Origin: Kribbella qitaiheensis
Lineage (GTDB): Bacteria; Actinomycetota; Actinomycetes; Propionibacteriales; Kribbellaceae
Direction of reading: 5' to 3'
NCBI RefSeq assembly: GCF_014217565.1
Contig: NZ_CP043661.1
Location: 992,001 to 1,056,000 of the forward strand
Length of the DNA stretch: 64,000 nucleotides
A program made the translations under genes and the position numbers. Numbering within the stretch: the stretch's first letter is position 1; every line of letters starts with the position of its first letter. Below the pieces are notes generated by a model. It did not search any database, was not told the DNA's origin, and saw only the letters and a program-made list of their open reading frames with translations. Shown one piece after another: positions 1 to 64,000 of the stretch.

Positions 1-972
1 GCGTCGAGCAGGAGTTGCGCGGTGAACGCGACTGTCAACGGGGCCCCGGTGACGGTGCCGGCTAGGGTCTCGGCGCCGGAGGCGTCGTCGTCCGACCCGG
101 CGCGGACCCGGAGCGACCCCACGCCGTACACGAGCCAGATCGGGGTCAGGCCGGCTGCGACGACGCTCAGGCGTCTGACGACGTCTCGCAGGGCCACGCG
201 GTCGACTGTGGCGCTGATCGGGGTGTGGTCGGGAACGATCCGCCGGTACGGCAGGTAGGGGCCGGTCAGCGTGCGGATCCAAGCCGAGCGGGTGAGATTG
301 CGCAGGTGCAGCGTCTCGGCGGTGAGCGACAGCAGCAGCCGCCCGCCGTCGCCGGCAAACGGGCGGGTCAGCTCACCGAGCGCCTTCGCCGGCACGAGCA
401 CCTCGAACGGATCGACCTGCTCGGTCAGCCCGACCCGCGCGATGCCCAGCCGGTACCGGTCGGTGCTCGCCAGCTCGACCGCGTCGCCGGAGAAGCTGAG
501 GTTGATGCCTGCCAACGCCGGCACCACGTCGTCCCGCGCGGCGGAGACAGCGACTCGCCCGACAGCCGCGGCGAACGCGCCGGCAGCAAGCGCCGACTGA
601 TGCTCCGCTTCAGGTGAAGCGGTTGCCGGGTAGTCGGCCAGTGGCAGCAAGGGAAGAGAGTAGACGGCATCTCCGCAACAGATGACGAATCGGTGGCCAG
701 CCGTGCTGAGCGTGACCAGCCCGGGCGGGAGCAGCTTTGTGATCTCTGCGAGCATCCGCCCCGGGACGAGACAGGTGCCTTCAGCATCGATCTGGCAGTG
801 GAGGGTGATCCGGGGCCGACACCGCGTGGTCCGTGCCGGAGATAGTGGCGCCTTCCGGACCGGCCGTGAGCAGGAGGCCGAGAAGGATCGGCGTACTGGT
901 CCGATGGGGTAGGCCTTTCGCGACCCAACCGACGGCGGTCGCGAACTCCTGTTGATCTGCTACGAGCTGCAC
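1..972 (-). pseudogene. DnaN-like beta sliding clamp paralogue, frameshifted, cut by window edge
   Basis: The GTG start at 972 opens a typical clamp N-terminus (QEFATAVGWVAKGLP, then ISGTDHAVSA), but that frame stops near 781. Dropping one base from the GGGG run at 812-815 restores an open frame to position 1 with clamp hallmarks: ARITLHCQIDAEGT, VPGRMLAEI, TDRYRLGIAR. The family forms the ring that tethers the replicative polymerase. An isolated second copy away from dnaA/recF suggests an accessory paralogue. No clear Shine-Dalgarno sequence is visible. The break could be a real mutation or a base-calling error. The C-terminus lies outside the window. Confidence 0.72.
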
Positions 973-975
973 GCG

Positions 976-1305
976 CCGCAGCCTAGGAGCAGACCCGAGG
1001 CGCCGAACCTTCAGCTAGCTTGAAGGTCAGTGGCCCCCGTGCCTGAGCGCGTCCCGCACCTGCGCGAACCGCACCGACTCAAACACGACCAGCCTGGCCA
1101 GCAACGCAGCCAGTACGCCGAGCTGGGCAAGCGCGGCGACCTTGACCGCGCGAACCACCGTTACACCCGCAACTGCGAAGAGCCGCTTTTCACCGCGTAT
1201 CGGGGATGTTCTTGAAGAAATCTGGGGCGTGGTGTCGGATCGGGGCTGGAGTGTTCGTAGTACGTGTGAGTAGGCGCCTCCGAACCACCAGAAGGGAAGG
1301 TTTTC
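976..1305. other. Intergenic gap with one possible small membrane ORF
   Basis: No recognised gene lies here. On the minus strand, 1027-1158 could encode a 43-residue protein from a GTG start with a hydrophobic stretch (VAALAQLGVLAALLARLVVF) and a basic tail; its ribosome binding site is weak, so it is only a possibility. The right end carries the leader of the peptidase E-like gene, including GGGAAGG just before its ATG. Confidence 0.3.
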
Positions 1306-1992
1306 ATGAAACTTCTTCTCACTTCCTCGGGCATCCGCAACCCGAGCATCGCCGACGCGCTCGTCGAGCTGCTGGGCAAGCCGATCGCCGAGTCGAGCGC
1401 CCTCTTCGTTCCGACCGGCATCTACCCGTTCCCCGGCGGCGCCGGGATGGCGTGGCAGGCGATCTTCGGAAAAGAGGACCACCCCTTGTGCGGGCTGGGC
1501 TGGAAGTCCTTGGGACTGCTGGAACTGACCGCGCTGCCGACCATCCGGGAAGAGAACTGGGTCCCGATGGTCCAGGAGGCCGATGCCCTGCTCATCTGGG
1601 GCGGCGATGTCCTTTACCTGACCCACTGGATGCGGCAGTCGGGCCTGGCAGACCTCTTCCCGTCACTGAGCGAGACGGTCTACGTGGGGGTGAGCGCCGG
1701 GAGCATCGCGCTGACTCCCTACAACTGCGACGCGGAGTTCGACCTCGAGTTCGTGCCCGAAGGCAGCGATATGGCGGAGGGCGGCGACAGGGCGCTGGGG
1801 CTGGTGGACTTCACGCTGTATCCGCACCTCGATCGCGAGGGTATGGAGGATGCGTCCATGGCCAACATCGAGAAGTGGGCGTCCGGGATCCCGGTCCCGA
1901 CGTACGCCATCGACGATCAGACGGCCATCAAGGTGGTCGACGGCGCCGTCGAGGTCATCTCCGAAGGGAACTGGAGGCTGTTCAACGGCTAG
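1306..1992 (+). CDS. Peptidase E-like protein (family S51, type 1 glutamine amidotransferase fold)
   Basis: This 228-residue protein has the N-terminus and layout of the peptidase S51/dipeptidase E superfamily. It contains the nucleophile elbow GVSAGSIAL, with the presumed catalytic Ser near residue 130, after the LLIWGGDVLYL segment typical of the family. S51 enzymes cleave Asp-X dipeptides or cyanophycin-derived beta-aspartyl dipeptides; the true substrate cannot be read from sequence. The ATG follows GGGAAGG with 5-nt spacing. It stands alone on the plus strand and is probably cytoplasmic, as no signal peptide is visible. Superfamily assignment is firm; the specific activity is inferred. 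Confidence 0.75.
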   Translation: MKLLLTSSGIRNPSIADALVELLGKPIAESSALFVPTGIYPFPGGAGMAWQAIFGKEDHPLCGLGWKSLGLLELTALPTIREENWVPMVQEADALLIWGGDVLYLTHWMRQSGLADLFPSLSETVYVGVSAGSIALTPYNCDAEFDLEFVPEGSDMAEGGDRALGLVDFTLYPHLDREGMEDASMANIEKWASGIPVPTYAIDDQTAIKVVDGAVEVISEGNWRLFNG

Positions 1993-2174
1993 TTGAGCAG
2001 GTCGAGCCAGGGATGGTTGGCGTCGGCGCCGCGGAGCATCTGCCATAAAGATGAGCCCAGTACTCCGTCTCCGCAGCCTCACCCGCCGCCCGATCCAGCG
2101 ATTCAGAACTCGTCACGGGCTCCAGTCTCCCCGGCCGGCCTTTCCGGGTCTTAGGCTCGGGTACTGCGACACGA

Positions 2175-2203
2175 TGTCGAGAAGTGTTGGTCGGCTCCGC
2201 TCA
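2175..2203 (+). promoter_or_regulatory. Candidate ECF-type promoter upstream of the DGPF/sigma pair
   Basis: TGTCGA at 2175-2180 is followed after 17 nt by CGCTC, about 50 nt before the DGPF start. From memory of published work, ECF42 promoters carry a TGTCGA -35 element, which fits autoregulation; the reported -10 (CG, A or T, C) is not matched exactly. A second TGTCGA-N17-CGCT lies near the other ECF42 locus at 51827. Confidence 0.4.
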
Positions 2204-2250
2204 CCTGGTGAAGGGCCGTGAAGACGCGGCCCATGACACCAGGAGACGAC

Positions 2251-2661
2251 ATGCCGAAGTACCTGCTTCTGAAGCACTATCGCGGCGGCCCGGAGCAGCA
2301 CAAGCCGCTGCCTCCGATGGATCAGTGGGCGCCGGAGGACGTCGAGGCACATATGGCGTTCCTCCACCACGTCAGCGAGCTGCTCGAGAAGAACGGTGAG
2401 TTCGTCGACGCGCAGGCGCTCACGCCGACGCGTACGTGGGTGCGCTACGGCGGCCCCGACGCGGCGCCCGTCACCACCGACGGCCCGCTTCCCGAGACGA
2501 GCGACCTGGTCGCGGGTTGGTACATGATCGACGTCGACTCGTACGAGCGTGCGCTCGAGCTGGCGGCGTACGTGTCCTCCGAGCCGGGTCCCGGCGGCGA
2601 ACCGATGTACGAGTGGATCGACGTACGGGAGATCATGTCCGAGGCGCCGACGGATGACTGA
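2251..2661 (+). CDS. DGPF/YCII-domain protein, partner of ECF42 sigma factor
   Basis: The 136-residue protein begins MPKYLLLKHY and carries the family signature DGP at residues 77-79. YCII/DGPF proteins have a ferredoxin-like alpha-beta fold; many are encoded next to ECF42 sigma factors and are thought to take part in the same response, though no biochemical role is settled. The start at 2251 is chosen over an upstream in-frame ATG because AGGAG sits 5 nt before it. The sigma factor gene begins 6 nt after the stop, so the two are co-transcribed. A similar pair in opposite orientation lies at 50.1-51.8 kb. Confidence 0.85.
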   Translation: MPKYLLLKHYRGGPEQHKPLPPMDQWAPEDVEAHMAFLHHVSELLEKNGEFVDAQALTPTRTWVRYGGPDAAPVTTDGPLPETSDLVAGWYMIDVDSYERALELAAYVSSEPGPGGEPMYEWIDVREIMSEAPTDD

Positions 2662-2667
2662 GCAAGC

Positions 2668-3870
2668 GTGACCGACGGGTCATCGCAAGGGTTGGACGAG
2701 GGCGCGTTGCGCGCCCTCGTCCCCCGGGTGCTTGCGGGCCTGGTACGACGTGGCGAGGATTTCGATGCCGCCGAAGACGCGCTCCAGGAGGCGCTGCTGG
2801 ATGCGCTCCGGGTCTGGCCGGACGACCCGCCGCACAACCCGCACGGGTGGCTGACGACCGTCGCGACCCGGCGGCTGATCGACGCGCGCCGCAGCGAGAT
2901 CGCCCGTAGCCGCCGCCAGGAGACGACGTACGACGAACCGGAGCCTGGTGCCGCCGAGGAAGGCGATGACACCCTCTTCCTGCTCTTCTGTTGCTGCCAT
3001 CCCGATCTCGCGCCGGCCTCGCAAGTGACGCTGACGCTGCGCGCCGTCGGCGGCCTCACCACCCGGGAGATCGCCGACGCCTTTTACGTGCCGGAGGCAA
3101 CGATGGCGCAGCGGATCAGCCGCGCCAAGCGCACGTTGCGGGGACAGCGGCTGAATCGGCCGGGCGACCTCGCCGTCGTACTGCGGGTGCTCTATCTCGT
3201 TTACACAGCCGGCCATGCGGGCCGGGTCGACCTGGCCGCGGAGGCGATCCGGCTGGCCCGGCAACTCACGCTGGCCACCGACGAGCCGGAGGCGCGCGGG
3301 TTGCTCGCGCTGATGTTGCTGAACCATGCCCGGCGGCTGGCGCGGCTCGATTCCGAGGGCCGGATCGTGACGCTCGATCGGCAAGATCGCACTCTGTGGT
3401 GCACCCACGAGATCGCTGAAGGCGTGCGCGTCCTGCAGTCGGCGCTCGAACTGCAGACCGACGATCGCCCACCAGGTCGCTATCAGATCGAAGCCGCGAT
3501 CGCCGCACTTCACGATGACGCGGCGAGCGCCGAGGAGACCGACTGGCAGCAGATCCTCGCCTGGTACGACGACCTGGTCGCGCTCACCGAGGATCCCGTA
3601 CGCCAGTCCCCCGCCGCCGTGCTCGGGCGGGCGGTCGCGGTCGGTCATGTCGAAGGCGCCGCCGCCGGGCTGCGCGAGACGGAACGGCTGCAGGAGGTCA
3701 TCGGCGAGCGCCACAGGTGGTACGCCGTACGCGGGCACCTCCACGAACTCGACGGCGACCTGCCGGCAGCAGCCACGGCGTACGCCGAAGCCGCCCACCG
3801 CGCGACGAATGTTGCCGAGCGGGACCACCTCGTCCGTCAGGCCGCCCGCACCCGAGCCGCTGCCGGTTGA
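2668..3870 (+). CDS. ECF42-type RNA polymerase sigma factor with C-terminal TPR-like extension
   Basis: This GTG-started protein of 400 residues has an ECF core: sigma-2 with AAEDALQEALLDAL around residues 33-47, and sigma-4 with LTTREIADAFYVPEATMAQR around 130-150. An all-helical C-terminal extension of over 200 residues follows, ending in TPR-like helices (LHELDGDLPAAATAYAEAA). That long extension is the mark of the ECF42 group, which usually lacks an anti-sigma factor and is controlled through the extension. It directs polymerase to its own promoter set and probably to the DGPF operon. It follows the DGPF gene by 6 nt. The inducing signal is unknown. Confidence 0.88.
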   Translation: MTDGSSQGLDEGALRALVPRVLAGLVRRGEDFDAAEDALQEALLDALRVWPDDPPHNPHGWLTTVATRRLIDARRSEIARSRRQETTYDEPEPGAAEEGDDTLFLLFCCCHPDLAPASQVTLTLRAVGGLTTREIADAFYVPEATMAQRISRAKRTLRGQRLNRPGDLAVVLRVLYLVYTAGHAGRVDLAAEAIRLARQLTLATDEPEARGLLALMLLNHARRLARLDSEGRIVTLDRQDRTLWCTHEIAEGVRVLQSALELQTDDRPPGRYQIEAAIAALHDDAASAEETDWQQILAWYDDLVALTEDPVRQSPAAVLGRAVAVGHVEGAAAGLRETERLQEVIGERHRWYAVRGHLHELDGDLPAAATAYAEAAHRATNVAERDHLVRQAARTRAAAG

Positions 3871-3921
3871 GCGCGTCTATATCCGTTGCGTGCTGGCCTT
3901 CTGAGCGCTTAGCGTCACTGG

Positions 3922-4617
3922 ATGACCTCTCACCTTGTGACGCTGAGCTTCGATGCTAACGATCCGACTCGCCTTGCGCAGTTCTGGGCCGGGGTGATCG
4001 GCCGCAAGGTGGCGGACGACGGGATCACGCTGCTGGCGAACGACGACTCCGGGTTCGCGATTCGTTTCACCTCGACCGAGGAGAAGAAGACCGAGCCGAA
4101 CCAGATGCACTTCGACCTGACCAGCAAGTCGCTCGAGGACCAGCAGCAGATCGTGGCTAGGGCGCTCGAACTCGGTGGCCGGCACATCGACATCGGCCAG
4201 CTTCCGGAAGAGAAGGATGTCGTACTCGCGGATCCTGAGGGCAACGAGTTCTGTGTCGTTGAGCCGGGCAACAACTTCCTCGCGGACACGGGCGTCATCG
4301 GGGCGTTCTCGTCCGACGGATCGCAAGCAGTCGGGTACTTCTGGAGCAAGGCGCTGGACTGGCCGTTGGTCTGGGACGAGAACGAGGAGACCGCGATCCA
4401 GTCGGCGCAGGGTGGTTCGAAGATCAGCTGGGGCGGACCGCCGGTGCGCGAGAAGACCGCGAAGAACCGGCTGGCCTACGAGCTCGCGGCCGACGGTGAT
4501 CAGCAGGCGGAGGTCGACCGACTCGTCGCACTCGGCGCGACCCGCGTCGACAGCCAGGGCGACGTCGTGGCAATGCTCGACCCCGACGGCAACGAGTTCT
4601 CCGTAGTCCCGGCCTAG
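3922..4617 (+). CDS. Two-module glyoxalase/VOC family protein
   Basis: The 231-residue protein contains two vicinal-oxygen-chelate modules, roughly 1-115 and 125-231. Each ends in a DPEGNEF/DPDGNEF motif, and the first contains QMHFDLTSKS. VOC proteins use a paired beta-alpha-beta fold to bind a metal and act as lyases, dioxygenases or antibiotic-sequestering proteins; this glyoxalase-like subgroup has no assigned substrate. It is a lone plus-strand gene after the sigma factor, with 51 nt between. A strong hairpin follows and separates it from the convergent aldo/keto reductase. Confidence 0.8.
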   Translation: MTSHLVTLSFDANDPTRLAQFWAGVIGRKVADDGITLLANDDSGFAIRFTSTEEKKTEPNQMHFDLTSKSLEDQQQIVARALELGGRHIDIGQLPEEKDVVLADPEGNEFCVVEPGNNFLADTGVIGAFSSDGSQAVGYFWSKALDWPLVWDENEETAIQSAQGGSKISWGGPPVREKTAKNRLAYELAADGDQQAEVDRLVALGATRVDSQGDVVAMLDPDGNEFSVVPA

Positions 4618-4676
4618 TAGGTCAACCACCACCTTGTACTGCGAGGTGTCGGCCCGCGCCCGTCGTACGAGGCCTG

Positions 4677-4721
4677 GCACCTTGTACTCCGGGTGTCGGT
4701 GGGCGTCGGAGTACAAGGTGC
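4677..4721. terminator. 15-bp perfect hairpin between convergent genes
   Basis: GCACCTTGTACTCCG (4677-4691) is the exact reverse complement of 4707-4721, with a 15-nt loop. A third, direct copy of CACCTTGTACT occurs at 4630-4640. The site lies between the stops of the glyoxalase gene and the aldo/keto reductase, so a bidirectional terminator is the simplest reading. There is no T tract. Confidence 0.6.
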
Positions 4722-4733
4722 GCGCCGTGCGGC

Positions 4734-5792
4734 CTAGGCCGCGGCGCGGTCCGAGGTGGGGCGGCGACGCTTGGTGGCGTCGGTGAGGGCGGGCGACTGC
4801 CAGAGGCCGTCCGACTGGTAGTGGTGCAGGTCGGTGCCGGGCGGGACGATCTCGTCGATCCGGTCCAGGACCTCGTCGTCGAGCGTCAGTTCGGCGCCCT
4901 TGAGCAGGCCGGTCAGCTGGTCCATCGTGCGCGGCCCGATGATCACCGACGTGACCGCCGGGTGCGACGAGACGAACGCCAGCGCGAGCTCGGGCAGCGT
5001 CCGGCCGAGGTCGTCGGCGACCTGGATCAACTGCTCGACAGCCTCGAACTTCTCCGCATTGGCAGGCAACGCGGGATCGAACCGGTGCGGAGTCAAGGCA
5101 GCCCGTCCCGACTCCAGGTCCACCGGCTGGTTCTTGCGCACCTTGCCCGACAGGAAGCCGGATGCCAGCGGGCTCCAGGTCAGCACGCCCATGTTCAGCC
5201 GCTGGGCGGTCGGCAGCAGCGAGCGCTCGATGCCGCGAGTGACGATCGAATACGGCGGCTGCTCGGTGCGGAACTTGCCGTACCCGCGCCGCTCGGAGAC
5301 GTGGTACGCCTCGACGATCTCCTCGGCCGGGAAGGTGGAGCACCCGAACGCGCGGATCTTGCCCTGGCTGACGAGATCGCTCAGCACCCAGAGCGTCTCC
5401 TCGATATCGGTCGCCGGGTCCGGCCGGTGAATCTGGTAGAGATCGATCCAGTCGGTACCGAGCCGGCGCAGGCTGTCCTCGACGGCACGCGTGATCCAGC
5501 GCCGCGAGTTCCCACTGCGATTGAGCGCGTCTTCGGTAAGCGGGAAATGCCCCTTGGTCGCGAGAACGACGTCATCGCGACGACCTTGCAGCGCCTTGCC
5601 GACGATCTCCTCGCTCTCGCCACCGGAGTACATGTCGGCGGTGTCGACGAAGTTGATGCCCTGCTCCAGCGCGGCATGAATGATCCGGACGCTGTCCTCG
5701 TGATCGGGATTGCCGACCGCACCGAACATCATCGCGCCCAGACACTGCGCACTGACCTCGATCCCGGTAACACCAAGCCTGCGATAACGCAT
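4734..5792 (-). CDS. Aldo/keto reductase
   Basis: This 352-residue NADPH-dependent (beta/alpha)8 oxidoreductase starts MRYRRLGVTG. It has the family markers FVDTADMYSGG (catalytic Asp/Tyr region), DWIDLYQIHRPD and the C-terminal cofactor loop VIIGPRTMDQL. Such enzymes reduce aldehydes and ketones in the cytoplasm; the substrate is not predictable. GAGGAG precedes the ATG. Transcription appears to start from a promoter with a 19-bp spacer containing a dyad (5826-5856), the architecture activated by MerR-family regulators. It is divergent from the WYL regulator. Confidence 0.85.
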   Translation of the reverse strand: MRYRRLGVTGIEVSAQCLGAMMFGAVGNPDHEDSVRIIHAALEQGINFVDTADMYSGGESEEIVGKALQGRRDDVVLATKGHFPLTEDALNRSGNSRRWITRAVEDSLRRLGTDWIDLYQIHRPDPATDIEETLWVLSDLVSQGKIRAFGCSTFPAEEIVEAYHVSERRGYGKFRTEQPPYSIVTRGIERSLLPTAQRLNMGVLTWSPLASGFLSGKVRKNQPVDLESGRAALTPHRFDPALPANAEKFEAVEQLIQVADDLGRTLPELALAFVSSHPAVTSVIIGPRTMDQLTGLLKGAELTLDDEVLDRIDEIVPPGTDLHHYQSDGLWQSPALTDATKRRRPTSDRAAA

Positions 5793-5825
5793 CGAAAGAC
5801 TCCTCAGTTCGTAAGCCGTGCCGCA

Positions 5826-5856
5826 AACCTAGGAGCTAGACCTCGCTCTAGGTCAA
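5826..5856 (-). promoter_or_regulatory. MerR-type promoter of the aldo/keto reductase gene
   Basis: On the minus strand, TTGACC (5856-5851) and TAGGTT (5831-5826) are separated by 19 bp rather than 17. The spacer contains the dyad CTAGA-N6-TCTAG. An overlong spacer holding a palindrome is the known signature of promoters untwisted by MerR-family activators. The reductase ATG lies about 33 nt downstream. No MerR gene is present nearby. Confidence 0.6.
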
Positions 5857-5929
5857 CCCTGCCCACCGGCCGCGCCGCGTCGGGGATAAGTGCTCAGCGG
5901 GTGAGTAGTTTGTTTGGGAGGATGGGGGG

Positions 5930-6880
5930 ATGCGAGCGGATCGGCTGGTTGCGACGTTGTTGCTGATGCAGTCGCGGGGGCGGGTGACGGCGGGTGAGTT
6001 GGCCAGGGAGCTGGAGATTTCCGTGGCCACGGCGCGGCGGGATCTCGAGGCGTTGTCGACTGCCGGGATTCCCGTTTATCCACAGCCGGGCCGCAACGGC
6101 GGATGGTCGTTGCTGGGTGGGGCGCGGACGGATTTGAGCGGGTTGAGTGCGACCGAGGCTCAGGCATTGTTCCTGCTGGTCGGGCCTGCTGCGGCTGTCG
6201 CGCCTGAGGCGAAGGCCGCGCTGCGGAAGTTGGTGCGGGCGCTGCCTGACACGTTCCGCGCGGATGCCGAGGCGGCGGCCGAAGCCGTCGTGATCGATCC
6301 GGCGCGGTGGGGTGAGCACATCAAGGAGCGGCCCGAGATGGTCCGGCGGCTTCAAGAGGCCGTCGTACGGCGGGTGAAAGTGCGACTCACGTACGCCGGG
6401 CGCGGTCGCACCGGGTCGGAGCGATTGGTCGATCCGCTCGGGCTCGTGGACAAGGACGACATCTGGTACCTGATCGCCGGTACCGAGAAGGGGCAGCGCA
6501 CCTTCCGGGTGGAGCGGATCACCGATACGGAGCTGACGGATCTGCCCGCGGAACGCCCGGCCGACTTCGATCTGGCGACGGCCTGGGCGCGCGTTGTCGA
6601 GGAGATGGAGCAGAACCGGTCCCTGCTGACGGCGACGGTCCTGATGCAGGAGCGGTTCCTGTGGGTGATGCAGGATCGTCTCGGCAGGCACTGCGAAGTG
6701 ATCGGCCCGGTGGGCGACGGGCGGGTCAAGATCGAGGTCACTGCTCCTACTCCCCTGATGATCGCCCAGCACCTGGCCGGTTGGGGCGGTCAGCTCGAGG
6801 TGCTCGAGCCTCCGTCGGTCCAGGCGGAACTGGTTCGCCTCGGCCAGGAACTGGTCGACCGCTATCGAAGCGATTCTTGA
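5930..6880 (+). CDS. WYL-domain transcriptional regulator (DeoR-type HTH, YafY/PafC-like)
   Basis: The 316-residue protein opens with a winged helix-turn-helix (LLLMQSRGRVTAGELARELE) and the VYPQPGRNGGW wing typical of the group. A WYL domain (ligand or nucleic-acid sensing, Sm-like fold) spans about 135-215, with the DIWYLIAG strand and RTFRVERI motif. A WCX-type C-terminal segment follows. It probably acts as a dimeric DNA-binding regulator in the cytoplasm. The ATG follows GGAGG. It is divergent from the aldo/keto reductase, which it might control, though that promoter looks MerR-like. Confidence 0.85.
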   Translation: MRADRLVATLLLMQSRGRVTAGELARELEISVATARRDLEALSTAGIPVYPQPGRNGGWSLLGGARTDLSGLSATEAQALFLLVGPAAAVAPEAKAALRKLVRALPDTFRADAEAAAEAVVIDPARWGEHIKERPEMVRRLQEAVVRRVKVRLTYAGRGRTGSERLVDPLGLVDKDDIWYLIAGTEKGQRTFRVERITDTELTDLPAERPADFDLATAWARVVEEMEQNRSLLTATVLMQERFLWVMQDRLGRHCEVIGPVGDGRVKIEVTAPTPLMIAQHLAGWGGQLEVLEPPSVQAELVRLGQELVDRYRSDS

Positions 6881-7042
6881 GCCTCGAAAGTGCTGGTGCT
6901 TTCACCGTTGGAGGTCGGCCGGTGACCGGTTGTGCAAGTTTGTCCAGGGCCGGTCAACGTTTCCTGCCGGAAGGCCTTGGTGACCGCTTCGCGTGAGTAG
7001 GGTGCGGTGGTCGATTTGTCCCGTCCGAGCAACAGGAATCCC

Positions 7043-7903
7043 GTGACCACTACCCCTCCTCAGTCCCCTCACGATCCCTACGCGGCGCAGCCCGGCGCCG
7101 GTGGTGGATACGGTCCCCCGCAAGACCAGTTCCCGCAGTACACACAGCCCCAGCCGGGGCAGCCTCAGTACGACCAACCGCAGTACGGGCAGCCCGGCGT
7201 CCCGCCGTCGGGACAGCCGCAAGATCAGCCGCAGTTCGGGCAGGGCTTCCCGCAGCAGGGGCAGCAGCCGCAGGGCATGCCTGCCTATCCGCAGGGTGCG
7301 ATCCAGTGCCGCTTCTGTGGTGGGATGCCGGCCGTGCAGGCGACCGTTCGCGGTCACCAGGGCTTCCTGATCATGATGCGCTTCCTGAAGCTGGAAGGGC
7401 CGTTCTGCCGCACCTGCGGTATCGCGACCGTCCGCAACATGACCGCGAAGAGCCTCTGGCAGGGCTGGTGGGGCATCGGGTCGTCGATCATCAACCCGAT
7501 CACGATGCTGATCAACATCCCGACCCGGCTCAAGTTCAAGCAGCTGCCGGAGCCGATGCCGGGTGCGCCGGGTCAGCCGATGGACATGGGGAAGCCGCTT
7601 TTCCTGCGGCCCGCCATCCTCGGGTTCCTGCTCCCGATCGCGGTGATCGCGCTGCTGATCTGGAGCAGCCAGAGCTCGCCGTCGTCCGCGGGTGTCGGCG
7701 ACTGCATCCAGAACAAGGGCACGATCAGCAGCCCGAACGTGAAGGTCGTCGACTGCGGTTCCGGCGACGCGGAGTACAAGGTTGTCGGCAAGCTCAGCGA
7801 CTCGACGAACAGCGATCAGTGTGAGCAGTTCGAGGGCTACACCGTCGCGTACACCGAGGAAGGCCGTTCCAGCGGCTACACGCTCTGCCTCGCACCGAAG
7901 TAG
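7043..7903 (+). CDS. Membrane protein with Pro/Gln-rich N-terminus, zinc ribbon and LppU-like extracellular domain
   Basis: Start GTG 7043 is chosen for the AGGA at 7033, over the GTG at 7007. The first ~85 residues are low-complexity (GQPQYDQPQYGQPG repeats). Then come CRFCGG and CRTCG, a probable zinc ribbon separated by ~38 residues, an amphipathic stretch, one clear membrane helix (FLLPIAVIALLIW), and a C-terminal domain of about 70 residues with VGDCIQNKG...VVDCGSGDAEYKV. That domain resembles the LppU/DUF-type extracellular modules of actinomycetes. The layout suggests a cytoplasmic metal-binding part and an external sensor part. No function can be assigned. Confidence 0.6.
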   Translation: MTTTPPQSPHDPYAAQPGAGGGYGPPQDQFPQYTQPQPGQPQYDQPQYGQPGVPPSGQPQDQPQFGQGFPQQGQQPQGMPAYPQGAIQCRFCGGMPAVQATVRGHQGFLIMMRFLKLEGPFCRTCGIATVRNMTAKSLWQGWWGIGSSIINPITMLINIPTRLKFKQLPEPMPGAPGQPMDMGKPLFLRPAILGFLLPIAVIALLIWSSQSSPSSAGVGDCIQNKGTISSPNVKVVDCGSGDAEYKVVGKLSDSTNSDQCEQFEGYTVAYTEEGRSSGYTLCLAPK

Positions 7904-7952
7904 CGAGATTCTTCCTCCGGGCCGGCCGGTCAGCCGGTGGTCCGGGGGAAGG

Positions 7953-8489
7953 TCATCGGCCGAAGGTGATGCGCGCGTAGTACGCGCGGGCCTCCTGGGT
8001 TCGGCCGGCGCCGAGGACCCGCAAGGCTTCGGCGAGATCGGGGTAGCGCGGCTCCAGCAGTTCGGCGGCACCCTCCAGGTCGGCTGCCGAAGCGACATCG
8101 CGGAGAAGTGACTGGATGACCGCGACCGGATCACTCGTGTCGGTCGGAGGCTCCACGATGGGTCGTGCCGGGACACTCAGGGTGGATTGCTGGGCGGCCC
8201 GGATCTCGGCGAGCCGGCGTTCCTGCTCCAGTCGGGGCAACGCCTTCCAGCCGGGCGCTGCCACCTCCGTCTCGAGCTGGAGCAATCTCGACAACACGGC
8301 CGGATTGCTGATCTTGGCCCGCTGTCCGGACATCAACTGCGACAGCATCGGTGCGGACAGGCCGAGGACCGCGGCGAGCTGGGCTTGGGAGAGGTCGAGC
8401 CGGTCCAGCAGCCGCCGGAACCGCTCCCCCAGCGACTCTCCGTACCATTCCCTCTGCAGGTCGAGGTTCCGGGCGTGTACGTCGGTCAC
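7953..8489 (-). CDS. XRE-family helix-turn-helix regulator
   Basis: The 178-residue protein has an N-terminal Cro/C1-type HTH: LDLSQAQLAAVLGLSAPMLS followed by QLMSGQRAKISNP. A helical C-terminal region (GAAELLEPRYPDLAEALRVLG) may form a dimer or ligand domain. GTG 8489 is preferred over the ATG at 8528 because GGAGG sits 4 nt ahead of it. It is divergent from the VWA surface protein; a palindrome between the two genes is the likely operator, so it probably represses itself and the VWA gene. Confidence 0.75.
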   Translation of the reverse strand: MTDVHARNLDLQREWYGESLGERFRRLLDRLDLSQAQLAAVLGLSAPMLSQLMSGQRAKISNPAVLSRLLQLETEVAAPGWKALPRLEQERRLAEIRAAQQSTLSVPARPIVEPPTDTSDPVAVIQSLLRDVASAADLEGAAELLEPRYPDLAEALRVLGAGRTQEARAYYARITFGR

Positions 8490-8507
8490 AACGCCTCCGC
8501 GATTCCT

Positions 8508-8530
8508 GTTTGCAAATTGCAGATGCAAAC
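8508..8530. promoter_or_regulatory. Palindromic operator between XRE regulator and VWA gene
   Basis: GTTTGCA (8508-8514) and TGCAAAC (8524-8530) form an inverted repeat with a 9-nt spacer that contains another TTGCA. It lies in the 85-bp divergent intergenic region just upstream of the GTG of the XRE gene. Arm length and spacing suit an XRE dimer. Assignment is inferred from position and symmetry. Confidence 0.5.
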
Positions 8531-8574
8531 GTTAGGTTCGTGCTTGTTCAAGCCTCAAAGCTCCTGGAGACGCC

Positions 8575-10512
8575 ATGATACGACGCTTCGCCGCTCTCGC
8601 GGCCGTCTCGGCCCTCGCCGCCGCATTCTCGTTCGCGAACGCACCTACGGCCGCCGCCGAAGGCGAACTGTCGCCGGTGATGGTCGTGCTGGACTCGTCC
8701 GGCTCGATGACCGCGCGGGACGCCGGCGGCACCGGCACCCGGATGGACGCGGCCAAGCGAGCCGTCGGTTCGATGGTCGACGGCCTGCCCGCCCAGGCGC
8801 AGGTCGGACTCGCCATCTACGGCGCGGGAACGGGCTCGAGCGGCGCCGAGAAGGCAGCAGGTTGTCGCGACGTCCGAGTCGTTCAGCCGGTCCAGACCGT
8901 CGACAAGGCCGCCCTCAAGCGTGCGGTCAGCGCGACCAAGGCCAGCGGTTACACCCCGATCGGCCAGGCCCTTCGGACGGCGGCCGCCCAGCTGCCGAAG
9001 GAGGGCCAGCGCTCCGTCGTACTGGTCTCCGACGGCGAGGACACCTGCGCCCCGCCGCAACCTTGCGACGTGGCCAAGGAGCTCCACCAGCAAGGCGTCG
9101 ACCTGCACGTGCACGCGATCGGCTTCCGGGTCGATGCGAAGGCCCGCGCTCAGCTCGCCTGCATCGCACAGAACACCGGCGGTACGTACCACGACGCCAG
9201 CGACGCCGATTCGCTGCTCGGTGTCCTCGGCCGGGTGACGGAACGCGCCCTGCGGCACTACGAGCCGACCGGAAAGCCGGTCACCGGCACCAAGGATCCG
9301 TTCACCGCGCCGACCCTCGAACCAGGCCAGTACCTGGACACCATCGATCCGGTCGAGGAGCGCTTCTACGCAGCCGACCTGAAGGCCGGCGAGACGGCGT
9401 ACTTCGCGGCGACGGCGGTCTTCCCGCGCGGCAACCCGCGCGATATCGAGGTTGTCGACGTCAGGATCACCGGACCCGGTGGCGCGGACTGCTACACCTC
9501 CGAGCGCAACCTCAACACCCGGGCCCGGGACGGCGGCTCGCTGACCTCGGTGCTGACCTGGAACGGCCTGGCCGCCGGGTCGAGCAAGACGAAGGCCTGC
9601 AGTGTGCCGGGCAAGTACGTCTTCAAGGTCACTCGCGATGCCAACCAGGGTGGCACCGACCGGGTGCCGGTCGAGATCCAGCTGCGGGTCGAGCCCCCGG
9701 TGACGGGAAGTCTGGGCGAGGAAGCGCAGCAGAACCTGGTCGGCTTCGCCCAGCAGCCGGCCGGCGCCGTGAAGCCCGTTCGCGCGGGAGGCTCGTTCAA
9801 CGAGGCGACCACGCTCGACGGATCCGGCCGGTACGGCGAAACCATCTACTACGGCGAGGAGCTCTTCTACCGGGTGAAGCTCGACTGGGGGCAGGGCCTG
9901 GCCTACCGGGTCACCTTCGGCGGCGTACCGAAGGGTCCGACGGCCAATATCCGGACCGCTCTGTACAGCCCGGTTCGCGCCGACATCAAGTCCGACACCA
10001 CCGCCTACACCGGCAGCACCCAGATCCTGCCCTCCGACGGGAAGCCGATCGCGACGCCGCGAACGGCCTATCTGAACCGGAACTCGGCCGAGCAGACGGT
10101 CCGGAAGTCCAGCGTCGACGGGTGGTACTACATCGTGGCCAAGCTCGGTACGGCCTTCGGTGAGGACTCGCCGGGCGGCCTGCCGGTGACGATCGACGTG
10201 GCAGTAGCAGGCGACAAGGTTGCCGGGCCGGAGTACGGCGCGGCCGGTGACACCGAGGCGACGCCCACGCCGACCCCGACTGCCTCCGACTCGACGCCTT
10301 CGAGCCCGGCAACGGAAGCCGGTGACAAGGTCGGTGACGTCCAGCCGGCCAAGGACGACTCCTCCTCGGCGCTGCCTTGGATTCTTCTCGGCTTGGTGTT
10401 GGTGCTGGCCGCGGTGGGTGTGGGTGTCGTGCTGGTGATCCAGCGTCGCAAGCCGCCGGCGCCGCCGACGTACCCGAACGGCCCGGGGCAGAACTGGCCT
10501 ACCCGGCCTTGA
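8575..10512 (+). CDS. Secreted VWA-domain protein with C-terminal membrane anchor
   Basis: The 645-residue protein has a signal peptide (positively charged start, hydrophobic core, cleavage near AAAEG at ~29). A von Willebrand A domain follows with a complete metal-ion adhesion site start DSSGSM at 40-45, and further on VLVSDGEDTCAPPQ. Two beta-rich stretches, a Thr/Pro/Ser-rich linker (TPTPTPTASDSTPSS) and a transmembrane helix near 605-625 with a basic RRK tail complete it. It should sit on the outer face of the membrane and bind a ligand through Mg. Its stop overlaps the stop of the convergent kinase gene by 14 bp. The divergent XRE protein is its probable regulator. Confidence 0.8.
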   Translation: MIRRFAALAAVSALAAAFSFANAPTAAAEGELSPVMVVLDSSGSMTARDAGGTGTRMDAAKRAVGSMVDGLPAQAQVGLAIYGAGTGSSGAEKAAGCRDVRVVQPVQTVDKAALKRAVSATKASGYTPIGQALRTAAAQLPKEGQRSVVLVSDGEDTCAPPQPCDVAKELHQQGVDLHVHAIGFRVDAKARAQLACIAQNTGGTYHDASDADSLLGVLGRVTERALRHYEPTGKPVTGTKDPFTAPTLEPGQYLDTIDPVEERFYAADLKAGETAYFAATAVFPRGNPRDIEVVDVRITGPGGADCYTSERNLNTRARDGGSLTSVLTWNGLAAGSSKTKACSVPGKYVFKVTRDANQGGTDRVPVEIQLRVEPPVTGSLGEEAQQNLVGFAQQPAGAVKPVRAGGSFNEATTLDGSGRYGETIYYGEELFYRVKLDWGQGLAYRVTFGGVPKGPTANIRTALYSPVRADIKSDTTAYTGSTQILPSDGKPIATPRTAYLNRNSAEQTVRKSSVDGWYYIVAKLGTAFGEDSPGGLPVTIDVAVAGDKVAGPEYGAAGDTEATPTPTPTASDSTPSSPATEAGDKVGDVQPAKDDSSSALPWILLGLVLVLAAVGVGVVLVIQRRKPPAPPTYPNGPGQNWPTRP

Positions 10513-11776
10513 TCCAGCGGTAGGACGATCCTTGCCGACGGCACTCGACCCGGGTGCCGTCGGCGGTCGTCTCGATTCCGCCGGCCTCCTGCCAGCCGCA
10601 GACACCGCCGAGCTTCACCTGTGGGTTGGGCGCAGGAGTGACCGGGCCGGTGGGGATGGTCTCGGGCGTTGTGGGCGGAGTGCTTGTTGGTGAACTACCC
10701 GGTGGCGAGGGTGAGCCGCCACCGGTGTCCGGTCCGTTGAGCAGGAGTACTGCAACTACGCCGGCCGCCGCTAGTCCCGCCAAGCCCGCACCGGCCAGTA
10801 CTACGCGTCGGCGAACTGGGCCGCGTTTCGCGAGGGCGGTAGTAGGCACGACCGGCTTCGGGTGCACGACCGGCGGCGGGTGCTTGACCGGCTGAGGTTC
10901 AGGTTGAGGTGGTGCAGCGAGCGCCTGGTACGCCGGTCGGAGTGCCGGCAGTTGGTCGAAGACCTCGATCAGCTCGCCATCAGCGGTATACGCCGGGATC
11001 TGCACAGGATCCACGAGAGCTGGAGCAAGTGCGCTCAAGGCTGCAGACGCCGATTCCACCCGTTCGGCCGGTTCGGCTCGCACCAATCCTTCGATGACAT
11101 CCCAGACGACACTGCCCGCGGAGCCAGCAGGCCGCGATGGCAGCAAGCCGGTGGCTGGTGGTTCTTCGCCAGTCAGCAACTGCCAGCCGGTCACGCCAGC
11201 CGCGTACAGGTCCTGCGCGACAGCCGGTGGATCGCCCGCAAGCACCTCAGGCGCGACATATCCCGGAGTACCGACGACCGCGCCTTGTTGAGTGAGACGG
11301 GGCTCCCCCAGTGACAGCGCGATGCCGAAGTCGCTCAAGCGCAGTACGGGCAGGGCGGTGCCTGTTGTCTCGAGCAACAGGTTCGCAGGCTTCACGTCGC
11401 GGTGGACGACTCCGGCGGCGTGGACCTGCTCCAACGCGGTCAGCACCTGAGCGAGCAATTCCGCGGCGTAGCGCTCCGGCAAAGCGCCGAAGTCGGCGAC
11501 CAGGTTGCTAAGCGACCCGCCACCGACCAGGTCCATGGCGAGCAGAGCCTGATCGTCCTCGGCGGCCCAGCTGTACGGGCTGAGGACGTTCGGGTGCTCC
11601 AGCCGCAGACCCTGCTCGCGGACGAACCGCAGCAGCGCGCCGGCATGCCGCTGACGGAGGACCTTGGCCGCGCAGAGCCGTTGGAGGCGACGATCCCAGG
11701 CGCGCCAGACGGTACCGGTCCCGCCTGAGCCGACAGGATCGATGAGTTCGAACCGGCCGGCGAACACATCTGGCAC
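10499..11776 (-). CDS. Membrane Ser/Thr protein kinase (Hanks type)
   Basis: The 425-residue protein starts at GTG 11776 behind AGAGGAGA. The kinase domain (about 8-265) has a glycine loop GSGGTG, an invariant Lys near residue 38, the catalytic loop HRDVKPANLL at 125-134 and DFG at 149-151, with a TPGYVAPE activation segment. A Pro-rich linker leads to one membrane helix (~residues 318-340). A short Ser/Thr/Pro external region then ends in a Cys-containing tail (VCGWQEAGG...VECRRQ), which may be disulphide-linked. All catalytic residues are present, so it should be active. It is convergent with the VWA gene; a functional link is plausible but unproven. Confidence 0.88.
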   Translation of the reverse strand: MPDVFAGRFELIDPVGSGGTGTVWRAWDRRLQRLCAAKVLRQRHAGALLRFVREQGLRLEHPNVLSPYSWAAEDDQALLAMDLVGGGSLSNLVADFGALPERYAAELLAQVLTALEQVHAAGVVHRDVKPANLLLETTGTALPVLRLSDFGIALSLGEPRLTQQGAVVGTPGYVAPEVLAGDPPAVAQDLYAAGVTGWQLLTGEEPPATGLLPSRPAGSAGSVVWDVIEGLVRAEPAERVESASAALSALAPALVDPVQIPAYTADGELIEVFDQLPALRPAYQALAAPPQPEPQPVKHPPPVVHPKPVVPTTALAKRGPVRRRVVLAGAGLAGLAAAGVVAVLLLNGPDTGGGSPSPPGSSPTSTPPTTPETIPTGPVTPAPNPQVKLGGVCGWQEAGGIETTADGTRVECRRQGSSYRWIKAG

Positions 11777-11855
11777 CGGTGGCTCTCCTCTCGCGCGGGA
11801 CCCCGCATACCTTGCCAGGCTGTTCGGTCCCTCGCGAGCTGGGGGCCACCCCAGG

Positions 11856-12281
11856 TCAGTTGTAGTACCCCTTCACCACGGCGCTCGCCTCGTCGTACAA
11901 GGCAGGCCCGTCCTGTACTACGGGCGCGAACCCACCACCCGGCTTGAGCCCGTTCAGCTGCTCGCCGGACAGCGCGTAGACGACCCGGCCGAGCCCCGAG
12001 CGCTCGATCGCGCCGGTGCACATGCCGCACGGCTGGCAACTCGTGTACATCGTGGTCCTGGCGGCGACCTCCGGCGATAGTTCGCGGGCGGCCCACTTGG
12101 CGAGCTTGAGCTCGGGGTGCGCGCTGATGTCGTTGTCGGTGATGCTCGTGTTGTTGTCCTCGGCAACCACCGACCCGTCGGGGCCGACCAGGATCGACCC
12201 GAAGGGCGGATTGCCGGACTCGCGGGCCGCCGCGGCCAGTTCGATGGCCCTCCGCAGGAAGCCTTCTTCCGATGAGGTCAC
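11856..12281 (-). CDS. Cytidine/deoxycytidylate deaminase-family nucleoside deaminase
   Basis: The 141-residue protein has a zinc-hydrolase deaminase core. The ligand/proton-shuttle motif is HPE (55-57) rather than the usual HAE. The second zinc motif is SCQPCGMC with Cys 85 and Cys 88. Family members deaminate cytosine, guanine or tRNA adenosine; the NPPFGSILVG start resembles the guanine deaminase/TadA branch. It begins at GTG 12281, overlapping the stop of the upstream F420 oxidoreductase gene by 4 nt (GTGA), so translation is coupled. The substrate is not determinable. Confidence 0.8.
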   Translation of the reverse strand: MTSSEEGFLRRAIELAAAARESGNPPFGSILVGPDGSVVAEDNNTSITDNDISAHPELKLAKWAARELSPEVAARTTMYTSCQPCGMCTGAIERSGLGRVVYALSGEQLNGLKPGGGFAPVVQDGPALYDEASAVVKGYYN

Positions 12282-13120
12282 TTCTTCTCCGTTCCTAGAT
12301 GCGCCCTGACTGTGGCCAGCGCGTGCCAGGCCGTTTCCGGCCGTTCGGTCTCTGCTGGATCGCCGATGAACGGATCCAGTACTACGGCCACGGCGCCGAG
12401 CGTCCGGAGTTCCTCGAGATCGCCGATCACCTGGTCGATCGAGCCCTCACCGGCGACCCGATCGGTCAGCGGTTCGGGAGTCAGCCTGAGCAAGATCCGC
12501 GGTGTGAACGCGGGGAGCGCTCTCTGCTCGTTCTCGGCGATCTTCGCGAGCTGGTCGAGGCCGTTCCGCATCCACTCCATCGACTGCCGCAGCGGATGCC
12601 ACGCGTCGCCGAGGCGGACCGCTCGCCGCATCCCCGCGGTACTGAGTCCACCGACCCAGATCGGGATGTCGCCGCTGCGGTAGTCGGCGTCGTTCTCCCA
12701 CGCGTCGCGGACGGCGCGGAGCAGCTCGTCGGTCAGCCTTCCGCGCTGAGTGAAGTCGACGCCGAGCGCCTCGAACTCTTGCTTCGCCCAGCCGGACCCG
12801 ACGCCGAGAACGAAGCGGCCGCCGCTCAGCTGGTTGAGGTTCGCCGCCATCCGGGCGACCAGAAGGGGATGCCGGTAAGGCGCGATCAGCACCGTGGTGC
12901 CGAGCTTGACCTTCTCGGTGACGCCGGCCAGCCAGCTCAATGCGGTGAAGGGTTCGTAGAAGGGCGCCGGATATTGCCCGGCGACGTCGGGCGTGATGGC
13001 GACGTGGTCGGACACCATCAGCAGGTCGTAGCCGAGGCCTTCGACCGTCCGGGCCCAGTCGCGGAGGCGGCCGGGGTCCGTGCCGGGACCGAAGTTGGGA
13101 ACGTTCACGCCGATTTCCAC
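12278..13120 (-). CDS. F420-dependent LLM-class (luciferase-like) oxidoreductase
   Basis: The 280-residue TIM-barrel protein begins MEIGVNVPNFGPGTDP. It has luciferase-like monooxygenase signatures: GYDLLMVSDHV, LGTTVLIAPYRHP, RFVLGVGSGW and GGLSTAGMRRAVRLGDAWHP. Members of this class reduce or oxidise substrates with coenzyme F420 (some with FMN). It forms an operon with the deaminase and is divergent from an Lrp-family regulator, which may control it. The substrate is unknown. Confidence 0.85.
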   Translation of the reverse strand: MEIGVNVPNFGPGTDPGRLRDWARTVEGLGYDLLMVSDHVAITPDVAGQYPAPFYEPFTALSWLAGVTEKVKLGTTVLIAPYRHPLLVARMAANLNQLSGGRFVLGVGSGWAKQEFEALGVDFTQRGRLTDELLRAVRDAWENDADYRSGDIPIWVGGLSTAGMRRAVRLGDAWHPLRQSMEWMRNGLDQLAKIAENEQRALPAFTPRILLRLTPEPLTDRVAGEGSIDQVIGDLEELRTLGAVAVVLDPFIGDPAETERPETAWHALATVRAHLGTEKK

Positions 13121-13213
13121 CCCGTAAGGCTATCCAGCCGGAATGGTCGTTCTGAAGAGACTCCTCCCGGTATGACGCGCTCTCCGCCGGGGAATTACCG
13201 GTATCTTGGCTGG

Positions 13214-13672
13214 ATGACCGAGACTCTCGATCCGACCGACTGGGCCATCCTGGTCGAGGTGCAACGCGACGGACGGATCCCGCTGACCGAACTGGGTCGC
13301 CGGGTGAACCTGAGCGCTTCGGCAACCACCGAGCGGGTGAAGCGACTGGAGACGGCCGGGATCATCAGCGGGTACCGGGCCGACATCGACCTGGCCAAGG
13401 TCGGGTTCGCCGTGCTGGCCGTAGTACGGCTGAAGTATCCCGGGAACAAGCATGAGCCGCTGCGGAAGCTGCTCGCGGAGCGGTTCGAGTTCCTCGAATG
13501 TCTGCGGACGACCGGCGACGACTGCTACACGTTGAAGGTCGCGGCCGGGTCGATGGCGCATCTCGAACAGCTGGTAAACGAGTTGACCGAGTTCGGGAGT
13601 ACGACTACGAATCTCGTGTACAGCCAGACGCAGCCCTATCGGGGGCCGCAAGGGCCGCCGCCGGAGGTTTGA
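13214..13672 (+). CDS. Lrp/AsnC-family transcriptional regulator
   Basis: The 152-residue protein has the N-terminal HTH (RIPLTELGRRVNLSASATTE, RVKRLETAGIISGYRADID) and a C-terminal RAM-type alpha/beta effector domain with CLRTTGDDCYTLKV. Such proteins form octamers and respond to amino acids. The start ATG at 13214 matches the family length; a longer open frame upstream runs antisense through the F420 gene. It is divergent from the F420 oxidoreductase and overlaps the downstream gene by one base (TGATG). Confidence 0.88.
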   Translation: MTETLDPTDWAILVEVQRDGRIPLTELGRRVNLSASATTERVKRLETAGIISGYRADIDLAKVGFAVLAVVRLKYPGNKHEPLRKLLAERFEFLECLRTTGDDCYTLKVAAGSMAHLEQLVNELTEFGSTTTNLVYSQTQPYRGPQGPPPEV

Positions 13673-14523
13673 TGCACGTCCTCGACATCGAGGTTTCGCC
13701 CGGACTGCTGAATTCGTGGGTCGATTGGCTCGCTCCGGATCGGCAGCCCTTCTTCGTGACAGCGAAGCAGGCCAAGGCGTGGTCGTTGTCGCCTGAGCCG
13801 GCGGAACCCGACAAGCAACTGCGCGATACCTACCGGACGTACAACCTGGACAGCCGGTTGAAGTCGGTCTGGCTGGACGAGGCGGGGTTCATGGAACTGC
13901 CGCGGCAGACCCGAGGCGCGTTGGTGCGTGCACAGGTGACGCATGACCGAGACGCAGTACCGACTGTTCGCGCCTGGCGGGAGGTGCTCGGGCAGGACAT
14001 CGCACAGCAGGCAGACGGGCATCGGTTCGTCTGGTGGAAGTCCGTACTACGTGACGTCGCTCCCGTTGTTCTCCCCCGCATCGTGAGTGAGGATTTCGGG
14101 CCGAGCCGGCATCGCGCAGTACCGACGTCTGTGTGGTCCGCGTCCGATGGAGCGCTCCCCCGCGCCAGAGAACTGGCCGGGACGTTTCCGGACGGGAGCG
14201 GACCGAACTGCTTCGGCACGGTGATGGCGGCGGCCGGGGTTGACGGTGCAGCCGAGGAATGGATGCTGCGGGAACCGTTCGACGCGTGGCTTGATCAGCA
14301 CACCACGCGCGGTGGGCGCGACGAAGTACCGGGCACTGTGCTCGTCTGGCGCGACAACAACCGTGCGGTACAGCACGCGGCCGTCACCCTCGGCGCCGGC
14401 TGGGCCCTCCACAAACCCTCCCAATCCTGGATGAGCCCCCGCAAGATCCGCACCACCCAAGAAATCCTCCGCTCCACCCGAACCCCCGGCTGGCACCTAA
14501 CCCGCCACACCATCACCACCTGA
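13672..14523 (+). CDS. Unknown protein with NlpC/P60-like Cys-His module
   Basis: The 283-residue protein starts at the ATG overlapping the Lrp stop, behind GGAGG. The first ~170 residues match no family I recognise. The C-terminal third has PNCFGTVMAAAG, then GTVLVWRD and VQHAAVTLGAGWALHKP, the spacing expected of an NlpC/P60 or CHAP-like cysteine peptidase (Cys near the start of a helix, His opening a strand). No signal peptide is seen, which is unusual for a wall hydrolase. It is co-transcribed with the Lrp regulator. Family placement is an inference from the motif pair. Confidence 0.5.
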   Translation: MHVLDIEVSPGLLNSWVDWLAPDRQPFFVTAKQAKAWSLSPEPAEPDKQLRDTYRTYNLDSRLKSVWLDEAGFMELPRQTRGALVRAQVTHDRDAVPTVRAWREVLGQDIAQQADGHRFVWWKSVLRDVAPVVLPRIVSEDFGPSRHRAVPTSVWSASDGALPRARELAGTFPDGSGPNCFGTVMAAAGVDGAAEEWMLREPFDAWLDQHTTRGGRDEVPGTVLVWRDNNRAVQHAAVTLGAGWALHKPSQSWMSPRKIRTTQEILRSTRTPGWHLTRHTITT

Positions 14524-14539
14524 CCGCTACCGTCGCTGG

Positions 14540-14849
14540 ATGGAGTTCGCGGAGCTGGTGGATCAGGGCCCGGGTGGTTCGACGGAAGTATGCGGCGTTC
14601 GAGGAGCGGAGGTACGGGCGGAGCTGGTCGCGCGAGGAACTGATGCTGGGGTTCCTCGGCGACGTCGGGGATCTCGCGAAGCTTGTCCAGGGCAAGGAAG
14701 GCGTGCGTCCGCGAGCCGACCTCGACGAGGCGTTCGCCCATGAGCTGGCCGACTGCCTCTGGTCGGTGATCGTGCTTGCGGATGCCTACGAGGTCGACCT
14801 GGAGAGCGCGTTCGTCCGGACCATGGGTGAGATGGAGGGTCAGCTCTGA
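14540..14849 (+). pseudogene. MazG-like nucleotide pyrophosphohydrolase, apparent one-base frameshift
   Basis: ATG 14540 encodes MEFAELVDQ. Removing one base from the GGGCCCGGG stretch at 14566-14574 joins it to the frame reading ARVVRRKYAAFEERRYGRSW and continuing to 14849, about 102 residues. The all-alpha MazG-like features are the LMLGFLGDVGDLAKLVQGKEG helix and the HELADCLWSVIVLADAY metal-binding helix. Without the correction only a shortened form from GTG 14574 is possible. Such proteins hydrolyse non-canonical NTPs. The 3' end overlaps the convergent OsmC gene by 10 bp. Confidence 0.65.
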
Positions 14850-15295
14850 GGGGTTTCGACGACGGTGGTGTGGATCGGGGTGCCTAGTTCTACTGTGCGG
14901 CTGACTGTGCAGAGGCGGTCGTGGGACATCTTGACCGCTCGGGGTAGGGCCTCGCGTGCCTTGTCGCCGGCTTCGTCTTCGGGGAATTGGATGGTGAACT
15001 CGACGGCGAGGTTCTCCATCCGGTTGCCCTGCTCGGGGTCGCGGATCTTGTCGCCGCGCACGACCGCGCTGAACTCGGTCGGCTCGGCCCGGCGGCTCAC
15101 CACGACGTCGACATCGATCGCGGAGCAGGCGCCGATCGCGGCCAGCAGCAGTTCCACCGGGGTGAAATCGGTGTCGGTCTCACCACCCGATCCGACGGAC
15201 AGCGTGCCGCCGCGAACGTTGTGGACCAGATACTTGCTGTTCGCGGTGCGTTCGAAGTTGATCGACCGGAGGCTGTCGTCGCCCATGTCCGTCAC
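14840..15295 (-). CDS. OsmC/Ohr-family peroxiredoxin
   Basis: The 151-residue protein carries the two conserved cysteines of the OsmC superfamily, in IGACSAIDVDVV (Cys 57) and SHDRLCTVSR (Cys 129), with the FTPVELLLAAIGAC helix. The family reduces organic hydroperoxides through a Cys pair. The start could be GTG 15295 or ATG 15287; no ribosome binding site is evident for either. A perfect 6-bp-arm palindrome lies just upstream and may be its operator. The NAD(P)-binding gene behind it on the same strand ends 22 nt away. Confidence 0.82.
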   Translation of the reverse strand: MTDMGDDSLRSINFERTANSKYLVHNVRGGTLSVGSGGETDTDFTPVELLLAAIGACSAIDVDVVVSRRAEPTEFSAVVRGDKIRDPEQGNRMENLAVEFTIQFPEDEAGDKAREALPRAVKMSHDRLCTVSRTVELGTPIHTTVVETPQS

Positions 15296-15300
15296 AATCT

Positions 15301-15315
15301 GTTGCTGATAGCAAC
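15301..15315. promoter_or_regulatory. Palindrome GTTGCTgatAGCAAC upstream of osmC-like gene
   Basis: A perfect inverted repeat with 6-bp arms and a 3-nt centre sits 6 nt ahead of the OsmC GTG start, within the 22-bp gap to the preceding gene. Its position and symmetry suit binding by a MarR- or HxlR-type redox sensor, but no such gene is adjacent. Confidence 0.4.
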
Positions 15316-15317
15316 TG

Positions 15318-15968
15318 TCAGAGGTTGCTCAGCGCGGCGGCGATGGGTGTCTCGCCGGCGATGAGTTCCAGGGTCCGGCCGATCGAGGCCGGGGTTTCGC
15401 AGAGTCCGGCAAGAACGGCGGCCACGTCGTCGCGGGTGACGCTGCCGCGGCCGGTCTTGTCGGCGATCAGGACCAATCCGGTGCCGGGATCGTTGGTGAG
15501 CGCTCCCGGGCGCAGGATGGTCCAGTCCAGGTCGCGGCCGCGCAGGTCGTCCTCGGCCGCCTTCTTCGCACGGAGGTAGATCGTGAAGCCGTCATCCGGG
15601 TCCAGCTCGTCGACGCGGTCCGCGCCCATCGAGCCGACCTGGATGTGCCTTCGTACGCCGGCGCGCTCAGCTGCCTCGGCGAACAACGCCGCGGCGCCAC
15701 GGTCGACCGTGTCCTTGCGATCGTTCCCGCTGCCCGGCCCGGCTCCGGCGGAGAAGATCGCGACGTCAGCACCAGCCAGTACTTCGGCAACCGCGGCGAG
15801 GTCGGCTTTCTCGAGATCCAATACCGCGGCAGTGCCACCAGCATCGGCGATGTCGGCCTCGTGCGCCGGATTCCGCACCAGCCCGACCGCCTCATGACCA
15901 CCGGCGGCCAGCAGCTTGGTCAACCGCAGCGCGATCTGTCCATGTCCACCCGCAATAACAACTCGCAT
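15318..15968 (-). CDS. NAD(P)H-binding atypical short-chain dehydrogenase
   Basis: The 216-residue protein begins MRVVIAGGHGQIALRL, a Rossmann dinucleotide-binding motif (GGHGQIA), and continues with LVRNPAH, LAGADVAIFSAG and LDWTILRPGALTNDPGTG. These place it with the NAD(P)-binding atypical SDRs (SDR_a5, YwnB/BVR-B-like), which often reduce small molecules or act as redox sensors. ATG 15968 is chosen; an upstream in-frame extension is low-complexity and unlikely. The OsmC gene follows on the same strand, so a shared redox role is possible. Confidence 0.8.
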   Translation of the reverse strand: MRVVIAGGHGQIALRLTKLLAAGGHEAVGLVRNPAHEADIADAGGTAAVLDLEKADLAAVAEVLAGADVAIFSAGAGPGSGNDRKDTVDRGAAALFAEAAERAGVRRHIQVGSMGADRVDELDPDDGFTIYLRAKKAAEDDLRGRDLDWTILRPGALTNDPGTGLVLIADKTGRGSVTRDDVAAVLAGLCETPASIGRTLELIAGETPIAAALSNL

Positions 15969-16160
15969 ACCCCCGAGCCTAACTGTCGACGGTCCACACA
16001 CCAGGCACCCCTTGCGTCCGAACAACCGAGGGTCCCGCCCCACGCCTCTTCGGACATAGGCCATCTTTCGATGGCGCAGACGCTCTTCAGGAGCGGCGCC
16101 GGGGGCACCCGGGGCAGCGGCGACGGCGACGGGAGCAGCCGCGGTCACGCCGAACTCCTC

Positions 16161-16211
16161 CTTACGTCCGAAGAAGCGGAGGGACGTGTCCTTCAGTTCT
16201 TCGGACGTAAG
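16161..16211. terminator. 15-bp perfect hairpin downstream of propionyl-CoA synthetase
   Basis: CTTACGTCCGAAGAA (16161-16175) pairs perfectly with 16197-16211 across a 21-nt loop that itself holds GGACgtGTCC. It lies 22 nt past the synthetase stop on the minus strand. A weaker hairpin with the same core, GTCCGAA (16016-16022) and TTCGGAC (16049-16055), lies nearer the next gene. The rest of 15969-16233 shows no gene. Confidence 0.55.
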
Positions 16212-16233
16212 CAGCCGTTGTGCCTCGGAGGAG

Positions 16234-18114
16234 TCAGGAGGGGTGGCGGAGGATGGGGCGGAGGGTTTCGAGAACGGCGGGGTCTTCGATGGTGGAGGGG
16301 ATGGCGACGTCGCGGCCGTCTGCTATTCCGCGCATTGTCTTGCGGAGGATCTTGCCGGATCGTGTCTTCGGTAGCGCCTCCACCACGGACACCTCTCGGA
16401 ACGCCGCCACCGGCCCGATGTCCCGCCGTACGGCAGCCACCAGCTCCTCCTGCAGTGTCTCCGGCGAGATCTCCACACCCGCCTTCAGTACGACGAAGCC
16501 GCGTGGCAACTGACCCTTCAAGGCATCGTGTACGCCGATCACCGCGCACTCCGCGACCGCGGGATGCGCCGCCAGCACCGCTTCCATGCTCCCGGTCGAC
16601 AGCCGGTGCCCGGCGACGTTGATGACGTCGTCGGTGCGGCCCATCACGAAGATGTAGCCGTCGGCATCGATATAGCCGGAGTCGCCAGTAAGGTAGTACC
16701 CGTCGTACTGACTGAGGTAGTTGTCGATGTAGCGCGCGTCGTCGCCCCACAGCGTCGGCAGCGCACCGGGCGGCAACGGCAGTCTGATCGCGATCGCCCC
16801 CTCCTCCCCCGCCGCCAGAACGGTTCCGTCGGCAGCGAGGATCTGGACGTTCCAGCCGGGCAGCGGCACCGTGGCCGAGCCGGGCTTGGTCGGCAATGGT
16901 TCGAGGCCGTGTGGGTTGGCCACGATCGGCCAGCCGGTCTCCGTCTGCCACCAGTGATCGACGACCGGTACGCCGAGCTTGCTGTGCGCCCAGTGGTACG
17001 TCTCCGGGTCGAGCCGTTCGCCGGCGAGGAACAGCGTGGCGAACCGATCGAGGTCGTACTTCGCCAGTTCGGCCGCCTCCGGGTCGACCTTCTTGATAGC
17101 CCGGAGCGCGGTCGGAGCGGTGAAGAGCGCTTTCACGTGATGCTGCGCGATCACTCGCCAGAAGGCGCCCGCGTCCGGCGTACCGACTGGCTTGCCTTCG
17201 TACAAGATCGTGGTCGCGCCCACGAGCAGCGGTGCGTAGACGATGTACGAGTGGCCGACGACCCAGCCGACGTCGGAGGCGGTCCACCAGACATCACCCG
17301 GGCCGATGTCGTAGACGGCGCTCATCGACCAGGCGAGCGCGACGGCATGGCCGCCGTTGTCGCGGACGACACCCTTCGGTTTCCCGGTCGTTCCGGACGT
17401 GTAGAGCACATAGAGCGGATCGGTCGCGGCCACCGGGACCGGGTCTGCCGGCGTCGCGTCCGAGATCAGCGTTTCCCAGTCAAGATCGCGCTCTCCGAGT
17501 TTCCCGGGCGCGTTCTCGCGCTGCAGCACGATGGTGTGGTCGGGCCGATGGCTAGCGAGCTCGATCGCTTCGTCGACGATCGGCTTGTACTCGACCACGC
17601 GGGTCGGCTCGATCCCGCAGGACGCGGCGACGATCACCTTCGGAGTGGCGTCGTCGATCCGCGCGGCCAGCTCCTTCGGCGCGAATCCGCCGAAGACGAC
17701 CGAGTGAACGGCGCCGAGGCGGGCACACGCCAGCATCGTGATCACCGCCTCGGGGATCATCGGCATGTAGACGATGACGCGGTCACCCTTCCCGACGCCC
17801 AACGACCTGAGCGCTCCGGCAAACACGGCAACCGCGTCGCGAAGCTCCGCGTACGTGAAGGTGCGCGTCGTTCCCGTCACCGGAGAGTCGTAGATCAGCG
17901 CGGAGCGCTCTCCGTCCCCGTTCTCGACGTGCCGATCGAGGGCGTTGTACGACGTGTTGAGCTCGCCATCGGGGAACCACCGGTAGAGCGGCGCCGCCGA
18001 GTCGTCGAGCGCGCGGGTCGGAGAGCGCGTCCAGCTGATCGCCGCGGCAGCCTCCAGCCAGAACCCTTCCGGATCCGCCAGACTCCGGCGGTAGTTCTCG
18101 TCGTACGCGCCCAT
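16234..18114 (-). CDS. prpE: Propionyl-CoA synthetase (acyl-AMP-forming)
   Basis: The 626-residue ANL-superfamily enzyme activates propionate (or acetate) with ATP and CoA. It shows the P-loop motif YTSGTTGKPKG around residues 230-240. DHWWQTETGWPI is the variant typical of propionyl-CoA synthetases (acetyl-CoA synthetases have DTWWQTETGG). YLTGDSGYIDADGYIFVMGR follows, and the C-terminal catalytic lysine lies in KTRSGKILRKTMR, a known site of regulatory lysine acylation. ATG 18114 is preceded by GGAGG with 7-nt spacing; a longer in-frame extension is not supported. It is a single gene, divergent from the dehydratase. Confidence 0.85.
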   Translation of the reverse strand: MGAYDENYRRSLADPEGFWLEAAAAISWTRSPTRALDDSAAPLYRWFPDGELNTSYNALDRHVENGDGERSALIYDSPVTGTTRTFTYAELRDAVAVFAGALRSLGVGKGDRVIVYMPMIPEAVITMLACARLGAVHSVVFGGFAPKELAARIDDATPKVIVAASCGIEPTRVVEYKPIVDEAIELASHRPDHTIVLQRENAPGKLGERDLDWETLISDATPADPVPVAATDPLYVLYTSGTTGKPKGVVRDNGGHAVALAWSMSAVYDIGPGDVWWTASDVGWVVGHSYIVYAPLLVGATTILYEGKPVGTPDAGAFWRVIAQHHVKALFTAPTALRAIKKVDPEAAELAKYDLDRFATLFLAGERLDPETYHWAHSKLGVPVVDHWWQTETGWPIVANPHGLEPLPTKPGSATVPLPGWNVQILAADGTVLAAGEEGAIAIRLPLPPGALPTLWGDDARYIDNYLSQYDGYYLTGDSGYIDADGYIFVMGRTDDVINVAGHRLSTGSMEAVLAAHPAVAECAVIGVHDALKGQLPRGFVVLKAGVEISPETLQEELVAAVRRDIGPVAAFREVSVVEALPKTRSGKILRKTMRGIADGRDVAIPSTIEDPAVLETLRPILRHPS

Positions 18115-18240
18115 CAGTTCGCCTCCATCACCCGAAGCCGCTTGCGTACTACTCACTACCATTCCTGACCCGCACAAGCTCGCCCCCACGGCCAGCCATC
18201 TACCCGGCGGGCGTTGTAAGGAGTGTGCGAGGGTTGGGGC

Positions 18241-19161
18241 ATGACGGTTTCGCGGGTTGACGTGGTGGCGGCCGCACGGCGGATCGATGGGCGGATACGG
18301 CGTACGCCGGTGTTGCGGGTGACGCCGACGCTGACGTTCAAGCTCGAGTTGCTGCAGCACGTCGGCTCCTTCAAACCGCGAGGCGCCTTCAACCGGTTGC
18401 TGAGCGCGAAGGAACAGGGCGCTCTCACCGGTCAGGGGATCGTCGCGGCCTCTGGCGGGAACGCGGGTCTGGCCGCCGCGTACGCCGCGCGCGAACTCGG
18501 CGTACCGGCTCGCATCTTCGTGCCCGAGACCGCGCCGGCTCCCAAGGTGGCGCGGTTGCGCACGCTTGATGCGGATGTGGTTCAGGTCGGGAGTGAGTAC
18601 GCCGAGGCGTATGAGGCCGCGATGTCAGCGTGTGAGGAGTCGGGGGCGTTGCTGGTGCACGCGTTCGATCAGCCGGAGGTCGTCGCGGGGCAGGGCACGC
18701 TCGGGTTGGAGCTGCTCGACCAGGTCGACGGGTTCGACACCGTTCTGGTGGCCGTCGGTGGGGGCGGGCTGATCGCCGGGATCGCGACCGCGCTGGAAGA
18801 TCGCGCTCGGGTGATCGGGGTGGAGCCCGAACTGGCGCCGACGTTGCATCGCGCGCTCGAGGCGGGTGAGCCGGTCGACGTACGGGTCGGCGGGCTGGCA
18901 GCGGATTCGCACGGGGCGCGGCGGCTGGGGTCGCTGGCGTTCGAGGCGGCGCGGCGGTACGACTTCGGGTCGGTGCTGGTCGCGGAGGAGATGATCGTTG
19001 CTGCGCGCAACGAGTTGTGGCACGAGTACCACCTCGCGGTCGAGCACGGAGCGGCCGTCGCCTACGCCGCACTGAGCACGGGGGCCTACCAGCCTGTGCC
19101 CGGCGAGCGCGTCATCGTCATCATCTGCGGCGCCAACACGGACCCCACCACCCTCGCCTGA
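18241..19161 (+). CDS. Threonine/serine dehydratase-like PLP enzyme
   Basis: The 306-residue fold-type II PLP enzyme has the cofactor lysine in GSFKPRGAFN (Lys 45), SGGNAGLAAAYAA as the substrate loop, and the phosphate-binding glycine loop VGGGGLIAG. Family members deaminate threonine or serine, or act as racemases. There is no C-terminal ACT domain, so it resembles the catabolic type rather than feedback-controlled IlvA. ATG 18241 is used; an upstream ATG at 18223 would add only six residues. Confidence 0.82.
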   Translation: MTVSRVDVVAAARRIDGRIRRTPVLRVTPTLTFKLELLQHVGSFKPRGAFNRLLSAKEQGALTGQGIVAASGGNAGLAAAYAARELGVPARIFVPETAPAPKVARLRTLDADVVQVGSEYAEAYEAAMSACEESGALLVHAFDQPEVVAGQGTLGLELLDQVDGFDTVLVAVGGGGLIAGIATALEDRARVIGVEPELAPTLHRALEAGEPVDVRVGGLAADSHGARRLGSLAFEAARRYDFGSVLVAEEMIVAARNELWHEYHLAVEHGAAVAYAALSTGAYQPVPGERVIVIICGANTDPTTLA

Positions 19162-19195
19162 CCTTCGCGCCGTCAGACGATGGGGCGGGAACCGG

Positions 19196-19813
19196 CTAGA
19201 TGACGGGGCGCGGATCGGGTTTGCGGTCGTCGGCGAGGATCCAGGCGGAGAGGATGCCTGCGATGCCGCCGAAAAGGTGACCCTGCCAGGAGATGCCGTC
19301 CTGCGGGAGTAGGCCGCCGAGCAGCGCACTGCCCCAGACAAGGATCACGAGTACGCCGACCGCCACCTGGCCGAGGCGGCGGTTGAAGATGCCGCGCGCG
19401 ATCAGGTATGCGGCGTACCCGAAGACGAGCCCGCTCGCACCGATCGTGATGGTGTGCGGCGGCGAGATCAGCCAGGTACCGAGACCGCCGATGGTGGTGA
19501 CGATCGCCGTCACGGAGAAGAGCCGCAGGGCGCCGCTGATCGCGATGATCGCACCCAGGGTGACCAGCGGGAGCGTGTTCGAGATCAGGTGCCCGAAGCC
19601 GAGGTGCAGGAACGGCGCCGTGATGATCCCGAACAGACCGTCCGGCTCGCGGGCGATGATCCCGTACTGATCGAGCCGACCGTGCAGTGCGGTGTCGACG
19701 ATCTCACTGATCCACATCAGCCCGACGAGCGCGATCAGCAGCTTGATCCCGCTGCTGATCCGGGCCGTGTCGACGACACTGCCGGTCTTGCGAGCCGGAG
19801 TCTGGAAACTCAT
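19196..19813 (-). CDS. Rhomboid-family intramembrane serine protease
   Basis: This 205-residue polytopic protein has about six membrane helices. The catalytic Ser lies in GASGLVFGY (residue 127) and the partner His in SWQGHLFGG (about 179), with the conserved HLISN of the second helix at 75-79. Rhomboids cut single-pass membrane proteins inside the bilayer. All active-site positions are present, so activity is expected. The substrate is unknown. It is convergent with the dehydratase gene, with 34 bp between stops. Confidence 0.87.
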   Translation of the reverse strand: MSFQTPARKTGSVVDTARISSGIKLLIALVGLMWISEIVDTALHGRLDQYGIIAREPDGLFGIITAPFLHLGFGHLISNTLPLVTLGAIIAISGALRLFSVTAIVTTIGGLGTWLISPPHTITIGASGLVFGYAAYLIARGIFNRRLGQVAVGVLVILVWGSALLGGLLPQDGISWQGHLFGGIAGILSAWILADDRKPDPRPVI

Positions 19814-20072
19814 GCCTCAACGATGCCCGATCCCGCCAAACCCCGGCATCTCCGGCCAGCGTTTCCACGGCCGCTTCGAGCGGTTGTCCACAGGTGGTGA
19901 GACCGGACCTGCGGGATGAGGGCGGGATACGTCACAATGGGTACCGCAGGCGTGGCGCGGTGTGACGGAGGGATCTGCGCCAGACTGAAGTCGGGGACTG
20001 TGGGAAGGATCGTCCGGCCGCGCCTCGGGCCGGCCGACCGACGCACGACCCGAATCTTGAGGGGGATTCTGG

Positions 20073-21293
20073 ATGCCGATCGCTGTCTACATCCTGGGGC
20101 TGGCCATCTTCGCCCAGGGCACGTCCGAGCTGATGCTGGCCGGACTGTTGCCCGAGATGGCCGACGACCTGAGCGTGTCGATCCCGGCGGCGGGGCTGCT
20201 GATCTCCGCCTTCGCGGTCGGCATGCTGATCGGCGCACCGGTGCTCGCGGTGGTCACGTTGCGCTGGCCCCGGCGGACGGCGTTGCTGGTCTTCCTCGCG
20301 ATCTTCGCGCTCACCCATGTGGCCGGGGCACTCACCCCGAACTACGACGTACTGCTGGTGACCCGCGTCCTCGGCGCATTCGTGTACGCCGGCTTCTGGG
20401 CGGTCGCGGCCGTCACGGCAGTCGGGCTGGTCCCCCGCAACAGCCGGGCCAAGGCGATGAGCGTCGTCGCCGGTGGACTCACGATCGCCACTATCGTCGG
20501 GCTGCCTGCCGGGACGGTGATCGGCCAGCATCTCGGCTGGCGGGCGGCGTTCTGGACCGTCGCGGCGTTGTCGATCCTCGCGATGGCCGGCGTGCTAGGG
20601 ACGATCCCGGGCGGCGCACCCGATCCGGAGAGCGCTCCCCGCCTGCGCGAGGAGATCCGTGCGATGGCCAATCCGAGACTGTGGCTGTCCTATGCGACGA
20701 CCGCGCTGGTCACCGCAGCGATCCTGGTGATCTTCAGCTACTTCGCCCCGCTGCTGACCGAGGCGACCGGGCTGCGGCCAGGTGCCATTCCCGGCGTCCT
20801 TGCCCTGTACGGCGTGGGCTCGCTGATCGGAATCACCCTGGGCGGCCGTACTGCGGACGCCACGCCGTTCCGCACGCTGTCGGTCGGTATCACCGGGCTG
20901 GTCGTCCTTTCGGCGGCGCTCGCGCTCTGGGCCGGCACCCCGGTGGTGGCGATCGGGACGATCTTCCTGCTCGGCGGGTTCGGTTTCGCGGTCAATCCCG
21001 CGCTGAACGCCCGGGTGTTCAGCCTGGCCGGACAGGCGCCGACGTTCGCCACCGCGATCAACTTCTCCGCCTTCAACGTCGGCATCACGATCGGCCCGTG
21101 GCTCGGCGGGCTGGCGATCGACGCCGGGGCCGGCTACCCGGAACTCGGCTGGATCGCGGCAGCCCTCGGATTGGTTGCCCTAGGCACCGTCATCCTCGCC
21201 GCCCTCCTCCCGGTCCGGCCCCTGCAGCCCGCCGGCCCGGTGCACCCCTCGGTGGTCCCCGCCGGCCCTCCCCCCGACCCAGACGTCACCTGA
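20073..21293 (+). CDS. MFS transporter (DHA1-type drug or metabolite exporter)
   Basis: The 406-residue protein has 12 predicted membrane helices and starts MPIAVYILGLAIFAQGTSELMLAG, the N-terminus of the AraJ/CmlA-like DHA1 branch, with the motif-A region between helices 2 and 3. Proton-coupled export of sugars, arabinose-like compounds or drugs is typical. GAGGGGG precedes the ATG. The 259-bp leader before it has no gene; it contains an isolated DnaA-box-like TTGTCCACA at 19884. Confidence 0.82.
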   Translation: MPIAVYILGLAIFAQGTSELMLAGLLPEMADDLSVSIPAAGLLISAFAVGMLIGAPVLAVVTLRWPRRTALLVFLAIFALTHVAGALTPNYDVLLVTRVLGAFVYAGFWAVAAVTAVGLVPRNSRAKAMSVVAGGLTIATIVGLPAGTVIGQHLGWRAAFWTVAALSILAMAGVLGTIPGGAPDPESAPRLREEIRAMANPRLWLSYATTALVTAAILVIFSYFAPLLTEATGLRPGAIPGVLALYGVGSLIGITLGGRTADATPFRTLSVGITGLVVLSAALALWAGTPVVAIGTIFLLGGFGFAVNPALNARVFSLAGQAPTFATAINFSAFNVGITIGPWLGGLAIDAGAGYPELGWIAAALGLVALGTVILAALLPVRPLQPAGPVHPSVVPAGPPPDPDVT

Positions 21294-21432
21294 CCGCGGC
21301 TCCCTGTCAGGAGGATCGCTGGGCGCACAGGGCGTGGTCGATCAAGTCGCCGGTGGACTTGTCCTGGACGAGGACGTGTTCGAGGGAATCGCTGGGTTCG
21401 GTGGGAGACCGAGACGACTGCAGACACCACCC

Positions 21433-22845
21433 TCAGTTGACCGGCCCACTGTGGTCCAGGTGGCTCGGGTCGAAGTCGGACTTCCGCTTGAAGACGTACT
21501 TGTTCAGCGACCAGGTGACCGCCCACAGACCGACGCCGACAAGCATCAGCCAGCCCGCGATCTTGTAGTCGTCCGACGCACGACCCGACAACGGGCTCGC
21601 CAGATACACACAGAGCACGACACCCAGCACCGGCAACGCGGTCGGCGCGTGGAAGTGCTTGTGCTCTACCTGGTCACGGCGCAGTACGAGAACCGCCACG
21701 TTGACGATGGCGAACACGCAGAGCAGCAGGAATGCCGTCGTCCCGCCGAGGGCCGCGAGGTCGGCGTACCCGATCAGGAAGAACGCGAGCAGGGTCGTGA
21801 ACAGGATCGCGACCCAAGGCGTACGGCGCTTGTGCAGCACCCGGCCGAGCGGGCCCGGCAGCACCTTCTCGTGGGACATGCCGTAGAGCAGCCGGCTCGC
21901 CATCAGCATGTTGATCAGCGCCGAGTTGGCCACCGCGAACATCGTGATCCAGGCGAAGATCTGGAGCGGGAACCCGGGCGCGCCGGCCTGGATCACCTTC
22001 AGCAGTGGGGTGGCCCCCTTGTTCAGCTCGTCCGGCGACACCAGGGCGACGGCCGAGATCGCGACCAGGACGTAGATCACGCCGGTGATGCTGAGCCCGA
22101 GCAACATGATCTTGGGGAAGATCTTGACCGGGTCCTTGGTCTCCTCGGCCATGTTCACCGAGTCCTCGAAGCCGACCATCGCGAAGAACGCCAGTGCCGT
22201 CGCCGAGGTGACCGCGCTGAACGGCGACTCGCCGGCCGGCGTACTGAAGTCGGTCAGCCGCGCCGGGTCGCCGTCACCGTTGGCCAGCGCCCAGGCGCCG
22301 ACCCCGATCACGATCAGCAGACCGGTCAGCTCGATCAGCGTCAGTACGACGTTCGCCTTGACGCTCTCGCCGACGCCGCGAAGGTTGACCAGGGCTATCA
22401 AAGCCATGAACGACAGTGCGGTGATCATCAGGATCGAGCCGTGCGAGGAGTCGATCTTCACCGCCTTGAAGAAGTTCTCCGAGAAGGCCTTCGACGCGCT
22501 CGACGCCGAGGTCAGTCCGGAGCACATCACCGCGAAGGTGAGCAGGAAGGTGAGGAAGTGGATTCCGAACGCCTTGTGCGTGTAGACCGCCGCGCCACCG
22601 GCCTTCGGGTACTTCGTGACGAGCTCCAGGTAACTCGTTGCCGTCAGCATCGCGACCACGAACGCACACAGGAACGGGAGCCAGACGGCACCGCCGACCT
22701 CGCCCGCGACCTTGCCGGTCAGCGCATACACACCGGTACCAAGGATGTCGCCGACCACGAAGAGCAACAGCAGGCCGGGCCCCATCACCCGCTTCAGCTC
22801 GGGACGATCGTGGGTCGTCGTTGCCGCACTCGAACTCTCGCTCAT
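21433..22845 (-). CDS. APC-family amino acid permease
   Basis: The 470-residue protein has about 12 membrane helices and the APC signatures GDILGTGVYALTG in helix 1 and AFFAMVGFEDSVNMAEETKDP in the helix 6-7 region, typical of cationic amino acid/polyamine-type carriers. The C-terminal tail is short and charged. Past its stop the same frame stays open with strong GC3 bias for about 40 codons (to 21309), possibly the rest of an older, longer tail. Substrate not assignable. Confidence 0.85.
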   Translation of the reverse strand: MSESSSAATTTHDRPELKRVMGPGLLLLFVVGDILGTGVYALTGKVAGEVGGAVWLPFLCAFVVAMLTATSYLELVTKYPKAGGAAVYTHKAFGIHFLTFLLTFAVMCSGLTSASSASKAFSENFFKAVKIDSSHGSILMITALSFMALIALVNLRGVGESVKANVVLTLIELTGLLIVIGVGAWALANGDGDPARLTDFSTPAGESPFSAVTSATALAFFAMVGFEDSVNMAEETKDPVKIFPKIMLLGLSITGVIYVLVAISAVALVSPDELNKGATPLLKVIQAGAPGFPLQIFAWITMFAVANSALINMLMASRLLYGMSHEKVLPGPLGRVLHKRRTPWVAILFTTLLAFFLIGYADLAALGGTTAFLLLCVFAIVNVAVLVLRRDQVEHKHFHAPTALPVLGVVLCVYLASPLSGRASDDYKIAGWLMLVGVGLWAVTWSLNKYVFKRKSDFDPSHLDHSGPVN

Positions 22846-22938
22846 CCTGCCTCCTGCGACGATGGCCGGTGGCGCGTGTTCGTCTCATCGTCCCATCGGA
22901 TCGGCCTACCCGCGTGCCGAACTCGCCTGCCTCCGGCG

Positions 22939-23565
22939 TCAGCAGGCGTCGAGCATCGACTGGAGCGCGGTCTTCTCGGCCGACTGGAGGGAGAGCTTGT
23001 AGGTGTACTTCACCGAGATCCAGTAGCGGGCGTAGATGCAGTGGATCGAGACGTTCGTCGGCTGCCAGGAGGCCGGGTCCCGGTCGCCCTTGGAGCGGTT
23101 GCTCGACGCGGAGACCGCGATCAGCTGCGAGATGGTGAGGTTGTTCGCGAACTCTTCCCGCTTGGCGGTGGTCCAGGTGCTCGCACCTGACTTCCACGCC
23201 TCGGCCAACGGCACGATGTGGTCGATGTCCACGTCGGAACTGTCGGTGATGACGACACCGTCGTACACGCTGGTCCACTTGCCGGCCGTCGGTTGGCAGG
23301 CGCTGTCGACCGTGACGCCGGTCCCGTCGCGTTTCAGTACTTCTTCCCTGGTGTCACAGGTGCCGGACACGTTGTGCCAGTGCGGGAACTTGTCGCGGCT
23401 GTAGCCGGTGGTGGTTCCTTCTGTCTTCACGGTCAGGGTCGCCAACTCGGTCGCCGCGGTACTGGCTGACGGCGGCGTTGGTGGCGAAGCCACTGCTGGA
23501 GCGGCGATGACGACCGTCGCCGTGACAGTGGCGGCGGTGGTAAGGCATGCGAGTAGACGACGCAT
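22939..23565 (-). CDS. Secreted HNH endonuclease-family protein (DUF1524)
   Basis: The 208-residue protein has a signal peptide (MRRLLACLTTAATVTATVVI then AAPAVAS). The DUF1524/HNH core is DVDIDHIVPLAEAWKSGA around 111-124 with the Asp-His metal pair, then FANNLTISQLIAVSASSN and the late RYWISVKYTY segment. It is exported, and the family probably degrades extracellular DNA or RNA for nutrition or competition. GGAGG lies 7 nt before the ATG. A single gene. Confidence 0.85.
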   Translation of the reverse strand: MRRLLACLTTAATVTATVVIAAPAVASPPTPPSASTAATELATLTVKTEGTTTGYSRDKFPHWHNVSGTCDTREEVLKRDGTGVTVDSACQPTAGKWTSVYDGVVITDSSDVDIDHIVPLAEAWKSGASTWTTAKREEFANNLTISQLIAVSASSNRSKGDRDPASWQPTNVSIHCIYARYWISVKYTYKLSLQSAEKTALQSMLDAC

Positions 23566-23674
23566 CTTCAGGCCTCCGAGGTTTGGGCGGTGCCCCCCTG
23601 ACGAGCTGCGTTGCCCAACCCTTCCCCGCTACGAGGCCCCCGGAAACCACTTACCGGTGAATGCCTGATGAAGG

Positions 23675-24442
23675 TCAGTCGTGTTCCACCACGGTCAGCG
23701 TCCAGCCGGCGCCGGTACGGTCGAGTTCGGCGTTCCAGAGCTCCGAGATCAGCTTGTGGAGTGCTCGCGGCGTTCCCGGATCCTTGCCCGACTCCAGCAG
23801 ATGCCGGGCCACCAACCCACGAGTGTGCTTCGCGTTGTGCGACACCACCGACCGCACTCCCCCGCGTTCACGCACCACCGACACAGCGACCCACTTGGCA
23901 GCCTGCTCGCCGCTGGGACGCCAGGCCGCGGCGTACGTCGACGAGCGGCAATCGACGATCACCGAGTTCGCGGCTGCCGCGTCGAGCGAAGCCGCGAGCG
24001 GATCCCGCCAGACCGACGCGAGCGGCCCGAGCCCGGGCAACGTCGTACCCATCGACAGCCTGTACGGCGGTACGCGGTCCGCCATCCGCAGAGCACCCCA
24101 GGCCGCCGACACCACCAGCAGGCGAGCACCCGCGCGACGCTTCGACCCAGGCGACAAGGTGGAGTAGCCGAGAGCGTCGTACAGGACACCGGAGTACAGC
24201 TCGGAGACCGGTACTGCGGGCTCGGTCCGCCACCGGGTGTTCCGCTCGACCTCCTGCTGCAGCGACGGGCCAACACCCAGTACGCCGTACGCGTCGCTCG
24301 AGGAACTCACCTTGGCGAGCGAGTCGAGCACGGTTTCGCGCACCTCGTTGAGCTCCGGGAACGACAGCGTCGGCAGGTCGACCGACTTGCCGCGAGAGCG
24401 GCCCGTCTTGCCTTCGGACGGCGGCAGCAGGATCAGGGTCAC
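23675..24442 (-). CDS. yaaA: Peroxide stress protein YaaA (DUF328)
   Basis: The 255-residue protein begins VTLILLPPSEGKT, the hallmark YaaA start (LxPxKT/SEGKT), and continues with YSGVLYDALGY, VVSAAWGALRMADRVPPYRL and HNAKHTRGLVARHLL. YaaA binds DNA and limits intracellular iron and oxidative damage during peroxide stress. GTG 24442 overlaps the stop of the upstream aldo/keto reductase by 4 nt, so the two are translationally coupled; joint action in oxidative or aldehyde stress is an inference. Confidence 0.85.
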   Translation of the reverse strand: MTLILLPPSEGKTGRSRGKSVDLPTLSFPELNEVRETVLDSLAKVSSSSDAYGVLGVGPSLQQEVERNTRWRTEPAVPVSELYSGVLYDALGYSTLSPGSKRRAGARLLVVSAAWGALRMADRVPPYRLSMGTTLPGLGPLASVWRDPLAASLDAAAANSVIVDCRSSTYAAAWRPSGEQAAKWVAVSVVRERGGVRSVVSHNAKHTRGLVARHLLESGKDPGTPRALHKLISELWNAELDRTGAGWTLTVVEHD

Positions 24443-25389
24443 GTCAGCTCGTCCAAGGCCGCCAGGTCCGCAGGAGTCGGACTCCACAGACCGGCGGCGA
24501 CGTTCTGTTCGATCTGCTCCGGACTCGTGGCGCCGGCGATCACCGAGGCGACCGCCGGCTGAGCGGCGAGACCGCCGATGGCGACGTCGATGAGGGTGAG
24601 GTCACGCTCGGCCGCGAAGGTCTCCAGCGCCTCGATCCGGTCGAAGTCGGCCGAGCTCAGCCGGTCCGGCTGCGTCGCCAGCCGGCTGCCTTCAGGGGCT
24701 GCCTCGCCACGCTTGTATTTGCCGGTGAGCAGGCCTGAGGAGAGCGGGAAGAACGGCAGTACGCCGATGCCGAGATGCTCGCAGGCGGGGATCAGCTCGT
24801 CCTCGACGTCGCGCTCCAGCAGCGAGTACCGGTTCTGCGCGCTGATGAAGTGCTCCGACCCGGACGTGCGCGCCGCCCAGTCGGCGTCGACGACCTGCCA
24901 GCCGGCGAACTGCGAGCTGCCGATGTACCGAACCTTGCCCTCAGCAACGAGCTCGGAGAGCGCGGCCAGCGTCTCCTCGATCGGCGTCACCGGGTCGGGG
25001 AAGTGCAGCTGGTAGAGGTCGATCCAGTCGGTCCCGAGCCGGCGCAGGCTCGACTCGACCGCCTTGCGGATGTAGCGGCGGGAACCGCGCACACCCCAGT
25101 CCGGGCCGTTCTCGCCGTGCATGTCGCCACCGAACTTGGTTGCGATGACCACATCGGCGCGACGCTTTCCGAGTGCCTGGCCGAGCAGCTCCTCGCTGGT
25201 GCCGTGCTCACTGCCGAGGCCGTAGATGTCGGCGGTGTCGAAGAGGGTGATGCCCGCGTCCACTGCCGCGTTCACCACCGCGGCCGCCCGGTCCGCGCCC
25301 AGCCTGCGGCCGAGGTTGTTGCAACCCAGTCCGACCACACTGACGGTCAGACCGGAATCGCCCAGCTGCCGGTACTCCATGTCGGTCAT
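24439..25389 (-). CDS. Aldo/keto reductase
   Basis: The ~316-residue NADPH-dependent oxidoreductase has TLFDTADIYGLGSEHGTSEE (catalytic region), DWIDLYQLHFPDP and SVIAGATSPEQIEQN (cofactor loop). The start is ATG 25389 (an ATG at 25380 is also possible). It is the second aldo/keto reductase in the window, distinct from the one at 4.7 kb. Its stop overlaps the YaaA start. Likely cytoplasmic aldehyde or ketone reduction; substrate unknown. Confidence 0.85.
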   Translation of the reverse strand: MTDMEYRQLGDSGLTVSVVGLGCNNLGRRLGADRAAAVVNAAVDAGITLFDTADIYGLGSEHGTSEELLGQALGKRRADVVIATKFGGDMHGENGPDWGVRGSRRYIRKAVESSLRRLGTDWIDLYQLHFPDPVTPIEETLAALSELVAEGKVRYIGSSQFAGWQVVDADWAARTSGSEHFISAQNRYSLLERDVEDELIPACEHLGIGVLPFFPLSSGLLTGKYKRGEAAPEGSRLATQPDRLSSADFDRIEALETFAAERDLTLIDVAIGGLAAQPAVASVIAGATSPEQIEQNVAAGLWSPTPADLAALDELT

Positions 25390-25492
25390 GAGCAAACCTT
25401 ATCGAGGTGCATCGGCAGGTCATGGAGAGGTCGTCACCGAGTCCTGTTCGGGTCAGTGTCACCAAGTTCGGGGACCGCATAGAGTGCAGGAC

Positions 25493-27952
25493 ATGCCGAG
25501 CCTTACCGTCGACGGCGCCCGTACCCGGGCCGCCTCGCTCACCGTCCACTCGTACGACGTCGATCTCGACCTGACCCGCGGAGACCGCACCTTCGGCTCC
25601 ACCACCAGGATCGTGTTCTCGGCCACCAGCCAGTCCAGTTTCCTGGACGTCAAACCCGATGAACTGACGTCGGTGACGCTGAACGGCGAGGCAGTCGACG
25701 TGGCCGGGCTGAGTGACGGACGGCTCGCACTGACCGGCCTGATCGCGGAGAACGAACTCGTCGTCGTCGCCTCGATGCTCTACTCCAACGACGGCGAGGG
25801 CCTGCACCGCAGCGTCGACGCCGCGGACGGTCTCACCTACCTCTACGCGATGTCTTTCCTCGACGCCGCCCCCCGGATCTACGCCTGCTTCGACCAGCCC
25901 GACCTGAAGGCGCCGTACAAGGTCAAGGTGACCGCGCCGCCGGAGTGGATCGTGCTCGGCAACGGTGCCGCCACCCAGGTCTCCCCAGGCCGGTGGGAAC
26001 TGGCCGAGACCAAGCCGCTGTCGACGTACTTCGTGACGCTGGTCGCTGGGCCGTACCACCAGATCCTCGACTCCCACGACGGCATCCCGCTCGGGCTGGT
26101 GTCACGGCAGTCCCTCGGGGAGGCGCTGGACCGCGAGGCCGAGGACCTCTTCACCGTTACCAAGCAGGCCTTCGACGAGTTCCACCGGCTGTTCGGCTAC
26201 CGGTACCCGTTCGGTGAGTACCACCAGGCCTTCGTGCCGGAGTTCAACGCCGGCGCGATGGAGAACCCGGGCTGCGTGACGTTCCGCGACGCGATGGTGT
26301 TCCGCTCGGCGGTGACGGACGGCGAGCGCAGCAGCCGCGCCCGAACGGTCGTCCACGAGATGGCGCACCAGTGGTTCGGCGACACCGTCACCATGCAGTG
26401 GTGGAACGACCTGTGGCTGAACGAGTCGTTCGCGGAGTACATGGCCCACCGGGTCTCGACCGCCGCGACGAAGTACACCGACAACTGGATCGACTTCGCC
26501 TTCATCCGCAAGTGGTGGGGCTTGCAGGCCGACCAGCGCTCGTCGACGCACCCGGTCGCGGCCGACGCGGTCAAGGACGCGCTCGCGTCGCTGGACGACT
26601 TCGACGGCATCTCGTACGCGAAGGGCGCCGCCGTGCTGAAGCAGCTCGCGGCCTACCTGGGTGACGACGTCTTCCTGGCCGGCGTTCGCGCGCACATCAA
26701 CGCCAACGAGTTCGGCAACGCGACCTTCGCCGACCTGGTCGAGAAGTGGACCGAGGCCGGCGCGGTCGGCCTCGAGGCCTGGGCCCAGAACTGGCTCCGT
26801 ACTCCGGGCGTCGACACCATCAGCGCCGAGCGGACCGCGACCGGGGTGAAGCTGCGCCGGATCGCACCGGCCGCCAGTCCCGCGAACCGCCCGCACAAGC
26901 TGACCGTCGGCGGCTACGACGAGAACGGCCGAGGCATCTCGGTGCCGGTGCTGCTGGACGCCGATGAGGTCGAGGTCGAGCTGGACCCGTCGATCGCCGT
27001 GATCGTGCCCGACGCGGCCGACGACACCTGGGCCAAGATCCGGCTCGACGCCGACAGCCTCGGCCGACTGACCGCGGTCATGCCCAAGATCGAGGACGGC
27101 GTGACCCGGGCGGTCATCCTGAACAGTCTCCGTGACGCGATCGCGGACGCCGAGCTCGACCCGCGACTCGGCTTCGACGTTGTGCTCGCGGCGCTCCCCC
27201 AAGAGGACAGCGACATCGCTGTCACAACGATGGTCAACTGGGCGCTGTTCCGGCTGCTGGGCGGCTACCTCCCGTACGGGCCGCACCGTGGACAGCTGGC
27301 CGAGGTCCTCGCGGCTCGGGTCGGGTCGACTCCCGCCGGGAGCAGCCTGCAGCTCTCCGTGGTCCGCGGCCTGGTGCGGGTCTCGGCCGACGCGGACCAG
27401 CTGAAGGGCTGGCTCGCGGGCACCGGCGTACCGGACGGTCTTGCCGTGGACGCCGAGCTGCGCTGGGACGTCACGCAGCAGCTGGCCCGGCTCGGTGCGA
27501 TCGGCGACGCGGAGATCGACGCCGAGCTCGAGCGCGACCACTCCTCCGAAGGACAGGTGCACGCCACCGAGTGCCGGGCAGCCCTCCCGACGCCCGAGGC
27601 GAAGGAACGCGCCTGGGAGCTGATCGCGACCGACGCGGACGTGGCCAACTACGACCTGTACGCCGCCAGCACGGGCTTCTGGCACCCGAGTCAGGCCGAC
27701 GTCACCGCGCCGTACGTCGAGCGGTACTTCGCCGAGATCGCCGGGACCGAGAAGCTTCGCTCCGGCTGGGTCGTCGCCCGCAGCGCCGGCCTGGCGTTCC
27801 CGCGGTACGCGATCGAGGAGCGGGTGGTCCGGCTGGCCGAGGACCTGGCAGCGGACGAGTCGGTGGCGGCCGGCATCCGGCGGGCCGTCGGCGACGAAGC
27901 GGACGACCTCAAGCGCGCGCTTGCCGTCCGGTTGGCGTACCCGTTCGACTGA
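25493..27952 (+). CDS. pepN: Aminopeptidase N (M1 zinc metallopeptidase)
   Basis: The 819-residue enzyme has the exopeptidase motif GAMEN at 254-258, the zinc site HEMAH at 288-292 with the third ligand Glu in NESFAEY near 311, and a large ERAP1-like helical C-terminal domain. It removes N-terminal residues from peptides in the cytoplasm. ATG 25493 matches the usual N-terminus (SLTVHSYDVDLDLTRG); the longer open frame upstream overlaps the divergent gene. It stands alone, with a 188-bp gap before sepH. Confidence 0.92.
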   Translation: MPSLTVDGARTRAASLTVHSYDVDLDLTRGDRTFGSTTRIVFSATSQSSFLDVKPDELTSVTLNGEAVDVAGLSDGRLALTGLIAENELVVVASMLYSNDGEGLHRSVDAADGLTYLYAMSFLDAAPRIYACFDQPDLKAPYKVKVTAPPEWIVLGNGAATQVSPGRWELAETKPLSTYFVTLVAGPYHQILDSHDGIPLGLVSRQSLGEALDREAEDLFTVTKQAFDEFHRLFGYRYPFGEYHQAFVPEFNAGAMENPGCVTFRDAMVFRSAVTDGERSSRARTVVHEMAHQWFGDTVTMQWWNDLWLNESFAEYMAHRVSTAATKYTDNWIDFAFIRKWWGLQADQRSSTHPVAADAVKDALASLDDFDGISYAKGAAVLKQLAAYLGDDVFLAGVRAHINANEFGNATFADLVEKWTEAGAVGLEAWAQNWLRTPGVDTISAERTATGVKLRRIAPAASPANRPHKLTVGGYDENGRGISVPVLLDADEVEVELDPSIAVIVPDAADDTWAKIRLDADSLGRLTAVMPKIEDGVTRAVILNSLRDAIADAELDPRLGFDVVLAALPQEDSDIAVTTMVNWALFRLLGGYLPYGPHRGQLAEVLAARVGSTPAGSSLQLSVVRGLVRVSADADQLKGWLAGTGVPDGLAVDAELRWDVTQQLARLGAIGDAEIDAELERDHSSEGQVHATECRAALPTPEAKERAWELIATDADVANYDLYAASTGFWHPSQADVTAPYVERYFAEIAGTEKLRSGWVVARSAGLAFPRYAIEERVVRLAEDLAADESVAAGIRRAVGDEADDLKRALAVRLAYPFD

Positions 27953-28140
27953 CCGCGGTGTCACGGTCACCCGGGGTTGTGGCTAGTGTGACTGGTGTGA
28001 CGACAGGGGCCCTTCTGAGCAGGCAAGATAGGGCTTTGTGACATAACCTCCACAATGACCGGCGGGCACGGCGCGCCGGTCTTGGTGGAGGCGTACGTAT
28101 CGGGAGAGACTGTCAAGAACCGCACAGGAGAACACAGGCA

Positions 28141-29847
28141 ATGCGCGAGGCGAGGCTCGTTGGGCTGAGCCAGGATGGCAAGACGCTCATCCTGGCCGTG
28201 GCCGAGACGGGTGAGGAGTTCGCCGTACCGGTCGACGACCGGTTGCGTGCGGCCCTGCGCGGCGACCGTGCCCGACTCGGCCAGCTGGAGATTCAAATGG
28301 AGAGCGCGCTCCGCCCACGAGACATCCAGGCTCGGATCCGAGCCGGTGAAAGTCCCGAGGCGGTCGCCGCCGTCGCGCAGATGCCGATGGAACGGGTGAT
28401 GGCTTTCGCCGGCCCGGTCCTGGCCGAGCGCGATCACGTCGCGAGCCTTGCCCAGCGCGCCTCCGTCCGGCGCCGTGGTGGCGGCGACGCCCCGACCCGC
28501 AACCTCGGCGCCTGGGTGACCGAACGACTACGGATCCGCGGCGTCGACCCGGCCTCGGCCGAGTGGGACGCCTGGCGTCGCGACGACGGCCGCTGGGCCG
28601 TCCGCGTCTCGTACTTCGTCGACCCGAGCGCGGATGACCCGGGCGACGAGAAGATCGCGATGTTCGCCTACGACGCGCCTGGACGGTATGCAGTCCCGGA
28701 CGACGACGAGGCTCGCTGGCTGGTCGGCGAGCAGGCCCAGGTGATCGCGCCGCAGCCGACTTCCGAGCGACGGCTGACCGCGGTCGCCGACTTCGACCTG
28801 AGCATCGCGCCGGACCACGGCGCCGACAGCTACGAGGCCGGCTTCGAGGACACCATCAGCCTCCCCCGCGGCCGGGCACACCAGTCGGACCGGGACGCCA
28901 ACCGCGACACCGGCCGGGGATTCGGCAGGGATCACGCTCCCGACTACGGACACGAGCCCGGCCGTGAGTTCAACCGTGGCCCCGGTCGGGACGCCGGCCG
29001 CGACGTCGCGCGAGATGGATCGCGTGATAGTTCGCGTGGCTCCGGGATGCCCGGTGAAGACGACCGCGGTCCGCGACGAGTGCACTCGGTGCCGAGCCAG
29101 GACGAAGAGCCGACACTGATCAACGTCCCGATCGAGCAGCCGCCAAGCGTGCGCCCCGCAGTACGGGCAGTCGAGCGCCCGACACAACCGCCGCTCGAGA
29201 CCGCCCCGCCGGCCCCGCTGGAAGAGCGCGCAGCCGCCCCCGAAAACCGCTTCACCGAACGCCGAATCGCACCAGCGACACCGCCCACCCCAGAGCGCCC
29301 AACCTCAGCCCCTCAACAGCGCCAGACATCGCAACCTCCGGCCCAGGAGCGTTCCACTCAGGAGCGTCCGACGCAGGAGCGTTCGGCCCAGCAAGCTCCC
29401 GCCCAGGGGCGTCCAGCCCAGGAGCGTTCAGCTCAGCAAACTCCGGCTCACGAGCGTTCCAACGAGGAGCGTTCGACCCAGGGTCGTTCAGTTCAGGGTC
29501 GTTCAGTTCAGGAGCAGCAGGCCGAGGAACGTCCGGCTGATTCGGCTGCCGAAGAGCGCCGGTCCGCACCGCGTCCGGCCGATCCCCGGCCAGCACGCCC
29601 CGGCGACCCACGGCAGGCACGACCTGGCGACCCCCGCGAGATGGCAGCGAGGGCAGCCGGAGCAGCCCCCGCCCAGCCCGACGAGGCGCGCCCCGAGGAG
29701 CCCCGTCCAACTGAGCCTGCACCTGTCGCGGCCCAGACCGACCAGCCCGCCGAGGCCGAACCGAAGAAGAAGCCCGCCAAGCGCGCCTCGAAGCGAGCCA
29801 GCGTCCCAAGCTGGGACGAAATCATGTTCGGCAAAAAAGCCGACTAA
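28141..29847 (+). CDS. sepH: Septation protein SepH
   Basis: The N-terminal DUF3071 domain (about 1-130; MREARLVGLSQDGKTLILAV, RPRDIQARIRAGESPEAVA, the HTH-like core) is diagnostic of SepH, which binds FtsZ and promotes Z-ring assembly in actinobacteria. The remaining 440 residues are disordered: an Arg/Asp/Gly-rich stretch with GRD-type repeats, then tandem QERS/QERP-like repeats (about 400-460), and a basic end KKKPAKRASKRASVPSWDEI, conserved in the family. AGGAG lies 10 nt upstream of the ATG. Repeat length may vary between strains. Confidence 0.9.
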   Translation: MREARLVGLSQDGKTLILAVAETGEEFAVPVDDRLRAALRGDRARLGQLEIQMESALRPRDIQARIRAGESPEAVAAVAQMPMERVMAFAGPVLAERDHVASLAQRASVRRRGGGDAPTRNLGAWVTERLRIRGVDPASAEWDAWRRDDGRWAVRVSYFVDPSADDPGDEKIAMFAYDAPGRYAVPDDDEARWLVGEQAQVIAPQPTSERRLTAVADFDLSIAPDHGADSYEAGFEDTISLPRGRAHQSDRDANRDTGRGFGRDHAPDYGHEPGREFNRGPGRDAGRDVARDGSRDSSRGSGMPGEDDRGPRRVHSVPSQDEEPTLINVPIEQPPSVRPAVRAVERPTQPPLETAPPAPLEERAAAPENRFTERRIAPATPPTPERPTSAPQQRQTSQPPAQERSTQERPTQERSAQQAPAQGRPAQERSAQQTPAHERSNEERSTQGRSVQGRSVQEQQAEERPADSAAEERRSAPRPADPRPARPGDPRQARPGDPREMAARAAGAAPAQPDEARPEEPRPTEPAPVAAQTDQPAEAEPKKKPAKRASKRASVPSWDEIMFGKKAD

Positions 29848-29854
29848 AGGCAGG

Positions 29855-29875
29855 TTGATCAGCTGAGCTGATCAA
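29855..29875. terminator. 21-bp palindrome after sepH
   Basis: TTGATCAGCT-G-AGCTGATCAA is a perfect inverted repeat with 10-bp arms and a 1-nt centre, 7 nt past the sepH stop. It could be part of a terminator or a protein-binding site; the nearly zero loop disfavours a simple RNA hairpin. Confidence 0.45.
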
Positions 29876-29895
29876 GGAACTTGTGCAGTCCGAAG

Positions 29896-29920
29896 AGCCC
29901 GGCGAAACCCGCGCCGGGCT
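29896..29920. terminator. GC-rich hairpin between sepH and convergent glyoxalase
   Basis: AGCCCGGCG (29896-29904) and CGCCGGGCT (29912-29920) form a 9-bp stem with a 7-nt loop. Located between convergent genes, it is a good candidate bidirectional terminator. No T tract follows. Confidence 0.55.
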
Positions 29921-29979
29921 GGTCGAACTGTCTGCAGGTGCTCCTGCTTGAACTACCTGACAAGGCACACTCGCGTGGG

Positions 29980-30366
29980 TTAGGTGAGGCGGGTGGCGAG
30001 GATGCAGAACTCGTTGCCTTCTGGGTCGGTGAGGGTGACCCAGCTGACGTCACCCTGGCCGACGTCGGCGTGGTGGGCACCTAGGTCCAAGACGCGGCTG
30101 ACCTCTTCGGACTGGTCTCTGTCGGTTGGGTTGAGGTCGAGGTGCAGCCTGTTCTTGATGGTCTTGCCCTCGGGCACGTGAGCGAAGGCCAACGTCGGCG
30201 GCACCGGCCCGGGGCGGGTTCTGCCCTCGGGCGCCAGCGGGGAACGAATGGAGACGTAGTCCTCGTCCTCTTCCTCCACCTCGTAGTCGAGGACCGCACA
30301 CCAGAACCGGGCCAGAGCACCAGGATCGGCACAGTCGATCGCAAGCTCGGTGAACTTGCTGGCCAT
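29980..30366 (-). CDS. Glyoxalase/VOC-family protein
   Basis: The 128-residue single-module protein begins MASKFTELAIDCADPGALARF, then WVTLTDPEGNEFCIL near the end, with NRLHLDLNP in the middle: the usual glyoxalase-like module. ATG 30366 is chosen because GGGAGG precedes it; the open frame extends upstream without support. Function unknown beyond fold. Convergent with sepH. Confidence 0.8.
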   Translation of the reverse strand: MASKFTELAIDCADPGALARFWCAVLDYEVEEEDEDYVSIRSPLAPEGRTRPGPVPPTLAFAHVPEGKTIKNRLHLDLNPTDRDQSEEVSRVLDLGAHHADVGQGDVSWVTLTDPEGNEFCILATRLT

Positions 30367-30742
30367 GTCAGCACCTCCCAATCTGCACCGGAACCCAAAC
30401 GCTATCCGCCCCGACGCGAGCCAGGCGAGCCAATTCAGATTGACCGTGATCAGCACGGATGACCGTGTGGCAGGAGGACGGTGTCGGTCGCCTGGTTGAC
30501 CAGGCCGCGCCGGTGTCTGCTGGAACAAGCCGGGGTTTGCTGGAACAAGCCGGGATTGGGATGTCTGCGGGCCGAACAGGCAGCGGCTCGCTGGCCCCGC
30601 AGTACTGGATCGGCGCGGATTTCGCGGATCGCGTGCAGGTGGTGCTGGGACAAAGCGATCGCCGTCGGGGCAGCGCGATGGCTGGTGCGGACGGGTGTCT
30701 CAGATGGCGGGCGGTGTTTGGATGGTTGCGGAGGGGTCTGCC
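30367..30742. other. Non-coding leader region with a 20-bp tandem repeat
   Basis: No convincing gene is present. TGCTGGAACAAGCCGGG occurs twice in tandem, at 30518-30534 and 30538-30554 (period 20). A plus-strand open frame of 95 codons (30459-30746) crosses the region but has no family resemblance. The stretch probably holds the promoters of the divergent glyoxalase gene and of the polycysteine leader at its right end. Confidence 0.4.
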
Positions 30743-30790
30743 ATGATCTTCCGCATGCGTATCTCGCTGTGTTGCTGTTGTTGTCGCTGA
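30743..30790 (+). CDS. Polycysteine leader peptide MIFRMRISLCCCCCR
   Basis: This 15-codon frame (or 11 codons from the inner ATG 30755) has five consecutive cysteine codons, TGT TGC TGT TGT TGT, one codon before the stop codon's preceding Arg. GGAGGGG lies 6 nt before the first ATG, so translation is well supported. Polycysteine upstream ORFs are known in actinobacteria (studied in mycobacteria) as cysteine-responsive attenuators of sulphur-related operons: ribosome stalling when cysteinyl-tRNA is scarce alters downstream RNA structure. A GC-rich hairpin starts immediately after the stop. The regulated gene would be the unknown one at 30873. Confidence 0.72.
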   Translation: MIFRMRISLCCCCCR

Positions 30791-30812
30791 CGCGCGCCGT
30801 CTGAGGCGCGCG
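30791..30812 (+). terminator. Attenuator-like hairpin directly after the polycysteine leader
   Basis: CGCGCGCC (30791-30798) and GGCGCGCG (30805-30812) form a perfect 8-bp stem with a 6-nt loop, starting on the base after the leader stop codon. A ribosome at the Cys codons would cover its base. The next ~55 nt are C-rich and G-poor, a composition suited to Rho-dependent termination. The mechanism is inferred. Confidence 0.6.
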
Positions 30813-30872
30813 AGGCCCTGCCCTTTCCCCAGGCCCGCCCGCCGACACCAGCACCCACAGGATCTCTTCTTC

Positions 30873-31274
30873 ATGAATCTCCAGGCTTTCGCTGATCTCC
30901 TCGCGTCCAACGGACTCCGCCTGCTGCCAGGCTCGGTCGCGGTACCGGTCGACGTGCTCGTGCAGTTGCCGGACGCGACGATCGTCCGCTTCGCCGCCCG
31001 CGGTACGACGCTCCGGCTGCGGCACTACGCCCCCGAGGCGCTCACCTCGGTCGTGATCGCAGCCGAGTGCGGCTGCGGTGACCATCACCCGCAGACCGGA
31101 CCCAACCGCGTCACCCTCAGCGCGTACGCCGTTCCGCTAGCCGAACGCGTCCTCGACGGCGAACTCCTCTTCGGCTGGACCCGCCACGAGGCCGGCTCCC
31201 TGCGCCTCGCCGACGCAGCCGCCCACTTCTTCACCCTCCTCCCCACCAGCCGCACTCTCGTCGGCGTCGCCTGA
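30873..31274 (+). CDS. Small protein of unknown function behind the polycysteine leader
   Basis: The 133-residue protein MNLQAFADLLASNGLRLLPG... matches no family I recognise. It contains a CGCGDHH cluster near residue 70 (the only cysteines), which could bind metal, and otherwise alternates beta-like hydrophobic segments (VVIAAECGC, VTLSAYAVPL). The start ATG has only a weak AGGA about 12 nt upstream, so expression may depend on RNA rearrangement by the leader. Downstream lies a transposase remnant, so any further genes of the operon may have been lost. Confidence 0.6.
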   Translation: MNLQAFADLLASNGLRLLPGSVAVPVDVLVQLPDATIVRFAARGTTLRLRHYAPEALTSVVIAAECGCGDHHPQTGPNRVTLSAYAVPLAERVLDGELLFGWTRHEAGSLRLADAAAHFFTLLPTSRTLVGVA

Positions 31275-31925
31275 GCAGTTCCCCGGCCGGGACGGCACGC
31301 CTGGCTCAAGCCGACAACTGTGTGTGGACCAGCGGCTTCGCCCGGCTCTCCTACGGGCAGGCCCGCGCTGCTGGATGAGCACACCGCGGTGCGCGGGGCC
31401 GGCACCGGATCGGCCTGCCTGCCTGCACGAGTAGGGGCTTGATACTGGTGGGCTGTCGTAGCCGTCCAGCTGATTCGCCGCAACAACGCCACCGGCGAGC
31501 TCGCCTACTACCGCTGCTGGTCACCGGCACCGCTGCCGCTGCGTGAACTGGTCCGCGTCGCCGGCCGCCGCTGGACGGTCGAGGAATCGTTCCAGGCGAG
31601 CAAGCCCCTCACCGGGCTCGACCAGCACCAGGTCCGCCGCTGGGACAGCTGGCACCGCTGGACCATCCTCGCGATGCTCGCCTACGCCTTCCTCACCGCG
31701 ACCGAACGAGCCGAAACCACTACACCACCAGACCTGATTGCACTGACCTGCAACGAGATCCACCGCCTGTTCAACACACTCATCGTCGAGCCGATACAAG
31801 ACCTGCGACACCGGCTGCACTGGTCGACCAGGAGACGCCGACACCAACACCGCGCCCGAACCAGCCACTACCAGCGCCGACAAGCCACCCCGACCAAAGA
31901 TCACGAACTACGGCTGCCGTACTAA
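31275..31925 (+). mobile_element. IS701/IS4-like transposase, C-terminal remnant
   Basis: From 31443 the frame reads WWAVVAVQLIRRNNATGELA, then RWTVEESFQASKPLTGLDQH and QVRRWDSWHRWTILAMLAYA: the C-terminal part of an IS701-type DDE transposase, including the conserved catalytic Glu (VEESFQ). A stop precedes it at 31440, and the segment from 31275 to there may hold a degraded upstream part in another frame. The N-terminal DDE residues are missing and no terminal inverted repeats were found, so the element is dead. Confidence 0.7.
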
Positions 31926-32003
31926 CCCGGCGCATTGAGGAGTGGAGACGGCCGCGATCTCGACGAACACCACCGGACGCTTGGAAGGTGTGCTGCCGGG
32001 CTG

Positions 32004-32552
32004 TCAAAGGAGCAGTCGGGCCGTCGCCTTGGCGGTTTGGGCGGCGTGGCGGTCGTGGTCGAGGTGGGCAGCGGTCACGGCGCCGTCGATGAGCTGGACG
32101 AGCGCGGCGGCCAGAGCGGGCTCCGCGCGAGCCTCGAGGAGGCTGGGAAACAGGCCCTGGAGCCAGGCGCGGTGGTAGGCAATGGTCTGCCGGATGCCTT
32201 CGTGGTGAGGGTATTCGGCGGCGGCGTTGATGAAGGGGCAGCCTCGGTAGTGCGGCGCCGACAGTTGTTCGTGGAACACGTCGAACACTGCCAGGGCTCG
32301 ATCTGTGGGGTCTTCGGCGCTGGAGCGGGCTGCGGCTTCGACGTGGGCCCGCCAGGTGTCGGTGCGGCGTCGTAGGTAGGCCTCGACAAGGTCCTCCTTG
32401 GTGCGGTAATGCACGTACATCGTGGATTTCGACACGCCGCTGTCGGCGATCACCCGGTCGATGCCCACCGCCCGGATGCCTTCGGCGTAGAACAGCAAGT
32501 CGGCCGTGTCCAGTAGACGTTCCCAGACCGGCGGTACCCCTGTCTTCCTCAT
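32004..32552 (-). CDS. TetR-family transcriptional regulator
   Basis: The 182-residue protein has the TetR HTH (LLDTADLLFYAEGIRAVGID, then RVIADSGVSKSTMYVHYRTK) and a helical C-terminal ligand domain with FINAAAEYPH, common in regulators of quinone or lipophilic-toxin response. ATG 32552 is chosen; an upstream in-frame start would overlap the operator. It is divergent from an AhpD-like gene, with two matching palindromic operators between them, so it is expected to repress both. Confidence 0.87.
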   Translation of the reverse strand: MRKTGVPPVWERLLDTADLLFYAEGIRAVGIDRVIADSGVSKSTMYVHYRTKEDLVEAYLRRRTDTWRAHVEAAARSSAEDPTDRALAVFDVFHEQLSAPHYRGCPFINAAAEYPHHEGIRQTIAYHRAWLQGLFPSLLEARAEPALAAALVQLIDGAVTAAHLDHDRHAAQTAKATARLLL

Positions 32553-32568
32553 GTTCCCCAGTATCGAA

Positions 32569-32640
32569 CGAACAGTTCTGTTTGACAACTCTGGACAGCG
32601 GGATCTACGGTCCCATCAATCGAACGAACAGTTCTGTTCG
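32569..32640. promoter_or_regulatory. Twin TetR operators in the divergent promoter
   Basis: CGAACAGTTCTGTTCG at 32625-32640 is a perfect palindrome (7-bp arms, 2-nt centre); 32569-32584 is the same with one mismatch. The flanking bases TCGAACGAACAGTTCTGTT are shared by both (32564-32582 and 32620-32638), with centres 56 bp apart. They flank the start points of the TetR and AhpD-like genes. Confidence 0.72.
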
Positions 32641-32663
32641 CTCTGTCCGAGAGGTGACCTTTG

Positions 32664-33218
32664 ATGACCCGTGTGAACCTGATCGACCCAGCTACTGCAA
32701 CCGGAGCAGCCGCCGACCAATTGGCGGCGACGAAGCAGACCATGGGCGTGGTCCCCAACATGGCCAAGGCCCTGGCGAACAGCCCCGCCTCGCTCCGGGG
32801 ATTCCTCGGCCTGTTCGGTGCGCTGAAGGAAGGCGTGCTGCGTGCCGCAGACCAGGAACGGATCGCGCTCGCGGTGGCGGAGTTGAACGGCTGCTCCTAC
32901 TGCCTGTCGGCGCACACCATGGTGTCCCGCAACGTGGCGAAGCTCCCGGAAGAGGAGATCGACGCCGCCCGGCGTGGCGAGAGCGCCGACCCGAAGTCCG
33001 CAGCGATTCTACGCCTGACCGTGGCCATCACCCAGGATCGCGGCCACGTCAGCGAGGACGACTTCGCCCACGCCCGCAGTGCGGGCCTCAGCGACGAGGA
33101 GATAATCGAGGTCGTCGCGAACGTCGTCCGCAACATCTTCACCAACTACGTCAACGAGGCCCTCGCCGTCGACATTGAATGGCCCCTCGTCACTCCCTAC
33201 GCACGTACTGCTGTGTAA
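32664..33218 (+). CDS. AhpD-like alkylhydroperoxidase / carboxymuconolactone decarboxylase-family protein
   Basis: The 184-residue all-helical protein has the CMD/AhpD active site ELNGCSYCLSAHTMVSRN: a CxxC pair with the downstream His acting in proton relay. Peroxidase-related enzymes of this type reduce peroxides with a thiol partner. ATG 32664 (the frame opens one codon earlier with TTG). Divergent TetR regulator and twin operators suggest induction by a small molecule or oxidant. Confidence 0.85.
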   Translation: MTRVNLIDPATATGAAADQLAATKQTMGVVPNMAKALANSPASLRGFLGLFGALKEGVLRAADQERIALAVAELNGCSYCLSAHTMVSRNVAKLPEEEIDAARRGESADPKSAAILRLTVAITQDRGHVSEDDFAHARSAGLSDEEIIEVVANVVRNIFTNYVNEALAVDIEWPLVTPYARTAV

Positions 33219-33442
33219 ACCGCTCCTGGACGGTTGCCTCCGGCCCGATCCCGTCTGCAGGCGGCGCTCTTGGCTACGTGCAAAGATGACCCTCGTCTAC
33301 CCATCACCCGAGTCGCGAACTATCTAAGGGTTGTTGAGAAGCGATCGTTTTCAACACCCCTGCAGCTTGAAGGGTCGATGTCGATCTCCCCGGAGTCGAG
33401 GTACCGTAGAACGCTGTCACCAGCGGCGAACAGCCGTGCGCC

Positions 33443-33660
33443 TTACCTGGGGCTGATGTTGTTGAGGCCGGTGAGCGCGCGGACTGCTGCGAATCCGTCG
33501 TCGGTCCCGGGCCAGTGTTGCTGTACTGCGGGTAGTCCGGCACGGCGTACGAGCTGCGCAGTACTGCGGCCACGATAATCGCGTGGTCGGCGTAGCCGAG
33601 GCCGGGAACGAAGTCGGGGTCAGGTCGAACAGCGTCGCGAGGTAGGCCGGAGTAGCGCGA
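33443..33660 (-). pseudogene. DUF1232 (YkvA-like) membrane protein, broken by several frameshifts
   Basis: Read on the minus strand, pieces in three frames rebuild a DUF1232 protein: LAYLATLFDLTP, then DFVPGLGYADHAIIVAAVLR, then VRRAGLPAVQQHWPGTDDGF AAVRALTGL and a TAA at 33443-33445. DUF1232 proteins normally read DLIPDFIPVLGYADD in one frame. At least two, probably three, frame changes separate the parts, so the gene is dead. The rest of 33219-34040 holds no recognisable gene. Confidence 0.6.
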
Positions 33661-34040
33661 TCCGACGGGCCGCCCGGACAGGATCCAGAACCGGGCGCTT
33701 GTCGTTTGGGTCCGCGTGCCCGTTGATCATGCGGCAAGGTCCGTTGACCGGGCAGTTCGCGGGCGATCCATCATCGGGGAACGTTGTGCCGCGCGGTTGC
33801 ACCCCGGTGAATCGCGAGGGGGTCCCTTCAGCGGGCAGCGGCAGAGTTGTCAACGACAGGAGTCCGTTGTTGACATTGCTTCACGACCGTTAGCAGGATG
33901 GGGTTTGGCGTCGGCCGACGCCCAGCCTCTGAGGACCTGCCCCAGCGGGGTCGTTGAGATGGCGAAGGGGAATCCGCCCTCAAGGTCAACTGTTCGTGTC
34001 CAGGCCTGTATCGAGTGTCGCGTCGCTGGGGGGCGAGGAC

Positions 34041-34307
34041 ATGTCGAGAAGGCTTGTCATGACCAAACAGGGCAGTTTCAAACGCGCCGTCCGCGAACGG
34101 GCACGCGAGACCGGGCAGCGGTACACCCAAGCACTCGCCGATCTGGAACAGATCAACAGATCGCCGTTCGCGCGTACCCGCCCGTTCGAACACTTCGACC
34201 TCAAGACCCACCTTGAGACGCGGTACGGAATTCAGATCAGCTCGCTGGCCAACTCCGTCGTCGGATCGGCGGCACTCACCGAACCACCGCCGGCACAACG
34301 ACAATGA
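34041..34307 (+). CDS. Small basic protein of unknown function
   Basis: The frame from ATG 34041 (or 34059, MTKQGSFKRAV) gives 88 or 82 residues: a basic helical module KRAVRERARETGQRYTQALA, then FEHFDLKTHLETRYGIQISS. Similar short modules begin larger actinobacterial phosphotransferase- or toxin-like proteins, so it may be the front of a truncated gene. GGGGCGAGG lies before the first ATG. Confidence that it is expressed is moderate; no function is assigned. Confidence 0.45.
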   Translation: MSRRLVMTKQGSFKRAVRERARETGQRYTQALADLEQINRSPFARTRPFEHFDLKTHLETRYGIQISSLANSVVGSAALTEPPPAQRQ

Positions 34308-34461
34308 AGCGGATGTATCTCCACCCAACGACCGCCAACCGGACGCATGCAGACCGCACGAGCGGTCTGGCTTCAAACTCCTTCGTAAGTCGGGACCAAC
34401 CCGCTACTACGTCAAGGAACTCACCAGCATCGACACCCTCTAAGACCGGCCCGATATCTCA

Positions 34462-34611
34462 GAGCCCGGTCGCCTGCCGTGGCCTCGGCGCCTGCTACCG
34501 GAGGCGCTCGTCGAGGTCGATGAGTGGCTCGAGGGATACCGCATCCTGTGGAAGAGCCGCCTCTCCGCGTTGCACACGGAGATCGTACGAGGAAAGAAGG
34601 AACGCGAGTGA
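34462..34611 (+). pseudogene. ArsR-family regulator, C-terminal remnant
   Basis: The frame ending at TGA 34609 encodes LLPEALVEVDEWLEGYRILW, then KSRLSALHTEIVRGKKERE: the C-terminal helix of ArsR regulators that pair with SRPBCC proteins. A stop at 34441 and the absence of the winged helix show that the DNA-binding part is missing. Its stop overlaps the GTG of the SRPBCC gene (GTGA), as in intact ArsR-SRPBCC operons. Confidence 0.6.
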
Positions 34612-35132
34612 AGACCATCGGGACCAGGCGAGCGCTCGACGAGAGCCGTGGCACGGTACGCGTCGAGGACGTCTACGACACCGACATCGACGACCTGTGG
34701 CAGGCGTGTACTACGCCGCAGCGACTCGCGCGCTGGATCGCCCGGGTGTCCGGCGAACTGCACGAAGGCGGCACGATCCATGCCGTCTTCACGAGCACCT
34801 GGAGCGGACCCGCCAGGATCGAGGTGTGCGAGGCGCCGCACCACTTGCTGCTCACGACGGAGCCGGGTGGCGAGGAGGAGTCCCAGCTCGAGGCCTGGCT
34901 CACGGTAGAAGGATCGCGGACCAAGCTCGTGGTCGAGCAACGCGGCCTACCGGTCGGCTCACTGCACTTCCACGGAGCCGGCTGGCAGGCCCACCTCGAG
35001 GACCTCGCCCGCTCACTGACGATCGACGGTCCAGTACACCCCGACGGCTGGTCGGCCCGGACCCCGGCCCCAACCTGGAAAGACCGCTGGACCGAACTCA
35101 TATCCGACTACCAGAACTCGCCGCCCAGCTGA
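34608..35132 (+). CDS. SRPBCC/AHSA1-domain protein
   Basis: The 174-residue protein begins at GTG 34608, with VRVEDVYDTDIDDLWQACTT then PQRLARWIARVSGELHEGGT and WTELISDY at the end: the START-like Aha1 domain of the type co-transcribed with ArsR regulators. These bind hydrophobic ligands in a helix-grip pocket. The partner ArsR upstream is reduced to its tail and the following glyoxalase is truncated, so this may be the only intact gene of the former operon. Confidence 0.82.
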   Translation: MKTIGTRRALDESRGTVRVEDVYDTDIDDLWQACTTPQRLARWIARVSGELHEGGTIHAVFTSTWSGPARIEVCEAPHHLLLTTEPGGEEESQLEAWLTVEGSRTKLVVEQRGLPVGSLHFHGAGWQAHLEDLARSLTIDGPVHPDGWSARTPAPTWKDRWTELISDYQNSPPS

Positions 35133-35242
35133 TGTCCGACCACATCAGGCTCGACGGCGTCACGGTGAACGCACCCGACGCGCTCGCCCTCGCGGAGTTC
35201 TACGCCGAGATCACCGGCGGCGCCTGCCCGCCAACAGGATGA
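35132..35242 (+). pseudogene. Glyoxalase/VOC protein, truncated after about 30 codons
   Basis: ATG 35132 overlaps the SRPBCC stop (TGATG) and encodes MSDHIRLDGVTVNAPDALAL, then AEFYAEITGG, the start of a VOC module. After that the frame runs into GACPPTG and a stop. A normal module is about 120 residues, so 3' sequence was lost, with a junction near 35220. Confidence 0.65.
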
Positions 35243-35602
35243 TGCTCCGCGCCTCTCACAAATGACCAGATGCGAGAGTTCTGCGAGACGCCTTGGAGTG
35301 ATCAACGTTCTCGCAGGTCGCCGTTCGCAGAAATCCTCTCAAAACCCGGACTGTCCGGCCGGCCGGCAGCAGACCCAACCGGTGACGTGAGGTGAAGCTG
35401 GCCAGCGCCACCCGGTACGGGTCAGCTCATTGGTCACGATGGTGGGGCCAGGAAAGAGCAACCCGCATCGGAACCAGGGCGGGCGGTAACCCCGCCCGCG
35501 TCGGCTCGCTAACGCCGCTGGCGGCTCGGTGCTGCTCAAGCCCCGAGTACCGCCACTCCCCCGTGACCCACCTCGGCGAGCAGGACACGTCGCTGCTGAT
35601 GC
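35243..35602. other. Intergenic stretch of 360 bp without a gene
   Basis: Nothing coding is supported. It holds a loose inverted repeat around CTGCGAGA (near 35283) and TCTCGCAG (near 35312), and a GC hairpin at 35479-35499. It begins at the truncation point of the glyoxalase gene, so it may mark a deletion or excision junction, but no transposase ends or direct repeats were found. Confidence 0.4.
35479..35499. terminator. GC-rich hairpin
   Basis: GCGGGCGG (35479-35486) pairs with CCGCCCGC (35492-35499) across a 5-nt loop. It lies about 100 nt past the stop of the minus-strand unknown gene and could terminate it. Confidence 0.4.
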
Positions 35603-36376
35603 TCAGCGCCTGTGGCTCCTGCATGCGTGGAGGTGGTGGCCCCAGGCGAGGAGTGCAGAAGCGTCCTCCGCCCAGACGGCGGTGCCTGTCACCTCCGGAC
35701 CTAATTGGATCCGGTCGAGGAACTCGAACCAGGCTTCGCTTCGCCACTGTTCGGCGCGCTCACTGTCACGGAACTGGAAGCCCCGCCACGTCGACTGGTG
35801 AGGGGGGTAACCCGGTTCTGGGGGAGGCGGGTAGGGGCACGGGACAGCGTCAATGCCGTCCTTCGACAGAGCTTGCAGTACTTGCCTCGCCACCATTTCC
35901 CGGTGGCCGGTTGCCTCCCCCCACTGACGGGTCCGATCGTCGTAGTAGGGCTCTGCGAAGACCTGCAGCTCGGGCGTCCGGGCCTCCACTTGCTGCCAGA
36001 CCGCCTCACTCCACGGTCCCAGCCCCACCGAGGCGCGCAGGATGTGCCGCATCCGCTGTCCACTGGCCTCGTTGATCGTCTCGGCCAGCACCTCCCAAGG
36101 AATGTCGCGTTGGTGCCGGTCTCCGATCCGCACACCGATCCGCAGCGTCGGCCCTCGGCGTAGCAACCGCAACTCGAACTGTCGGAATTCGCCTTCTCCG
36201 CCGCACCAGGCAAACTCTGCGGCGGTCACGTCGGCCAAGGGGTACCGCGCGGTCCGCGAACGGGGAAGCGGGTTGAGCCGGCGGGTGACGCTGATCGTCA
36301 CGCCGTCGAAAGTCACACGGACCCAGCGGGTGTGCGCCTGCAGCGGTGGCGGGCTCAACAGCGGACGGGCAGTCAT
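35603..36376 (-). CDS. Conserved-looking hypothetical protein
   Basis: The 257-residue protein (MTARPLLSPPPLQ...) is unrecognised. ATG 36376 follows GGAGG with 4-nt spacing, which argues for real expression. The first half has strand-rich segments (VRVTFDGVTISVTRRL, FELRLLRRGPTLRIGVRIGD) like a PH-type or beta-sandwich domain; the second half is charged and Trp-rich (WGEATGHREMVARQVLQAL, WRGFQFRDSERAEQW). No signal peptide or membrane helix. The TPR gene lies just upstream on the same strand. Confidence 0.55.
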   Translation of the reverse strand: MTARPLLSPPPLQAHTRWVRVTFDGVTISVTRRLNPLPRSRTARYPLADVTAAEFAWCGGEGEFRQFELRLLRRGPTLRIGVRIGDRHQRDIPWEVLAETINEASGQRMRHILRASVGLGPWSEAVWQQVEARTPELQVFAEPYYDDRTRQWGEATGHREMVARQVLQALSKDGIDAVPCPYPPPPEPGYPPHQSTWRGFQFRDSERAEQWRSEAWFEFLDRIQLGPEVTGTAVWAEDASALLAWGHHLHACRSHRR

Positions 36377-36406
36377 CAAGCCTCCTTTTCCGTTGACCGG
36401 AGGCCC

Positions 36407-36917
36407 CTACGAAATACGGTTCAGCTCCGTCAGGTTCGCCCTTACCAGCCTGGTCAGAGGGTGCTTCCTGCCCAGGACCCTACGGCAGTCGACGAGGGTC
36501 TGCTCGAACAGCGCGGCGGCTGCGTCCCGGTCTCCCGCCTCGTGGTATGCGTCAGCGAGACCGTTGCGAGTGTTCAACGTGTCGGCATGGTACGGGCCCA
36601 GCACCCGCACCCGGGCGGTCAAGGTCTGCTCGAACAGCGCGGCAGCCCGCTCCCAATCCCCCAGCCCACATCACGGCATTGGCCAGGTTGTTACGGGTGC
36701 TCAGCGTGTCCAGATGGTCCCCGCCCTGCGTCCGCACCTGAACGGACAGAATCTGCTCGAAGAGTGGAACTGCACGCGCCGGATCACCAGCCTCCACATA
36801 GGCGACAGCGAGAGCGTTGCGGCCCGCCAGGTCCTCCAAGTCGATGTCAGCCGCCCGATTGATGTTCCGGCCAACCCAAGCGGCCATCCTCCAACGTGGG
36901 GTCATACCCACCATCAT
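36407..36917 (-). pseudogene. TPR-repeat protein, frameshifted
   Basis: Two frames together encode about four tetratricopeptide units: AVAYVEAGDPARAVPLFEQI and HLDTLSTRNNLANAVMWAG in one frame, then DWERAAALFEQTLTARVRVL and GLADAYHEAGDRDAAAALFEQ in the other, ending LTRLVRANLTELNRIS. The join requires removing one C from the C5 run at 36658-36662 (plus strand). These repeats are typical of actinobacterial NB-ARC/TPR proteins, and this small gene may be a fragment of one. TPRs mediate protein contacts. Confidence 0.68.
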
Positions 36918-37119
36918 CGACTGCCGAGTCGGACCCTGTCACGGCTCGGCAAGGCGGCCCGGCAACTCCCCAGCCACACCGCCGAAAGCCCTCACCTCAG
37001 CACCACTGCAGAAATGGGTACTGAGATAACGCCGACCTGCGAAGTCGGCGCGCAGGTGACGGCAACGCCCGGATCGGATAGCGTTTTCCAGAATTGGACG
37101 AACTAGACGAAAGGGCAAG

Positions 37120-38214
37120 ATGTCTGACTCGACGAACAACCACCAGGTCGCGATCGTGGGCTGCGGGATCATCGGCCGCACCCACGCCGAAACCATCGCC
37201 GCCCGGCCGGATGCAACCGTGACCGCGCTGGTCGACGGTGATCCGGCCGCGCGGGAGGCGCTGGCGACCTGGCTCAAAGAGACCGGTCAGCCGGAGCCGA
37301 AAACGTACGACGACCTGACGGCCGCTCTGTCGGGATCAGACATCTCGCTCGTCGCCATCTGCACGCCGAGCGGTACCCACGCCGCGCTCGCCGAGCAGGC
37401 ACTCGGCGAGGAGAAGCACGTCGTCATCGAGAAGCCACTCGACGTCGACCTCATCCGCGCCCGCCGCCTAGGCGCCGCGGCCACCAGGGCGGCGAACCAC
37501 GGTGTCGTCTCGTCGGTGATCAGCCAGCACCGCTTCGACCCTGGAAGTGCCCGCATCGCCCAGGCCATCCAGGCCGGGCCGGTTCGGCCAGCTGACCTCG
37601 GCAGTCGCCTCCGTCGCCTGGTGGCGAAGCGACGAGTACTACGCGTCCGCCGGCTGGCGTGGCACCTGGGAACAGGACGGCGGCGGCGCACTGATGAACC
37701 AGGGCGTCCATACCGTCGACCTGCTGCTGTGGTTCATGGGCCGGCCGGTGAACATCCAGGCCCAGGCGATCCGCGCGGCCCACCACGCAATCGAGGTCGA
37801 GGACACCGTGGTCGCCACCCTGACCTTCGAGTCCGGCGCGGTCGCCACCCTGCATGCGACGACCGCCGCGTTCCCGGGCGGCCGGACCCGCGTCTCGGTG
37901 CACGGAACCGAAGGCGGCGCAGAGCTCGAGGACGACGAACTGCGCCGCTTCAACGTCGACGGCTCCACCGACGAGGTAACGGTCGACGCGGAGCAGCCGG
38001 GCGGCCACGTCGCACAGTACGAGGACATTTTCGATGCCATCGGCAACGGCAAGCAGCCGGGCATCACCGTCCACGACGCCATCGACGCGCTCGCCACAGT
38101 GCGCGCGGTCTACGTCGCCTCGACGTTGCAGCGGCCGGTCAAGTTCGTCGATGTCCTCGAAGGCCGCTACGACGACGTGGAGGTCAGCAGAGGTATCGGT
38201 CTGCCGCCGAGCTG
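37120..38214 (+). pseudogene. Gfo/Idh/MocA-family oxidoreductase, one frameshift
   Basis: ATG 37120 (RBS AAAGGG) opens a Rossmann domain: VAIVGCGIIGRTHAETIAAR, then TPSGTHAALAEQAL and HVVIEKPLDVD, the EKP motif of the family. The frame is lost after AQAIQAG; deleting one G from 37576-37578 joins it to RFGQLTSAVASVAWWRSDEY, then GGGALMNQGVHTVDLLLWF with the catalytic HTVD region, continuing to PPS at 38214 (about 364 residues). Family members oxidise sugars or inositols with NAD(P). It is opposite in strand to the sugar-acid operon and probably belongs to the same pathway. Confidence 0.8.
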
Positions 38215-38218
38215 AGGC

Positions 38219-38770
38219 TCAGACCTCGCCCGGCTCGCGCTTGTTGAGAATGCGCTGGTAGAGGTTGTGGTCTCGCCACGCACCGTTGATATGCAGGTAG
38301 TCGGGGGCGAACCCGAACTGGGTGAAGCCGTTCTTCTGCAGGACACGCTGGGAGGCCTCATTGTCGACCAGGGTGCTGGCCGCGATCCGGTGCAGGAGGA
38401 GTTCGGTGTCGGCGAGTTCGCAGACCGCGGCGACACCGGCCGAGGCCAGACCCCGGCCGACCTCGGCGGCATCCACCCAGTAGCCGAGATCGGCATTGCG
38501 CCACGGTCCGCGCACGATGTTCGACAGCGTCATCGCGCCGATCACCCGGTCCTCGGTGGCCAGCACCCACGGCACCATCAGGTCGTTGTCGAGCGCGTTC
38601 TGGAACCGCGTGGCCTGGAAGGCCGGCTCGTACCACTCGTCCGTACGCGCCGGCTCCCACGGGCGTAGTTGCTCACGGCATCTGTACTGCGCGGCGCAGA
38701 AGGACTCGGCGTCGGAAGGTCGCACCAGCCGGAGTTCGACATCGGCGGTGAGCTGGCGGGTCAGGTTCAT
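38219..38770 (-). CDS. GNAT-family N-acetyltransferase (RimJ/RimL-like)
   Basis: The 183-residue protein has VELRLVRPSDAESF at the front, the acetyl-CoA-binding region DLGYWVDAAEVGRGLASAGV and the C-terminal LVDNEASQRVLQKNGF typical of RimJ/RimL acetyltransferases, which modify ribosomal proteins or small amines. ATG 38770 overlaps the stop of the ROK gene by 4 nt (ATGA), so it is the last gene of that operon. The link to sugar metabolism is unclear. Confidence 0.82.
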   Translation of the reverse strand: MNLTRQLTADVELRLVRPSDAESFCAAQYRCREQLRPWEPARTDEWYEPAFQATRFQNALDNDLMVPWVLATEDRVIGAMTLSNIVRGPWRNADLGYWVDAAEVGRGLASAGVAAVCELADTELLLHRIAASTLVDNEASQRVLQKNGFTQFGFAPDYLHINGAWRDHNLYQRILNKREPGEV

Positions 38771-39921
38771 TTCGGTAGCCTACGAGCCTGGCTCGAGCCG
38801 CCGACGCGGGGTGTGAAGGCGTCGTGGAAGATCGTCGAGGCGGCGCCCACCGCGGCCGCGTCGGCCTGCAGCATCGACTCCTCCACCGCGACCGTCCGGG
38901 TGCCTTTCGCGATCGGGTGCGAATTCACCGCCCGGTCGATTTCGGAAAGGAACACCCCGGCGATTTCCTTTTCGAACGCCGGGCCGCCGAGAACGATCAG
39001 ATCGATATCGAGTAGATCCACCAGCCCGACCGCACCCTGCGCAATGACCGATGCCACTTGGGTGACCGCCTTCTCGGCGGCCGGATCACCGGCGGCGGCG
39101 GCTTTGCACACCGCCTTGTACGTTTCGCCTCGTCGGTCGCGTTCGGATCGGTCTCGACATATCCGAATCCTTCGGCAATTACCGGCAGCGAGGCCGTCGG
39201 GTTGCATTCGGCCATCATCCGCGGGCCGCCCTGCGTGTCCCACTCGCCCATTTTCAGGGCACACAGCTGACCGAACTCGCCCGCGTTGGCTCTCAGGCCG
39301 CGGTAGATCGAGCCGTTCAGGATCAGTCCGCTGCCGACGCCGGTGCCCAGGTAGAGATAGGCGAAGTCGCAGGCCCGCGCGGACCGGCCGATCCAACGCT
39401 CACCGATCGCCGCCGCCGTGCCGTCCTTCTCCACCAGCACGGGATGGTTGAACCGGTGCTGCAGCAGCTGGCGGATCTCCAGACCGCGCCAGGCCGGCTG
39501 CAACGGCAGGTCCAAGAAGGTGCCGTCGGCATTGATCGGGCCCGGCACAGCCACCCCGACACCGAGCATCGAGGCCGCATCCACCTGACTGATGCTGAGC
39601 GCGGCCGTGACGGTCGCCGAGGCCAGATCCACCAGCCTGCTCGCGTCCAGATCGGCCGCCAGGTCGACGGTCTCGCGCCGCACGATCGCGTTCCTGGGCC
39701 TCCTCGACCAGCAGGCCCTGTTGCAGCAGCACGCGCAGGATCCGCGAGACCGACTGCTGGGTCAGCCCGGTCCGGCGGGAGATCTCGGTCCGGCTGATGA
39801 TGCCCGCCAGCCGGATCGTCTCGATGATCACGGCCTCGTTGAAGGAGCCCAGGTCGTACTGGTTCGCACCGCTTCGCGTCTGCTCGTCGAGCACCGCGGA
39901 GTCATTGTCGGACGTGACCAT
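38767..39921 (-). pseudogene. ROK-family repressor, two frame changes and an apparent internal deletion
   Basis: ATG 39921 behind AGGAGGTG begins a NagC/XylR-type regulator with HTH IISRTEISRRTGLTQQSVSR. After LLQQGLLVEEAQ the frame changes near 39690 into NAIVRRETVDLAADL and the ROK kinase-like domain (GVGVAVPGPINADGTF, YLYLGTGVGSGLI, NAGEFGQL). Near 39130 a second change joins YKAVCKAAAAGDPAA and the C-terminus. Between HTH and ROK domain the usual first strand and ATP-binding glycine motif are absent, suggesting loss of about 40-50 codons. Such repressors sense sugars and control the catabolic operon they sit in. Confidence 0.75.
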
Positions 39922-39981
39922 CGCCCACCTCCTCGTCGCCAACTTTCCCCGTTGAAAAAACGCCCCTGGCAGCCCCCACGG

Positions 39982-40851
39982 CTAGCCGAGACGGTAACCT
40001 GCGGCGCTTGCGAGCGAGCGGACGTATTCGAGGTTCGCCGACGTCCTTTCGGCCGGCGGAACCAGGGTGGAGAAATCCTCCGGGGTGACCCAGCCGTCGT
40101 AGCCGACCGAGAACAGTGCCCGGAACAATTCCGCCAGGTTCGCGCGGCCCTCGCGCAAGGGCACCCATTTCGGCTCCCAGCGCAGCGTTCCGTCGCTATC
40201 CACTCCGGCCAGATGAAACGCGCAGTTCTTCACGTGCACGTGAGCCAGGTATTCACCGAGCAGGTCGAGTCCGTGGGCCGGCTCCTCCCAGCCCTCGATC
40301 ACCAGGTTGCCGATGTCGTGGATCACCCCGACGTACGCTGGATCCAGTCCTTCGAGCAACCGCCGGGCCGCCGACGCGCTCGGCGTCATCGACCCGAAAT
40401 GCAACTCCACCAACGCCCGTACGCCGTGGTGGCGGGCACGGTCCTCGACCCATTCCCAATGCTCCCGGTAGGCCGCGAAAGCCTCGCGATAAGTCTGGCC
40501 GGGTGCAACGTCCAGACCGGCGATCCGGACCTTGTCCGGCTCCGAGCGCGGCGGTTGCGGCCAGCAACCGATCGGTGTCCACCCGCTCGGTGGGCGGCAC
40601 GTAGCCGCCGAGCGCGGAGAACTCGAGCCCTGCCTCTTTGGTGAGGAGGCGGATCGCGTCGAGGTTCTCTTCGAGTCCGGTCAGCGGCCAGGTCGACCGG
40701 TTACCCGCCCAGAACCCGGGAGTGCCGGTGGCCGACTCCACGTGATCGGTGATCCGCCACTCGATCCCGTCCCAACCTTGCGCGGCGAGGATCTCACGGT
40801 TTCCTCGGGAGTCCACTCCGGGGTCGAGTCGGTGAAGACGGCGAATTTCAT
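39982..40851 (-). pseudogene. Sugar phosphate isomerase/epimerase (TIM barrel), two frameshifts
   Basis: ATG 40851 encodes MKFAVFTDSTPEWTPEETV; a missing base near 40800 switches to ILAAQGWDGIEWRITDHVES, and an extra base near 40536-40539 switches again to DKVRIAGLDVAPGQTYREAF. The rest runs clean: VELHFGSMTPSASAARRLLE, HDIGNLVIEGWEEP, HVHVKNCAFH. Rebuilt, it is a ~288-residue xylose-isomerase-like TIM barrel with metal-binding Glu/His residues, acting on sugar acids or keto sugars. The start overlaps the dehydratase stop (ATGA), so it belongs to that operon. Confidence 0.78.
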
Positions 40852-42116
40852 GGCGCTTCCAGGGCACCATCGATGCGCCGGACACCGGCGGCCCACTCGT
40901 CGTGACCGGACAGTTCCGCGGGATAACGTGCGGCCGCCTCCAGGTCGATGTCGATCCCCCAGCCGGGCGCCTCGTTCGGCGTCAGCCAGCCGTCGACGAT
41001 CCGGAGCGTGCCCGGGAACACCTCGTGCGTCGCCTCGTTGTAGATGTGGCCTTCTTGGATGCCGAAGGCAACCGAGCTGACGTCGAGCGCCACGTTGGCG
41101 GCGGCCCCGATCGGCGAGGTGTCCCCCGGACCGTGCCACGCCGTACGGACGCCGCACAGCTCGGCCAGGTCGGCGACCTTGCGCGCCGGGGTGAGACCGC
41201 CGATGTCGGAGATGTGCGAGCGGATGAAGTCGACGCCACCGTCGCGAACCAGCCGAACGGCGTCACCCATCGAGGTGGTCAGCTCACCGACGGCCAACGG
41301 CACCGGCGAAGCCGCCCGTACTTCGGGCAACCGGTCCCAGTGCTCAGGTGCCAGCACGTCCTCGAGGAAGAACAGCCGGTACGGCTCGAGCGATCGGGCC
41401 AGCAGGACGGCTTCCTTGGGCGTCAGGCGCGAGTGGACGTCGTGGAGCAACTCGACGTTGTCCGGCAACGACTGCCGGGCCGCCGCGAACAGGTCCGGCG
41501 TAGTACGGAGGTAGTCGCGTGCCGACCAGCCGTTGCGGTACGGCGCTTCCGGGTACAGCGTGGCCAGCCGAGGCGCGCCGTACCCACCACCACCGGGCGT
41601 CGACACCTGCAGCCGGATGTGACGCCAGCCCTGCGCGACGAAGTCCTTCGCCTGCTCGAGGGTCTGGTCGATGGTGATGCCACCGGCATGGATGTAGGTG
41701 TCGGCAGCGGCGCGCACCTTGCCGCCCAGCAGTTCGTGGACCGGCATGCCGGCCCGCTTACCGGCGATGTCCCACAACGCCTCGTCGATCCCGGAGATCG
41801 CGTTGTTGGTCACCGGGCCGCCACGCCAGTAGCCGGAGAAGCCGGCCAGCCGGACCAGGTCGCCGATATCGCCCGGGTACCGGCCGACCAGCAACCGGGC
41901 CAGGTGCTCGTCGACGAACGTCTTCACCGCCTTCCAGCGTTGCGTGAAGGTCGCACACCCCAGGCCGTACAGCCCGGGCTCGGTGGTGTCGATCTTCACC
42001 ACCACGAGCGGAATGCCTTGCGGTGCGGTGACGATCGCCTGCACGGACCGGATCCGGATGTCATCGCGGACCGGCCAGGGCTGGGCGAAGGTGGCGGGCG
42101 TCTCCTGCGGCATCAA
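40848..42116 (-). CDS. Enolase-superfamily sugar-acid dehydratase (ManD/RspA-like)
   Basis: The 422-residue protein has the mandelate racemase/enolase layout: capping domain, then barrel with LLHDVHSRLTPKEA, FFLEDVLAPEHWD, PLAVGELTTS and the signature AWHGPGDTSPIGAAANVALD of the D-mannonate dehydratase subgroup. Members dehydrate D-mannonate, D-gluconate or other aldonates to 2-keto-3-deoxy acids with Mg. It is intact, unlike its neighbours, and both ends overlap adjacent genes by 4 nt. The exact acid is not predictable from sequence. Confidence 0.83.
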   Translation of the reverse strand: MMPQETPATFAQPWPVRDDIRIRSVQAIVTAPQGIPLVVVKIDTTEPGLYGLGCATFTQRWKAVKTFVDEHLARLLVGRYPGDIGDLVRLAGFSGYWRGGPVTNNAISGIDEALWDIAGKRAGMPVHELLGGKVRAAADTYIHAGGITIDQTLEQAKDFVAQGWRHIRLQVSTPGGGGYGAPRLATLYPEAPYRNGWSARDYLRTTPDLFAAARQSLPDNVELLHDVHSRLTPKEAVLLARSLEPYRLFFLEDVLAPEHWDRLPEVRAASPVPLAVGELTTSMGDAVRLVRDGGVDFIRSHISDIGGLTPARKVADLAELCGVRTAWHGPGDTSPIGAAANVALDVSSVAFGIQEGHIYNEATHEVFPGTLRIVDGWLTPNEAPGWGIDIDLEAAARYPAELSGHDEWAAGVRRIDGALEAP

Positions 42117-42991
42117 ATCTCCAGTCGCTCGGTCGGAAGGTCGAACTGGTGCCGGGCCTTGAACCCGAGCACGGTTCTCGCGGCGGTCAGGTCGAGTGCC
42201 ACCTCGCGCCCGACGAGTCGCCGCAACCGCGGCACCCCCGGCGCGAACGCATCCAGTAGCGCCTCGGTCTCGTACGGCGCGTTGGTGGTGTCGGCCGCGA
42301 CCAGGAACTGGTGCGCCCCCGACAACGAGGCGGTCAGCCCCAGCTCGATCGCGTACGCCGCGTCGCGGGTGTCCAGGTAGGCCCAGCCTTCCCGGACCCC
42401 ATTGCCTGGGTTCTCCCGATAGGCGTCCACCTGCTGCCGCAGTACGTCGGCCGAGTTGGTGTGCGGGAACCGGAACGACACCACGTCGATCCCCCAGTGC
42501 CGCCAGGCCATCCTGGCGGTGTTCTCGTCGTTCTGTTTCGACAGCGAGTACCAGTCGCCGATGTCGGCCGGCACGTTCTCGTCGATCGGGTAGTACGCGG
42601 GCCGTACTTCGTGCGGGTTGTACGGCCCGCCGTACGCGTTGATGCTGCTCGCGATGACCGCGCGATCGATACCGAGGGCACCGGCCTGGGCGAGCACGTT
42701 GAAGGTGGACACCGTGTTGATCGTGTAGACCTCGTACGGCGTACCGGAGCCCGGGGACGGCAGGGCGGCGAGATGCACCACCAGTTCCACGTCGGCCAGC
42801 GCCGTCGCGACGTCCTCCTCCGACCGGGTGTCGCCCACAATCACCCGGTCGGCCTTGAGGTCCGGCGCTGCCACGTTCGTCAACGCCGTCACCAGCGCAC
42901 CGAGCTCGACCAGATGGGTGGTCGTCGCCGAACCGATCCGACCGGCCGCCCCCGTCACCAGCACCCGGCGTCTCGCCAATGGGGAAGTCAA
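42113..42991 (-). CDS. NAD-dependent epimerase/dehydratase (uronate dehydrogenase-like)
   Basis: The 292-residue extended SDR has the dinucleotide motif VTGAAGRIGS, VVHLAALPSPG, the catalytic SSINAYGG (Ser) and DWYSLSKQN (YxxxK). TTG 42991 is used; AGGAGG lies 9 nt upstream, and the TTG overlaps the stop of a permease remnant (TTGA). Uronate dehydrogenases and aldose epimerases of this type feed sugar-acid pathways, which suits the dehydratase coupled behind it. Confidence 0.82.
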   Translation of the reverse strand: MTSPLARRRVLVTGAAGRIGSATTTHLVELGALVTALTNVAAPDLKADRVIVGDTRSEEDVATALADVELVVHLAALPSPGSGTPYEVYTINTVSTFNVLAQAGALGIDRAVIASSINAYGGPYNPHEVRPAYYPIDENVPADIGDWYSLSKQNDENTARMAWRHWGIDVVSFRFPHTNSADVLRQQVDAYRENPGNGVREGWAYLDTRDAAYAIELGLTASLSGAHQFLVAADTTNAPYETEALLDAFAPGVPRLRRLVGREVALDLTAARTVLGFKARHQFDLPTERLEI

Positions 42992-43077
42992 CCTTTTATG
43001 CCTCCTGACATTCCGACACCCCTGAGGAACTGTTTCTGGATTATCAGGAAGAGCATCACAGGGACGTCAGCCGGCGA
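42988..43077 (-). pseudogene. Sugar ABC transporter permease (MalG-like), last ~25 codons only
   Basis: On the minus strand, directly before and overlapping the epimerase start, the frame reads DVPVMLFLIIQKQFLRGVGM SGGIKG and stop. This is the characteristic end of carbohydrate ABC permeases (PVLLLFLxxQRxFxxG...GGxKG). Upstream the frame meets a stop within a few codons and instead lies in the tail of the unknown membrane gene. The transporter genes that once led the operon have been removed, with a junction near 43060-43075. Confidence 0.65.
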
Positions 43078-43613
43078 ATACGTTCACGGAGGTGGCGGGG
43101 TAGGTAGTACGCCTGCCAGAGCAGCACGCCGGTGCAGGCGAGGGCGAGCAGGGTGGGCAGAGCGAAGACCAGCAGGACCCAGTCTGGCGCGGTGGAAGCG
43201 CTGACGATCGCCAGGACGGCGCCGGTCAGAGGGAAGACGGACATCGCGACACTCCTGGACGGTGTCAGCGTCAACTGGTATTCGGCGATGTTCAGCGCAG
43301 CTTCGCGGATCTCCGGATCGGCGGGAACGGCACCCTTTCGCATCGCGCGGAGGGCAGAGACCACCAGGTCGATCGGAAGGTCGCCGACCGCGTTGCGGAT
43401 GAGTTCGCGCTGTGCTTGGGCCTGGTGATCCCTCAGGCCGGCGAGCAGAGCACCGGCGATCACGCCACAGATCAACGCCGCGGTCCACGGTGCCGGAGTG
43501 GAGAACCCAACGAAGAGGGCAACAATGACAGCTGCAGGAAGCCCGGCTGCCAGCGGCAGAAGCCAACGCGAGCCGGTCAGCGAAGAGGTATGCACAAGCT
43601 GATGATCCTCCAT
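43056..43613 (-). CDS. Polytopic membrane protein of unknown function
   Basis: The ~185-residue protein from ATG 43613 has two hydrophobic helices at the front (WLLPLAAGLPAAVIVALFVG; AALICGVIAGALLAG), a soluble middle (HQAQAQRELIRNAVGDLPI), and two more helices (MSVFPLTGAVLAIVSA; WVLLVFALPTLLALACTGVL) before a basic tail. No family recognised. It lies just downstream of the DHDPS-like gene on the same strand. Its 3' end abuts the permease remnant, so the end of the gene marks a rearrangement point. Confidence 0.6.
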   Translation of the reverse strand: MEDHQLVHTSSLTGSRWLLPLAAGLPAAVIVALFVGFSTPAPWTAALICGVIAGALLAGLRDHQAQAQRELIRNAVGDLPIDLVVSALRAMRKGAVPADPEIREAALNIAEYQLTLTPSRSVAMSVFPLTGAVLAIVSASTAPDWVLLVFALPTLLALACTGVLLWQAYYLPRHLRERIRRLTSL

Positions 43614-43636
43614 CGCTGGCCGTGCCGCCATGCCAT

Positions 43637-44488
43637 CTACCAGGTCAGCGCCGCGGCGAGGGCGTCGCGACTGGCGGGCAGGAGTGGGAGCCGCACGGCT
43701 GGGGTGGGAATGCGGCCGCTGGCGTGGAGGGCTGCCTTTATTACACTGGGGTTTGGTTCGGCGAAGAGGGTTTGGGAGAGGCGGGACAGGCGGTGGCCGA
43801 GCGGGCGGGCTGTGGCGAGGTCGCCTGTCCGCCAAGCGGTGATGAGTGCGGCGAAGTCGGCGGTGGCTAGGTGGGCCGAGGCGAGGATTGCGCCGTGGGC
43901 GCCCAGCGCGAGTGAGGGTGAGATGAACAGGTCGTCACCGCCTAGTACTGCGAAGTCGGGCGGCAGGTCGGCCATCAAGGCGATGGTGTCTTCGGTGATG
44001 CCGCCGGCGGCGTACTTCACGCCGATCACGTTGGGGAGAGAGCCCAGCTGGGTGAGGGCGGACGCGGACAGAGTCTGACCTGTGCGGTAGGGAACGTGGT
44101 AGATCACCAGCGGCACGGGGCTGTTGGCTGCGAGTTGCGTGAGGTAGGCGACGGCTCCGGCTTCGCCTGGCCGCACGAAAGGCGGCACTACGGTCAGGGC
44201 CGCGTGCACCTCTCCCCTGCCGCGCAGATCCTCCAGCGCTTGTGGGGTGTTGGCGCCCACGAGGAGCTTCGCGTCGCGCTCCCGGCAGACGCGGGCCGCG
44301 ATGTCGATGACCGCCTGGCGTTCGGCTTCGGTGAGTGAGCCTGGCTCGCCGGTGGTGCCGAGAGCAACCAAACCGTCCGCCCCTTCGGTCAGGAGTCGTC
44401 GGGCGAGTGATTCCAGGGCGTCGAAGGCGACGGCACCTTCAGGGTCGAATGGGGTGATCAAGGGGACGAACAGTCCGGTGAGCGTCAT
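43637..44488 (-). CDS. DHDPS/N-acetylneuraminate lyase-family aldolase
   Basis: The 283-residue (beta/alpha)8 protein has GTTGEPGSLTEAER (substrate carboxylate loop), the catalytic Tyr in YHVPYRTG (about 130) and the Schiff-base Lys in GVKYAAG (Lys 158). Members cleave or dehydrate 2-keto-3-deoxy sugar acids or make dihydrodipicolinate. The neighbouring sugar-acid dehydratase operon and divergent LysR favour a catabolic role on a 2-keto-3-deoxy acid rather than lysine synthesis. Confidence 0.82.
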   Translation of the reverse strand: MTLTGLFVPLITPFDPEGAVAFDALESLARRLLTEGADGLVALGTTGEPGSLTEAERQAVIDIAARVCRERDAKLLVGANTPQALEDLRGRGEVHAALTVVPPFVRPGEAGAVAYLTQLAANSPVPLVIYHVPYRTGQTLSASALTQLGSLPNVIGVKYAAGGITEDTIALMADLPPDFAVLGGDDLFISPSLALGAHGAILASAHLATADFAALITAWRTGDLATARPLGHRLSRLSQTLFAEPNPSVIKAALHASGRIPTPAVRLPLLPASRDALAAALTW

Positions 44489-44559
44489 GGAACCAGCCTC
44501 GGGTCGATCGAAGGAGAAGGTCCAGTTCAGGTTTCTGCGGCAAACCGTAAGGTGGGCTT

Positions 44560-45447
44560 ATGCTCGACGTCCGCCGGCTCCGGCTACTCCGTGATCTTGC
44601 CCAGCTCGGGACGATCGCGGCCGTGGCGAAGGTCCACACGTACACGCCGTCGGCCGTCTCGCAGCAGTTGGCCGCGCTGGAGCGTGAGGCTGGTGTGCCG
44701 CTGCTCGAGCGGTCCGGTCGGCGGGTAGTCCTCACACCGGCCGGAGTGGTGCTCGTACGGCACGCGGATACCGTGCTGTCCGCGTTGGAGGAGGCAGGTG
44801 CCGCGGTGGCGGCGGCCGGCGACGAGCTATCGGGGCCGTTGCGGATCGGCGCCTTCCCGACCGCCGTACGGACGGTGTTGCCCGCTGCGCTGGTGACGCT
44901 CGGACGCGACCATCCCGGGCTGGAGTTGATGGTGACCGAGTTGGATCCGGCCGATGTGCCGGAGGCGCTGCGGGAGAGGCGCTTGGATGTCGCGTTGATT
45001 CACGACTACGACGTACTGCCCGCGTCGCCGGATCACGGTCTCGAGGAGTCGCCGCTGCTGGAGGAGACGGTGTTCCTCGCAGTACAGGCTGGGACTGGGA
45101 TCGACGAGATTCGTAGTACAGGTGAGGCGGCCTGGATCGCGGGGACTCCTGGCACGGTGTGCCACGCCGTCATCCTGCAGCTCTGCCACGCGGCCGGGGT
45201 CAGCCCGAGGATTCGGCATTACGCGGACGACTTCGCCGCGGTTCTCGCGCTCGTCGCGGCCGGGCAAGGCGTCTCGCTGGTCCCTCAACTGGCAGCGGCC
45301 GACCCACCTCCCGGCGTACGGCTGATTGCTCTCGACGCTCGCCGTCGGACTCGCATCGCGCACCGCCCCGGTGCCGCCGGTCATCCCGCCGTCGTTGCCT
45401 TCGCTGCGGCAGTTCGCGCCTCCACGGACGCCTACCTCTCGAACTGA
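44560..45447 (+). CDS. LysR-family transcriptional regulator
   Basis: The 295-residue protein has the LysR winged HTH (MLDVRRLRLLRDLAQLGTIA, then AVAKVHTYTPSAVSQQLAAL) and a periplasmic-binding-like effector domain (LRIGAFPTAVRTVLPAAL; GQGVSLVPQL). It is divergent from the aldolase gene with 71 bp between, the normal arrangement for a LysR activator and its target; the inducer is likely the pathway's sugar acid. Confidence 0.87.
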   Translation: MLDVRRLRLLRDLAQLGTIAAVAKVHTYTPSAVSQQLAALEREAGVPLLERSGRRVVLTPAGVVLVRHADTVLSALEEAGAAVAAAGDELSGPLRIGAFPTAVRTVLPAALVTLGRDHPGLELMVTELDPADVPEALRERRLDVALIHDYDVLPASPDHGLEESPLLEETVFLAVQAGTGIDEIRSTGEAAWIAGTPGTVCHAVILQLCHAAGVSPRIRHYADDFAAVLALVAAGQGVSLVPQLAAADPPPGVRLIALDARRRTRIAHRPGAAGHPAVVAFAAAVRASTDAYLSN

Positions 45448-45522
45448 TCGCAACAAACCACCGCGGCCCTGCATCGAGGGGGTATGACCGGGTCGCCGGC
45501 CCGGCTGAGTGGAGGTAAGCGA

Positions 45523-46353
45523 ATGGCTGCGGTGGATGGCGTCGATGTTCCCGGGTTCTGGGAGAACGGGTGGACGATCGTCCGTGGGGTGTACTCGAAG
45601 GACGACGTCAAGCGGCTGCGGGAGGCAGCGCACTGGTCGCGGAAGCATTTCGGGGGCGACCTGCTGGCGAATTCCCGGCTGCGGGAGGTGCTGACGGACG
45701 GCAACTTCGTCAAGATCGCTCGCCAGATCCTCGGTGAGGACAAGATCGTCTACTCCGGCGACAGTGCCTTCACGGTGAACGGTGTCCAGCGGGGGTTCCA
45801 CAAGGACAACGCCGACCGCGTCGACCCGAACGCACCGGACTGGAACGGGCGGTACACGATCCTGAGATTCGGGGTCTATCTGCAGGACCACTACCGGCAT
45901 ACCGGCGGGCTGAACCTGCGGCACCAGTCGCACAACACGCCGGATCTGTCGGTGGGCGAGAACAAGTACGTCCGCACTCGCGTCGGTGATGTCGCGGTGT
46001 GGAGCCTGCGGACGACGCACAGCGGGAACGGCACGCTATTGAAGTTCCCGAAATCGAAGGCGCCGCTGCCGCACGAGCACGACAAGTACCCGAAGTGGCG
46101 GGTCGCGAAGAAGGACGGCGACCGGATCGCGCTCTTCGCGGCACTCGGCCTGGACGACGCCCACATGGCCCGGTACGTCGACTACCTCAAGACGCGCAAG
46201 TATATGTGCGACATCTGGAGCAAGACGCGCTACGACCAGGCGGCCTTGTCAGCGGCGGAACAGACCGGCCTGATCGTCCGCGACGTCCCCCGCGAGATCG
46301 AGAACAACCCGAACGTCGGCCAACACGTCGACTACGTCGCCCTCCCCTACTAA
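45523..46353 (+). CDS. Phytanoyl-CoA dioxygenase-family protein
   Basis: The 276-residue protein resembles the PhyH branch of Fe(II)/2-oxoglutarate oxygenases: VPGFWENGWTIVRGVYSKDD at the start, a candidate HxD in FHKDNAD (about residue 90), and the distal His in LRTTHSGNG with a following Arg/Lys-rich region. It probably hydroxylates a small metabolite. ATG 45523 is chosen for GGAGG 7 nt upstream, over the ATG at 45484. A strong terminator follows. Confidence 0.75.
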   Translation: MAAVDGVDVPGFWENGWTIVRGVYSKDDVKRLREAAHWSRKHFGGDLLANSRLREVLTDGNFVKIARQILGEDKIVYSGDSAFTVNGVQRGFHKDNADRVDPNAPDWNGRYTILRFGVYLQDHYRHTGGLNLRHQSHNTPDLSVGENKYVRTRVGDVAVWSLRTTHSGNGTLLKFPKSKAPLPHEHDKYPKWRVAKKDGDRIALFAALGLDDAHMARYVDYLKTRKYMCDIWSKTRYDQAALSAAEQTGLIVRDVPREIENNPNVGQHVDYVALPY

Positions 46354-46359
46354 GAGCAA

Positions 46360-46402
46360 CTGCCGGGCGGAGAGGTTGGAGGGATATCTCTCCGCCCGGC
46401 AG
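46360..46402. terminator. 15-bp bidirectional terminator
   Basis: CTGCCGGGCGGAGAG (46360-46374) is exactly reverse-complementary to 46388-46402, with a 13-nt loop, between convergent genes and 7 nt past the dioxygenase stop. Confidence 0.75.
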
Positions 46403-46408
46403 CTACTG

Positions 46409-47497
46409 TCACCCGAAGCCGCGGACGCGGAACTGCATGACTCGGTAGGGCCAGCCGGCGTCGGTGTTCCATTGGCTGACGGACAAGTGCAGGTCGCTGA
46501 GGGTGGAGCCGGGGATGATGTAGCCGCCGTACAGCTGGGCGACGTGATTGTCGTTCTCCTGGCCCCAGGCGCCGCCGTAGATCAAGTTCTGCCGGTACGC
46601 CGTGTAGAGGTTCGACGTCGGCGTGTCCATGATGATCCCGTCGATCCGGTAATCGCCGGCGTTGAACCAGGTCAGCACCCACTTGCCGCCGAGCGGACGC
46701 AGGCTCATCTCACCGAAGCTGCCGGACAGGATCGGCGTCGCGGGATTACCCCAGTTCCAGGCGCCGTCGCGGAACCCCCACGGCTCGTAAGCCGCCGGGT
46801 TCGCCAGCTGATCGCTGCGCACCCGCTTCAGGATGATCGGCTTGTCCCGCTGGAACCCGGTCGAGTAGACGTAGACATACCCGTCGTTGCCGAGCCCCCA
46901 GGTGAGCAGCTGGAACAACCCGCCATCCAGATCGCTCGGGAACTTCGCGCCGGTGTGATACCAGCCGGCACCGGAGTTGTCCGAGCGCCAGATCTCGGTC
47001 CACACCACGTTGCCGAGCCCCTTGTTCACCATCGCGTGCAGGTACATCGACCCGCCGACCGTGATCACGTCCGACGGCAGCACGGTGGAGAACGTCGGGT
47101 TGTCGTGCGGGTAGTCCCACAACTGCTGCGCCGCCGCTCCCCCGACAGCGCCCGACCAGGTCACCCCGGACGCGAGGTTCGTCGTGTTCGACCACAACGC
47201 GACCGGCGAACGCCACCAGCCGCCACCGACCGACGGGTTCTCGAACGTGTCGCCGAACATGAACAGCAACCGCCCGTCCGGCGTCCGCGCCGGAATCCCC
47301 AGGTCGGTCGCCTGCATCCGGAACTGGTTGGTCAGCCCGGGCCCGGTCAGATCCTTGACCTTGTTGGTCGTCACCGCCTGCACACCCTGTACGCCGCGCG
47401 CGGTCGCATTCGCGACCGCCGGAGCCGCGAGCAACGCTCCCGCGCCCACTGCGGCGGCCTTCAGGAAGGTGGATCTCTTGACTGTCGGTTCTGGCAT
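46409..47497 (-). CDS. Exported DUF4185-domain protein with Tat-like signal
   Basis: The ~362-residue protein has an export signal with VKRSTFLKAAAVGAGALLAA, lacking the full twin-arginine but Tat-like, and cleavage near ANA. The rest is a beta-propeller-like DUF4185 domain: RLLFMFGDTFENPSVGGGWW, VITVGGSMYLHAMVNKG, GFQRDKPIILKRV. DUF4185 relates to five-bladed glycoside-hydrolase-like folds, so a secreted carbohydrate-active role is plausible but unproven. ATG 47497 is 9 nt after GAGGAG. Confidence 0.75.
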   Translation of the reverse strand: MPEPTVKRSTFLKAAAVGAGALLAAPAVANATARGVQGVQAVTTNKVKDLTGPGLTNQFRMQATDLGIPARTPDGRLLFMFGDTFENPSVGGGWWRSPVALWSNTTNLASGVTWSGAVGGAAAQQLWDYPHDNPTFSTVLPSDVITVGGSMYLHAMVNKGLGNVVWTEIWRSDNSGAGWYHTGAKFPSDLDGGLFQLLTWGLGNDGYVYVYSTGFQRDKPIILKRVRSDQLANPAAYEPWGFRDGAWNWGNPATPILSGSFGEMSLRPLGGKWVLTWFNAGDYRIDGIIMDTPTSNLYTAYRQNLIYGGAWGQENDNHVAQLYGGYIIPGSTLSDLHLSVSQWNTDAGWPYRVMQFRVRGFG

Positions 47498-47628
47498 CGT
47501 CGTCAACTCCTCGGGGCAGGAAATCGATTGCCCACGACATTTCCCCAGCCGCTTGGCGAAGTCAAGGACTCGTCCGAGCGCAAGCGTGCGGCTTTTCGAG
47601 CACCGTCGAATAGCCGCGTCCTAAAAAG

Positions 47629-48450
47629 TCAGGAGCGACCGGTGGCGATCGGACGATCCGGGTCGGTGATCCACTCGGACCAGGACCCTACGTAGACCGG
47701 CGCCTCGATGCCGACGATCTCCAAGGCGAGTGCTTCGTGCGCAGCGGTGACGCCGGACCCGCAGTAGACGCCGACCTCACCAGAGCCGTCGACGCCGAGC
47801 TCGGCGAAGCGCTTCCGCAGGTCATCGACCGACAGGAAATGGCCGTCGCCGGCGACGTTCCCGGTGGTCGGCGCGTTCACGGCACCCGGGATGTGGCCTG
47901 CGACCTTGTCCATCGGTTCTACGTCGCCCGCGAACCGCTCCGGCGCTCTCGCGTCCAGCAATACGCCGGTCGAAGCCATGGCAGCAGCGCCTGAGGCATC
48001 GAGCATCGGTACCCGGCCGGCCGAAACGACGAACGAGCCGGCCGCATCGGCGGGCACCGTAGTACTGACCTCTCCCCCGGCTGCTTGCCACGCCGCGAAG
48101 CCGCCGTCGAGAACGCGCACGTCGCGCACCCCGAAGTACCGGAAGATCCACCACGCGCGGGCCGCGGCCATCGAGTTCGCCGCGTCGTAGACCACGACCG
48201 TCGTGTCCGGGCCGACTCCCGCACGGCGCAACGCCGCTTCGACGACGGTTGCCTCAGGCAACGGATGACGTCCGCCGTCACCAGGTGCTCCGGCCAGCTC
48301 AGCGTCGAGATCGACGAAATGCGCGCCGGGGATGTGGCCGGCGTCGTACGTGTCCCGGCCGGGTGCGCCCACCAGGTTCCAGGTGACGTCGATGACGACC
48401 TGGCGGTCGGTGGCCGAGCGCAACGACTCGGCCGTGATCAGCGGGTTCAT
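47629..48450 (-). CDS. Two-domain sulfurtransferase (rhodanese)
   Basis: The 273-residue protein has tandem rhodanese domains; the C-terminal one carries the catalytic Cys in VGVYCGSGVTAAHEAL. YDAGHIPGAHFVDLDAELAG and GHIPGAVNAPTTGN are the conserved spacer motifs. It transfers sulphur from thiosulphate or 3-mercaptopyruvate to cyanide or other thiophiles. CGSGVTA favours the 3-mercaptopyruvate type. ATG 48450 overlaps the thymidine kinase stop by 4 nt, so the two are coupled. Confidence 0.87.
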   Translation of the reverse strand: MNPLITAESLRSATDRQVVIDVTWNLVGAPGRDTYDAGHIPGAHFVDLDAELAGAPGDGGRHPLPEATVVEAALRRAGVGPDTTVVVYDAANSMAAARAWWIFRYFGVRDVRVLDGGFAAWQAAGGEVSTTVPADAAGSFVVSAGRVPMLDASGAAAMASTGVLLDARAPERFAGDVEPMDKVAGHIPGAVNAPTTGNVAGDGHFLSVDDLRKRFAELGVDGSGEVGVYCGSGVTAAHEALALEIVGIEAPVYVGSWSEWITDPDRPIATGRS

Positions 48451-49103
48451 CCGGCACCTCCGAAAGGCAGGACCTCAGGTGACAGCGTGGCACGAGCACG
48501 GGCGGCGGTCAGCTTGCGCCGATGATGGCGACGGCACAGCACCTCGTACGCCGTCTCGACCACGTTCTCCGGGTCTTCCATGTCACCGAGGACGAGTTGC
48601 TCGCCTTCGGTAACCATCTCCCCGGCGACGGTCCGCGCGTTGTGGGTGGCGCGTTCGCCGCACCAGCACAGCGCCTCGACCTGGAGCAGTTCCGTCCGGT
48701 CGGCCAGCTCGACCAGCCGGGCAGAGCCGGGGAAGAGCATCGCGCGGAAATCGGTGAGGATGCCGAAGCAGAAGACATCGATCTGCAGCTCGTCCACCAG
48801 CCGGGCGAGTTGCTCGACCTGCTCGCGCTGGTAGAACTGCGCCTCGTCGCAGACCACATAGTCGATCCGGCCGCCGTGGGTCAGTTCGTCGACGACGTAC
48901 TGCCAGAAGTCGAAGTCGGGCCGCACCTCGATCGCGGCCGCCTCGAGCCCGAGTCGCGACGAAAGCGTCGACTCCCCGGCCCGGTCGTTGCTGGTGAAGA
49001 TCTTGCCCAGCCGCCCCCGCGTCTTGTGGTTGTGATCCATCTGCAGGGCGAGCGTCGACTTGCCGCAGTCCATCGTCCCAGTGAAGTAGAGGAGGTCGGC
49101 CAC
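48447..49103 (-). CDS. tdk: Thymidine kinase
   Basis: The 218-residue type II thymidine kinase has P-loop GTMDCGKST (9-17), the DEAQFYQREQVEQL segment with the catalytic Glu, the lasso and a Cys-containing zinc site (CWCGERATHNAR with a late CRRHHRR). It phosphorylates thymidine in the salvage pathway. GTG 49103 is the start. The coupled rhodanese follows. Confidence 0.9.
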   Translation of the reverse strand: MADLLYFTGTMDCGKSTLALQMDHNHKTRGRLGKIFTSNDRAGESTLSSRLGLEAAAIEVRPDFDFWQYVVDELTHGGRIDYVVCDEAQFYQREQVEQLARLVDELQIDVFCFGILTDFRAMLFPGSARLVELADRTELLQVEALCWCGERATHNARTVAGEMVTEGEQLVLGDMEDPENVVETAYEVLCRRHHRRKLTAARARATLSPEVLPFGGAG

Positions 49104-49146
49104 AGGTTACCTTTGCCTAAACGCACATCTTGGACAGGAGGCCCGG

Positions 49147-49570
49147 ATGGCCACCCGCAGGGCCGCAAGACTACCTGGCGCCCCTTCCGACACTGCCTCC
49201 CTATACGTCCGCTTGAGCAAGCTGGCAGGTGATGAAATCTCTCCAAGGAGGGCATGCTCGCGGATGTGCACGCGAAGGCCGCCGCGATGGGTCTGCGACT
49301 CATCAGTGAGCACGTGGACGACGGTCTGAGCGGCCCACTCCGCAACCGGGCCTGAGTTCATCGCGGGGCCGGACGATGCCCGCGAGCGCCGCGCCTCTAC
49401 TTTCATCGCCTGGCATGCCGACCGGATGACGCGAGAAGGAGTGAACGTCCCCGCAGCCATCCTGGATGTTGTCGAAGGCAAGGACCCGGAGACTGGCCAA
49501 CTCATCCGGCAACCCGCACGCCTCGCGGACTGCAAGGGGCTGGATCGGCACGTCAACGTGGTGCGAGTTC
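49147..49570 (+). pseudogene. Large serine recombinase, N-terminal fragment, frameshifted
   Basis: ATG 49147 behind AGGAGG encodes DTASLYVRLSKLAGDE, the resolvase start with the nucleophile Ser in YVRLSK. A frame change gives MLADVHAKAAAMGLRLISEH then VDDGLSGPLRNRA and a stop, after which EFIAGPDDARERRASTFIAW and HADRMTREGVNVPAAILDVV follow: the rest of the catalytic domain. No zinc-ribbon or coiled-coil region remains. It marks an old integrative element. Confidence 0.7.
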
Positions 49571-49852
49571 GCACAGGTTCGTGCCCTAGCCCCTCCGCTA
49601 TTCGGTTGAGCCGACCGTTCGGGTCGCCGCCCCAGATTTCCAACGCACGCACCGTCAATGCTTGCCAAGCGATCTCTCGGCGAACGTCATCGTCCCCACT
49701 CGTCTGGCCCCCCTCTGGGTCAAGAGTGCGGCGAGGGGGGGCTCTGGGGGCCTGCTGACGTTTCTCGGGCCTCCGCCCCGAACTCCGACCTTGGTCAATC
49801 CCAGCTGAGTAGAGCACTCCCCGTACGCGGCCGTAGCGCCTTTCGCTTCGGT

Positions 49853-49981
49853 CATATACCGCCAGTCGATGGGCGACATGCCGCCGCAATCGCTGTCACG
49901 CCGTCTGGCGTCGTAGAAGCCCACGATCCAGGTCGCGATCTTCAATCTGGCCTCGGCGCGGAGGTGGTGCCGGTGGATGTA
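49853..49981 (-). mobile_element. IS3-family transposase, C-terminal fragment
   Basis: On the minus strand, LRAEARLKIATWIVGFYDAR then RRDSDCGGMSPIDWRYM matches the end of IS3 OrfB integrases (WIxxxYNxRRRHSxxGxxSPxxYE). Only about 43 codons are recognisable, and no inverted repeats were found. With the recombinase fragment it fills 49.1-50.1 kb, which otherwise contains no gene. Confidence 0.55.
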
Positions 49982-50117
49982 GTCATCGTCGAGGGTGGAC
50001 GAGGCTGGTCGACCCGACACCTTCGTCACCGGCGACCTCGCAATACAGCCCTGTCGTGATCTTCCAGCTCGATCCGGTTCCGCCCTTCATGCCGCGCACC
50101 ACCACAGGCCCGAACGG

Positions 50118-51410
50118 TTACACGGCGCCCGCCGCGTACGCCCTTCGGAGCAGCGCCTCGCGCTCCGGCGCGTTGCGGGTCAACTGCGCGGCCCGTTCGA
50201 ATTCGACCCGGGCCTCGTCCATCCGCCCGAGCTTGGCGAGCAGGTCTCCGCGTACCGCGGGCAGCAGATGGTAGTCCCGCAACGCCGAATGTCCGGTCAG
50301 CTCGTCGACGATGCTCAGTCCGGCCTCCGGGCCACTCGTCATCGATACCGCCACCGCGCAATTGAGCCGTGCCACGGGTGAAGGAGCCACGTGGAGGAGC
50401 GTCTGATAGAGGGCCGCGATCCGTTCCCAGTCGGTGTCCTCGGCCCGCCTGGCCTGGGCGTGGCAGGCGGCGATGGCCGCCTGCAGCACATACGGCCCGA
50501 CCGGGCGGTTTGTGCTGCCAGCGCGTAGCAGAGCGGTGAAGCCGCGCCGGATGAGCAACTGATCCCAGCGGCCGCGGTTCTGGTCCGCCAGCGGGACGGG
50601 CCGGCCTGACAGATCGACTCGCGCCCGGAATCGGGATGCCTGGATCTCCATGAGCGCCGCCAGACCGTGCACCTCGGGCTCGTCCGGTGCGAGTTCGGCG
50701 AGCACGCGGCCCAGGCGCAGCGCCTCCCGGCACAGGTCGGGCCGAAGCCAGTCGTCGCCCACCGTGGCCGAGTAGCCCTCGTTGAAAACCAGATAGACGA
50801 CTTCGAGCACCGAGGCGAGGCGCTCGGCGCGTTCCGGCGCCGGTGGCACTTCGAAGGCAATGCGCTTCTCGCCGAGGGTCCGCTTGGCCCGCACGATCCG
50901 TTGCGCGATCGTCGGTTCGGCGACCATGAACGCGCGGGCGATCTCCTCGGTGGTCAGACCGCCGACCAGCCGCAGCGTCAGCGCGACGCGGGAGGGGGTC
51001 GGCAGCACTGGATGACAGGCGATGAAGATCAGTCGCAGGACGTCGTCAGTGAGGTCCTCGTCGTCGATGACCGCGTCGAAGTCGGCCGACCCGTTGTGGA
51101 TCGCCTCGCGTTGCCGGTCAGCGAAACTGTTGCCGAGCTGCGCGACGTTGGCGTCGAGCCGGTCGTTGCGGCGCAGCCGGTCGATCGCCCGATGCTTGGC
51201 GGTGAGCATCAGCCAGCCGCCCGGGTTGTCGGGAACTCCAATCCGCGGCCAGTCCTGCAGCGCGGCGACCAGCGCGTCCTGGGCCAGTTCTTCGGCGAGG
51301 CCGACGTCGCGGACGAGCCGGGTCAGGGCGCCCACGATGCGGGCAGACTCCAGCCGCCACACCGTCTCCACGGTACGGCGAGCTTCATCTTCACCTAGGA
51401 CGTCGGTCAC
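50118..51410 (-). CDS. ECF42-type RNA polymerase sigma factor
   Basis: The 430-residue protein has sigma-2 (VGLAEELAQDALVAALQDW, GWLMLTAKHRAIDRLRR) and sigma-4 (LTTEEIARAFMVAEPTIAQR), then a long TPR-like C-terminal extension (FNEGYSATVGDDWLRPDLC, LGRMDEARVEFERAAQLTRN), marking ECF42. It begins at GTG 51410, 14 nt after the stop of the DGPF gene. It is distinct from the copy at 2.7 kb (430 versus 400 residues, different sigma-2), so the two probably answer different signals. Confidence 0.88.
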   Translation of the reverse strand: MTDVLGEDEARRTVETVWRLESARIVGALTRLVRDVGLAEELAQDALVAALQDWPRIGVPDNPGGWLMLTAKHRAIDRLRRNDRLDANVAQLGNSFADRQREAIHNGSADFDAVIDDEDLTDDVLRLIFIACHPVLPTPSRVALTLRLVGGLTTEEIARAFMVAEPTIAQRIVRAKRTLGEKRIAFEVPPAPERAERLASVLEVVYLVFNEGYSATVGDDWLRPDLCREALRLGRVLAELAPDEPEVHGLAALMEIQASRFRARVDLSGRPVPLADQNRGRWDQLLIRRGFTALLRAGSTNRPVGPYVLQAAIAACHAQARRAEDTDWERIAALYQTLLHVAPSPVARLNCAVAVSMTSGPEAGLSIVDELTGHSALRDYHLLPAVRGDLLAKLGRMDEARVEFERAAQLTRNAPEREALLRRAYAAGAV

Positions 51411-51424
51411 CGGGCCCGCAGCTC

Positions 51425-51754
51425 TCAGTCCTCGGCCCCGTAGACCCGGCGAACGTCGCCTTCCCCGTCACCGACGACCCTCCAGAAATGCTTGGCCAGC
51501 TCGATCGCTTCGTCCTCGGTCCGCACCTCGATCAGGGCGAAGCTGACGATCGACTCCTTCGCCTCGGTATACGGACCGTCGGTCAGGGTGACCTGGCCGC
51601 TGCGGGCCGAGAAGTGGGTGCCCTTGGGATCAAGCCCGCCGCCGGCCAGCAGGACACCGGCCTTCGTCAGCTCCTCCACGAACCGCCCCATCTCGGCGAA
51701 CAGCTCGGGGGTCGGTGCGGGACCGCCACCGTTGGTCGTCATCAGGAACCGCAT
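51425..51754 (-). CDS. DGPF/YCII-domain protein, partner of the second ECF42 factor
   Basis: The 109-residue protein starts MRFLMTTNGGG at ATG 51754 (GAGAGGA upstream) and carries DGPYTEAKE, the family motif, with FWRVVGDGEGDVRRVYG at the end. An upstream in-frame start is rejected for lack of a ribosome binding site. It precedes the sigma factor and is divergent from the RibD-like reductase, whose promoter region contains TGTCGA. Confidence 0.85.
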   Translation of the reverse strand: MRFLMTTNGGGPAPTPELFAEMGRFVEELTKAGVLLAGGGLDPKGTHFSARSGQVTLTDGPYTEAKESIVSFALIEVRTEDEAIELAKHFWRVVGDGEGDVRRVYGAED

Positions 51755-51826
51755 GACTGTCCTCTCACTCGGCCGGCGAAGCGGTCCATCGTCGCATAAA
51801 AAATATTCAAACAATTTCGCCGCCCG

Positions 51827-51855
51827 TGTCGATCCGGCCCAGGGCCGTTCGCTGC
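51827..51855 (+). promoter_or_regulatory. Candidate ECF-type promoter of the RibD-like gene
   Basis: TGTCGA (51827-51832) is followed after 17 nt by CGCTGC, 36 nt before the reductase ATG, the same arrangement as at 2175. It could place the reductase in an ECF42 regulon. The adjacent 51797-51818 is strikingly AT-rich (TAAAAAATATTCAAACAATTT). Confidence 0.4.
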
Positions 51856-51890
51856 ACCAGTAGAGGACGACCTACCTGAAGGAGAACATC

Positions 51891-52427
51891 ATGCGGAAGA
51901 TCGTTGCCGGGCTGCACATGTCGCTGGACGGCGTCATCGAGTCGCCGGAGAAGTGGAGCTTCGACTACTACTGCGACGAGATCGGGCAGTCGATCAAGTC
52001 CCGCCGCGACGCCACCGACACGCTGCTGCTCGGTCGGACCATGTACCAGGAGTTCGCGGCGATCTGGCCCGGTCAGACCGGTGAGGTCGCCGACTTCATG
52101 AACGGCACGCCGAAACTGGTGGCGTCCACGACGCTGACCTCGGTCGACTGGGCGGGCAGCACCCTGATCGACGGTGACGTCGTGGCCGCCCTGACCGCAC
52201 TCAAACAGCAGCCCGGCCGGAACATCACGATCACCGGCAGCGCCACCCTGGTCCGGTCGCTGGTCCGCGCCGGAATGCTCGACGAGCTGCATCTCACGGT
52301 CTGCCCGATCGTGCTGGGCAGCGGCAAGCGCCTCTTCGACGACACGGGTGGGCGGGTGCCGTTGGAGCTCGCCGACTCGCAGGCATTCCCGACCGGCGTC
52401 GTCCACCTCACCTACCAGCCGGCCTGA
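51891..52427 (+). CDS. Dihydrofolate reductase-family protein (RibD C-terminal type)
   Basis: The 178-residue protein has the start MRKIVAGLHMSLDGVIESPE, LLLGRTMYQEFAAIW, ITITGSATLVRSLVRAGMLD and the late LTVCPIVLGSGKRLFDD: a DHFR-like NADPH-binding fold as in the RibD C-terminal domain and YyaP/YwjB. Substrate unknown. AAGGAG lies 6 nt before the ATG. Divergent from the DGPF/ECF42 pair, whose regulon it may join. Confidence 0.85.
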   Translation: MRKIVAGLHMSLDGVIESPEKWSFDYYCDEIGQSIKSRRDATDTLLLGRTMYQEFAAIWPGQTGEVADFMNGTPKLVASTTLTSVDWAGSTLIDGDVVAALTALKQQPGRNITITGSATLVRSLVRAGMLDELHLTVCPIVLGSGKRLFDDTGGRVPLELADSQAFPTGVVHLTYQPA

Positions 52428-52520
52428 CCGGCTCAGATCACCCATGGAATCGTGGTGTGGGTCGATGACCGCTGAGGCCGGGTGCGTCGGGTTTCGCTCT
52501 GAGCTGTTCGCGGGTTCTAC

Positions 52521-54173
52521 TTGGTCGTGCGCAAAGCCCTGATCCTCGCCCTTGTCTGCTGGCTTGCCGTTGGCGGTGCCGCGGTTCCGTCTGCCGCTGC
52601 CCCGGCCAGGGTCGAGGCGGGCCTGCGGGCGTACTTCGTGATCACGGCGCCGAGCCAGACCGCGCAGGTCGTCAGCGGGGTGACTGCGAATGCCGGCACG
52701 GTCTACGCGGCGTACGACGGCATCGGCGTACTGGTCGTGCACTCGGCGAACGCGGACTTCGCCGGCCGGATGCGCACGGTCGCCGGAGTACAGAAGGTCG
52801 GAGCCACCCGTACGTCGGACCTGCCGCCCGCCGCCGCGGATCCGCAGATCCCCCCGGCGCCGGTCGAACGCACCGACGGCGCCCCCGAGACCGAGCGGTC
52901 GGACATGACTCAGATCGGCGCGGACAAGGCCTGGGCGGTGAACCAAGGGTCGAAGAGCATCACCGTCGGCGTGCTGGACACCGGCGTCGACGACCAGCAC
53001 CCCGACCTCAAGGCGAACTTCGACGCCGGCAAGTCGGCGTCCTGCGCCTACGGGAAGATCGACACCCGGCCCGGCGCGTGGCGTCCGGTCGGTGAGCACG
53101 GCACCCACGTCGCGGGCACGATCGCCGCGGCCAAGGACGGCAAGGGCATGGTCGGGGTCGCGCCGGGTGTGAAGGTGTCGTCCATCCGCGTCGCCGAGGC
53201 CGGCAGCCAGCTGTTCTTCCCCGAGAACACCGTCTGCGCCTTCGTCTTCGCCGGCCAGTCGGGTGTCTCGGTCACCAACAACAGCTACTACGTCGACCCC
53301 TGGCTGTTCGCCTGCCCAGCGGATCCGGACCAGGCCGCGATCGCCGAGGCCGTACGACGCGCTGTCGCGTTCGCCGACTCCAAGGGCGTCGTCAATGTCG
53401 CCGCCGCGGGCAACGACGACTACAACCTGGCCGAGAAGTCGACCGACGATGCCAGCCCCAACGACTCGAGCGCGACCGCGCGGACGGTCACCGACGACTG
53501 CATCAGCCTGCCGACCGAGCTGCCGGGAGTGGTCGTTGCCGCCGCGGTCGACCCGGAGAACCTGAAGGCGACCTTCTCGAACTACGGCACGAACAAGATC
53601 ACCGTCGCCGCACCCGGTGTCGACGTCTACTCGACGATCCCGGGCGGCGGCTACCAGACCCTGGACGGTACGTCGATGGCCTCGCCGCACGTCGCCGGTG
53701 TCGTCGCGCTGATCCGCAGTGCGAATCCGAAGCTCACCCCTGAGCAGGTGCGGGTCAAGCTGTCCGCCGAGGCCAACGACCTTGCCTGTCCGGCGTCGAA
53801 CGGTGGCGAGTGCACCGGATCAGAGGCGAACAACTCGTACTACGGCGAAGGGCTGGTCGACGCGGCCGAGGCTGTCGGTGCCGCCACAGCGTCGACGCCG
53901 ACGGCCGGAGTGAGCATCACCAAGCCTGGCGAGCAGCTCGGCTTCGGCGGTATCCCCGCGATTCCGCTGCTGCTGAAGGGCATGAGCAGCAAGGGCGAGA
54001 TCAGCTACACCGCGACCGGCCTGCCGCCCGGCCTGAGCATCGACGGCGAACGCGGCTGGATCACCGGCGTACTGTCACCGGGCCCCGGACGTTACAAGGT
54101 GACCGTGACGGCACGAGACGCCGACGCGAAGACGGCCCAGGCCACCTTCTACTGGAACGTCTGGAGTTTCTAG
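52521..54173 (+). CDS. Secreted S8 (subtilisin-family) serine protease
   Basis: The 550-residue protein begins at TTG 52521 or GTG 52527 with a signal peptide (LILALVCWLAVGGAAVPSAA). An inhibitor-like propeptide runs to about residue 120. The catalytic triad is Asp 153 in VLDTGVDD, His 196 in GEHGTHVAGT, and Ser near 385 in DGTSMASPHVAGVVALI, with the oxyanion Asn region before. The C-terminus is an immunoglobulin-like He_PIG domain (YTATGLPPGLSIDGERGWIT). It is exported and autoprocessed. No ribosome binding site is evident, so a leaderless transcript is possible. Confidence 0.85.
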   Translation: MVVRKALILALVCWLAVGGAAVPSAAAPARVEAGLRAYFVITAPSQTAQVVSGVTANAGTVYAAYDGIGVLVVHSANADFAGRMRTVAGVQKVGATRTSDLPPAAADPQIPPAPVERTDGAPETERSDMTQIGADKAWAVNQGSKSITVGVLDTGVDDQHPDLKANFDAGKSASCAYGKIDTRPGAWRPVGEHGTHVAGTIAAAKDGKGMVGVAPGVKVSSIRVAEAGSQLFFPENTVCAFVFAGQSGVSVTNNSYYVDPWLFACPADPDQAAIAEAVRRAVAFADSKGVVNVAAAGNDDYNLAEKSTDDASPNDSSATARTVTDDCISLPTELPGVVVAAAVDPENLKATFSNYGTNKITVAAPGVDVYSTIPGGGYQTLDGTSMASPHVAGVVALIRSANPKLTPEQVRVKLSAEANDLACPASNGGECTGSEANNSYYGEGLVDAAEAVGAATASTPTAGVSITKPGEQLGFGGIPAIPLLLKGMSSKGEISYTATGLPPGLSIDGERGWITGVLSPGPGRYKVTVTARDADAKTAQATFYWNVWSF

Positions 54174-55294
54174 CGGCCTTCGTCGATGAGGAGCGGGATC
54201 AGCATCTCGTCTTCCGTCAGCGAGCCGTGCAGGCCGATCAGGCCGGCCTCGTTCGGGTAGCGACGGCTGGCGACGAGCGCGACCGGTCCGAGTGAGGCGA
54301 CCACGACGTCACCGATCCGGGGCGCGACCCGGTCCTCGACGGCGCCGAACCAGCCTCGGCTCGTGGCCTCTTCCCGGCTGAGCACCAGGGCGTTGTCACC
54401 GAGCCGTTCGCGGTACGTCGCCAGCACGTCGGCGGCAGCACCGTCCACGCAGTACAGGTGGCGGAATCGCGATTCGCCGCCGATCAGCCGGAGGCCGTCG
54501 GTGAGTTCGGGCTCGGCGTCGAGATCGATGCGGTTCTGCGGCGCGACGTCGACCATGCCGTGATCGGCGACGACCAGCAGGACGGCGTCCCGCGGCAGCG
54601 CGGAACGGACCTGCGACGCGAAGGCATCGGCCGCGGCGAGTTCCTTGCGCCACTGCCACGACGCGCTCCCCTGCCCGTGACCGGTGTAGTCGAGCTGCGA
54701 GTCGTACACGTAGACCAGCGACGACTTGCCTTCGCGGCTGGCGAACCTGGTCGCGTCGAGGCGGTCCTCGACGGTGTCGGCGCCACGATGCGAACTCCCC
54801 CGGAACGCGGCCGCCGTCAGCCCGGAGTTGTCGAAGCGCGCCTTGCTCACGTTGCGGGTGGCGACACCGGCGGCCGCGACTCGCTCGAAGACGGTCTGGT
54901 GTGGTTGCCAGCGGCGCGGATCCACCGGGGCGTCCCAGGACAGCGCGTTCAGCAGCGCGCCCGTCTCCGGCACGATCGAGGTGTAGCCGACCATGCCGTG
55001 AGCGCCCGGCGGCAGCCCGGTCCCGAAGCTTGTCAGGCTCACCCCGGTGGTGGACGGCACTCCCGCCGTCAGGCTTCGCCCCGCGAGTGATGACAGGTAG
55101 GGAGCGGCGTCCGCGTTGCGCTGGAGGAGATTCCAGCCGAGGCCGTCGAGCAGCAGTACGGCGTACCGGGCGGCAGTCGGCAGCCCGAGAAGGTTCTGCT
55201 CGTTCGGGACCGACAGGGCGCCGGCCACCGAGGGTAGGACGTCCGCCAGCGACCCGCCGCCGTAAGCAGGGAGGACCGGGGTCGGGTCGGTCAC
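54170..55294 (-). CDS. Alkaline phosphatase-superfamily phosphodiesterase/pyrophosphatase
   Basis: The 374-residue protein has the type I phosphodiesterase/nucleotide pyrophosphatase core: LLLDGLGWNLL, the nucleophile Thr in VPSTTGVSLTSFGTGLPPG, YDSQLDYTGHGQGS and VVADHGMVDV for metal binding, and HGSLTEDEMLIPLL at the end. No signal peptide, so it is cytoplasmic. It hydrolyses nucleotide or other phosphodiesters. It starts 5 nt after the stop of the DUF5998 gene; its own stop overlaps the protease stop. Confidence 0.85.
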   Translation of the reverse strand: MTDPTPVLPAYGGGSLADVLPSVAGALSVPNEQNLLGLPTAARYAVLLLDGLGWNLLQRNADAAPYLSSLAGRSLTAGVPSTTGVSLTSFGTGLPPGAHGMVGYTSIVPETGALLNALSWDAPVDPRRWQPHQTVFERVAAAGVATRNVSKARFDNSGLTAAAFRGSSHRGADTVEDRLDATRFASREGKSSLVYVYDSQLDYTGHGQGSASWQWRKELAAADAFASQVRSALPRDAVLLVVADHGMVDVAPQNRIDLDAEPELTDGLRLIGGESRFRHLYCVDGAAADVLATYRERLGDNALVLSREEATSRGWFGAVEDRVAPRIGDVVVASLGPVALVASRRYPNEAGLIGLHGSLTEDEMLIPLLIDEGR

Positions 55295-55299
55295 CGGCC

Positions 55300-55914
55300 C
55301 TACCTGCTGGTCGCGGACGACAGGGCCGCCGCGAAGTCGAGCACCTGCTGGATCCCTGCCGGGCCGTCAGCCGCAGCACTGATCCGCAGCGAGATGTCGT
55401 CTGCCGCGACCGAACCCGTGTAGCCGTGGTCCGCCTCGCAGTTGGGGTCGGCGCAGACAGCCGGCTCGAGGTCGATCCGGTTCACCATGCCCCAGCCGAT
55501 GGTCAGCACCACCTCGCCGCCGGCCGAGCCGGGATCCGATCGGACCGACGCGTAGCCGGCCGGATTCGGCACGACCCGGTTGACCACGACCGCGTTCACC
55601 CGGTTCAGCGGGATCGCCTCGGTCGAGGTGGACGCGTACGGCGCCTGGATCAGGTCGTCGGCGGCGTGCTCGTCGGTATGCCCGACGATCAGCCGGCTCG
55701 GGGTCAGCGCCAGGATGGTGATGTGCCGCCGCACCTCGTCGCGGTCGAACGTCGGTTCGTGCTGCAGCACGTACGCCCGGATCGGTTCTTCGGCGATCGC
55801 CACTGCGAGCGAGTCCGCCACGACATCTGGGTAGTAGCCGCACCGGTCGATCGCGTCGCGCAGTTCACGCGAGGCGTCCGAGAGCTCCGGGACCGGCGCA
55901 TTCAGGTCACGCAT
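55300..55914 (-). CDS. DUF5998-family protein
   Basis: The 204-residue protein begins MRDLNAPVPELSDASRELRD, contains AIDRCGYYPDVVADSLAVAI and ends with a conserved VCADPNCEADHGYTGSVAAD segment with two Cys, as in the actinobacterial DUF5998 family. No function is known for this family. Start ATG 55914; a longer frame upstream runs into the 31-bp inverted repeat and is rejected. It forms an operon with the phosphodiesterase gene, a common actinobacterial pairing. Confidence 0.75.
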   Translation of the reverse strand: MRDLNAPVPELSDASRELRDAIDRCGYYPDVVADSLAVAIAEEPIRAYVLQHEPTFDRDEVRRHITILALTPSRLIVGHTDEHAADDLIQAPYASTSTEAIPLNRVNAVVVNRVVPNPAGYASVRSDPGSAGGEVVLTIGWGMVNRIDLEPAVCADPNCEADHGYTGSVAADDISLRISAAADGPAGIQQVLDFAAALSSATSR

Positions 55915-55974
55915 GCCCTCATCCTCGCACGCCAGCGCCACGACCCCGGACCACCCTGTGGACGATCCCACCCA

Positions 55975-56074
55975 CCTCCTGTGATCATTCGCCCCCTTTT
56001 CACCCTCCGTGGACAGCGGGTATCGGCTTGGGTTATCCACAGGGGGTGAAAAGGGGGCGAATGATCACAGGAGG
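55975..56074. repeat. 31-bp perfect inverted repeat around a DnaA-box-like core
   Basis: 55975-56005 (starting CCTCCTGTGATCATTC, ending TTTTCACCC) is exactly reverse-complementary to 56044-56074, with a 38-bp centre. The right arm begins 1 bp past the permease stop. The centre contains GTGGA...TCCAC and a perfect DnaA box TTATCCACA at 56033-56041. It could be a very strong terminator or a mobile palindromic element. Confidence 0.75.
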
Positions 56075-56075
56075 G

Positions 56076-57998
56076 TTAGCCGGCGCTGGCCTTTCGTAGT
56101 ACGGGAGCGCCGGCGGCGCCGGCCACGGCGACCAGGACCAGCCCGACGACCACCTGGCCGGACAGCAGGAGCAGCCCGGAGTTCCCCTGGGTGAGCGGAT
56201 GACCGCCGCTGAACACCAGCCCGCAGAAGGCGCCGAAGCCGACCACCGGTAGCCCGACCCCGACCACCGGTACGACGGCCGCGAGGCGGGCCGACCGCTC
56301 GATGACCTTCAGCGGTACGCCGGATCGCCGCAACGCCTTGGCGGGAGCCGCCTGGTCCAGCGCCGTCCCGACCGCGCCGGCCGCTGTGGATGCGGCCCCG
56401 GTGATGAAGACGAGACCGAGCAGGAGAGCGACCCCGAGGCGCAGGTCGAGCAGCATCCCGGCCTCGTGTTCGTCCTTTTCCGCGTCCGTCAGCGGCACGA
56501 CATCCGGGACCACGTCGTACAGGACCGTGCGTACCTTCTCCCGATCGGCGACACCCGGTACGACGATGGTCACCGACTGAGCCTGCGAGGTCACCTCGCC
56601 CTTGATCCCGGCCTCGGCGAGCTTCGCCCTCGCGTCATTGACGACGGCAACGGTCTGGCCCTGATCCGGATACAGGTGAAATGCGGTGTCGGTCCCGTCA
56701 CCGGACAGGCCGTACGGCATGAACAGAGCAAGGAAGCCGGTGACGAATCCGCTCAGCACCAAGGCGGCGACCGGACGGAACGCACCCTTCGGGTCATCGG
56801 CGAGCCGCCGCCCGGCGAGCAGTACCACCGGGCCTTTCGCCGTACGAGCCAGGAGCTTGCCGATCACCTGGACTGCCCACGGACCGACGATCCGTACGGC
56901 GAGCGCGGCCATCCCGACGCCGATCACGATCGGGAGCAGGGCTCCCCCAGTGCCGAGGATGCCGAGCATGACCGGGCCGATCACCAGCAGCCCGAGACGC
57001 AGCGCGCTCGTCGCCTTGCGGGTCTGCCCGCGGACGACGCCGAGCGGCGTGATGCTGACTCGGCCCAGCCCGATCATGGCGCTGATCACCGACAGGACAG
57101 GCACCGCGACCAGCACGACGAGGACGACCCACCAGCTCACCGTCAGATCGTGCAGGTACCAGTGACCGCCACCGATCGGGATCCGGGCGATCAGCGGACT
57201 GAGCACCGTGTAGCCGATCAGACCCGCGACAGCGCCGGCGAAGCCGATCACGGCCTGCTCGACCGCGCTCAACCGGAGCACCTGACCTCTGGTCGCACCA
57301 GCCAGCCGGAGTGCGGCGAGCCGACGCTCCCTGCGTTTCGCGGCCACTCCGGCTGCCTGGCCGACCAGGCTGAGCAGCGGGAAGAGGACCAGTGCGACGC
57401 CGAAGGCGACGAGTGCGAGCAGGATCGCGATCCGCTCGGGCAGGTCGCTGCCATGCCAGTTCGCCAGGTACTTCGGGTGGTACTTCGCAGTGAGGCCGGG
57501 CAGCTGCGGGGAGGCGCCCCGGATGATCACCAGCTCGTCCGGCGAGGACAGCCCGGCCGACGAGATCTCCCCGGTCGGCCTGGCGAGCCCGAACCGCTTG
57601 CTCAGGTCGCTCGAAGCGTCGCTCGACCAGAGCTTGGCGACGGCCGGCGAAACGAAGACCTCGCCCGGCTTCGGGGTGTGCGGGAGTCCCGGCGGCGGTG
57701 CGAGTTGGGCATTTCGCTGCTCATTGGTGACGGCGAGGTCGTACCGCAGTACGGGCTTGCCGTTCACCAGGTCCTTGACCTCGTGGATCACGCCGACCGC
57801 CGTCTTCGCATCCGCGTCATCGCTGGTGCGCCAGCCGATCCGGTCTGCCCGGTGGGTCAGACCGAGGGTTCCGGCGATCAGGAAGGTGACCAGCATCGCG
57901 ACGACCGCGGTCGCACCCAACGCCGCGAGATTGGCCGCGCGGCCGCCGGGCCCTGGGCGGCGGACGAAACGCAGCCCGAGATCGGTCATCGGATTCAT
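56076..57998 (-). CDS. ABC transporter permease (FtsX/MacB type)
   Basis: The 640-residue membrane protein has about ten helices arranged as two FtsX-like units: the first after a large extracytoplasmic loop (~60-190) with AILLALVAFGVALVLFPLLS, the second near the C-terminus (LLLGLVFITGAASTAAGAVG, GVGLPVVGFGAFCGLVFSG). It acts with the ATPase encoded just upstream (ATGA overlap) to export lipids, peptides or antibiotics. A 31-bp inverted repeat directly follows the stop. Confidence 0.85.
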   Translation of the reverse strand: MNPMTDLGLRFVRRPGPGGRAANLAALGATAVVAMLVTFLIAGTLGLTHRADRIGWRTSDDADAKTAVGVIHEVKDLVNGKPVLRYDLAVTNEQRNAQLAPPPGLPHTPKPGEVFVSPAVAKLWSSDASSDLSKRFGLARPTGEISSAGLSSPDELVIIRGASPQLPGLTAKYHPKYLANWHGSDLPERIAILLALVAFGVALVLFPLLSLVGQAAGVAAKRRERRLAALRLAGATRGQVLRLSAVEQAVIGFAGAVAGLIGYTVLSPLIARIPIGGGHWYLHDLTVSWWVVLVVLVAVPVLSVISAMIGLGRVSITPLGVVRGQTRKATSALRLGLLVIGPVMLGILGTGGALLPIVIGVGMAALAVRIVGPWAVQVIGKLLARTAKGPVVLLAGRRLADDPKGAFRPVAALVLSGFVTGFLALFMPYGLSGDGTDTAFHLYPDQGQTVAVVNDARAKLAEAGIKGEVTSQAQSVTIVVPGVADREKVRTVLYDVVPDVVPLTDAEKDEHEAGMLLDLRLGVALLLGLVFITGAASTAAGAVGTALDQAAPAKALRRSGVPLKVIERSARLAAVVPVVGVGLPVVGFGAFCGLVFSGGHPLTQGNSGLLLLSGQVVVGLVLVAVAGAAGAPVLRKASAG

Positions 57999-58726
57999 CG
58001 GTCACTCACCCGGCCGTCGACAATCCGTACTACGCGGTGGCAGCGCGCGGCGACCGCGTCGTCGTGGGTGACCACTACGACGGCTGCGCCGCGATGGGTG
58101 GCCGCGCCGACGAGCAGGTCGATCACCTGGGCTCCGGTCGTGGCGTCGAGGGCGCCGGTCGGCTCGTCGGCGAAGACCGCCTGCGGCTCGCCGACGAGCG
58201 CGCGGGCGATGGCGACGCGCTGGGCCTGGCCGCCGGAGAGTTCGCCGGGTCGACGGCCGACCTCGTTCGCCAGGCCGACCTGAGCCAGTACTGCGTGGGC
58301 GCGGCCGATCGCTTCCCGGCGGGAGACGCCGTCGACCATCAACGGCAGGGCGACGTTCTCGTCCGCGGGGAGTTCCGCGAGCAGCTGGTTATCCTGGAAG
58401 ACGAAGCCGAGCCGGCGACGCCGCAGTACGGTCCTGGCCGCGTCGTTGAGTTGATCGACGCGCTCGCCGCCGAGCCAGACCTCGCCCTGGTCCGGGCTGA
58501 GGATGCCGGCCAGGACGTGCAGCAGGGTGGTCTTGCCATTGCCGCTGGGACCCATCACGGCTAGCGCCTCACCAGCGCGGACCGCGACATCGACGCCGGC
58601 CAGGCCGACGACCTCTCCGTAGTACTTGACCAGCCCACGGCCGGCCAGGACGGTGCCGTCGGTGGGGAACTGCTGGAGTTGCTGGACGGGCTGCTGGAAC
58701 GTGGGGTGGGGACTCGGGTAGCTCAT
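57995..58726 (-). CDS. ABC transporter ATP-binding protein
   Basis: The 243-residue ATPase has Walker A GPSGNGKTTL, signature LSGGQAQRVAIARALV, Walker B AVFADEPTGALD and the His-loop VVTHDDAVAA: the MacB/LolD-type subgroup that works with FtsX-like permeases. It is coupled to the permease by a 4-nt overlap. The 198-bp gap upstream holds no gene. Confidence 0.9.
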   Translation of the reverse strand: MSYPSPHPTFQQPVQQLQQFPTDGTVLAGRGLVKYYGEVVGLAGVDVAVRAGEALAVMGPSGNGKTTLLHVLAGILSPDQGEVWLGGERVDQLNDAARTVLRRRRLGFVFQDNQLLAELPADENVALPLMVDGVSRREAIGRAHAVLAQVGLANEVGRRPGELSGGQAQRVAIARALVGEPQAVFADEPTGALDATTGAQVIDLLVGAATHRGAAVVVVTHDDAVAARCHRVVRIVDGRVSDR

Positions 58727-58883
58727 ACCGGAAGGCTTTCGCGAAAGCGCTCGCGGAGCGTCGGTCCGCAGACCGGTCTTCCTACCGTCTTTCAGTCGCC
58801 TTCCGACGCAGTCAGGTAATCCCCAGGTCGTACGTGCGGATCAACTGACGGCGAGACGCGACCAGTGGGCGGCTGCATTGGCG

Positions 58884-58948
58884 TCAGCTCGCGGTGAATG
58901 CCGAGGGTGGGCCACGGCGTGGCCTCAGCTCGCGGTGAAGGCCGAGGG
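58884..58948. repeat. Duplicated 3' end of the P1 peptidase gene
   Basis: 58925-58948 (last codons of the peptidase, PSAFTAS and stop) and 58884-58907 are 23/24 identical direct repeats, 41 bp apart, each ending in the same stop context. Between them GGCCACG-G-CGTGGCC is a perfect palindrome. It looks like a short tail duplication. Confidence 0.6.
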
Positions 58949-59962
58949 GTAGGCGTCGCGGTAGCCGGGGAGGCGGCCGGTCGGGGTCTCGACCGATTCG
59001 GCGGCGAGGACTCCGTGGACGATGGCGCGTGAGAGGGCTTGGGCTCCGGCGGCGAAGACAGTCTCGAGTTGAATGAGCGCGGTCGGTTCGGTGACCGACA
59101 GCCGGGGTGCTCCGGTGGTCGTCGAGACGGCGAAGATGGCGTCGCCGTCGACGAGAGTGTGGATCGGGTCGATGGCACGCGCCAGGCCGTCGTGAGCGAC
59201 CATCGCCATCCGCTGGGCGGCGGCCTTGTCGAGCGGGACGTCGGTGGCGATGACGGCGATCACCGTGTTCATGCCAGGCAGCGGACCGGCTGGGCCTTCC
59301 GGCGGTGGCTCGGTCGGGGTTCGGAGTTGCCCGAATTCGTCCGCGAGGCCGAAGCGATCGCCGTACAGGCGTCCTTGGTGGTCGACAGTCGAGCCGACGG
59401 CATTGACGATGACCAGTGCGCCGACCGTGGTGCCGTCGTCGAACCGGATGCTCGCCGTCCCGACGCCACCCTTGAGCCGTCCCGTCCGGGCTCCCGCGCC
59501 GGCGCCATGGTTGCCCTGCGCAACCGTTCCGTCGGTCGCGGCCTCGATCGCCTGCCGTCCCCAGTCGGCGGTCGGCCTGGCCTGGAAGCCGCCACCACGG
59601 CCGAGATCGAAGATCACCGCCGTGGGCACGATCGGCACCACCTCGCGCTCGCCGGCGCCGACCCGGATGCCTTGGCCCTGCTCCTCCAGCCAGGCCATCA
59701 CGCCGCCGGCCGTATCGAGGCCGTACGCGCTCCCGCCCGAGAGGACGATCGCGTTCACGCCGGGGTTGGAGTTGACCGGGTCGAGCAGGTCGGTCTCGCG
59801 GGTGCCCGGCGCTCCCCCTCGCACGTCGACGCCTGCGATCGCAGTACCGGGGAAGTGGACCACCGTCGTACCGGTCAGGTACGGAGCGTCTGTGCGCTCC
59901 ACCTGACCGACTCGTACGCCGGGAACGTCGGTGATCGCGTTGTGAGGACCAGGTTTCGGCAT
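58925..59962 (-). CDS. P1-family peptidase (DmpA-like N-terminal nucleophile aminopeptidase)
   Basis: The 345-residue protein begins AITDVPGVRVGQVERTD and has GVDVRGGAPGTRETDLLDP, ALSGGSAYGLDT-like VLSGGSAYGLDTAGGVMAWL, GRGGGFQARP and the self-cleavage region GMNTVIAVIATDVPLDKAAA. This marks the DmpA/L-aminopeptidase D-Ala-esterase family, which splits itself into two chains to expose the nucleophile. ATG 59962 is the family start. Single gene. Confidence 0.85.
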   Translation of the reverse strand: MPKPGPHNAITDVPGVRVGQVERTDAPYLTGTTVVHFPGTAIAGVDVRGGAPGTRETDLLDPVNSNPGVNAIVLSGGSAYGLDTAGGVMAWLEEQGQGIRVGAGEREVVPIVPTAVIFDLGRGGGFQARPTADWGRQAIEAATDGTVAQGNHGAGAGARTGRLKGGVGTASIRFDDGTTVGALVIVNAVGSTVDHQGRLYGDRFGLADEFGQLRTPTEPPPEGPAGPLPGMNTVIAVIATDVPLDKAAAQRMAMVAHDGLARAIDPIHTLVDGDAIFAVSTTTGAPRLSVTEPTALIQLETVFAAGAQALSRAIVHGVLAAESVETPTGRLPGYRDAYPSAFTAS

Positions 59963-60308
59963 GCGTCCTGTCTAGCACCTGCCGAAATCTGGTTGCCAGC
60001 GAGACTAGCTTGGAATGCATGACCCCTGGGCTGCTCTGCGGATTGCTGGCCGAACCGTCGAGGCTGCGGACGCACCAACAGCCGCTACACCCGCCTCGCC
60101 AGCTAACAGCTGATGATGTGAGTGTGGCTCCGCCTCACCTGACGGGTTTTTCGCCGGATGGCGGGATAAAAGCCCGTCAGCGGACGAACAACGCGGCACT
60201 GTGTGAAAACCAACGCGAGGTCCGGGGAGCAGCCCGCGATGCAGGGTGCCAGCCCCTCGCTGAGCTACTTACGGCGGAGGTGTTCCAGAGCGCCAGGTAT
60301 GTCACCAA
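59963..60308. other. Intergenic region with hairpin and a possible gene remnant
   Basis: ATG 60019 on the plus strand encodes MTPGLLCGLLAEPSRLR, which resembles the first helix of ArsR-like/DUF2087 regulators, but the following codons do not continue that fold, so at most this is a remnant. No other gene is seen. A hairpin, CTGACGGG (60139-60146) with CCCGTCAG (60173-60180), extended by T4/A4, may terminate the minus-strand GNAT/synthetase gene. Confidence 0.4.
60139..60180. terminator. Hairpin downstream of the GNAT/acyl-CoA synthetase gene
   Basis: CTGACGGG and CCCGTCAG form an 8-bp perfect stem, extendable with TTTT/AAAA after one mismatch, 130 bp past the minus-strand stop at 60309. Confidence 0.45.
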
Positions 60309-63044
60309 TCAGGTGAGGCGGCGGACTGGCGTGTCTTGGCGGGGCTTCTCGTTCGGGGCTATTCGGATGGAGGTATCGAGGACCGTGGCCGAGTCGATGG
60401 AGACGAGGACCGAGCGGAGGTCCAGGCGGACCACCTCCTCGAGTTCCAGGGTGAGGCGGGCGACCCGGTGCAGCAGGTTCTCGATCGCGGCGATGTCGAC
60501 GGGATCGGAGCCACGGTAGCCGTAGAGCAGGGGCGCGGCGCGGACCTCGCGGACCATCTCCGCCGCGTCGGCGGTGGTCAGCGGCGGCATCCGGTACGAG
60601 CGGTCGCCGAGCAGATCCGTCGCCACGCCGGACAGGCCGAACGACACGACCGGACCGAACGAGACGTCCTCCTGGGCCGAGATCACCACCGGTACGCCGG
60701 GAGGCGCCATCTTCTGCACCACGAACTGCGCTCGCGCCGGATCCGACGCGACCCCGAACGTGCTCGTCATCTCCGCCCACGCCTGGCGCATGTCGTCCTC
60801 GTCGTGGATGTGCCGCCAGATGTCGGCGAGGTCCGGCCGCATCCGCCACTGATCCGCGGTCGCCTTGAGGATCACCTCGAAGCCGAGCTCCTCGGCCCGC
60901 GCGACCGCCTCGTCCGCCGATAGCACCGGGAAGGCCGGCAACACGCTGATGTCGTAGAAGCTGAGCAGCCGCTGCCGATCCTCGTCGCCCAGGTCGGCTC
61001 CCTGCGGATGACGCTGCAGGAACTCGGTGACGAAGGCCTCCGCCCCTGCGGTGTCAACGTCCGGGAGATCCGGGATCCGGCTGTCTGCACGACGCCGCCA
61101 CTCGGCGTACTGCGTGACCTTCGCCAACGCACCCACGGCGTACTGCGGCGAGGAGTACGACGGGATCGAGCCACGTGCCGCACCGCCGTACTCGTCAGGG
61201 ACGCGCAATTGCTCGGGCACACTGCGGGACGCGAGGAAAGTGGAGACAACCGGCTTGTCGGATCCGGCGGCCGCCGCCGCGAGCACCTGAGCGACCTCGG
61301 CGCCGTTCGACTGGACCGGTGGGGTGAAGATCACGACGACCGAGTGCACCCGATCGTCGGCGAACACCTCGCACAGAGCCGCACCGAAATCCGCTGCCGT
61401 CGCCTCGGCGCTGAGCGTGCGCGGCTCCCCCGCCACGTCCAGGCCCGTGCTGGCCACCGTGTCGAGGGCGAGCAGCGTCAGCGCATCGGAGTTGCTCACG
61501 ATCGCGACCCGGCGGCCCTTCGGCAGCGGCTGGTGCGCCATCAGCTGGGCAACGTCGAACAGCTCGCCGTTGGTGTCCACGCCGATCAGGCCGCTCTGCC
61601 GGAACAGCGAGTCGACGGTTGCCGGGGGCAACTTACTGCGGCGGACCGTCTGCCCGAGCGGCACGCCCTGGGTCGCCCGGCCGGACTTGAGCGCGATCAC
61701 CGGCTTGCGCCCCGCCAGCCGACGAGCGACCCGGCTGAACTTGCGCGGATTGCCGAGGGACTCCAGGTAGAGCAGCACGACCTCGGTCGCCTCGTCGGAG
61801 TACCAGTACTGCATCAGGTCGTTGCCGGAGACATCCGCCCGGTTACCGGCCGAGACGAAGCTGGACAGCCCGAGACCACGACCTGCCATGTCCGCGAGGA
61901 TCGAGACGCCGAGAGCGCCCGACTGGCAGAAGAAGCCGACCCGGCCACGACTCGGCATCACCGGTGACAACGTCGCGTTCAGGCCGACACCGGGCGCGGT
62001 GTTGATCACGCCGAGCGCGTTCGGCCCGATCACGCGCATCCCGTACGACCGGGCCAGGCCGACCAGTTGCCGCTGCAGCTTGCGGCCCTCGTCGCCGATC
62101 TCGGCGAACCCGCTCGACACCACCACCAGACCGCGAACACCCTTCGCGGCACAGTCCAGCACCACGTCGGCCGCCATCTCGGCCCGCACGGCCACGACGG
62201 CGAGGTCGATCTTTTCGTTGATGTCGCGGATCGTCCGGTACGCCGGTACGCCGTCGATCTCGTCCTCGGAAGACTCCGCGTTCACCGCGTACAGCCGGCC
62301 GGGGAAGCCGCTGTCGCGGACGTTGCGCAGCAGCGCGTTGCCGATCGTGCCCTCGCGCCGGCTCGCACCGATCACGGCGACGCTCGTCGGAGTGAGCAGC
62401 CGGGCGATCGAGAGCGCCTCGGAGCGCTGCTCGCGGGCCTGCATGACGCCGAACGACGTGTCGGTCGGGGCGATGTCGAACTCGACCACGATCACGCCGT
62501 CCTCGAACTCCCGGGCCACCTTGTAGCCGGCCTCGGTGAAGACGGTGATCATCTTGCGGTTGTCCGGCAGCACCTCGGCGACGAACCGGGTGATGCCGTG
62601 CTCGCGGGCGGCCTGGGCCAGGTGTTCGAGCAACAATTGCCCCAGCCCCCGGCCCTGATGGGCGTCCTCGATCAGGAACGCGACCTCGGCCGTCCGCCGG
62701 CCGGTCCGCTCGTACCGGCCGACCCCGATCATCTCGTCGCCGACAGTGACGATCAGCGCGGTCCGATCCCGGTAGTCCACCTGGGTGAACCGGGCGACGT
62801 CGCGATCGGACAGCTGTGGGTACGGCGCGAAGAAGCGGTAGTACTTCGACTGCTCCGATACCCGGGCGTAGAACGACACGAGCAGTTCAGCGTCGTCAGG
62901 CGTGATCGGCCGCAGATGCGCCGTCGCCCCGTCCCGCAGTACCACGTCCGCCTCGTACTCCGCCGGATAACCGGGCGGGAGGTCAACTGGACGGCTCGGG
63001 CCATACTGGGCCGGTCGCTGCGGCTGCTGCTCCGGCTCTGTCAC
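60309..63044 (-). CDS. GNAT acetyltransferase fused to ADP-forming acyl-CoA synthetase-like protein (Pat/AcuA-type lysine acetyltransferase)
   Basis: The ~911-residue protein has an N-terminal GNAT domain (about 35-195; FLIEDAHQGRGLGQLLLEHL is the acetyl-CoA loop). The ADP-forming NDP synthetase parts follow: CoA-binding SVAVIGASRREGTIGNALLR, VIGPNALGVINT, FFCQSGALGVSI, and an ATP-grasp C-terminal region (FEVILKATADQWRMRPDLAD; GPVVSFGLSGVATDLLGD). Such fusions are protein lysine acetyltransferases that sense acetyl-CoA and often silence acyl-CoA synthetases. GTG 63044 follows TACGCT by 9 nt, consistent with a leaderless start; TTG 63065 is possible. The prpE-like enzyme at 16.2 kb would be a natural target. 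Confidence 0.85.
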   Translation of the reverse strand: MTEPEQQPQRPAQYGPSRPVDLPPGYPAEYEADVVLRDGATAHLRPITPDDAELLVSFYARVSEQSKYYRFFAPYPQLSDRDVARFTQVDYRDRTALIVTVGDEMIGVGRYERTGRRTAEVAFLIEDAHQGRGLGQLLLEHLAQAAREHGITRFVAEVLPDNRKMITVFTEAGYKVAREFEDGVIVVEFDIAPTDTSFGVMQAREQRSEALSIARLLTPTSVAVIGASRREGTIGNALLRNVRDSGFPGRLYAVNAESSEDEIDGVPAYRTIRDINEKIDLAVVAVRAEMAADVVLDCAAKGVRGLVVVSSGFAEIGDEGRKLQRQLVGLARSYGMRVIGPNALGVINTAPGVGLNATLSPVMPSRGRVGFFCQSGALGVSILADMAGRGLGLSSFVSAGNRADVSGNDLMQYWYSDEATEVVLLYLESLGNPRKFSRVARRLAGRKPVIALKSGRATQGVPLGQTVRRSKLPPATVDSLFRQSGLIGVDTNGELFDVAQLMAHQPLPKGRRVAIVSNSDALTLLALDTVASTGLDVAGEPRTLSAEATAADFGAALCEVFADDRVHSVVVIFTPPVQSNGAEVAQVLAAAAAGSDKPVVSTFLASRSVPEQLRVPDEYGGAARGSIPSYSSPQYAVGALAKVTQYAEWRRRADSRIPDLPDVDTAGAEAFVTEFLQRHPQGADLGDEDRQRLLSFYDISVLPAFPVLSADEAVARAEELGFEVILKATADQWRMRPDLADIWRHIHDEDDMRQAWAEMTSTFGVASDPARAQFVVQKMAPPGVPVVISAQEDVSFGPVVSFGLSGVATDLLGDRSYRMPPLTTADAAEMVREVRAAPLLYGYRGSDPVDIAAIENLLHRVARLTLELEEVVRLDLRSVLVSIDSATVLDTSIRIAPNEKPRQDTPVRRLT

Positions 63045-63088
63045 CCGGCCAGCGTACTCAAGCAAGAGATTCGGAGGTCGGCAATTCC

Positions 63089-64000
63089 ATGTGGTGGCTC
63101 AGTGCACTCGGCGGCCTGGTCGCGCTCGCCACGAGCCTGCTGAGCCCGAGCGACGCACTGGACGTGATCGACCGGATCGCTCCTGTATTGGTCTTCCTGG
63201 TCGCGGTCACGGTCATCGCCGGGCTGGCCGACTCCGCCAAGGTGTTCGAGGTCGCTGCCCGCGAGGCCGCCCACCTCGGCCGCGGGAAGACTTGGCGGCT
63301 CTGGCTGCTCGTCGTGACCCTGGCCACCGCCTTGACCGTGGTGCTCTCGCTCGACACCTGCGCGGTCCTGCTGACACCGGTCGTCCTGGCGATGGCCCGG
63401 CAGCTCGACATCCCGCCCAAGCTGTTCGCCTTCACCACGGTCTGGCTGGCCGGCACGGCCTCACTGCTCCTTCCGGTGTCGAATCTCACCAATCTGCTCG
63501 CCCTGCACCGCTTCGACCAGCTCGGACTCGGTCTCGGCGACTACCTCGGCCTGAGCTGGCGCCCGGCGATCGCGGCCGTCCTGATCACCGTCGTCGTGCT
63601 GGCCCTGTTGTTCCACCGCGACCTGCGCCGGACCTACGTCGTACCGGAGACACCTGGGATCGACGACAAGGTCCTGTTCTGGGGGTCGGCCGGGGTCTGC
63701 GTCGCGCTCGGCCCGGCCTTCGTGACCGGCATCCAGGTCGCGATCCCCGCCTCAATCGGCGCGGTCGTCCTGGTGGTCCTCTTCGCCGTCCGGCGACGCG
63801 CAGAACTCAGCTGGACCCTCATCCCGTGGCGGCTGGTCCTCACCGTGGTCGGACTGTTCCTCGTCGTCGGAGCGCTGACCGCGCACGGGCTGGAGGACCT
63901 ACTCGGATCCATCGCGGGCACCCACGGCCACGGCCTGCCGGCCGATCTGCGGTTGACCGGCACAGCGGCGTTCGGCGCGAACGCGGTCGACAACCTGCCG
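63089..64000 (+). CDS. ArsB/SLC13-like permease, 3' end outside window
   Basis: From ATG 63089 (GGAGG 11 nt upstream) the open frame runs to the window edge, 304 codons so far: MWWLSALGGLVALATSLLSP, then VLVFLVAVTVIAGLADSAKV, TVVLSLDTCAVLLTPVVLAM, LLLPVSNLTNLLAL and AAFGANAVDNLP, which is the ion-transporter (ArsB/NhaD/CitT) superfamily with its repeated SNLTN/NAVDN half-site motifs. Arsenite efflux is one possibility; anion or citrate transport cannot be excluded. At least eight membrane helices are visible. Confidence 0.8.
   Translation, partial: MWWLSALGGLVALATSLLSPSDALDVIDRIAPVLVFLVAVTVIAGLADSAKVFEVAAREAAHLGRGKTWRLWLLVVTLATALTVVLSLDTCAVLLTPVVLAMARQLDIPPKLFAFTTVWLAGTASLLLPVSNLTNLLALHRFDQLGLGLGDYLGLSWRPAIAAVLITVVVLALLFHRDLRRTYVVPETPGIDDKVLFWGSAGVCVALGPAFVTGIQVAIPASIGAVVLVVLFAVRRRAELSWTLIPWRLVLTVVGLFLVVGALTAHGLEDLLGSIAGTHGHGLPADLRLTGTAAFGANAVDNLP

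Follow-up and report, generated by a model that had tools for sequence, protein, structure and literature searches.

What is the role of a run of five cysteine codons lying directly ahead of a gene that belongs to no named family? The question is raised by the window, the 64,000-nucleotide stretch analysed here, which corresponds to positions 992001-1056000 on the single contig that makes up the 8.16 Mb Kribbella qitaiheensis genome. All features described below lie on its forward strand unless stated otherwise. The five consecutive codons TGT TGC TGT TGT TGT are present, as an initial annotation had reported, in an ORF from the ATG at 30743. This upstream ORF (uORF) had been described as ending in Cys; the Cys5 run is there, but the last residue is Arg (CGC), followed by the stop TGA at 30788-30790. 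The remaining landmarks were also found as described: a perfect 8-bp hairpin (CGCGCGCC/GGCGCGCG) begins at 30791, directly after the uORF stop, the RNA 3' of this hairpin is C-rich, and a 133-codon ORF with the motif CGCGDHH (the main gene) occupies 30873-31274. We consider it probable that this arrangement is a cysteine-responsive translational attenuator placed before a single gene. Comparison of related sequences shows three of its components to be conserved, namely the uORF, a leaderless-type promoter, and a complementarity in which the uORF and the region around the ribosome-binding site of the main gene co-evolve.

The distribution of the uORF was examined in 48 leaders, each upstream of an intact relative of the main gene. 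These relatives occur in 38 Kribbella genomes (all 37 of the genus genomes searched, plus one more), in 8 genomes of a second family of the same order (f4; 8 of 8 sampled, with 32-39% identity of the main protein), and in 2 genomes of a third (f3). Every leader contains a short Cys-rich ORF with 3-7 Cys codons, whose stop lies 58-100 nt from the main start, and this ORF persists even though the main protein drops to about 35% identity. The initial annotation had suggested asking whether homologues retain the Cys-rich uORF and the hairpin. They do: the uORF stands upstream of all 48 homologues with readable leaders, and a hairpin lies at or overlaps the uORF stop in every leader read. Its central proposal, a uORF of the mycobacterial polycysteine type controlling an unrecognised protein, is therefore supported by leaders from three families, and by the co-evolution of the complementarity to the ribosome-binding region described below.

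The encoded peptides vary in length and in nearly all residues except Cys, as examples from different leaders illustrate (MRISLCCCCCR in the window, MQMLCCCCCQCCH, MSFRVLCRCCCC, VHSRMSCCCCR and MHHLCCRCR). In some uORFs the Cys tract is broken by Arg, Ser, Gln, His or Leu, but the frame set by the conserved start still always gives Cys. Codon choice within the tract is also unusual: the TGT:TGC ratio is 176:33 in Kribbella uORFs versus 12:92 in long ORFs of the Kribbella loci. The leaders share ancestry, so that a P value on this bias would overstate their independence; the direction of the bias is clear. An excess of TGT fits pairing with ACA/ACAAC.

The position of the uORF start had to be revised. 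A 15-codon uORF with a strong Shine-Dalgarno sequence had been proposed from 30743. The ATG is indeed present there, but it sits inside a conserved hexamer (CATGAT/CATCAT) and is replaced by ATC in 5 of 37 Kribbella leaders, while the second ATG, at 30755, is retained where the first is lost. The proposed Shine-Dalgarno sequence fares no better, as any purine-rich tetramer is found at that position in only 11 of these 37 leaders. A start at 30743 with its own Shine-Dalgarno was consequently rejected, neither being conserved, and the uORF is probably an 11-codon ORF (MRISLCCCCCR plus stop, 30755-30790) of leaderless type. The hexamer itself resembles an extended -10 element (TGC-CATGAT, 30739-30747). 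It is kept in Kribbella leaders, and other hexamers of the form TG-N-CANNNT occur at equal spacing in f4, with variants TGG-CAGACT, TGG-CACAAT and TATAGT before ATG or GTG. In the window the hexamer ends 7 nt before the ATG at 30755; the spacing from -10 to start is 6-7 nt in Kribbella and f4 and 9 nt in f3. These promoter-like features suggest that translation probably starts at 30755 without a leader, as reported for mycobacterial uORFs (Shell 2015, PMC4633059).

In most leaders, the minimum free energy (MFE) fold pairs the Cys tract, in a long stem, with the nucleotides that immediately precede the main Shine-Dalgarno and often with the Shine-Dalgarno itself. The 5' arm of this stem lies within the Cys codons (UGUG, UGCUG and UGUUG; 30768-30783), and the conserved 3' arm consists of CGACACCAGC followed by CACAGGA, which holds the main Shine-Dalgarno AGGA (30843-30862). 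RNAalifold analysis of 31 Kribbella leaders returned the pairs between tract and arm in nearly all sequences. Two hairpins lie between the arms. H1 (30791-30812; 8 bp with a loop of 6) abuts the uORF stop and is conserved, with paired changes in the leaders L029 and L068; H2 (30814-30838) is C-rich, weaker, and was recovered by RNAalifold. The ribosome-binding site of the main gene had been judged poor, which does not agree with a conserved CACAGGA whose end lies, in the window, 10 nt upstream of the main start codon; it is the base-pairing of this site, not its quality, that matters. Nor is the post-stop hairpin an attenuator in the sense of an intrinsic terminator, and no terminator-like site was present in 30600-31400. 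An Rfam search of the whole window gave no match above the gathering score.

The sequences of the arms differ between families, and their complementarity is retained. In Kribbella, GCUGUUGUYG pairs with CGACACCAGC and CUGUG with CACAG; in f4, GCUGUUGUUGUCGC pairs with GCGACAACCAGC and CGUCCU with AGGACG. Compensatory differences are found between f4 species, with GACGUCCU/AGGACGUC in L072, GGCGUCCU/AGGACGCC in L076, GGGUCC/GGACCC in L071 and UUCC/GGAA in L070. A partner-swap permutation test on 13 representatives showed that native combinations of uORF and ribosome-binding site pair better than swapped ones (P=2e-5 with the last 45 nt, P=2e-4 with the Shine-Dalgarno window), and within f4 the native pairing ranked first of 120 permutations. 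This test replaced a synonymous-recoding test, which was uninformative because recoding raises GC. Thus, the predicted base-pairing between the uORF and the main ribosome-binding site is supported by both the folds and the partner-swap test. In the two f3 leaders, L132 and L133, the post-stop hairpin is CACCAGCC/GGCUGGUG, and its 5' arm repeats the motif CACCAGC of the arm opposite the Cys tract; it may compete for the tract.

On average, the Shine-Dalgarno is predicted to pair with the uORF with a probability of 0.60 in Kribbella and 0.84 in f4. When a stalled ribosome was modelled on the second Cys codon, mean Shine-Dalgarno accessibility rose both in Kribbella (0.26 to 0.43) and in f4 (0.16 to 0.27), a modest effect in a crude model, with the direction reversed in a few leaders. 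Comparison of folds with shuffled sequences gave z-scores of -5.8 (L072), -4.5 (L068), -1.15 (window) and -0.75 (L133). The fold of the window is thus weakly more stable than its shuffles, with the Shine-Dalgarno partly covered, and taken by itself the window would not have been proof of a switch; the fold of L133 contains no clear Shine-Dalgarno pairing. We count the z-score of the window, the modest modelled opening and L133 against the attenuator model, together with the sulfite reductase gene of the same genome, upstream of which a Cys-rich leader was looked for and none was seen.

Based on these features, a mechanism can be proposed in which we infer ribosome stalling, the response to cysteine and its direction, as well as the service of the protein to the cysteine or sulfur economy. 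Transcription would start at or beside the ATG at 30755, and ribosomes would initiate on the uORF without a leader. Once Cys-tRNA is plentiful, they would traverse the Cys run, terminate and leave. The freed Cys codons and their flanks could then pair with CGACACCAGC...CACAGGA, clamped by H1 and H2, and the main Shine-Dalgarno would be hidden. If Cys-tRNA is scarce, a ribosome would stall on the Cys codons and keep the 5' arm single-stranded, which would free the Shine-Dalgarno. Consequently, the 133-aa protein would be made during cysteine shortage.

The same uORF could also sense cysteine with a different output, namely Rho-dependent termination within the C-rich RNA that follows the uORF stop; with ample cysteine, the transcript past the uORF would carry no ribosomes and Rho would load, and a stalled or slow ribosome would alter this loading. 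The RNA separating the uORF stop from the gene is rich in C and poor in G in each of the three families (C 0.42-0.53, G 0.23-0.27), an intrinsic terminator is lacking, and Rho has been proposed for mycobacterial cys leaders (PMC1262725). Nevertheless, we regard this output as unlikely, since it does not predict complementarity that co-evolves with the Shine-Dalgarno, and a ribosome stalled in so short a uORF would leave the C-rich stretch uncovered.

That complementarity could, on the other hand, be the very origin of the Cys run: UGU/UGC repeats pair well with arms of the GACAACCAGC type, and the uORF might simply deliver ribosomes to the main gene, or couple its translation, with no sensing of cysteine and with the Cys codons as a by-product. 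We give this little credence, as the conserved-start frame yields Cys even in interrupted tracts, and the 58-100 nt that separate the uORF stop from the main start make a long gap for coupling. Maintenance of the Cys run at the amino-acid level would equally suit a functional Cys-rich micropeptide that binds metal or takes part in redox chemistry, rather than a cis regulator. However, the length and all non-Cys residues of the peptide vary freely, and such a function leaves both the TGT bias and the complementarity to a downstream site unexplained, which makes it very improbable. The translational attenuator is the preferred reading.

The product of the main gene offers few similarities by which its function might be recognised. 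No Pfam or NCBIfam family was assigned to the protein, and the weak matches of single members (best E 0.057; DUF6527 at E 0.15) were treated as chance, as was the best PDB sequence match (E 1.2). AlphaFold predicts a small alpha/beta fold with confidence (pLDDT 87.8), and the invariant CxC and near-invariant His of the CxC...H loop fall in the least certain internal stretch of the model. Fold searches with two AlphaFold models against the PDB, and with one against viral models, gave no match at E<=0.001. Family f2 and most of f3 yielded no relative of the protein, and a search for wider relatives in 397 genomes across the phylum returned just two marginal matches, within long ORFs. A second copy of the main gene, degenerate and frame-broken, lies about 9 kb away in one Kribbella (L067:11436-11712); it has no Cys-rich uORF. 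We tentatively suggest, as a plausible idea that falls short of a favoured one, that the protein is a cysteine-starvation factor not described before, such as a CxC...H protein that handles metal or persulfide, under its own polycysteine attenuator in part of one actinomycete order.

Cysteine-dependent attenuation by polycysteine leaderless uORFs has been shown in M. smegmatis, according to the accounts of Canestrari 2020 in PMC9031893 and PMC13236596. In its sequence features the Kribbella leader is similar, being a short leaderless-type ORF with terminal tandem Cys codons directly before the gene that it probably controls, and translational attenuation is proposed for both. In contrast to the mycobacterial uORFs, its target is an undescribed protein rather than a sulfur gene, it belongs to another genus and order, and explicit co-evolving RNA arms are seen in Kribbella and f4. 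Cys leader peptides have also been predicted in Mycobacterium, Propionibacterium acnes and Bifidobacterium (PMC1262725). These likewise are encoded by short ORFs with Cys codons in a row close to the stop, and they lack an intrinsic terminator, but they precede cys operons or cbs and have no conserved hairpins, whereas the Kribbella leaders have conserved hairpins and a stem covering the Shine-Dalgarno. With the classical trp and ilvB attenuators the locus shares alternative RNA structures and a leader peptide in which the regulating amino acid is abundant; unlike them, it has no terminator hairpin with a U-tract, and control is predicted at translation initiation. Two elements are new: the controlled gene, which belongs to an undescribed family, and the support that comparison gives to the RNA arms. 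Polycysteine attenuation would be extended beyond mycobacteria and sulfur-assimilation genes, and cysteine shortage would provide a physiological lead for an orphan protein family in which neither a domain nor a fold is recognised.

If the proposed reading is true, the protein would be the dedicated output of polycysteine sensing in these organisms, as no other leader with at least four tandem Cys codons was found in the genome of the window. This genome has about 85 sites with four tandem TGY codons, and the uORF locus is the only one found to combine a short Cys-run ORF, a leaderless-type -10 and a gene downstream. The other sites mostly appear to lie within or antisense to ordinary genes, and none has a convincing leaderless promoter before a gene. 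Of the sites with only three Cys codons, 30 loci were read. In addition, a short ORF encoding MRSSLCRPC is found at L217:386-431 (genome 5272686-5272730) and is conserved in L219; its stop abuts a CCAG...CTGG hairpin, and the downstream gene pair includes the other sulfurtransferase of the genome.

The surroundings of the locus contain further conserved features. Upstream of the -10 element there is an operator-like block (GGAC..YGTCY...GGNCGGTGTTTGG, 30689-30721), conserved in Kribbella and part of f4, with two inverted half-site pairs in relatives. It consists of GGACA..TGTCC and, about 20 bp further on, GGAC....TGTTYGG, and it occurs once in the genome at up to 3 mismatches. This block suggests that a transcription factor may also control the main gene. 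The main gene is often positioned after sepH (DUF3071). Its immediate neighbour in f4 and in one f3 genome, in tail-to-tail orientation, is a rhodanese-type sulfurtransferase gene. This conserved neighbour, whose ortholog in the window is on the reverse strand at 47635-48417, is not part of the switch; it is a hint, no more, of a link to sulfur chemistry. After the main gene, at 31445-31925, there are apparent remnants of an insertion-sequence transposase, as judged by eye from the translation.

Follow-up and report, generated by a model that had tools for sequence, protein, structure and literature searches.

What a long and perfect palindrome is doing directly behind a stop codon, and whether it is a terminator, a DnaA-binding site or a mobile repeat, is the question raised by a locus in a 64,000-nucleotide stretch of the Kribbella qitaiheensis genome, here called the window. 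An inverted-repeat search of the window recovered what the sequence-only reading had described, a mismatch-free inverted repeat with a left arm of 31 bp at 55975-56005 (plus strand), its exact reverse complement at 56044-56074 (minus strand) and a centre of 38 nt. This is the longest perfect inverted repeat of the window, 20 dinucleotide shuffles of which reached 11-15 bp, and the arms extend to 39 nt when two mismatches are allowed. Folded as minus-strand RNA, the element reaches -87.2 kcal/mol, against -42.5 ± 4.0 kcal/mol in shuffles (z = -11). The arms carry a conserved 19-nt core, CATTCGCCCCCTTTTCACC, at 55986-56004 and 56045-56063, and these two cores enclose a 40-nt spacer (56005-56044). 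Both motifs reported from the centre, the DnaA-box-like TTATCCACA (56033-56041, plus strand) and a GTGGA/TCCAC dyad, are present. The setting is a tandem gap on the minus strand, between the gene of an FtsX-type ABC permease (PF02687; 57998-56076), whose stop codon at 56078-56076 is separated from the hairpin by 1 base, and the gene of a DUF5998 protein (PF19461; 55300-55914). The element is larger than its perfect arms, the family outer part CCCACCCA taking the left side to approximately 55967. From the family consensus and the empty site in the relatives G008 and G025, the whole is placed at 55967-56074 (~108 bp), its left end defined by the outer family sequence CCCACCCACCTCCTG and its right end by the upstream gene's stop codon. 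Very probably we are dealing with a mobile palindromic repeat, ~100 bp long and non-autonomous, from a family whose copies multiply in the genomes of Kribbella soil bacteria and whose arms evolve in concert.

The search of the genome and its relatives for further copies of the arm, proposed at the outset, found dozens in the relatives. The window genome itself (8.16 Mb, one contig) harbours one intact copy and one decayed, longer element at 4224249-4224438, so that activity in this genome is no more than a possibility. In Kribbella catacumbae (G027) the distinct copies number at least 63, and one to several are present in each of four other Kribbella. With at most one mismatch, an 18-nt core matched 74 + 68 times in G027, 4 + 3 times in G024, 2 + 1 times in the window genome and nowhere in the other 35 genomes of the genus, while a reversed control pattern had no match in the genus; nor did the core match outside the genus in the 391 genomes of the order scanned. 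A looser core pattern brings in G031 as a further carrier. A covariance model built from 38 copies gave matches at E ≤ 1e-6 in six of 38 Kribbella genomes, namely G000 (the window genome), G020, G024, G027, G028 and G031, and, among 147 sampled genomes of the order, a single weak match (G130) outside the genus. Weak matches in G019 (L405, L407) and G015 (L408), with E 6e-5 to 5e-3, are long palindromes that look like another family; those of G019 are of the type GGGGTTCACC...TTGCCC(C/G)TTCACC. Across 84,980 named species, the two-arm pattern was found solely in K. catacumbae DSM 19601 (G027), with 34 copies in 33 stretches. Rfam contained no match to the window element at gathering score, and weaker matches, to microRNA precursor families and others, merely reflect the long hairpin. 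An origin from a phage or plasmid was rejected, as a 121-base region had no match in phages or plasmids; 70 stretches of viral sequence carried one arm each and none carried two, which was taken as chance. No published description of the family was found in the open-access PMC literature, a coverage that excludes most subscription papers.

The copies share an architecture rather than a full sequence. Among 66 distinct copies, a set in which identical copies at different places are counted once, the core-to-core spacer measures 38-41 nt in 62 and 5, 18, 19 or 32 nt in the remaining four, and its sequence differs widely. The arms, for their part, change together. An alignment of 38 copies (A1), whose core appears more invariant than it truly is because 34 were picked by exact core, has changes on both sides in 14 of 35 pairs (102 cells), and its covariation score is reached by 0 of 500 shuffles; sliding the partner arm reduces pairing from 93% of cells to 47-55%. 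A wider set of 77 copies, drawn from six genomes and excluding a model match in G028 at 4279906, was anchored on CATTCG before counting, which makes these six bases almost invariant by design; with copies of more than four arm mismatches left out of the count, arm changes were symmetric in 124 cases vs 44 one-sided. Counted against this result are 54 of the 124 symmetric changes, which lie at the two positions separating a GATC from a GTTC class and may represent few events; the rest still amount to 70 vs 39. In the eight outer bases of the G027 copies, the match with the arm's own partner is 73%, vs 59% expected (permutation within class; 0 of 2000 as high). Cores are also species-specific, with CATTCGCCCCCTTTTCACC in K. 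catacumbae, CATTCGTCRCCTTTTCACC in G031, CATTCGTCGCATTCCGCCC or similar in G028 and CATTCGGTCCTTTTCACC in G020, and in the last three both arms are altered together in most copies.

Comparison of genomes lends good support to mobility, as judged from aligned sites. The suggestion of a mobile palindrome lying directly behind a stop codon is supported by the recurrence of the arms in relatives and by the window site itself, where the element is present in one of 30 syntenic gaps and absent from 29, which points to a recent insertion downstream of the FtsX-type permease gene. In G008 and G025, the nearest relatives, the stop codon is followed by ~20 other bases before the common TCGTCCACAGGG. One K. 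catacumbae copy lies in frame inside a glycosyltransferase gene that has no copy in G036, G024 and G031, with a net gain of 90 bp and ~12 bases replaced, and a second, shorter in-gene copy, at L180, likewise keeps the reading frame, here of a gene for a membrane protein. By eye, the L073 copy cuts an ordinary terminator hairpin retained in G004, G024 and G036; at L081, L083, L085 and L097, K. catacumbae has the element alone where one or more relatives show an ordinary hairpin, and at L069, L086, L090 and L092, no such hairpin was seen in the relatives compared. A tenth locus, L084, for which the query matched one flank only, is outside this comparison. Most mobile elements of ~100 bp leave a target duplication; by eye, none was seen at the window site, in the glycosyltransferase gene, at L073 or at the other compared sites. 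Insertion into pre-existing palindromes was considered as the source of the copy-specific outer arms; it fits L073 and fails for the glycosyltransferase copy. Two further sites deserve description. One convergent site is occupied by a copy both in G024 (L231:1304-1395) and in K. catacumbae (L081:626-710). The spacers of these two are less alike (likeness score 3) than either is to other copies (16), which tends to favour two independent insertions over a single old one, although this is not proved. Where K. catacumbae has the L083 copy, the same flanking genes in G024 enclose a different long palindrome, with arms around GGAGAAGCGGCCTCGATG (L270; G024:C1:3473500-3474400).

The copies also show a preference for gene 3′ ends. 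Of 73 copies, a count in which one place (L087:370 = L415) is entered twice, 29 lie between convergent genes, 28 between tandem and seven between divergent genes, four overlap a predicted gene and five have a gene on one side only; single cases are uncertain because genes were called by a simple codon-usage script. The background in the K. catacumbae loci and the window is 167 tandem, 52 convergent and 49 divergent gene pairs. Tandem copies are closer to the stop in 25 of 28 cases (binomial p 3e-5), the distance being at most 40 nt in 22. A role at gene 3′ ends is suggested by this positioning, with the seven divergent copies and the two inside genes counted against it. Such a preference, together with the occupation of places where relatives have terminators, would also be expected if the window feature were a plain intrinsic terminator of the permease gene whose arms are long by chance, and the very stable fold that begins 1 nt behind the stop codon is what such a terminator would offer. 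Against this stands the absence of a U-tract behind the stem: at 55800-56200, no T-run terminator-like site (0) and no sigma-70-like promoter were found, and a T-rich tract follows only two of 132 family ends. A terminator of one gene would moreover be hard to reconcile with arms repeated dozens of times in relatives, with seven of 64 two-gene-flanked copies between divergent genes and two inside genes, and with 29 of 30 syntenic genomes that do without the element. The plain terminator had been tied to single-copy, unconserved arms, and across the genus the arms are not unique, nor do they lack conservation; we regard this explanation as highly unlikely. Still more improbable, to the point of being barely credible, is a DnaA-binding or titration site, a proposal prompted by the TTATCCACA in the centre of the element. 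The motif occurs twice in the window, where 0.05 is expected, the other occurrence being at 6076-6084, and two other copies contain a box too. A DnaA-like box (TTATCCACA or TTGTCCACA) is thus present in just three of 66 spacers, the unconserved part of the element, and in the window copy it is single; conserved or clustered boxes, which titration would call for, were not found among these spacers. Separately from the element, in genomes that do not have it, 16 of the 30 syntenic gaps contain TTGTCCACA or TTATCCACA within the 110 bases that precede the DUF5998 gene. TCCACA is found in these 110 bases in 23 of 30 Kribbella (window 55915-55965). The titration proposal was not supported, and the motif inside the palindrome is judged incidental.

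Two alternatives accept mobility and differ in how it is brought about. Were the element a classical MITE of a DDE-type insertion sequence, its arms would be terminal inverted repeats, and it does have such repeats on a short non-coding body. The same arms also bound longer non-coding elements of ~215-230 bp (L213:1470-1688, L224:1057-1277) and ~290-310 bp (L178:274-564, L221:1094-1404), with other conserved interiors, and this fits a MITE because it is expected of deletion derivatives of a larger transposon; the longer elements are possibly parents or relatives of the short form. Outer arms that vary from copy to copy speak against a MITE, as does the target duplication missing, by eye, from the resolved sites (the window site, the glycosyltransferase gene and L073), and no transposase gene lies between the arms in the loci read. 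Beside single arms, where a transposase was likewise looked for, lie genes for FAD-binding, MFS, racemase-like, HHH, DUF222/HNH, condensation and TPR proteins. An 85-aa integrase-core fragment occurs at a contig end, by L217. We consider the MITE explanation doubtful, yet a good deal less so than a true REPIN, in which a doublet of REP units is moved by a RAYT (Y1 tyrosine transposase). REPINs are described as two conserved inverted units around a less conserved spacer of characteristic length, with compensatory changes (PMC3116915), an architecture matched here by a variable spacer of set length and co-varying arms. However, PF01797 (Y1 transposase) is absent from G000, G020, G024, G027 and G028 and present only in G031 of the 38 genomes, although the same search was positive in five of 14 control genomes. 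A RAYT is therefore ruled out as the mover for most carriers, since one of six carrier genomes has the domain. By eye, moreover, the arm CATTCGCCCCCTTTTCACC is not itself a palindrome: it has no internal stem and neither a GTAG (in A1) nor a CGTC tag. A true REPIN is improbable on these grounds.

The non-autonomous palindromic repeat that we favour resembles several known systems without coinciding with any. Like the REPINs of Pseudomonas (PMC3116915), it consists of two inverted units at a set distance, with compensatory changes, and is extragenic and present in many copies per genome. It is unlike them in that five of the six Kribbella carriers have no RAYT gene, the arms do not form single palindromes tagged with GTAG, the host is an actinomycete and the arm length is greater (a perfect 31 bp in the window copy); the family is REPIN-like in architecture, yet lacks two of the three REPIN features examined. 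REP elements of the GTAG and CGTC superfamilies occur downstream of genes, between convergent or unidirectional genes and in some cases inside genes, according to PMC3733652, the same kinds of places as the Kribbella copies, whereas they are single tagged palindromes of 20-40 bp and the Kribbella unit is an untagged palindrome of ~100 bases. The main text of that paper makes no mention of Kribbella, Streptomyces, Mycobacterium or ‘actinobacteri’. Rickettsia palindromic elements, as presented in a review (PMC10969869), are palindromic repeats able to sit in frame inside genes, as two Kribbella copies do; compared by description only, they differ from a family with dozens of copies between genes. 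The same review describes MITEs and the pneumococcal SPRITE, RUP and BOX elements as short, non-autonomous, terminator-like and nested, with terminal inverted repeats. The Kribbella family shares the short non-autonomous form, the inverted ends, the likeness to terminators and the nesting, and departs from them in its lack of an observed target duplication and of a partner insertion sequence in the loci read. Elements bounded by the family's arms are larger still at L226 and L228, where other DNA lies inside, and nesting is seen at L228. The insert in L228 (L228:734-923, G027:C17) belongs to a second palindromic family of ~190-200 bp with ends near CTAGTACTACAGCCGGAGTTCGTGATGTT, which has many copies in G027, G024 and G036; this placement of one palindromic element in another indicates that several palindromic families coexist and nest. 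A relic of the second family lies at G000:C1:1893390-1893494.

Dispersed copies, empty sites in relatives, co-varying arms, a fixed spacer length and the preference for gene 3′ ends together carry the reading as a mobile palindromic repeat. The spread of such copies would be the work of an enzyme that recognizes the sequence or the hairpin and acts in trans; the window copy is a recent arrival. Once inserted behind a gene, the transcribed hairpin may act as a 3′-end structure, either stabilizing the RNA or serving as a weak, U-tract-free terminator, and could thus stand in for terminators that have been lost. Populations of REPIN-like sequences are mostly known in company with a RAYT partner. 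As a speculative proposal, Kribbella might keep populations of REPIN-like palindromes without RAYTs, by means of a machinery of the host or of an element that would recognize the hairpin, insert it at gene 3′ ends and in terminator loops, where a few target bases would be lost and none duplicated, and co-evolve with the species-specific core (CATTCGCCCCCTTTTCACC, CATTCGTCRCCTTTTCACC, CATTCGTCGCATTCCGCCC), the elements then replacing ordinary terminators. A REPIN architecture for which most carriers have no RAYT raises the question of which other machinery is able to copy hairpins, and the turnover of terminators can be tested directly at orthologous sites where relatives have an ordinary terminator and one species the repeat.
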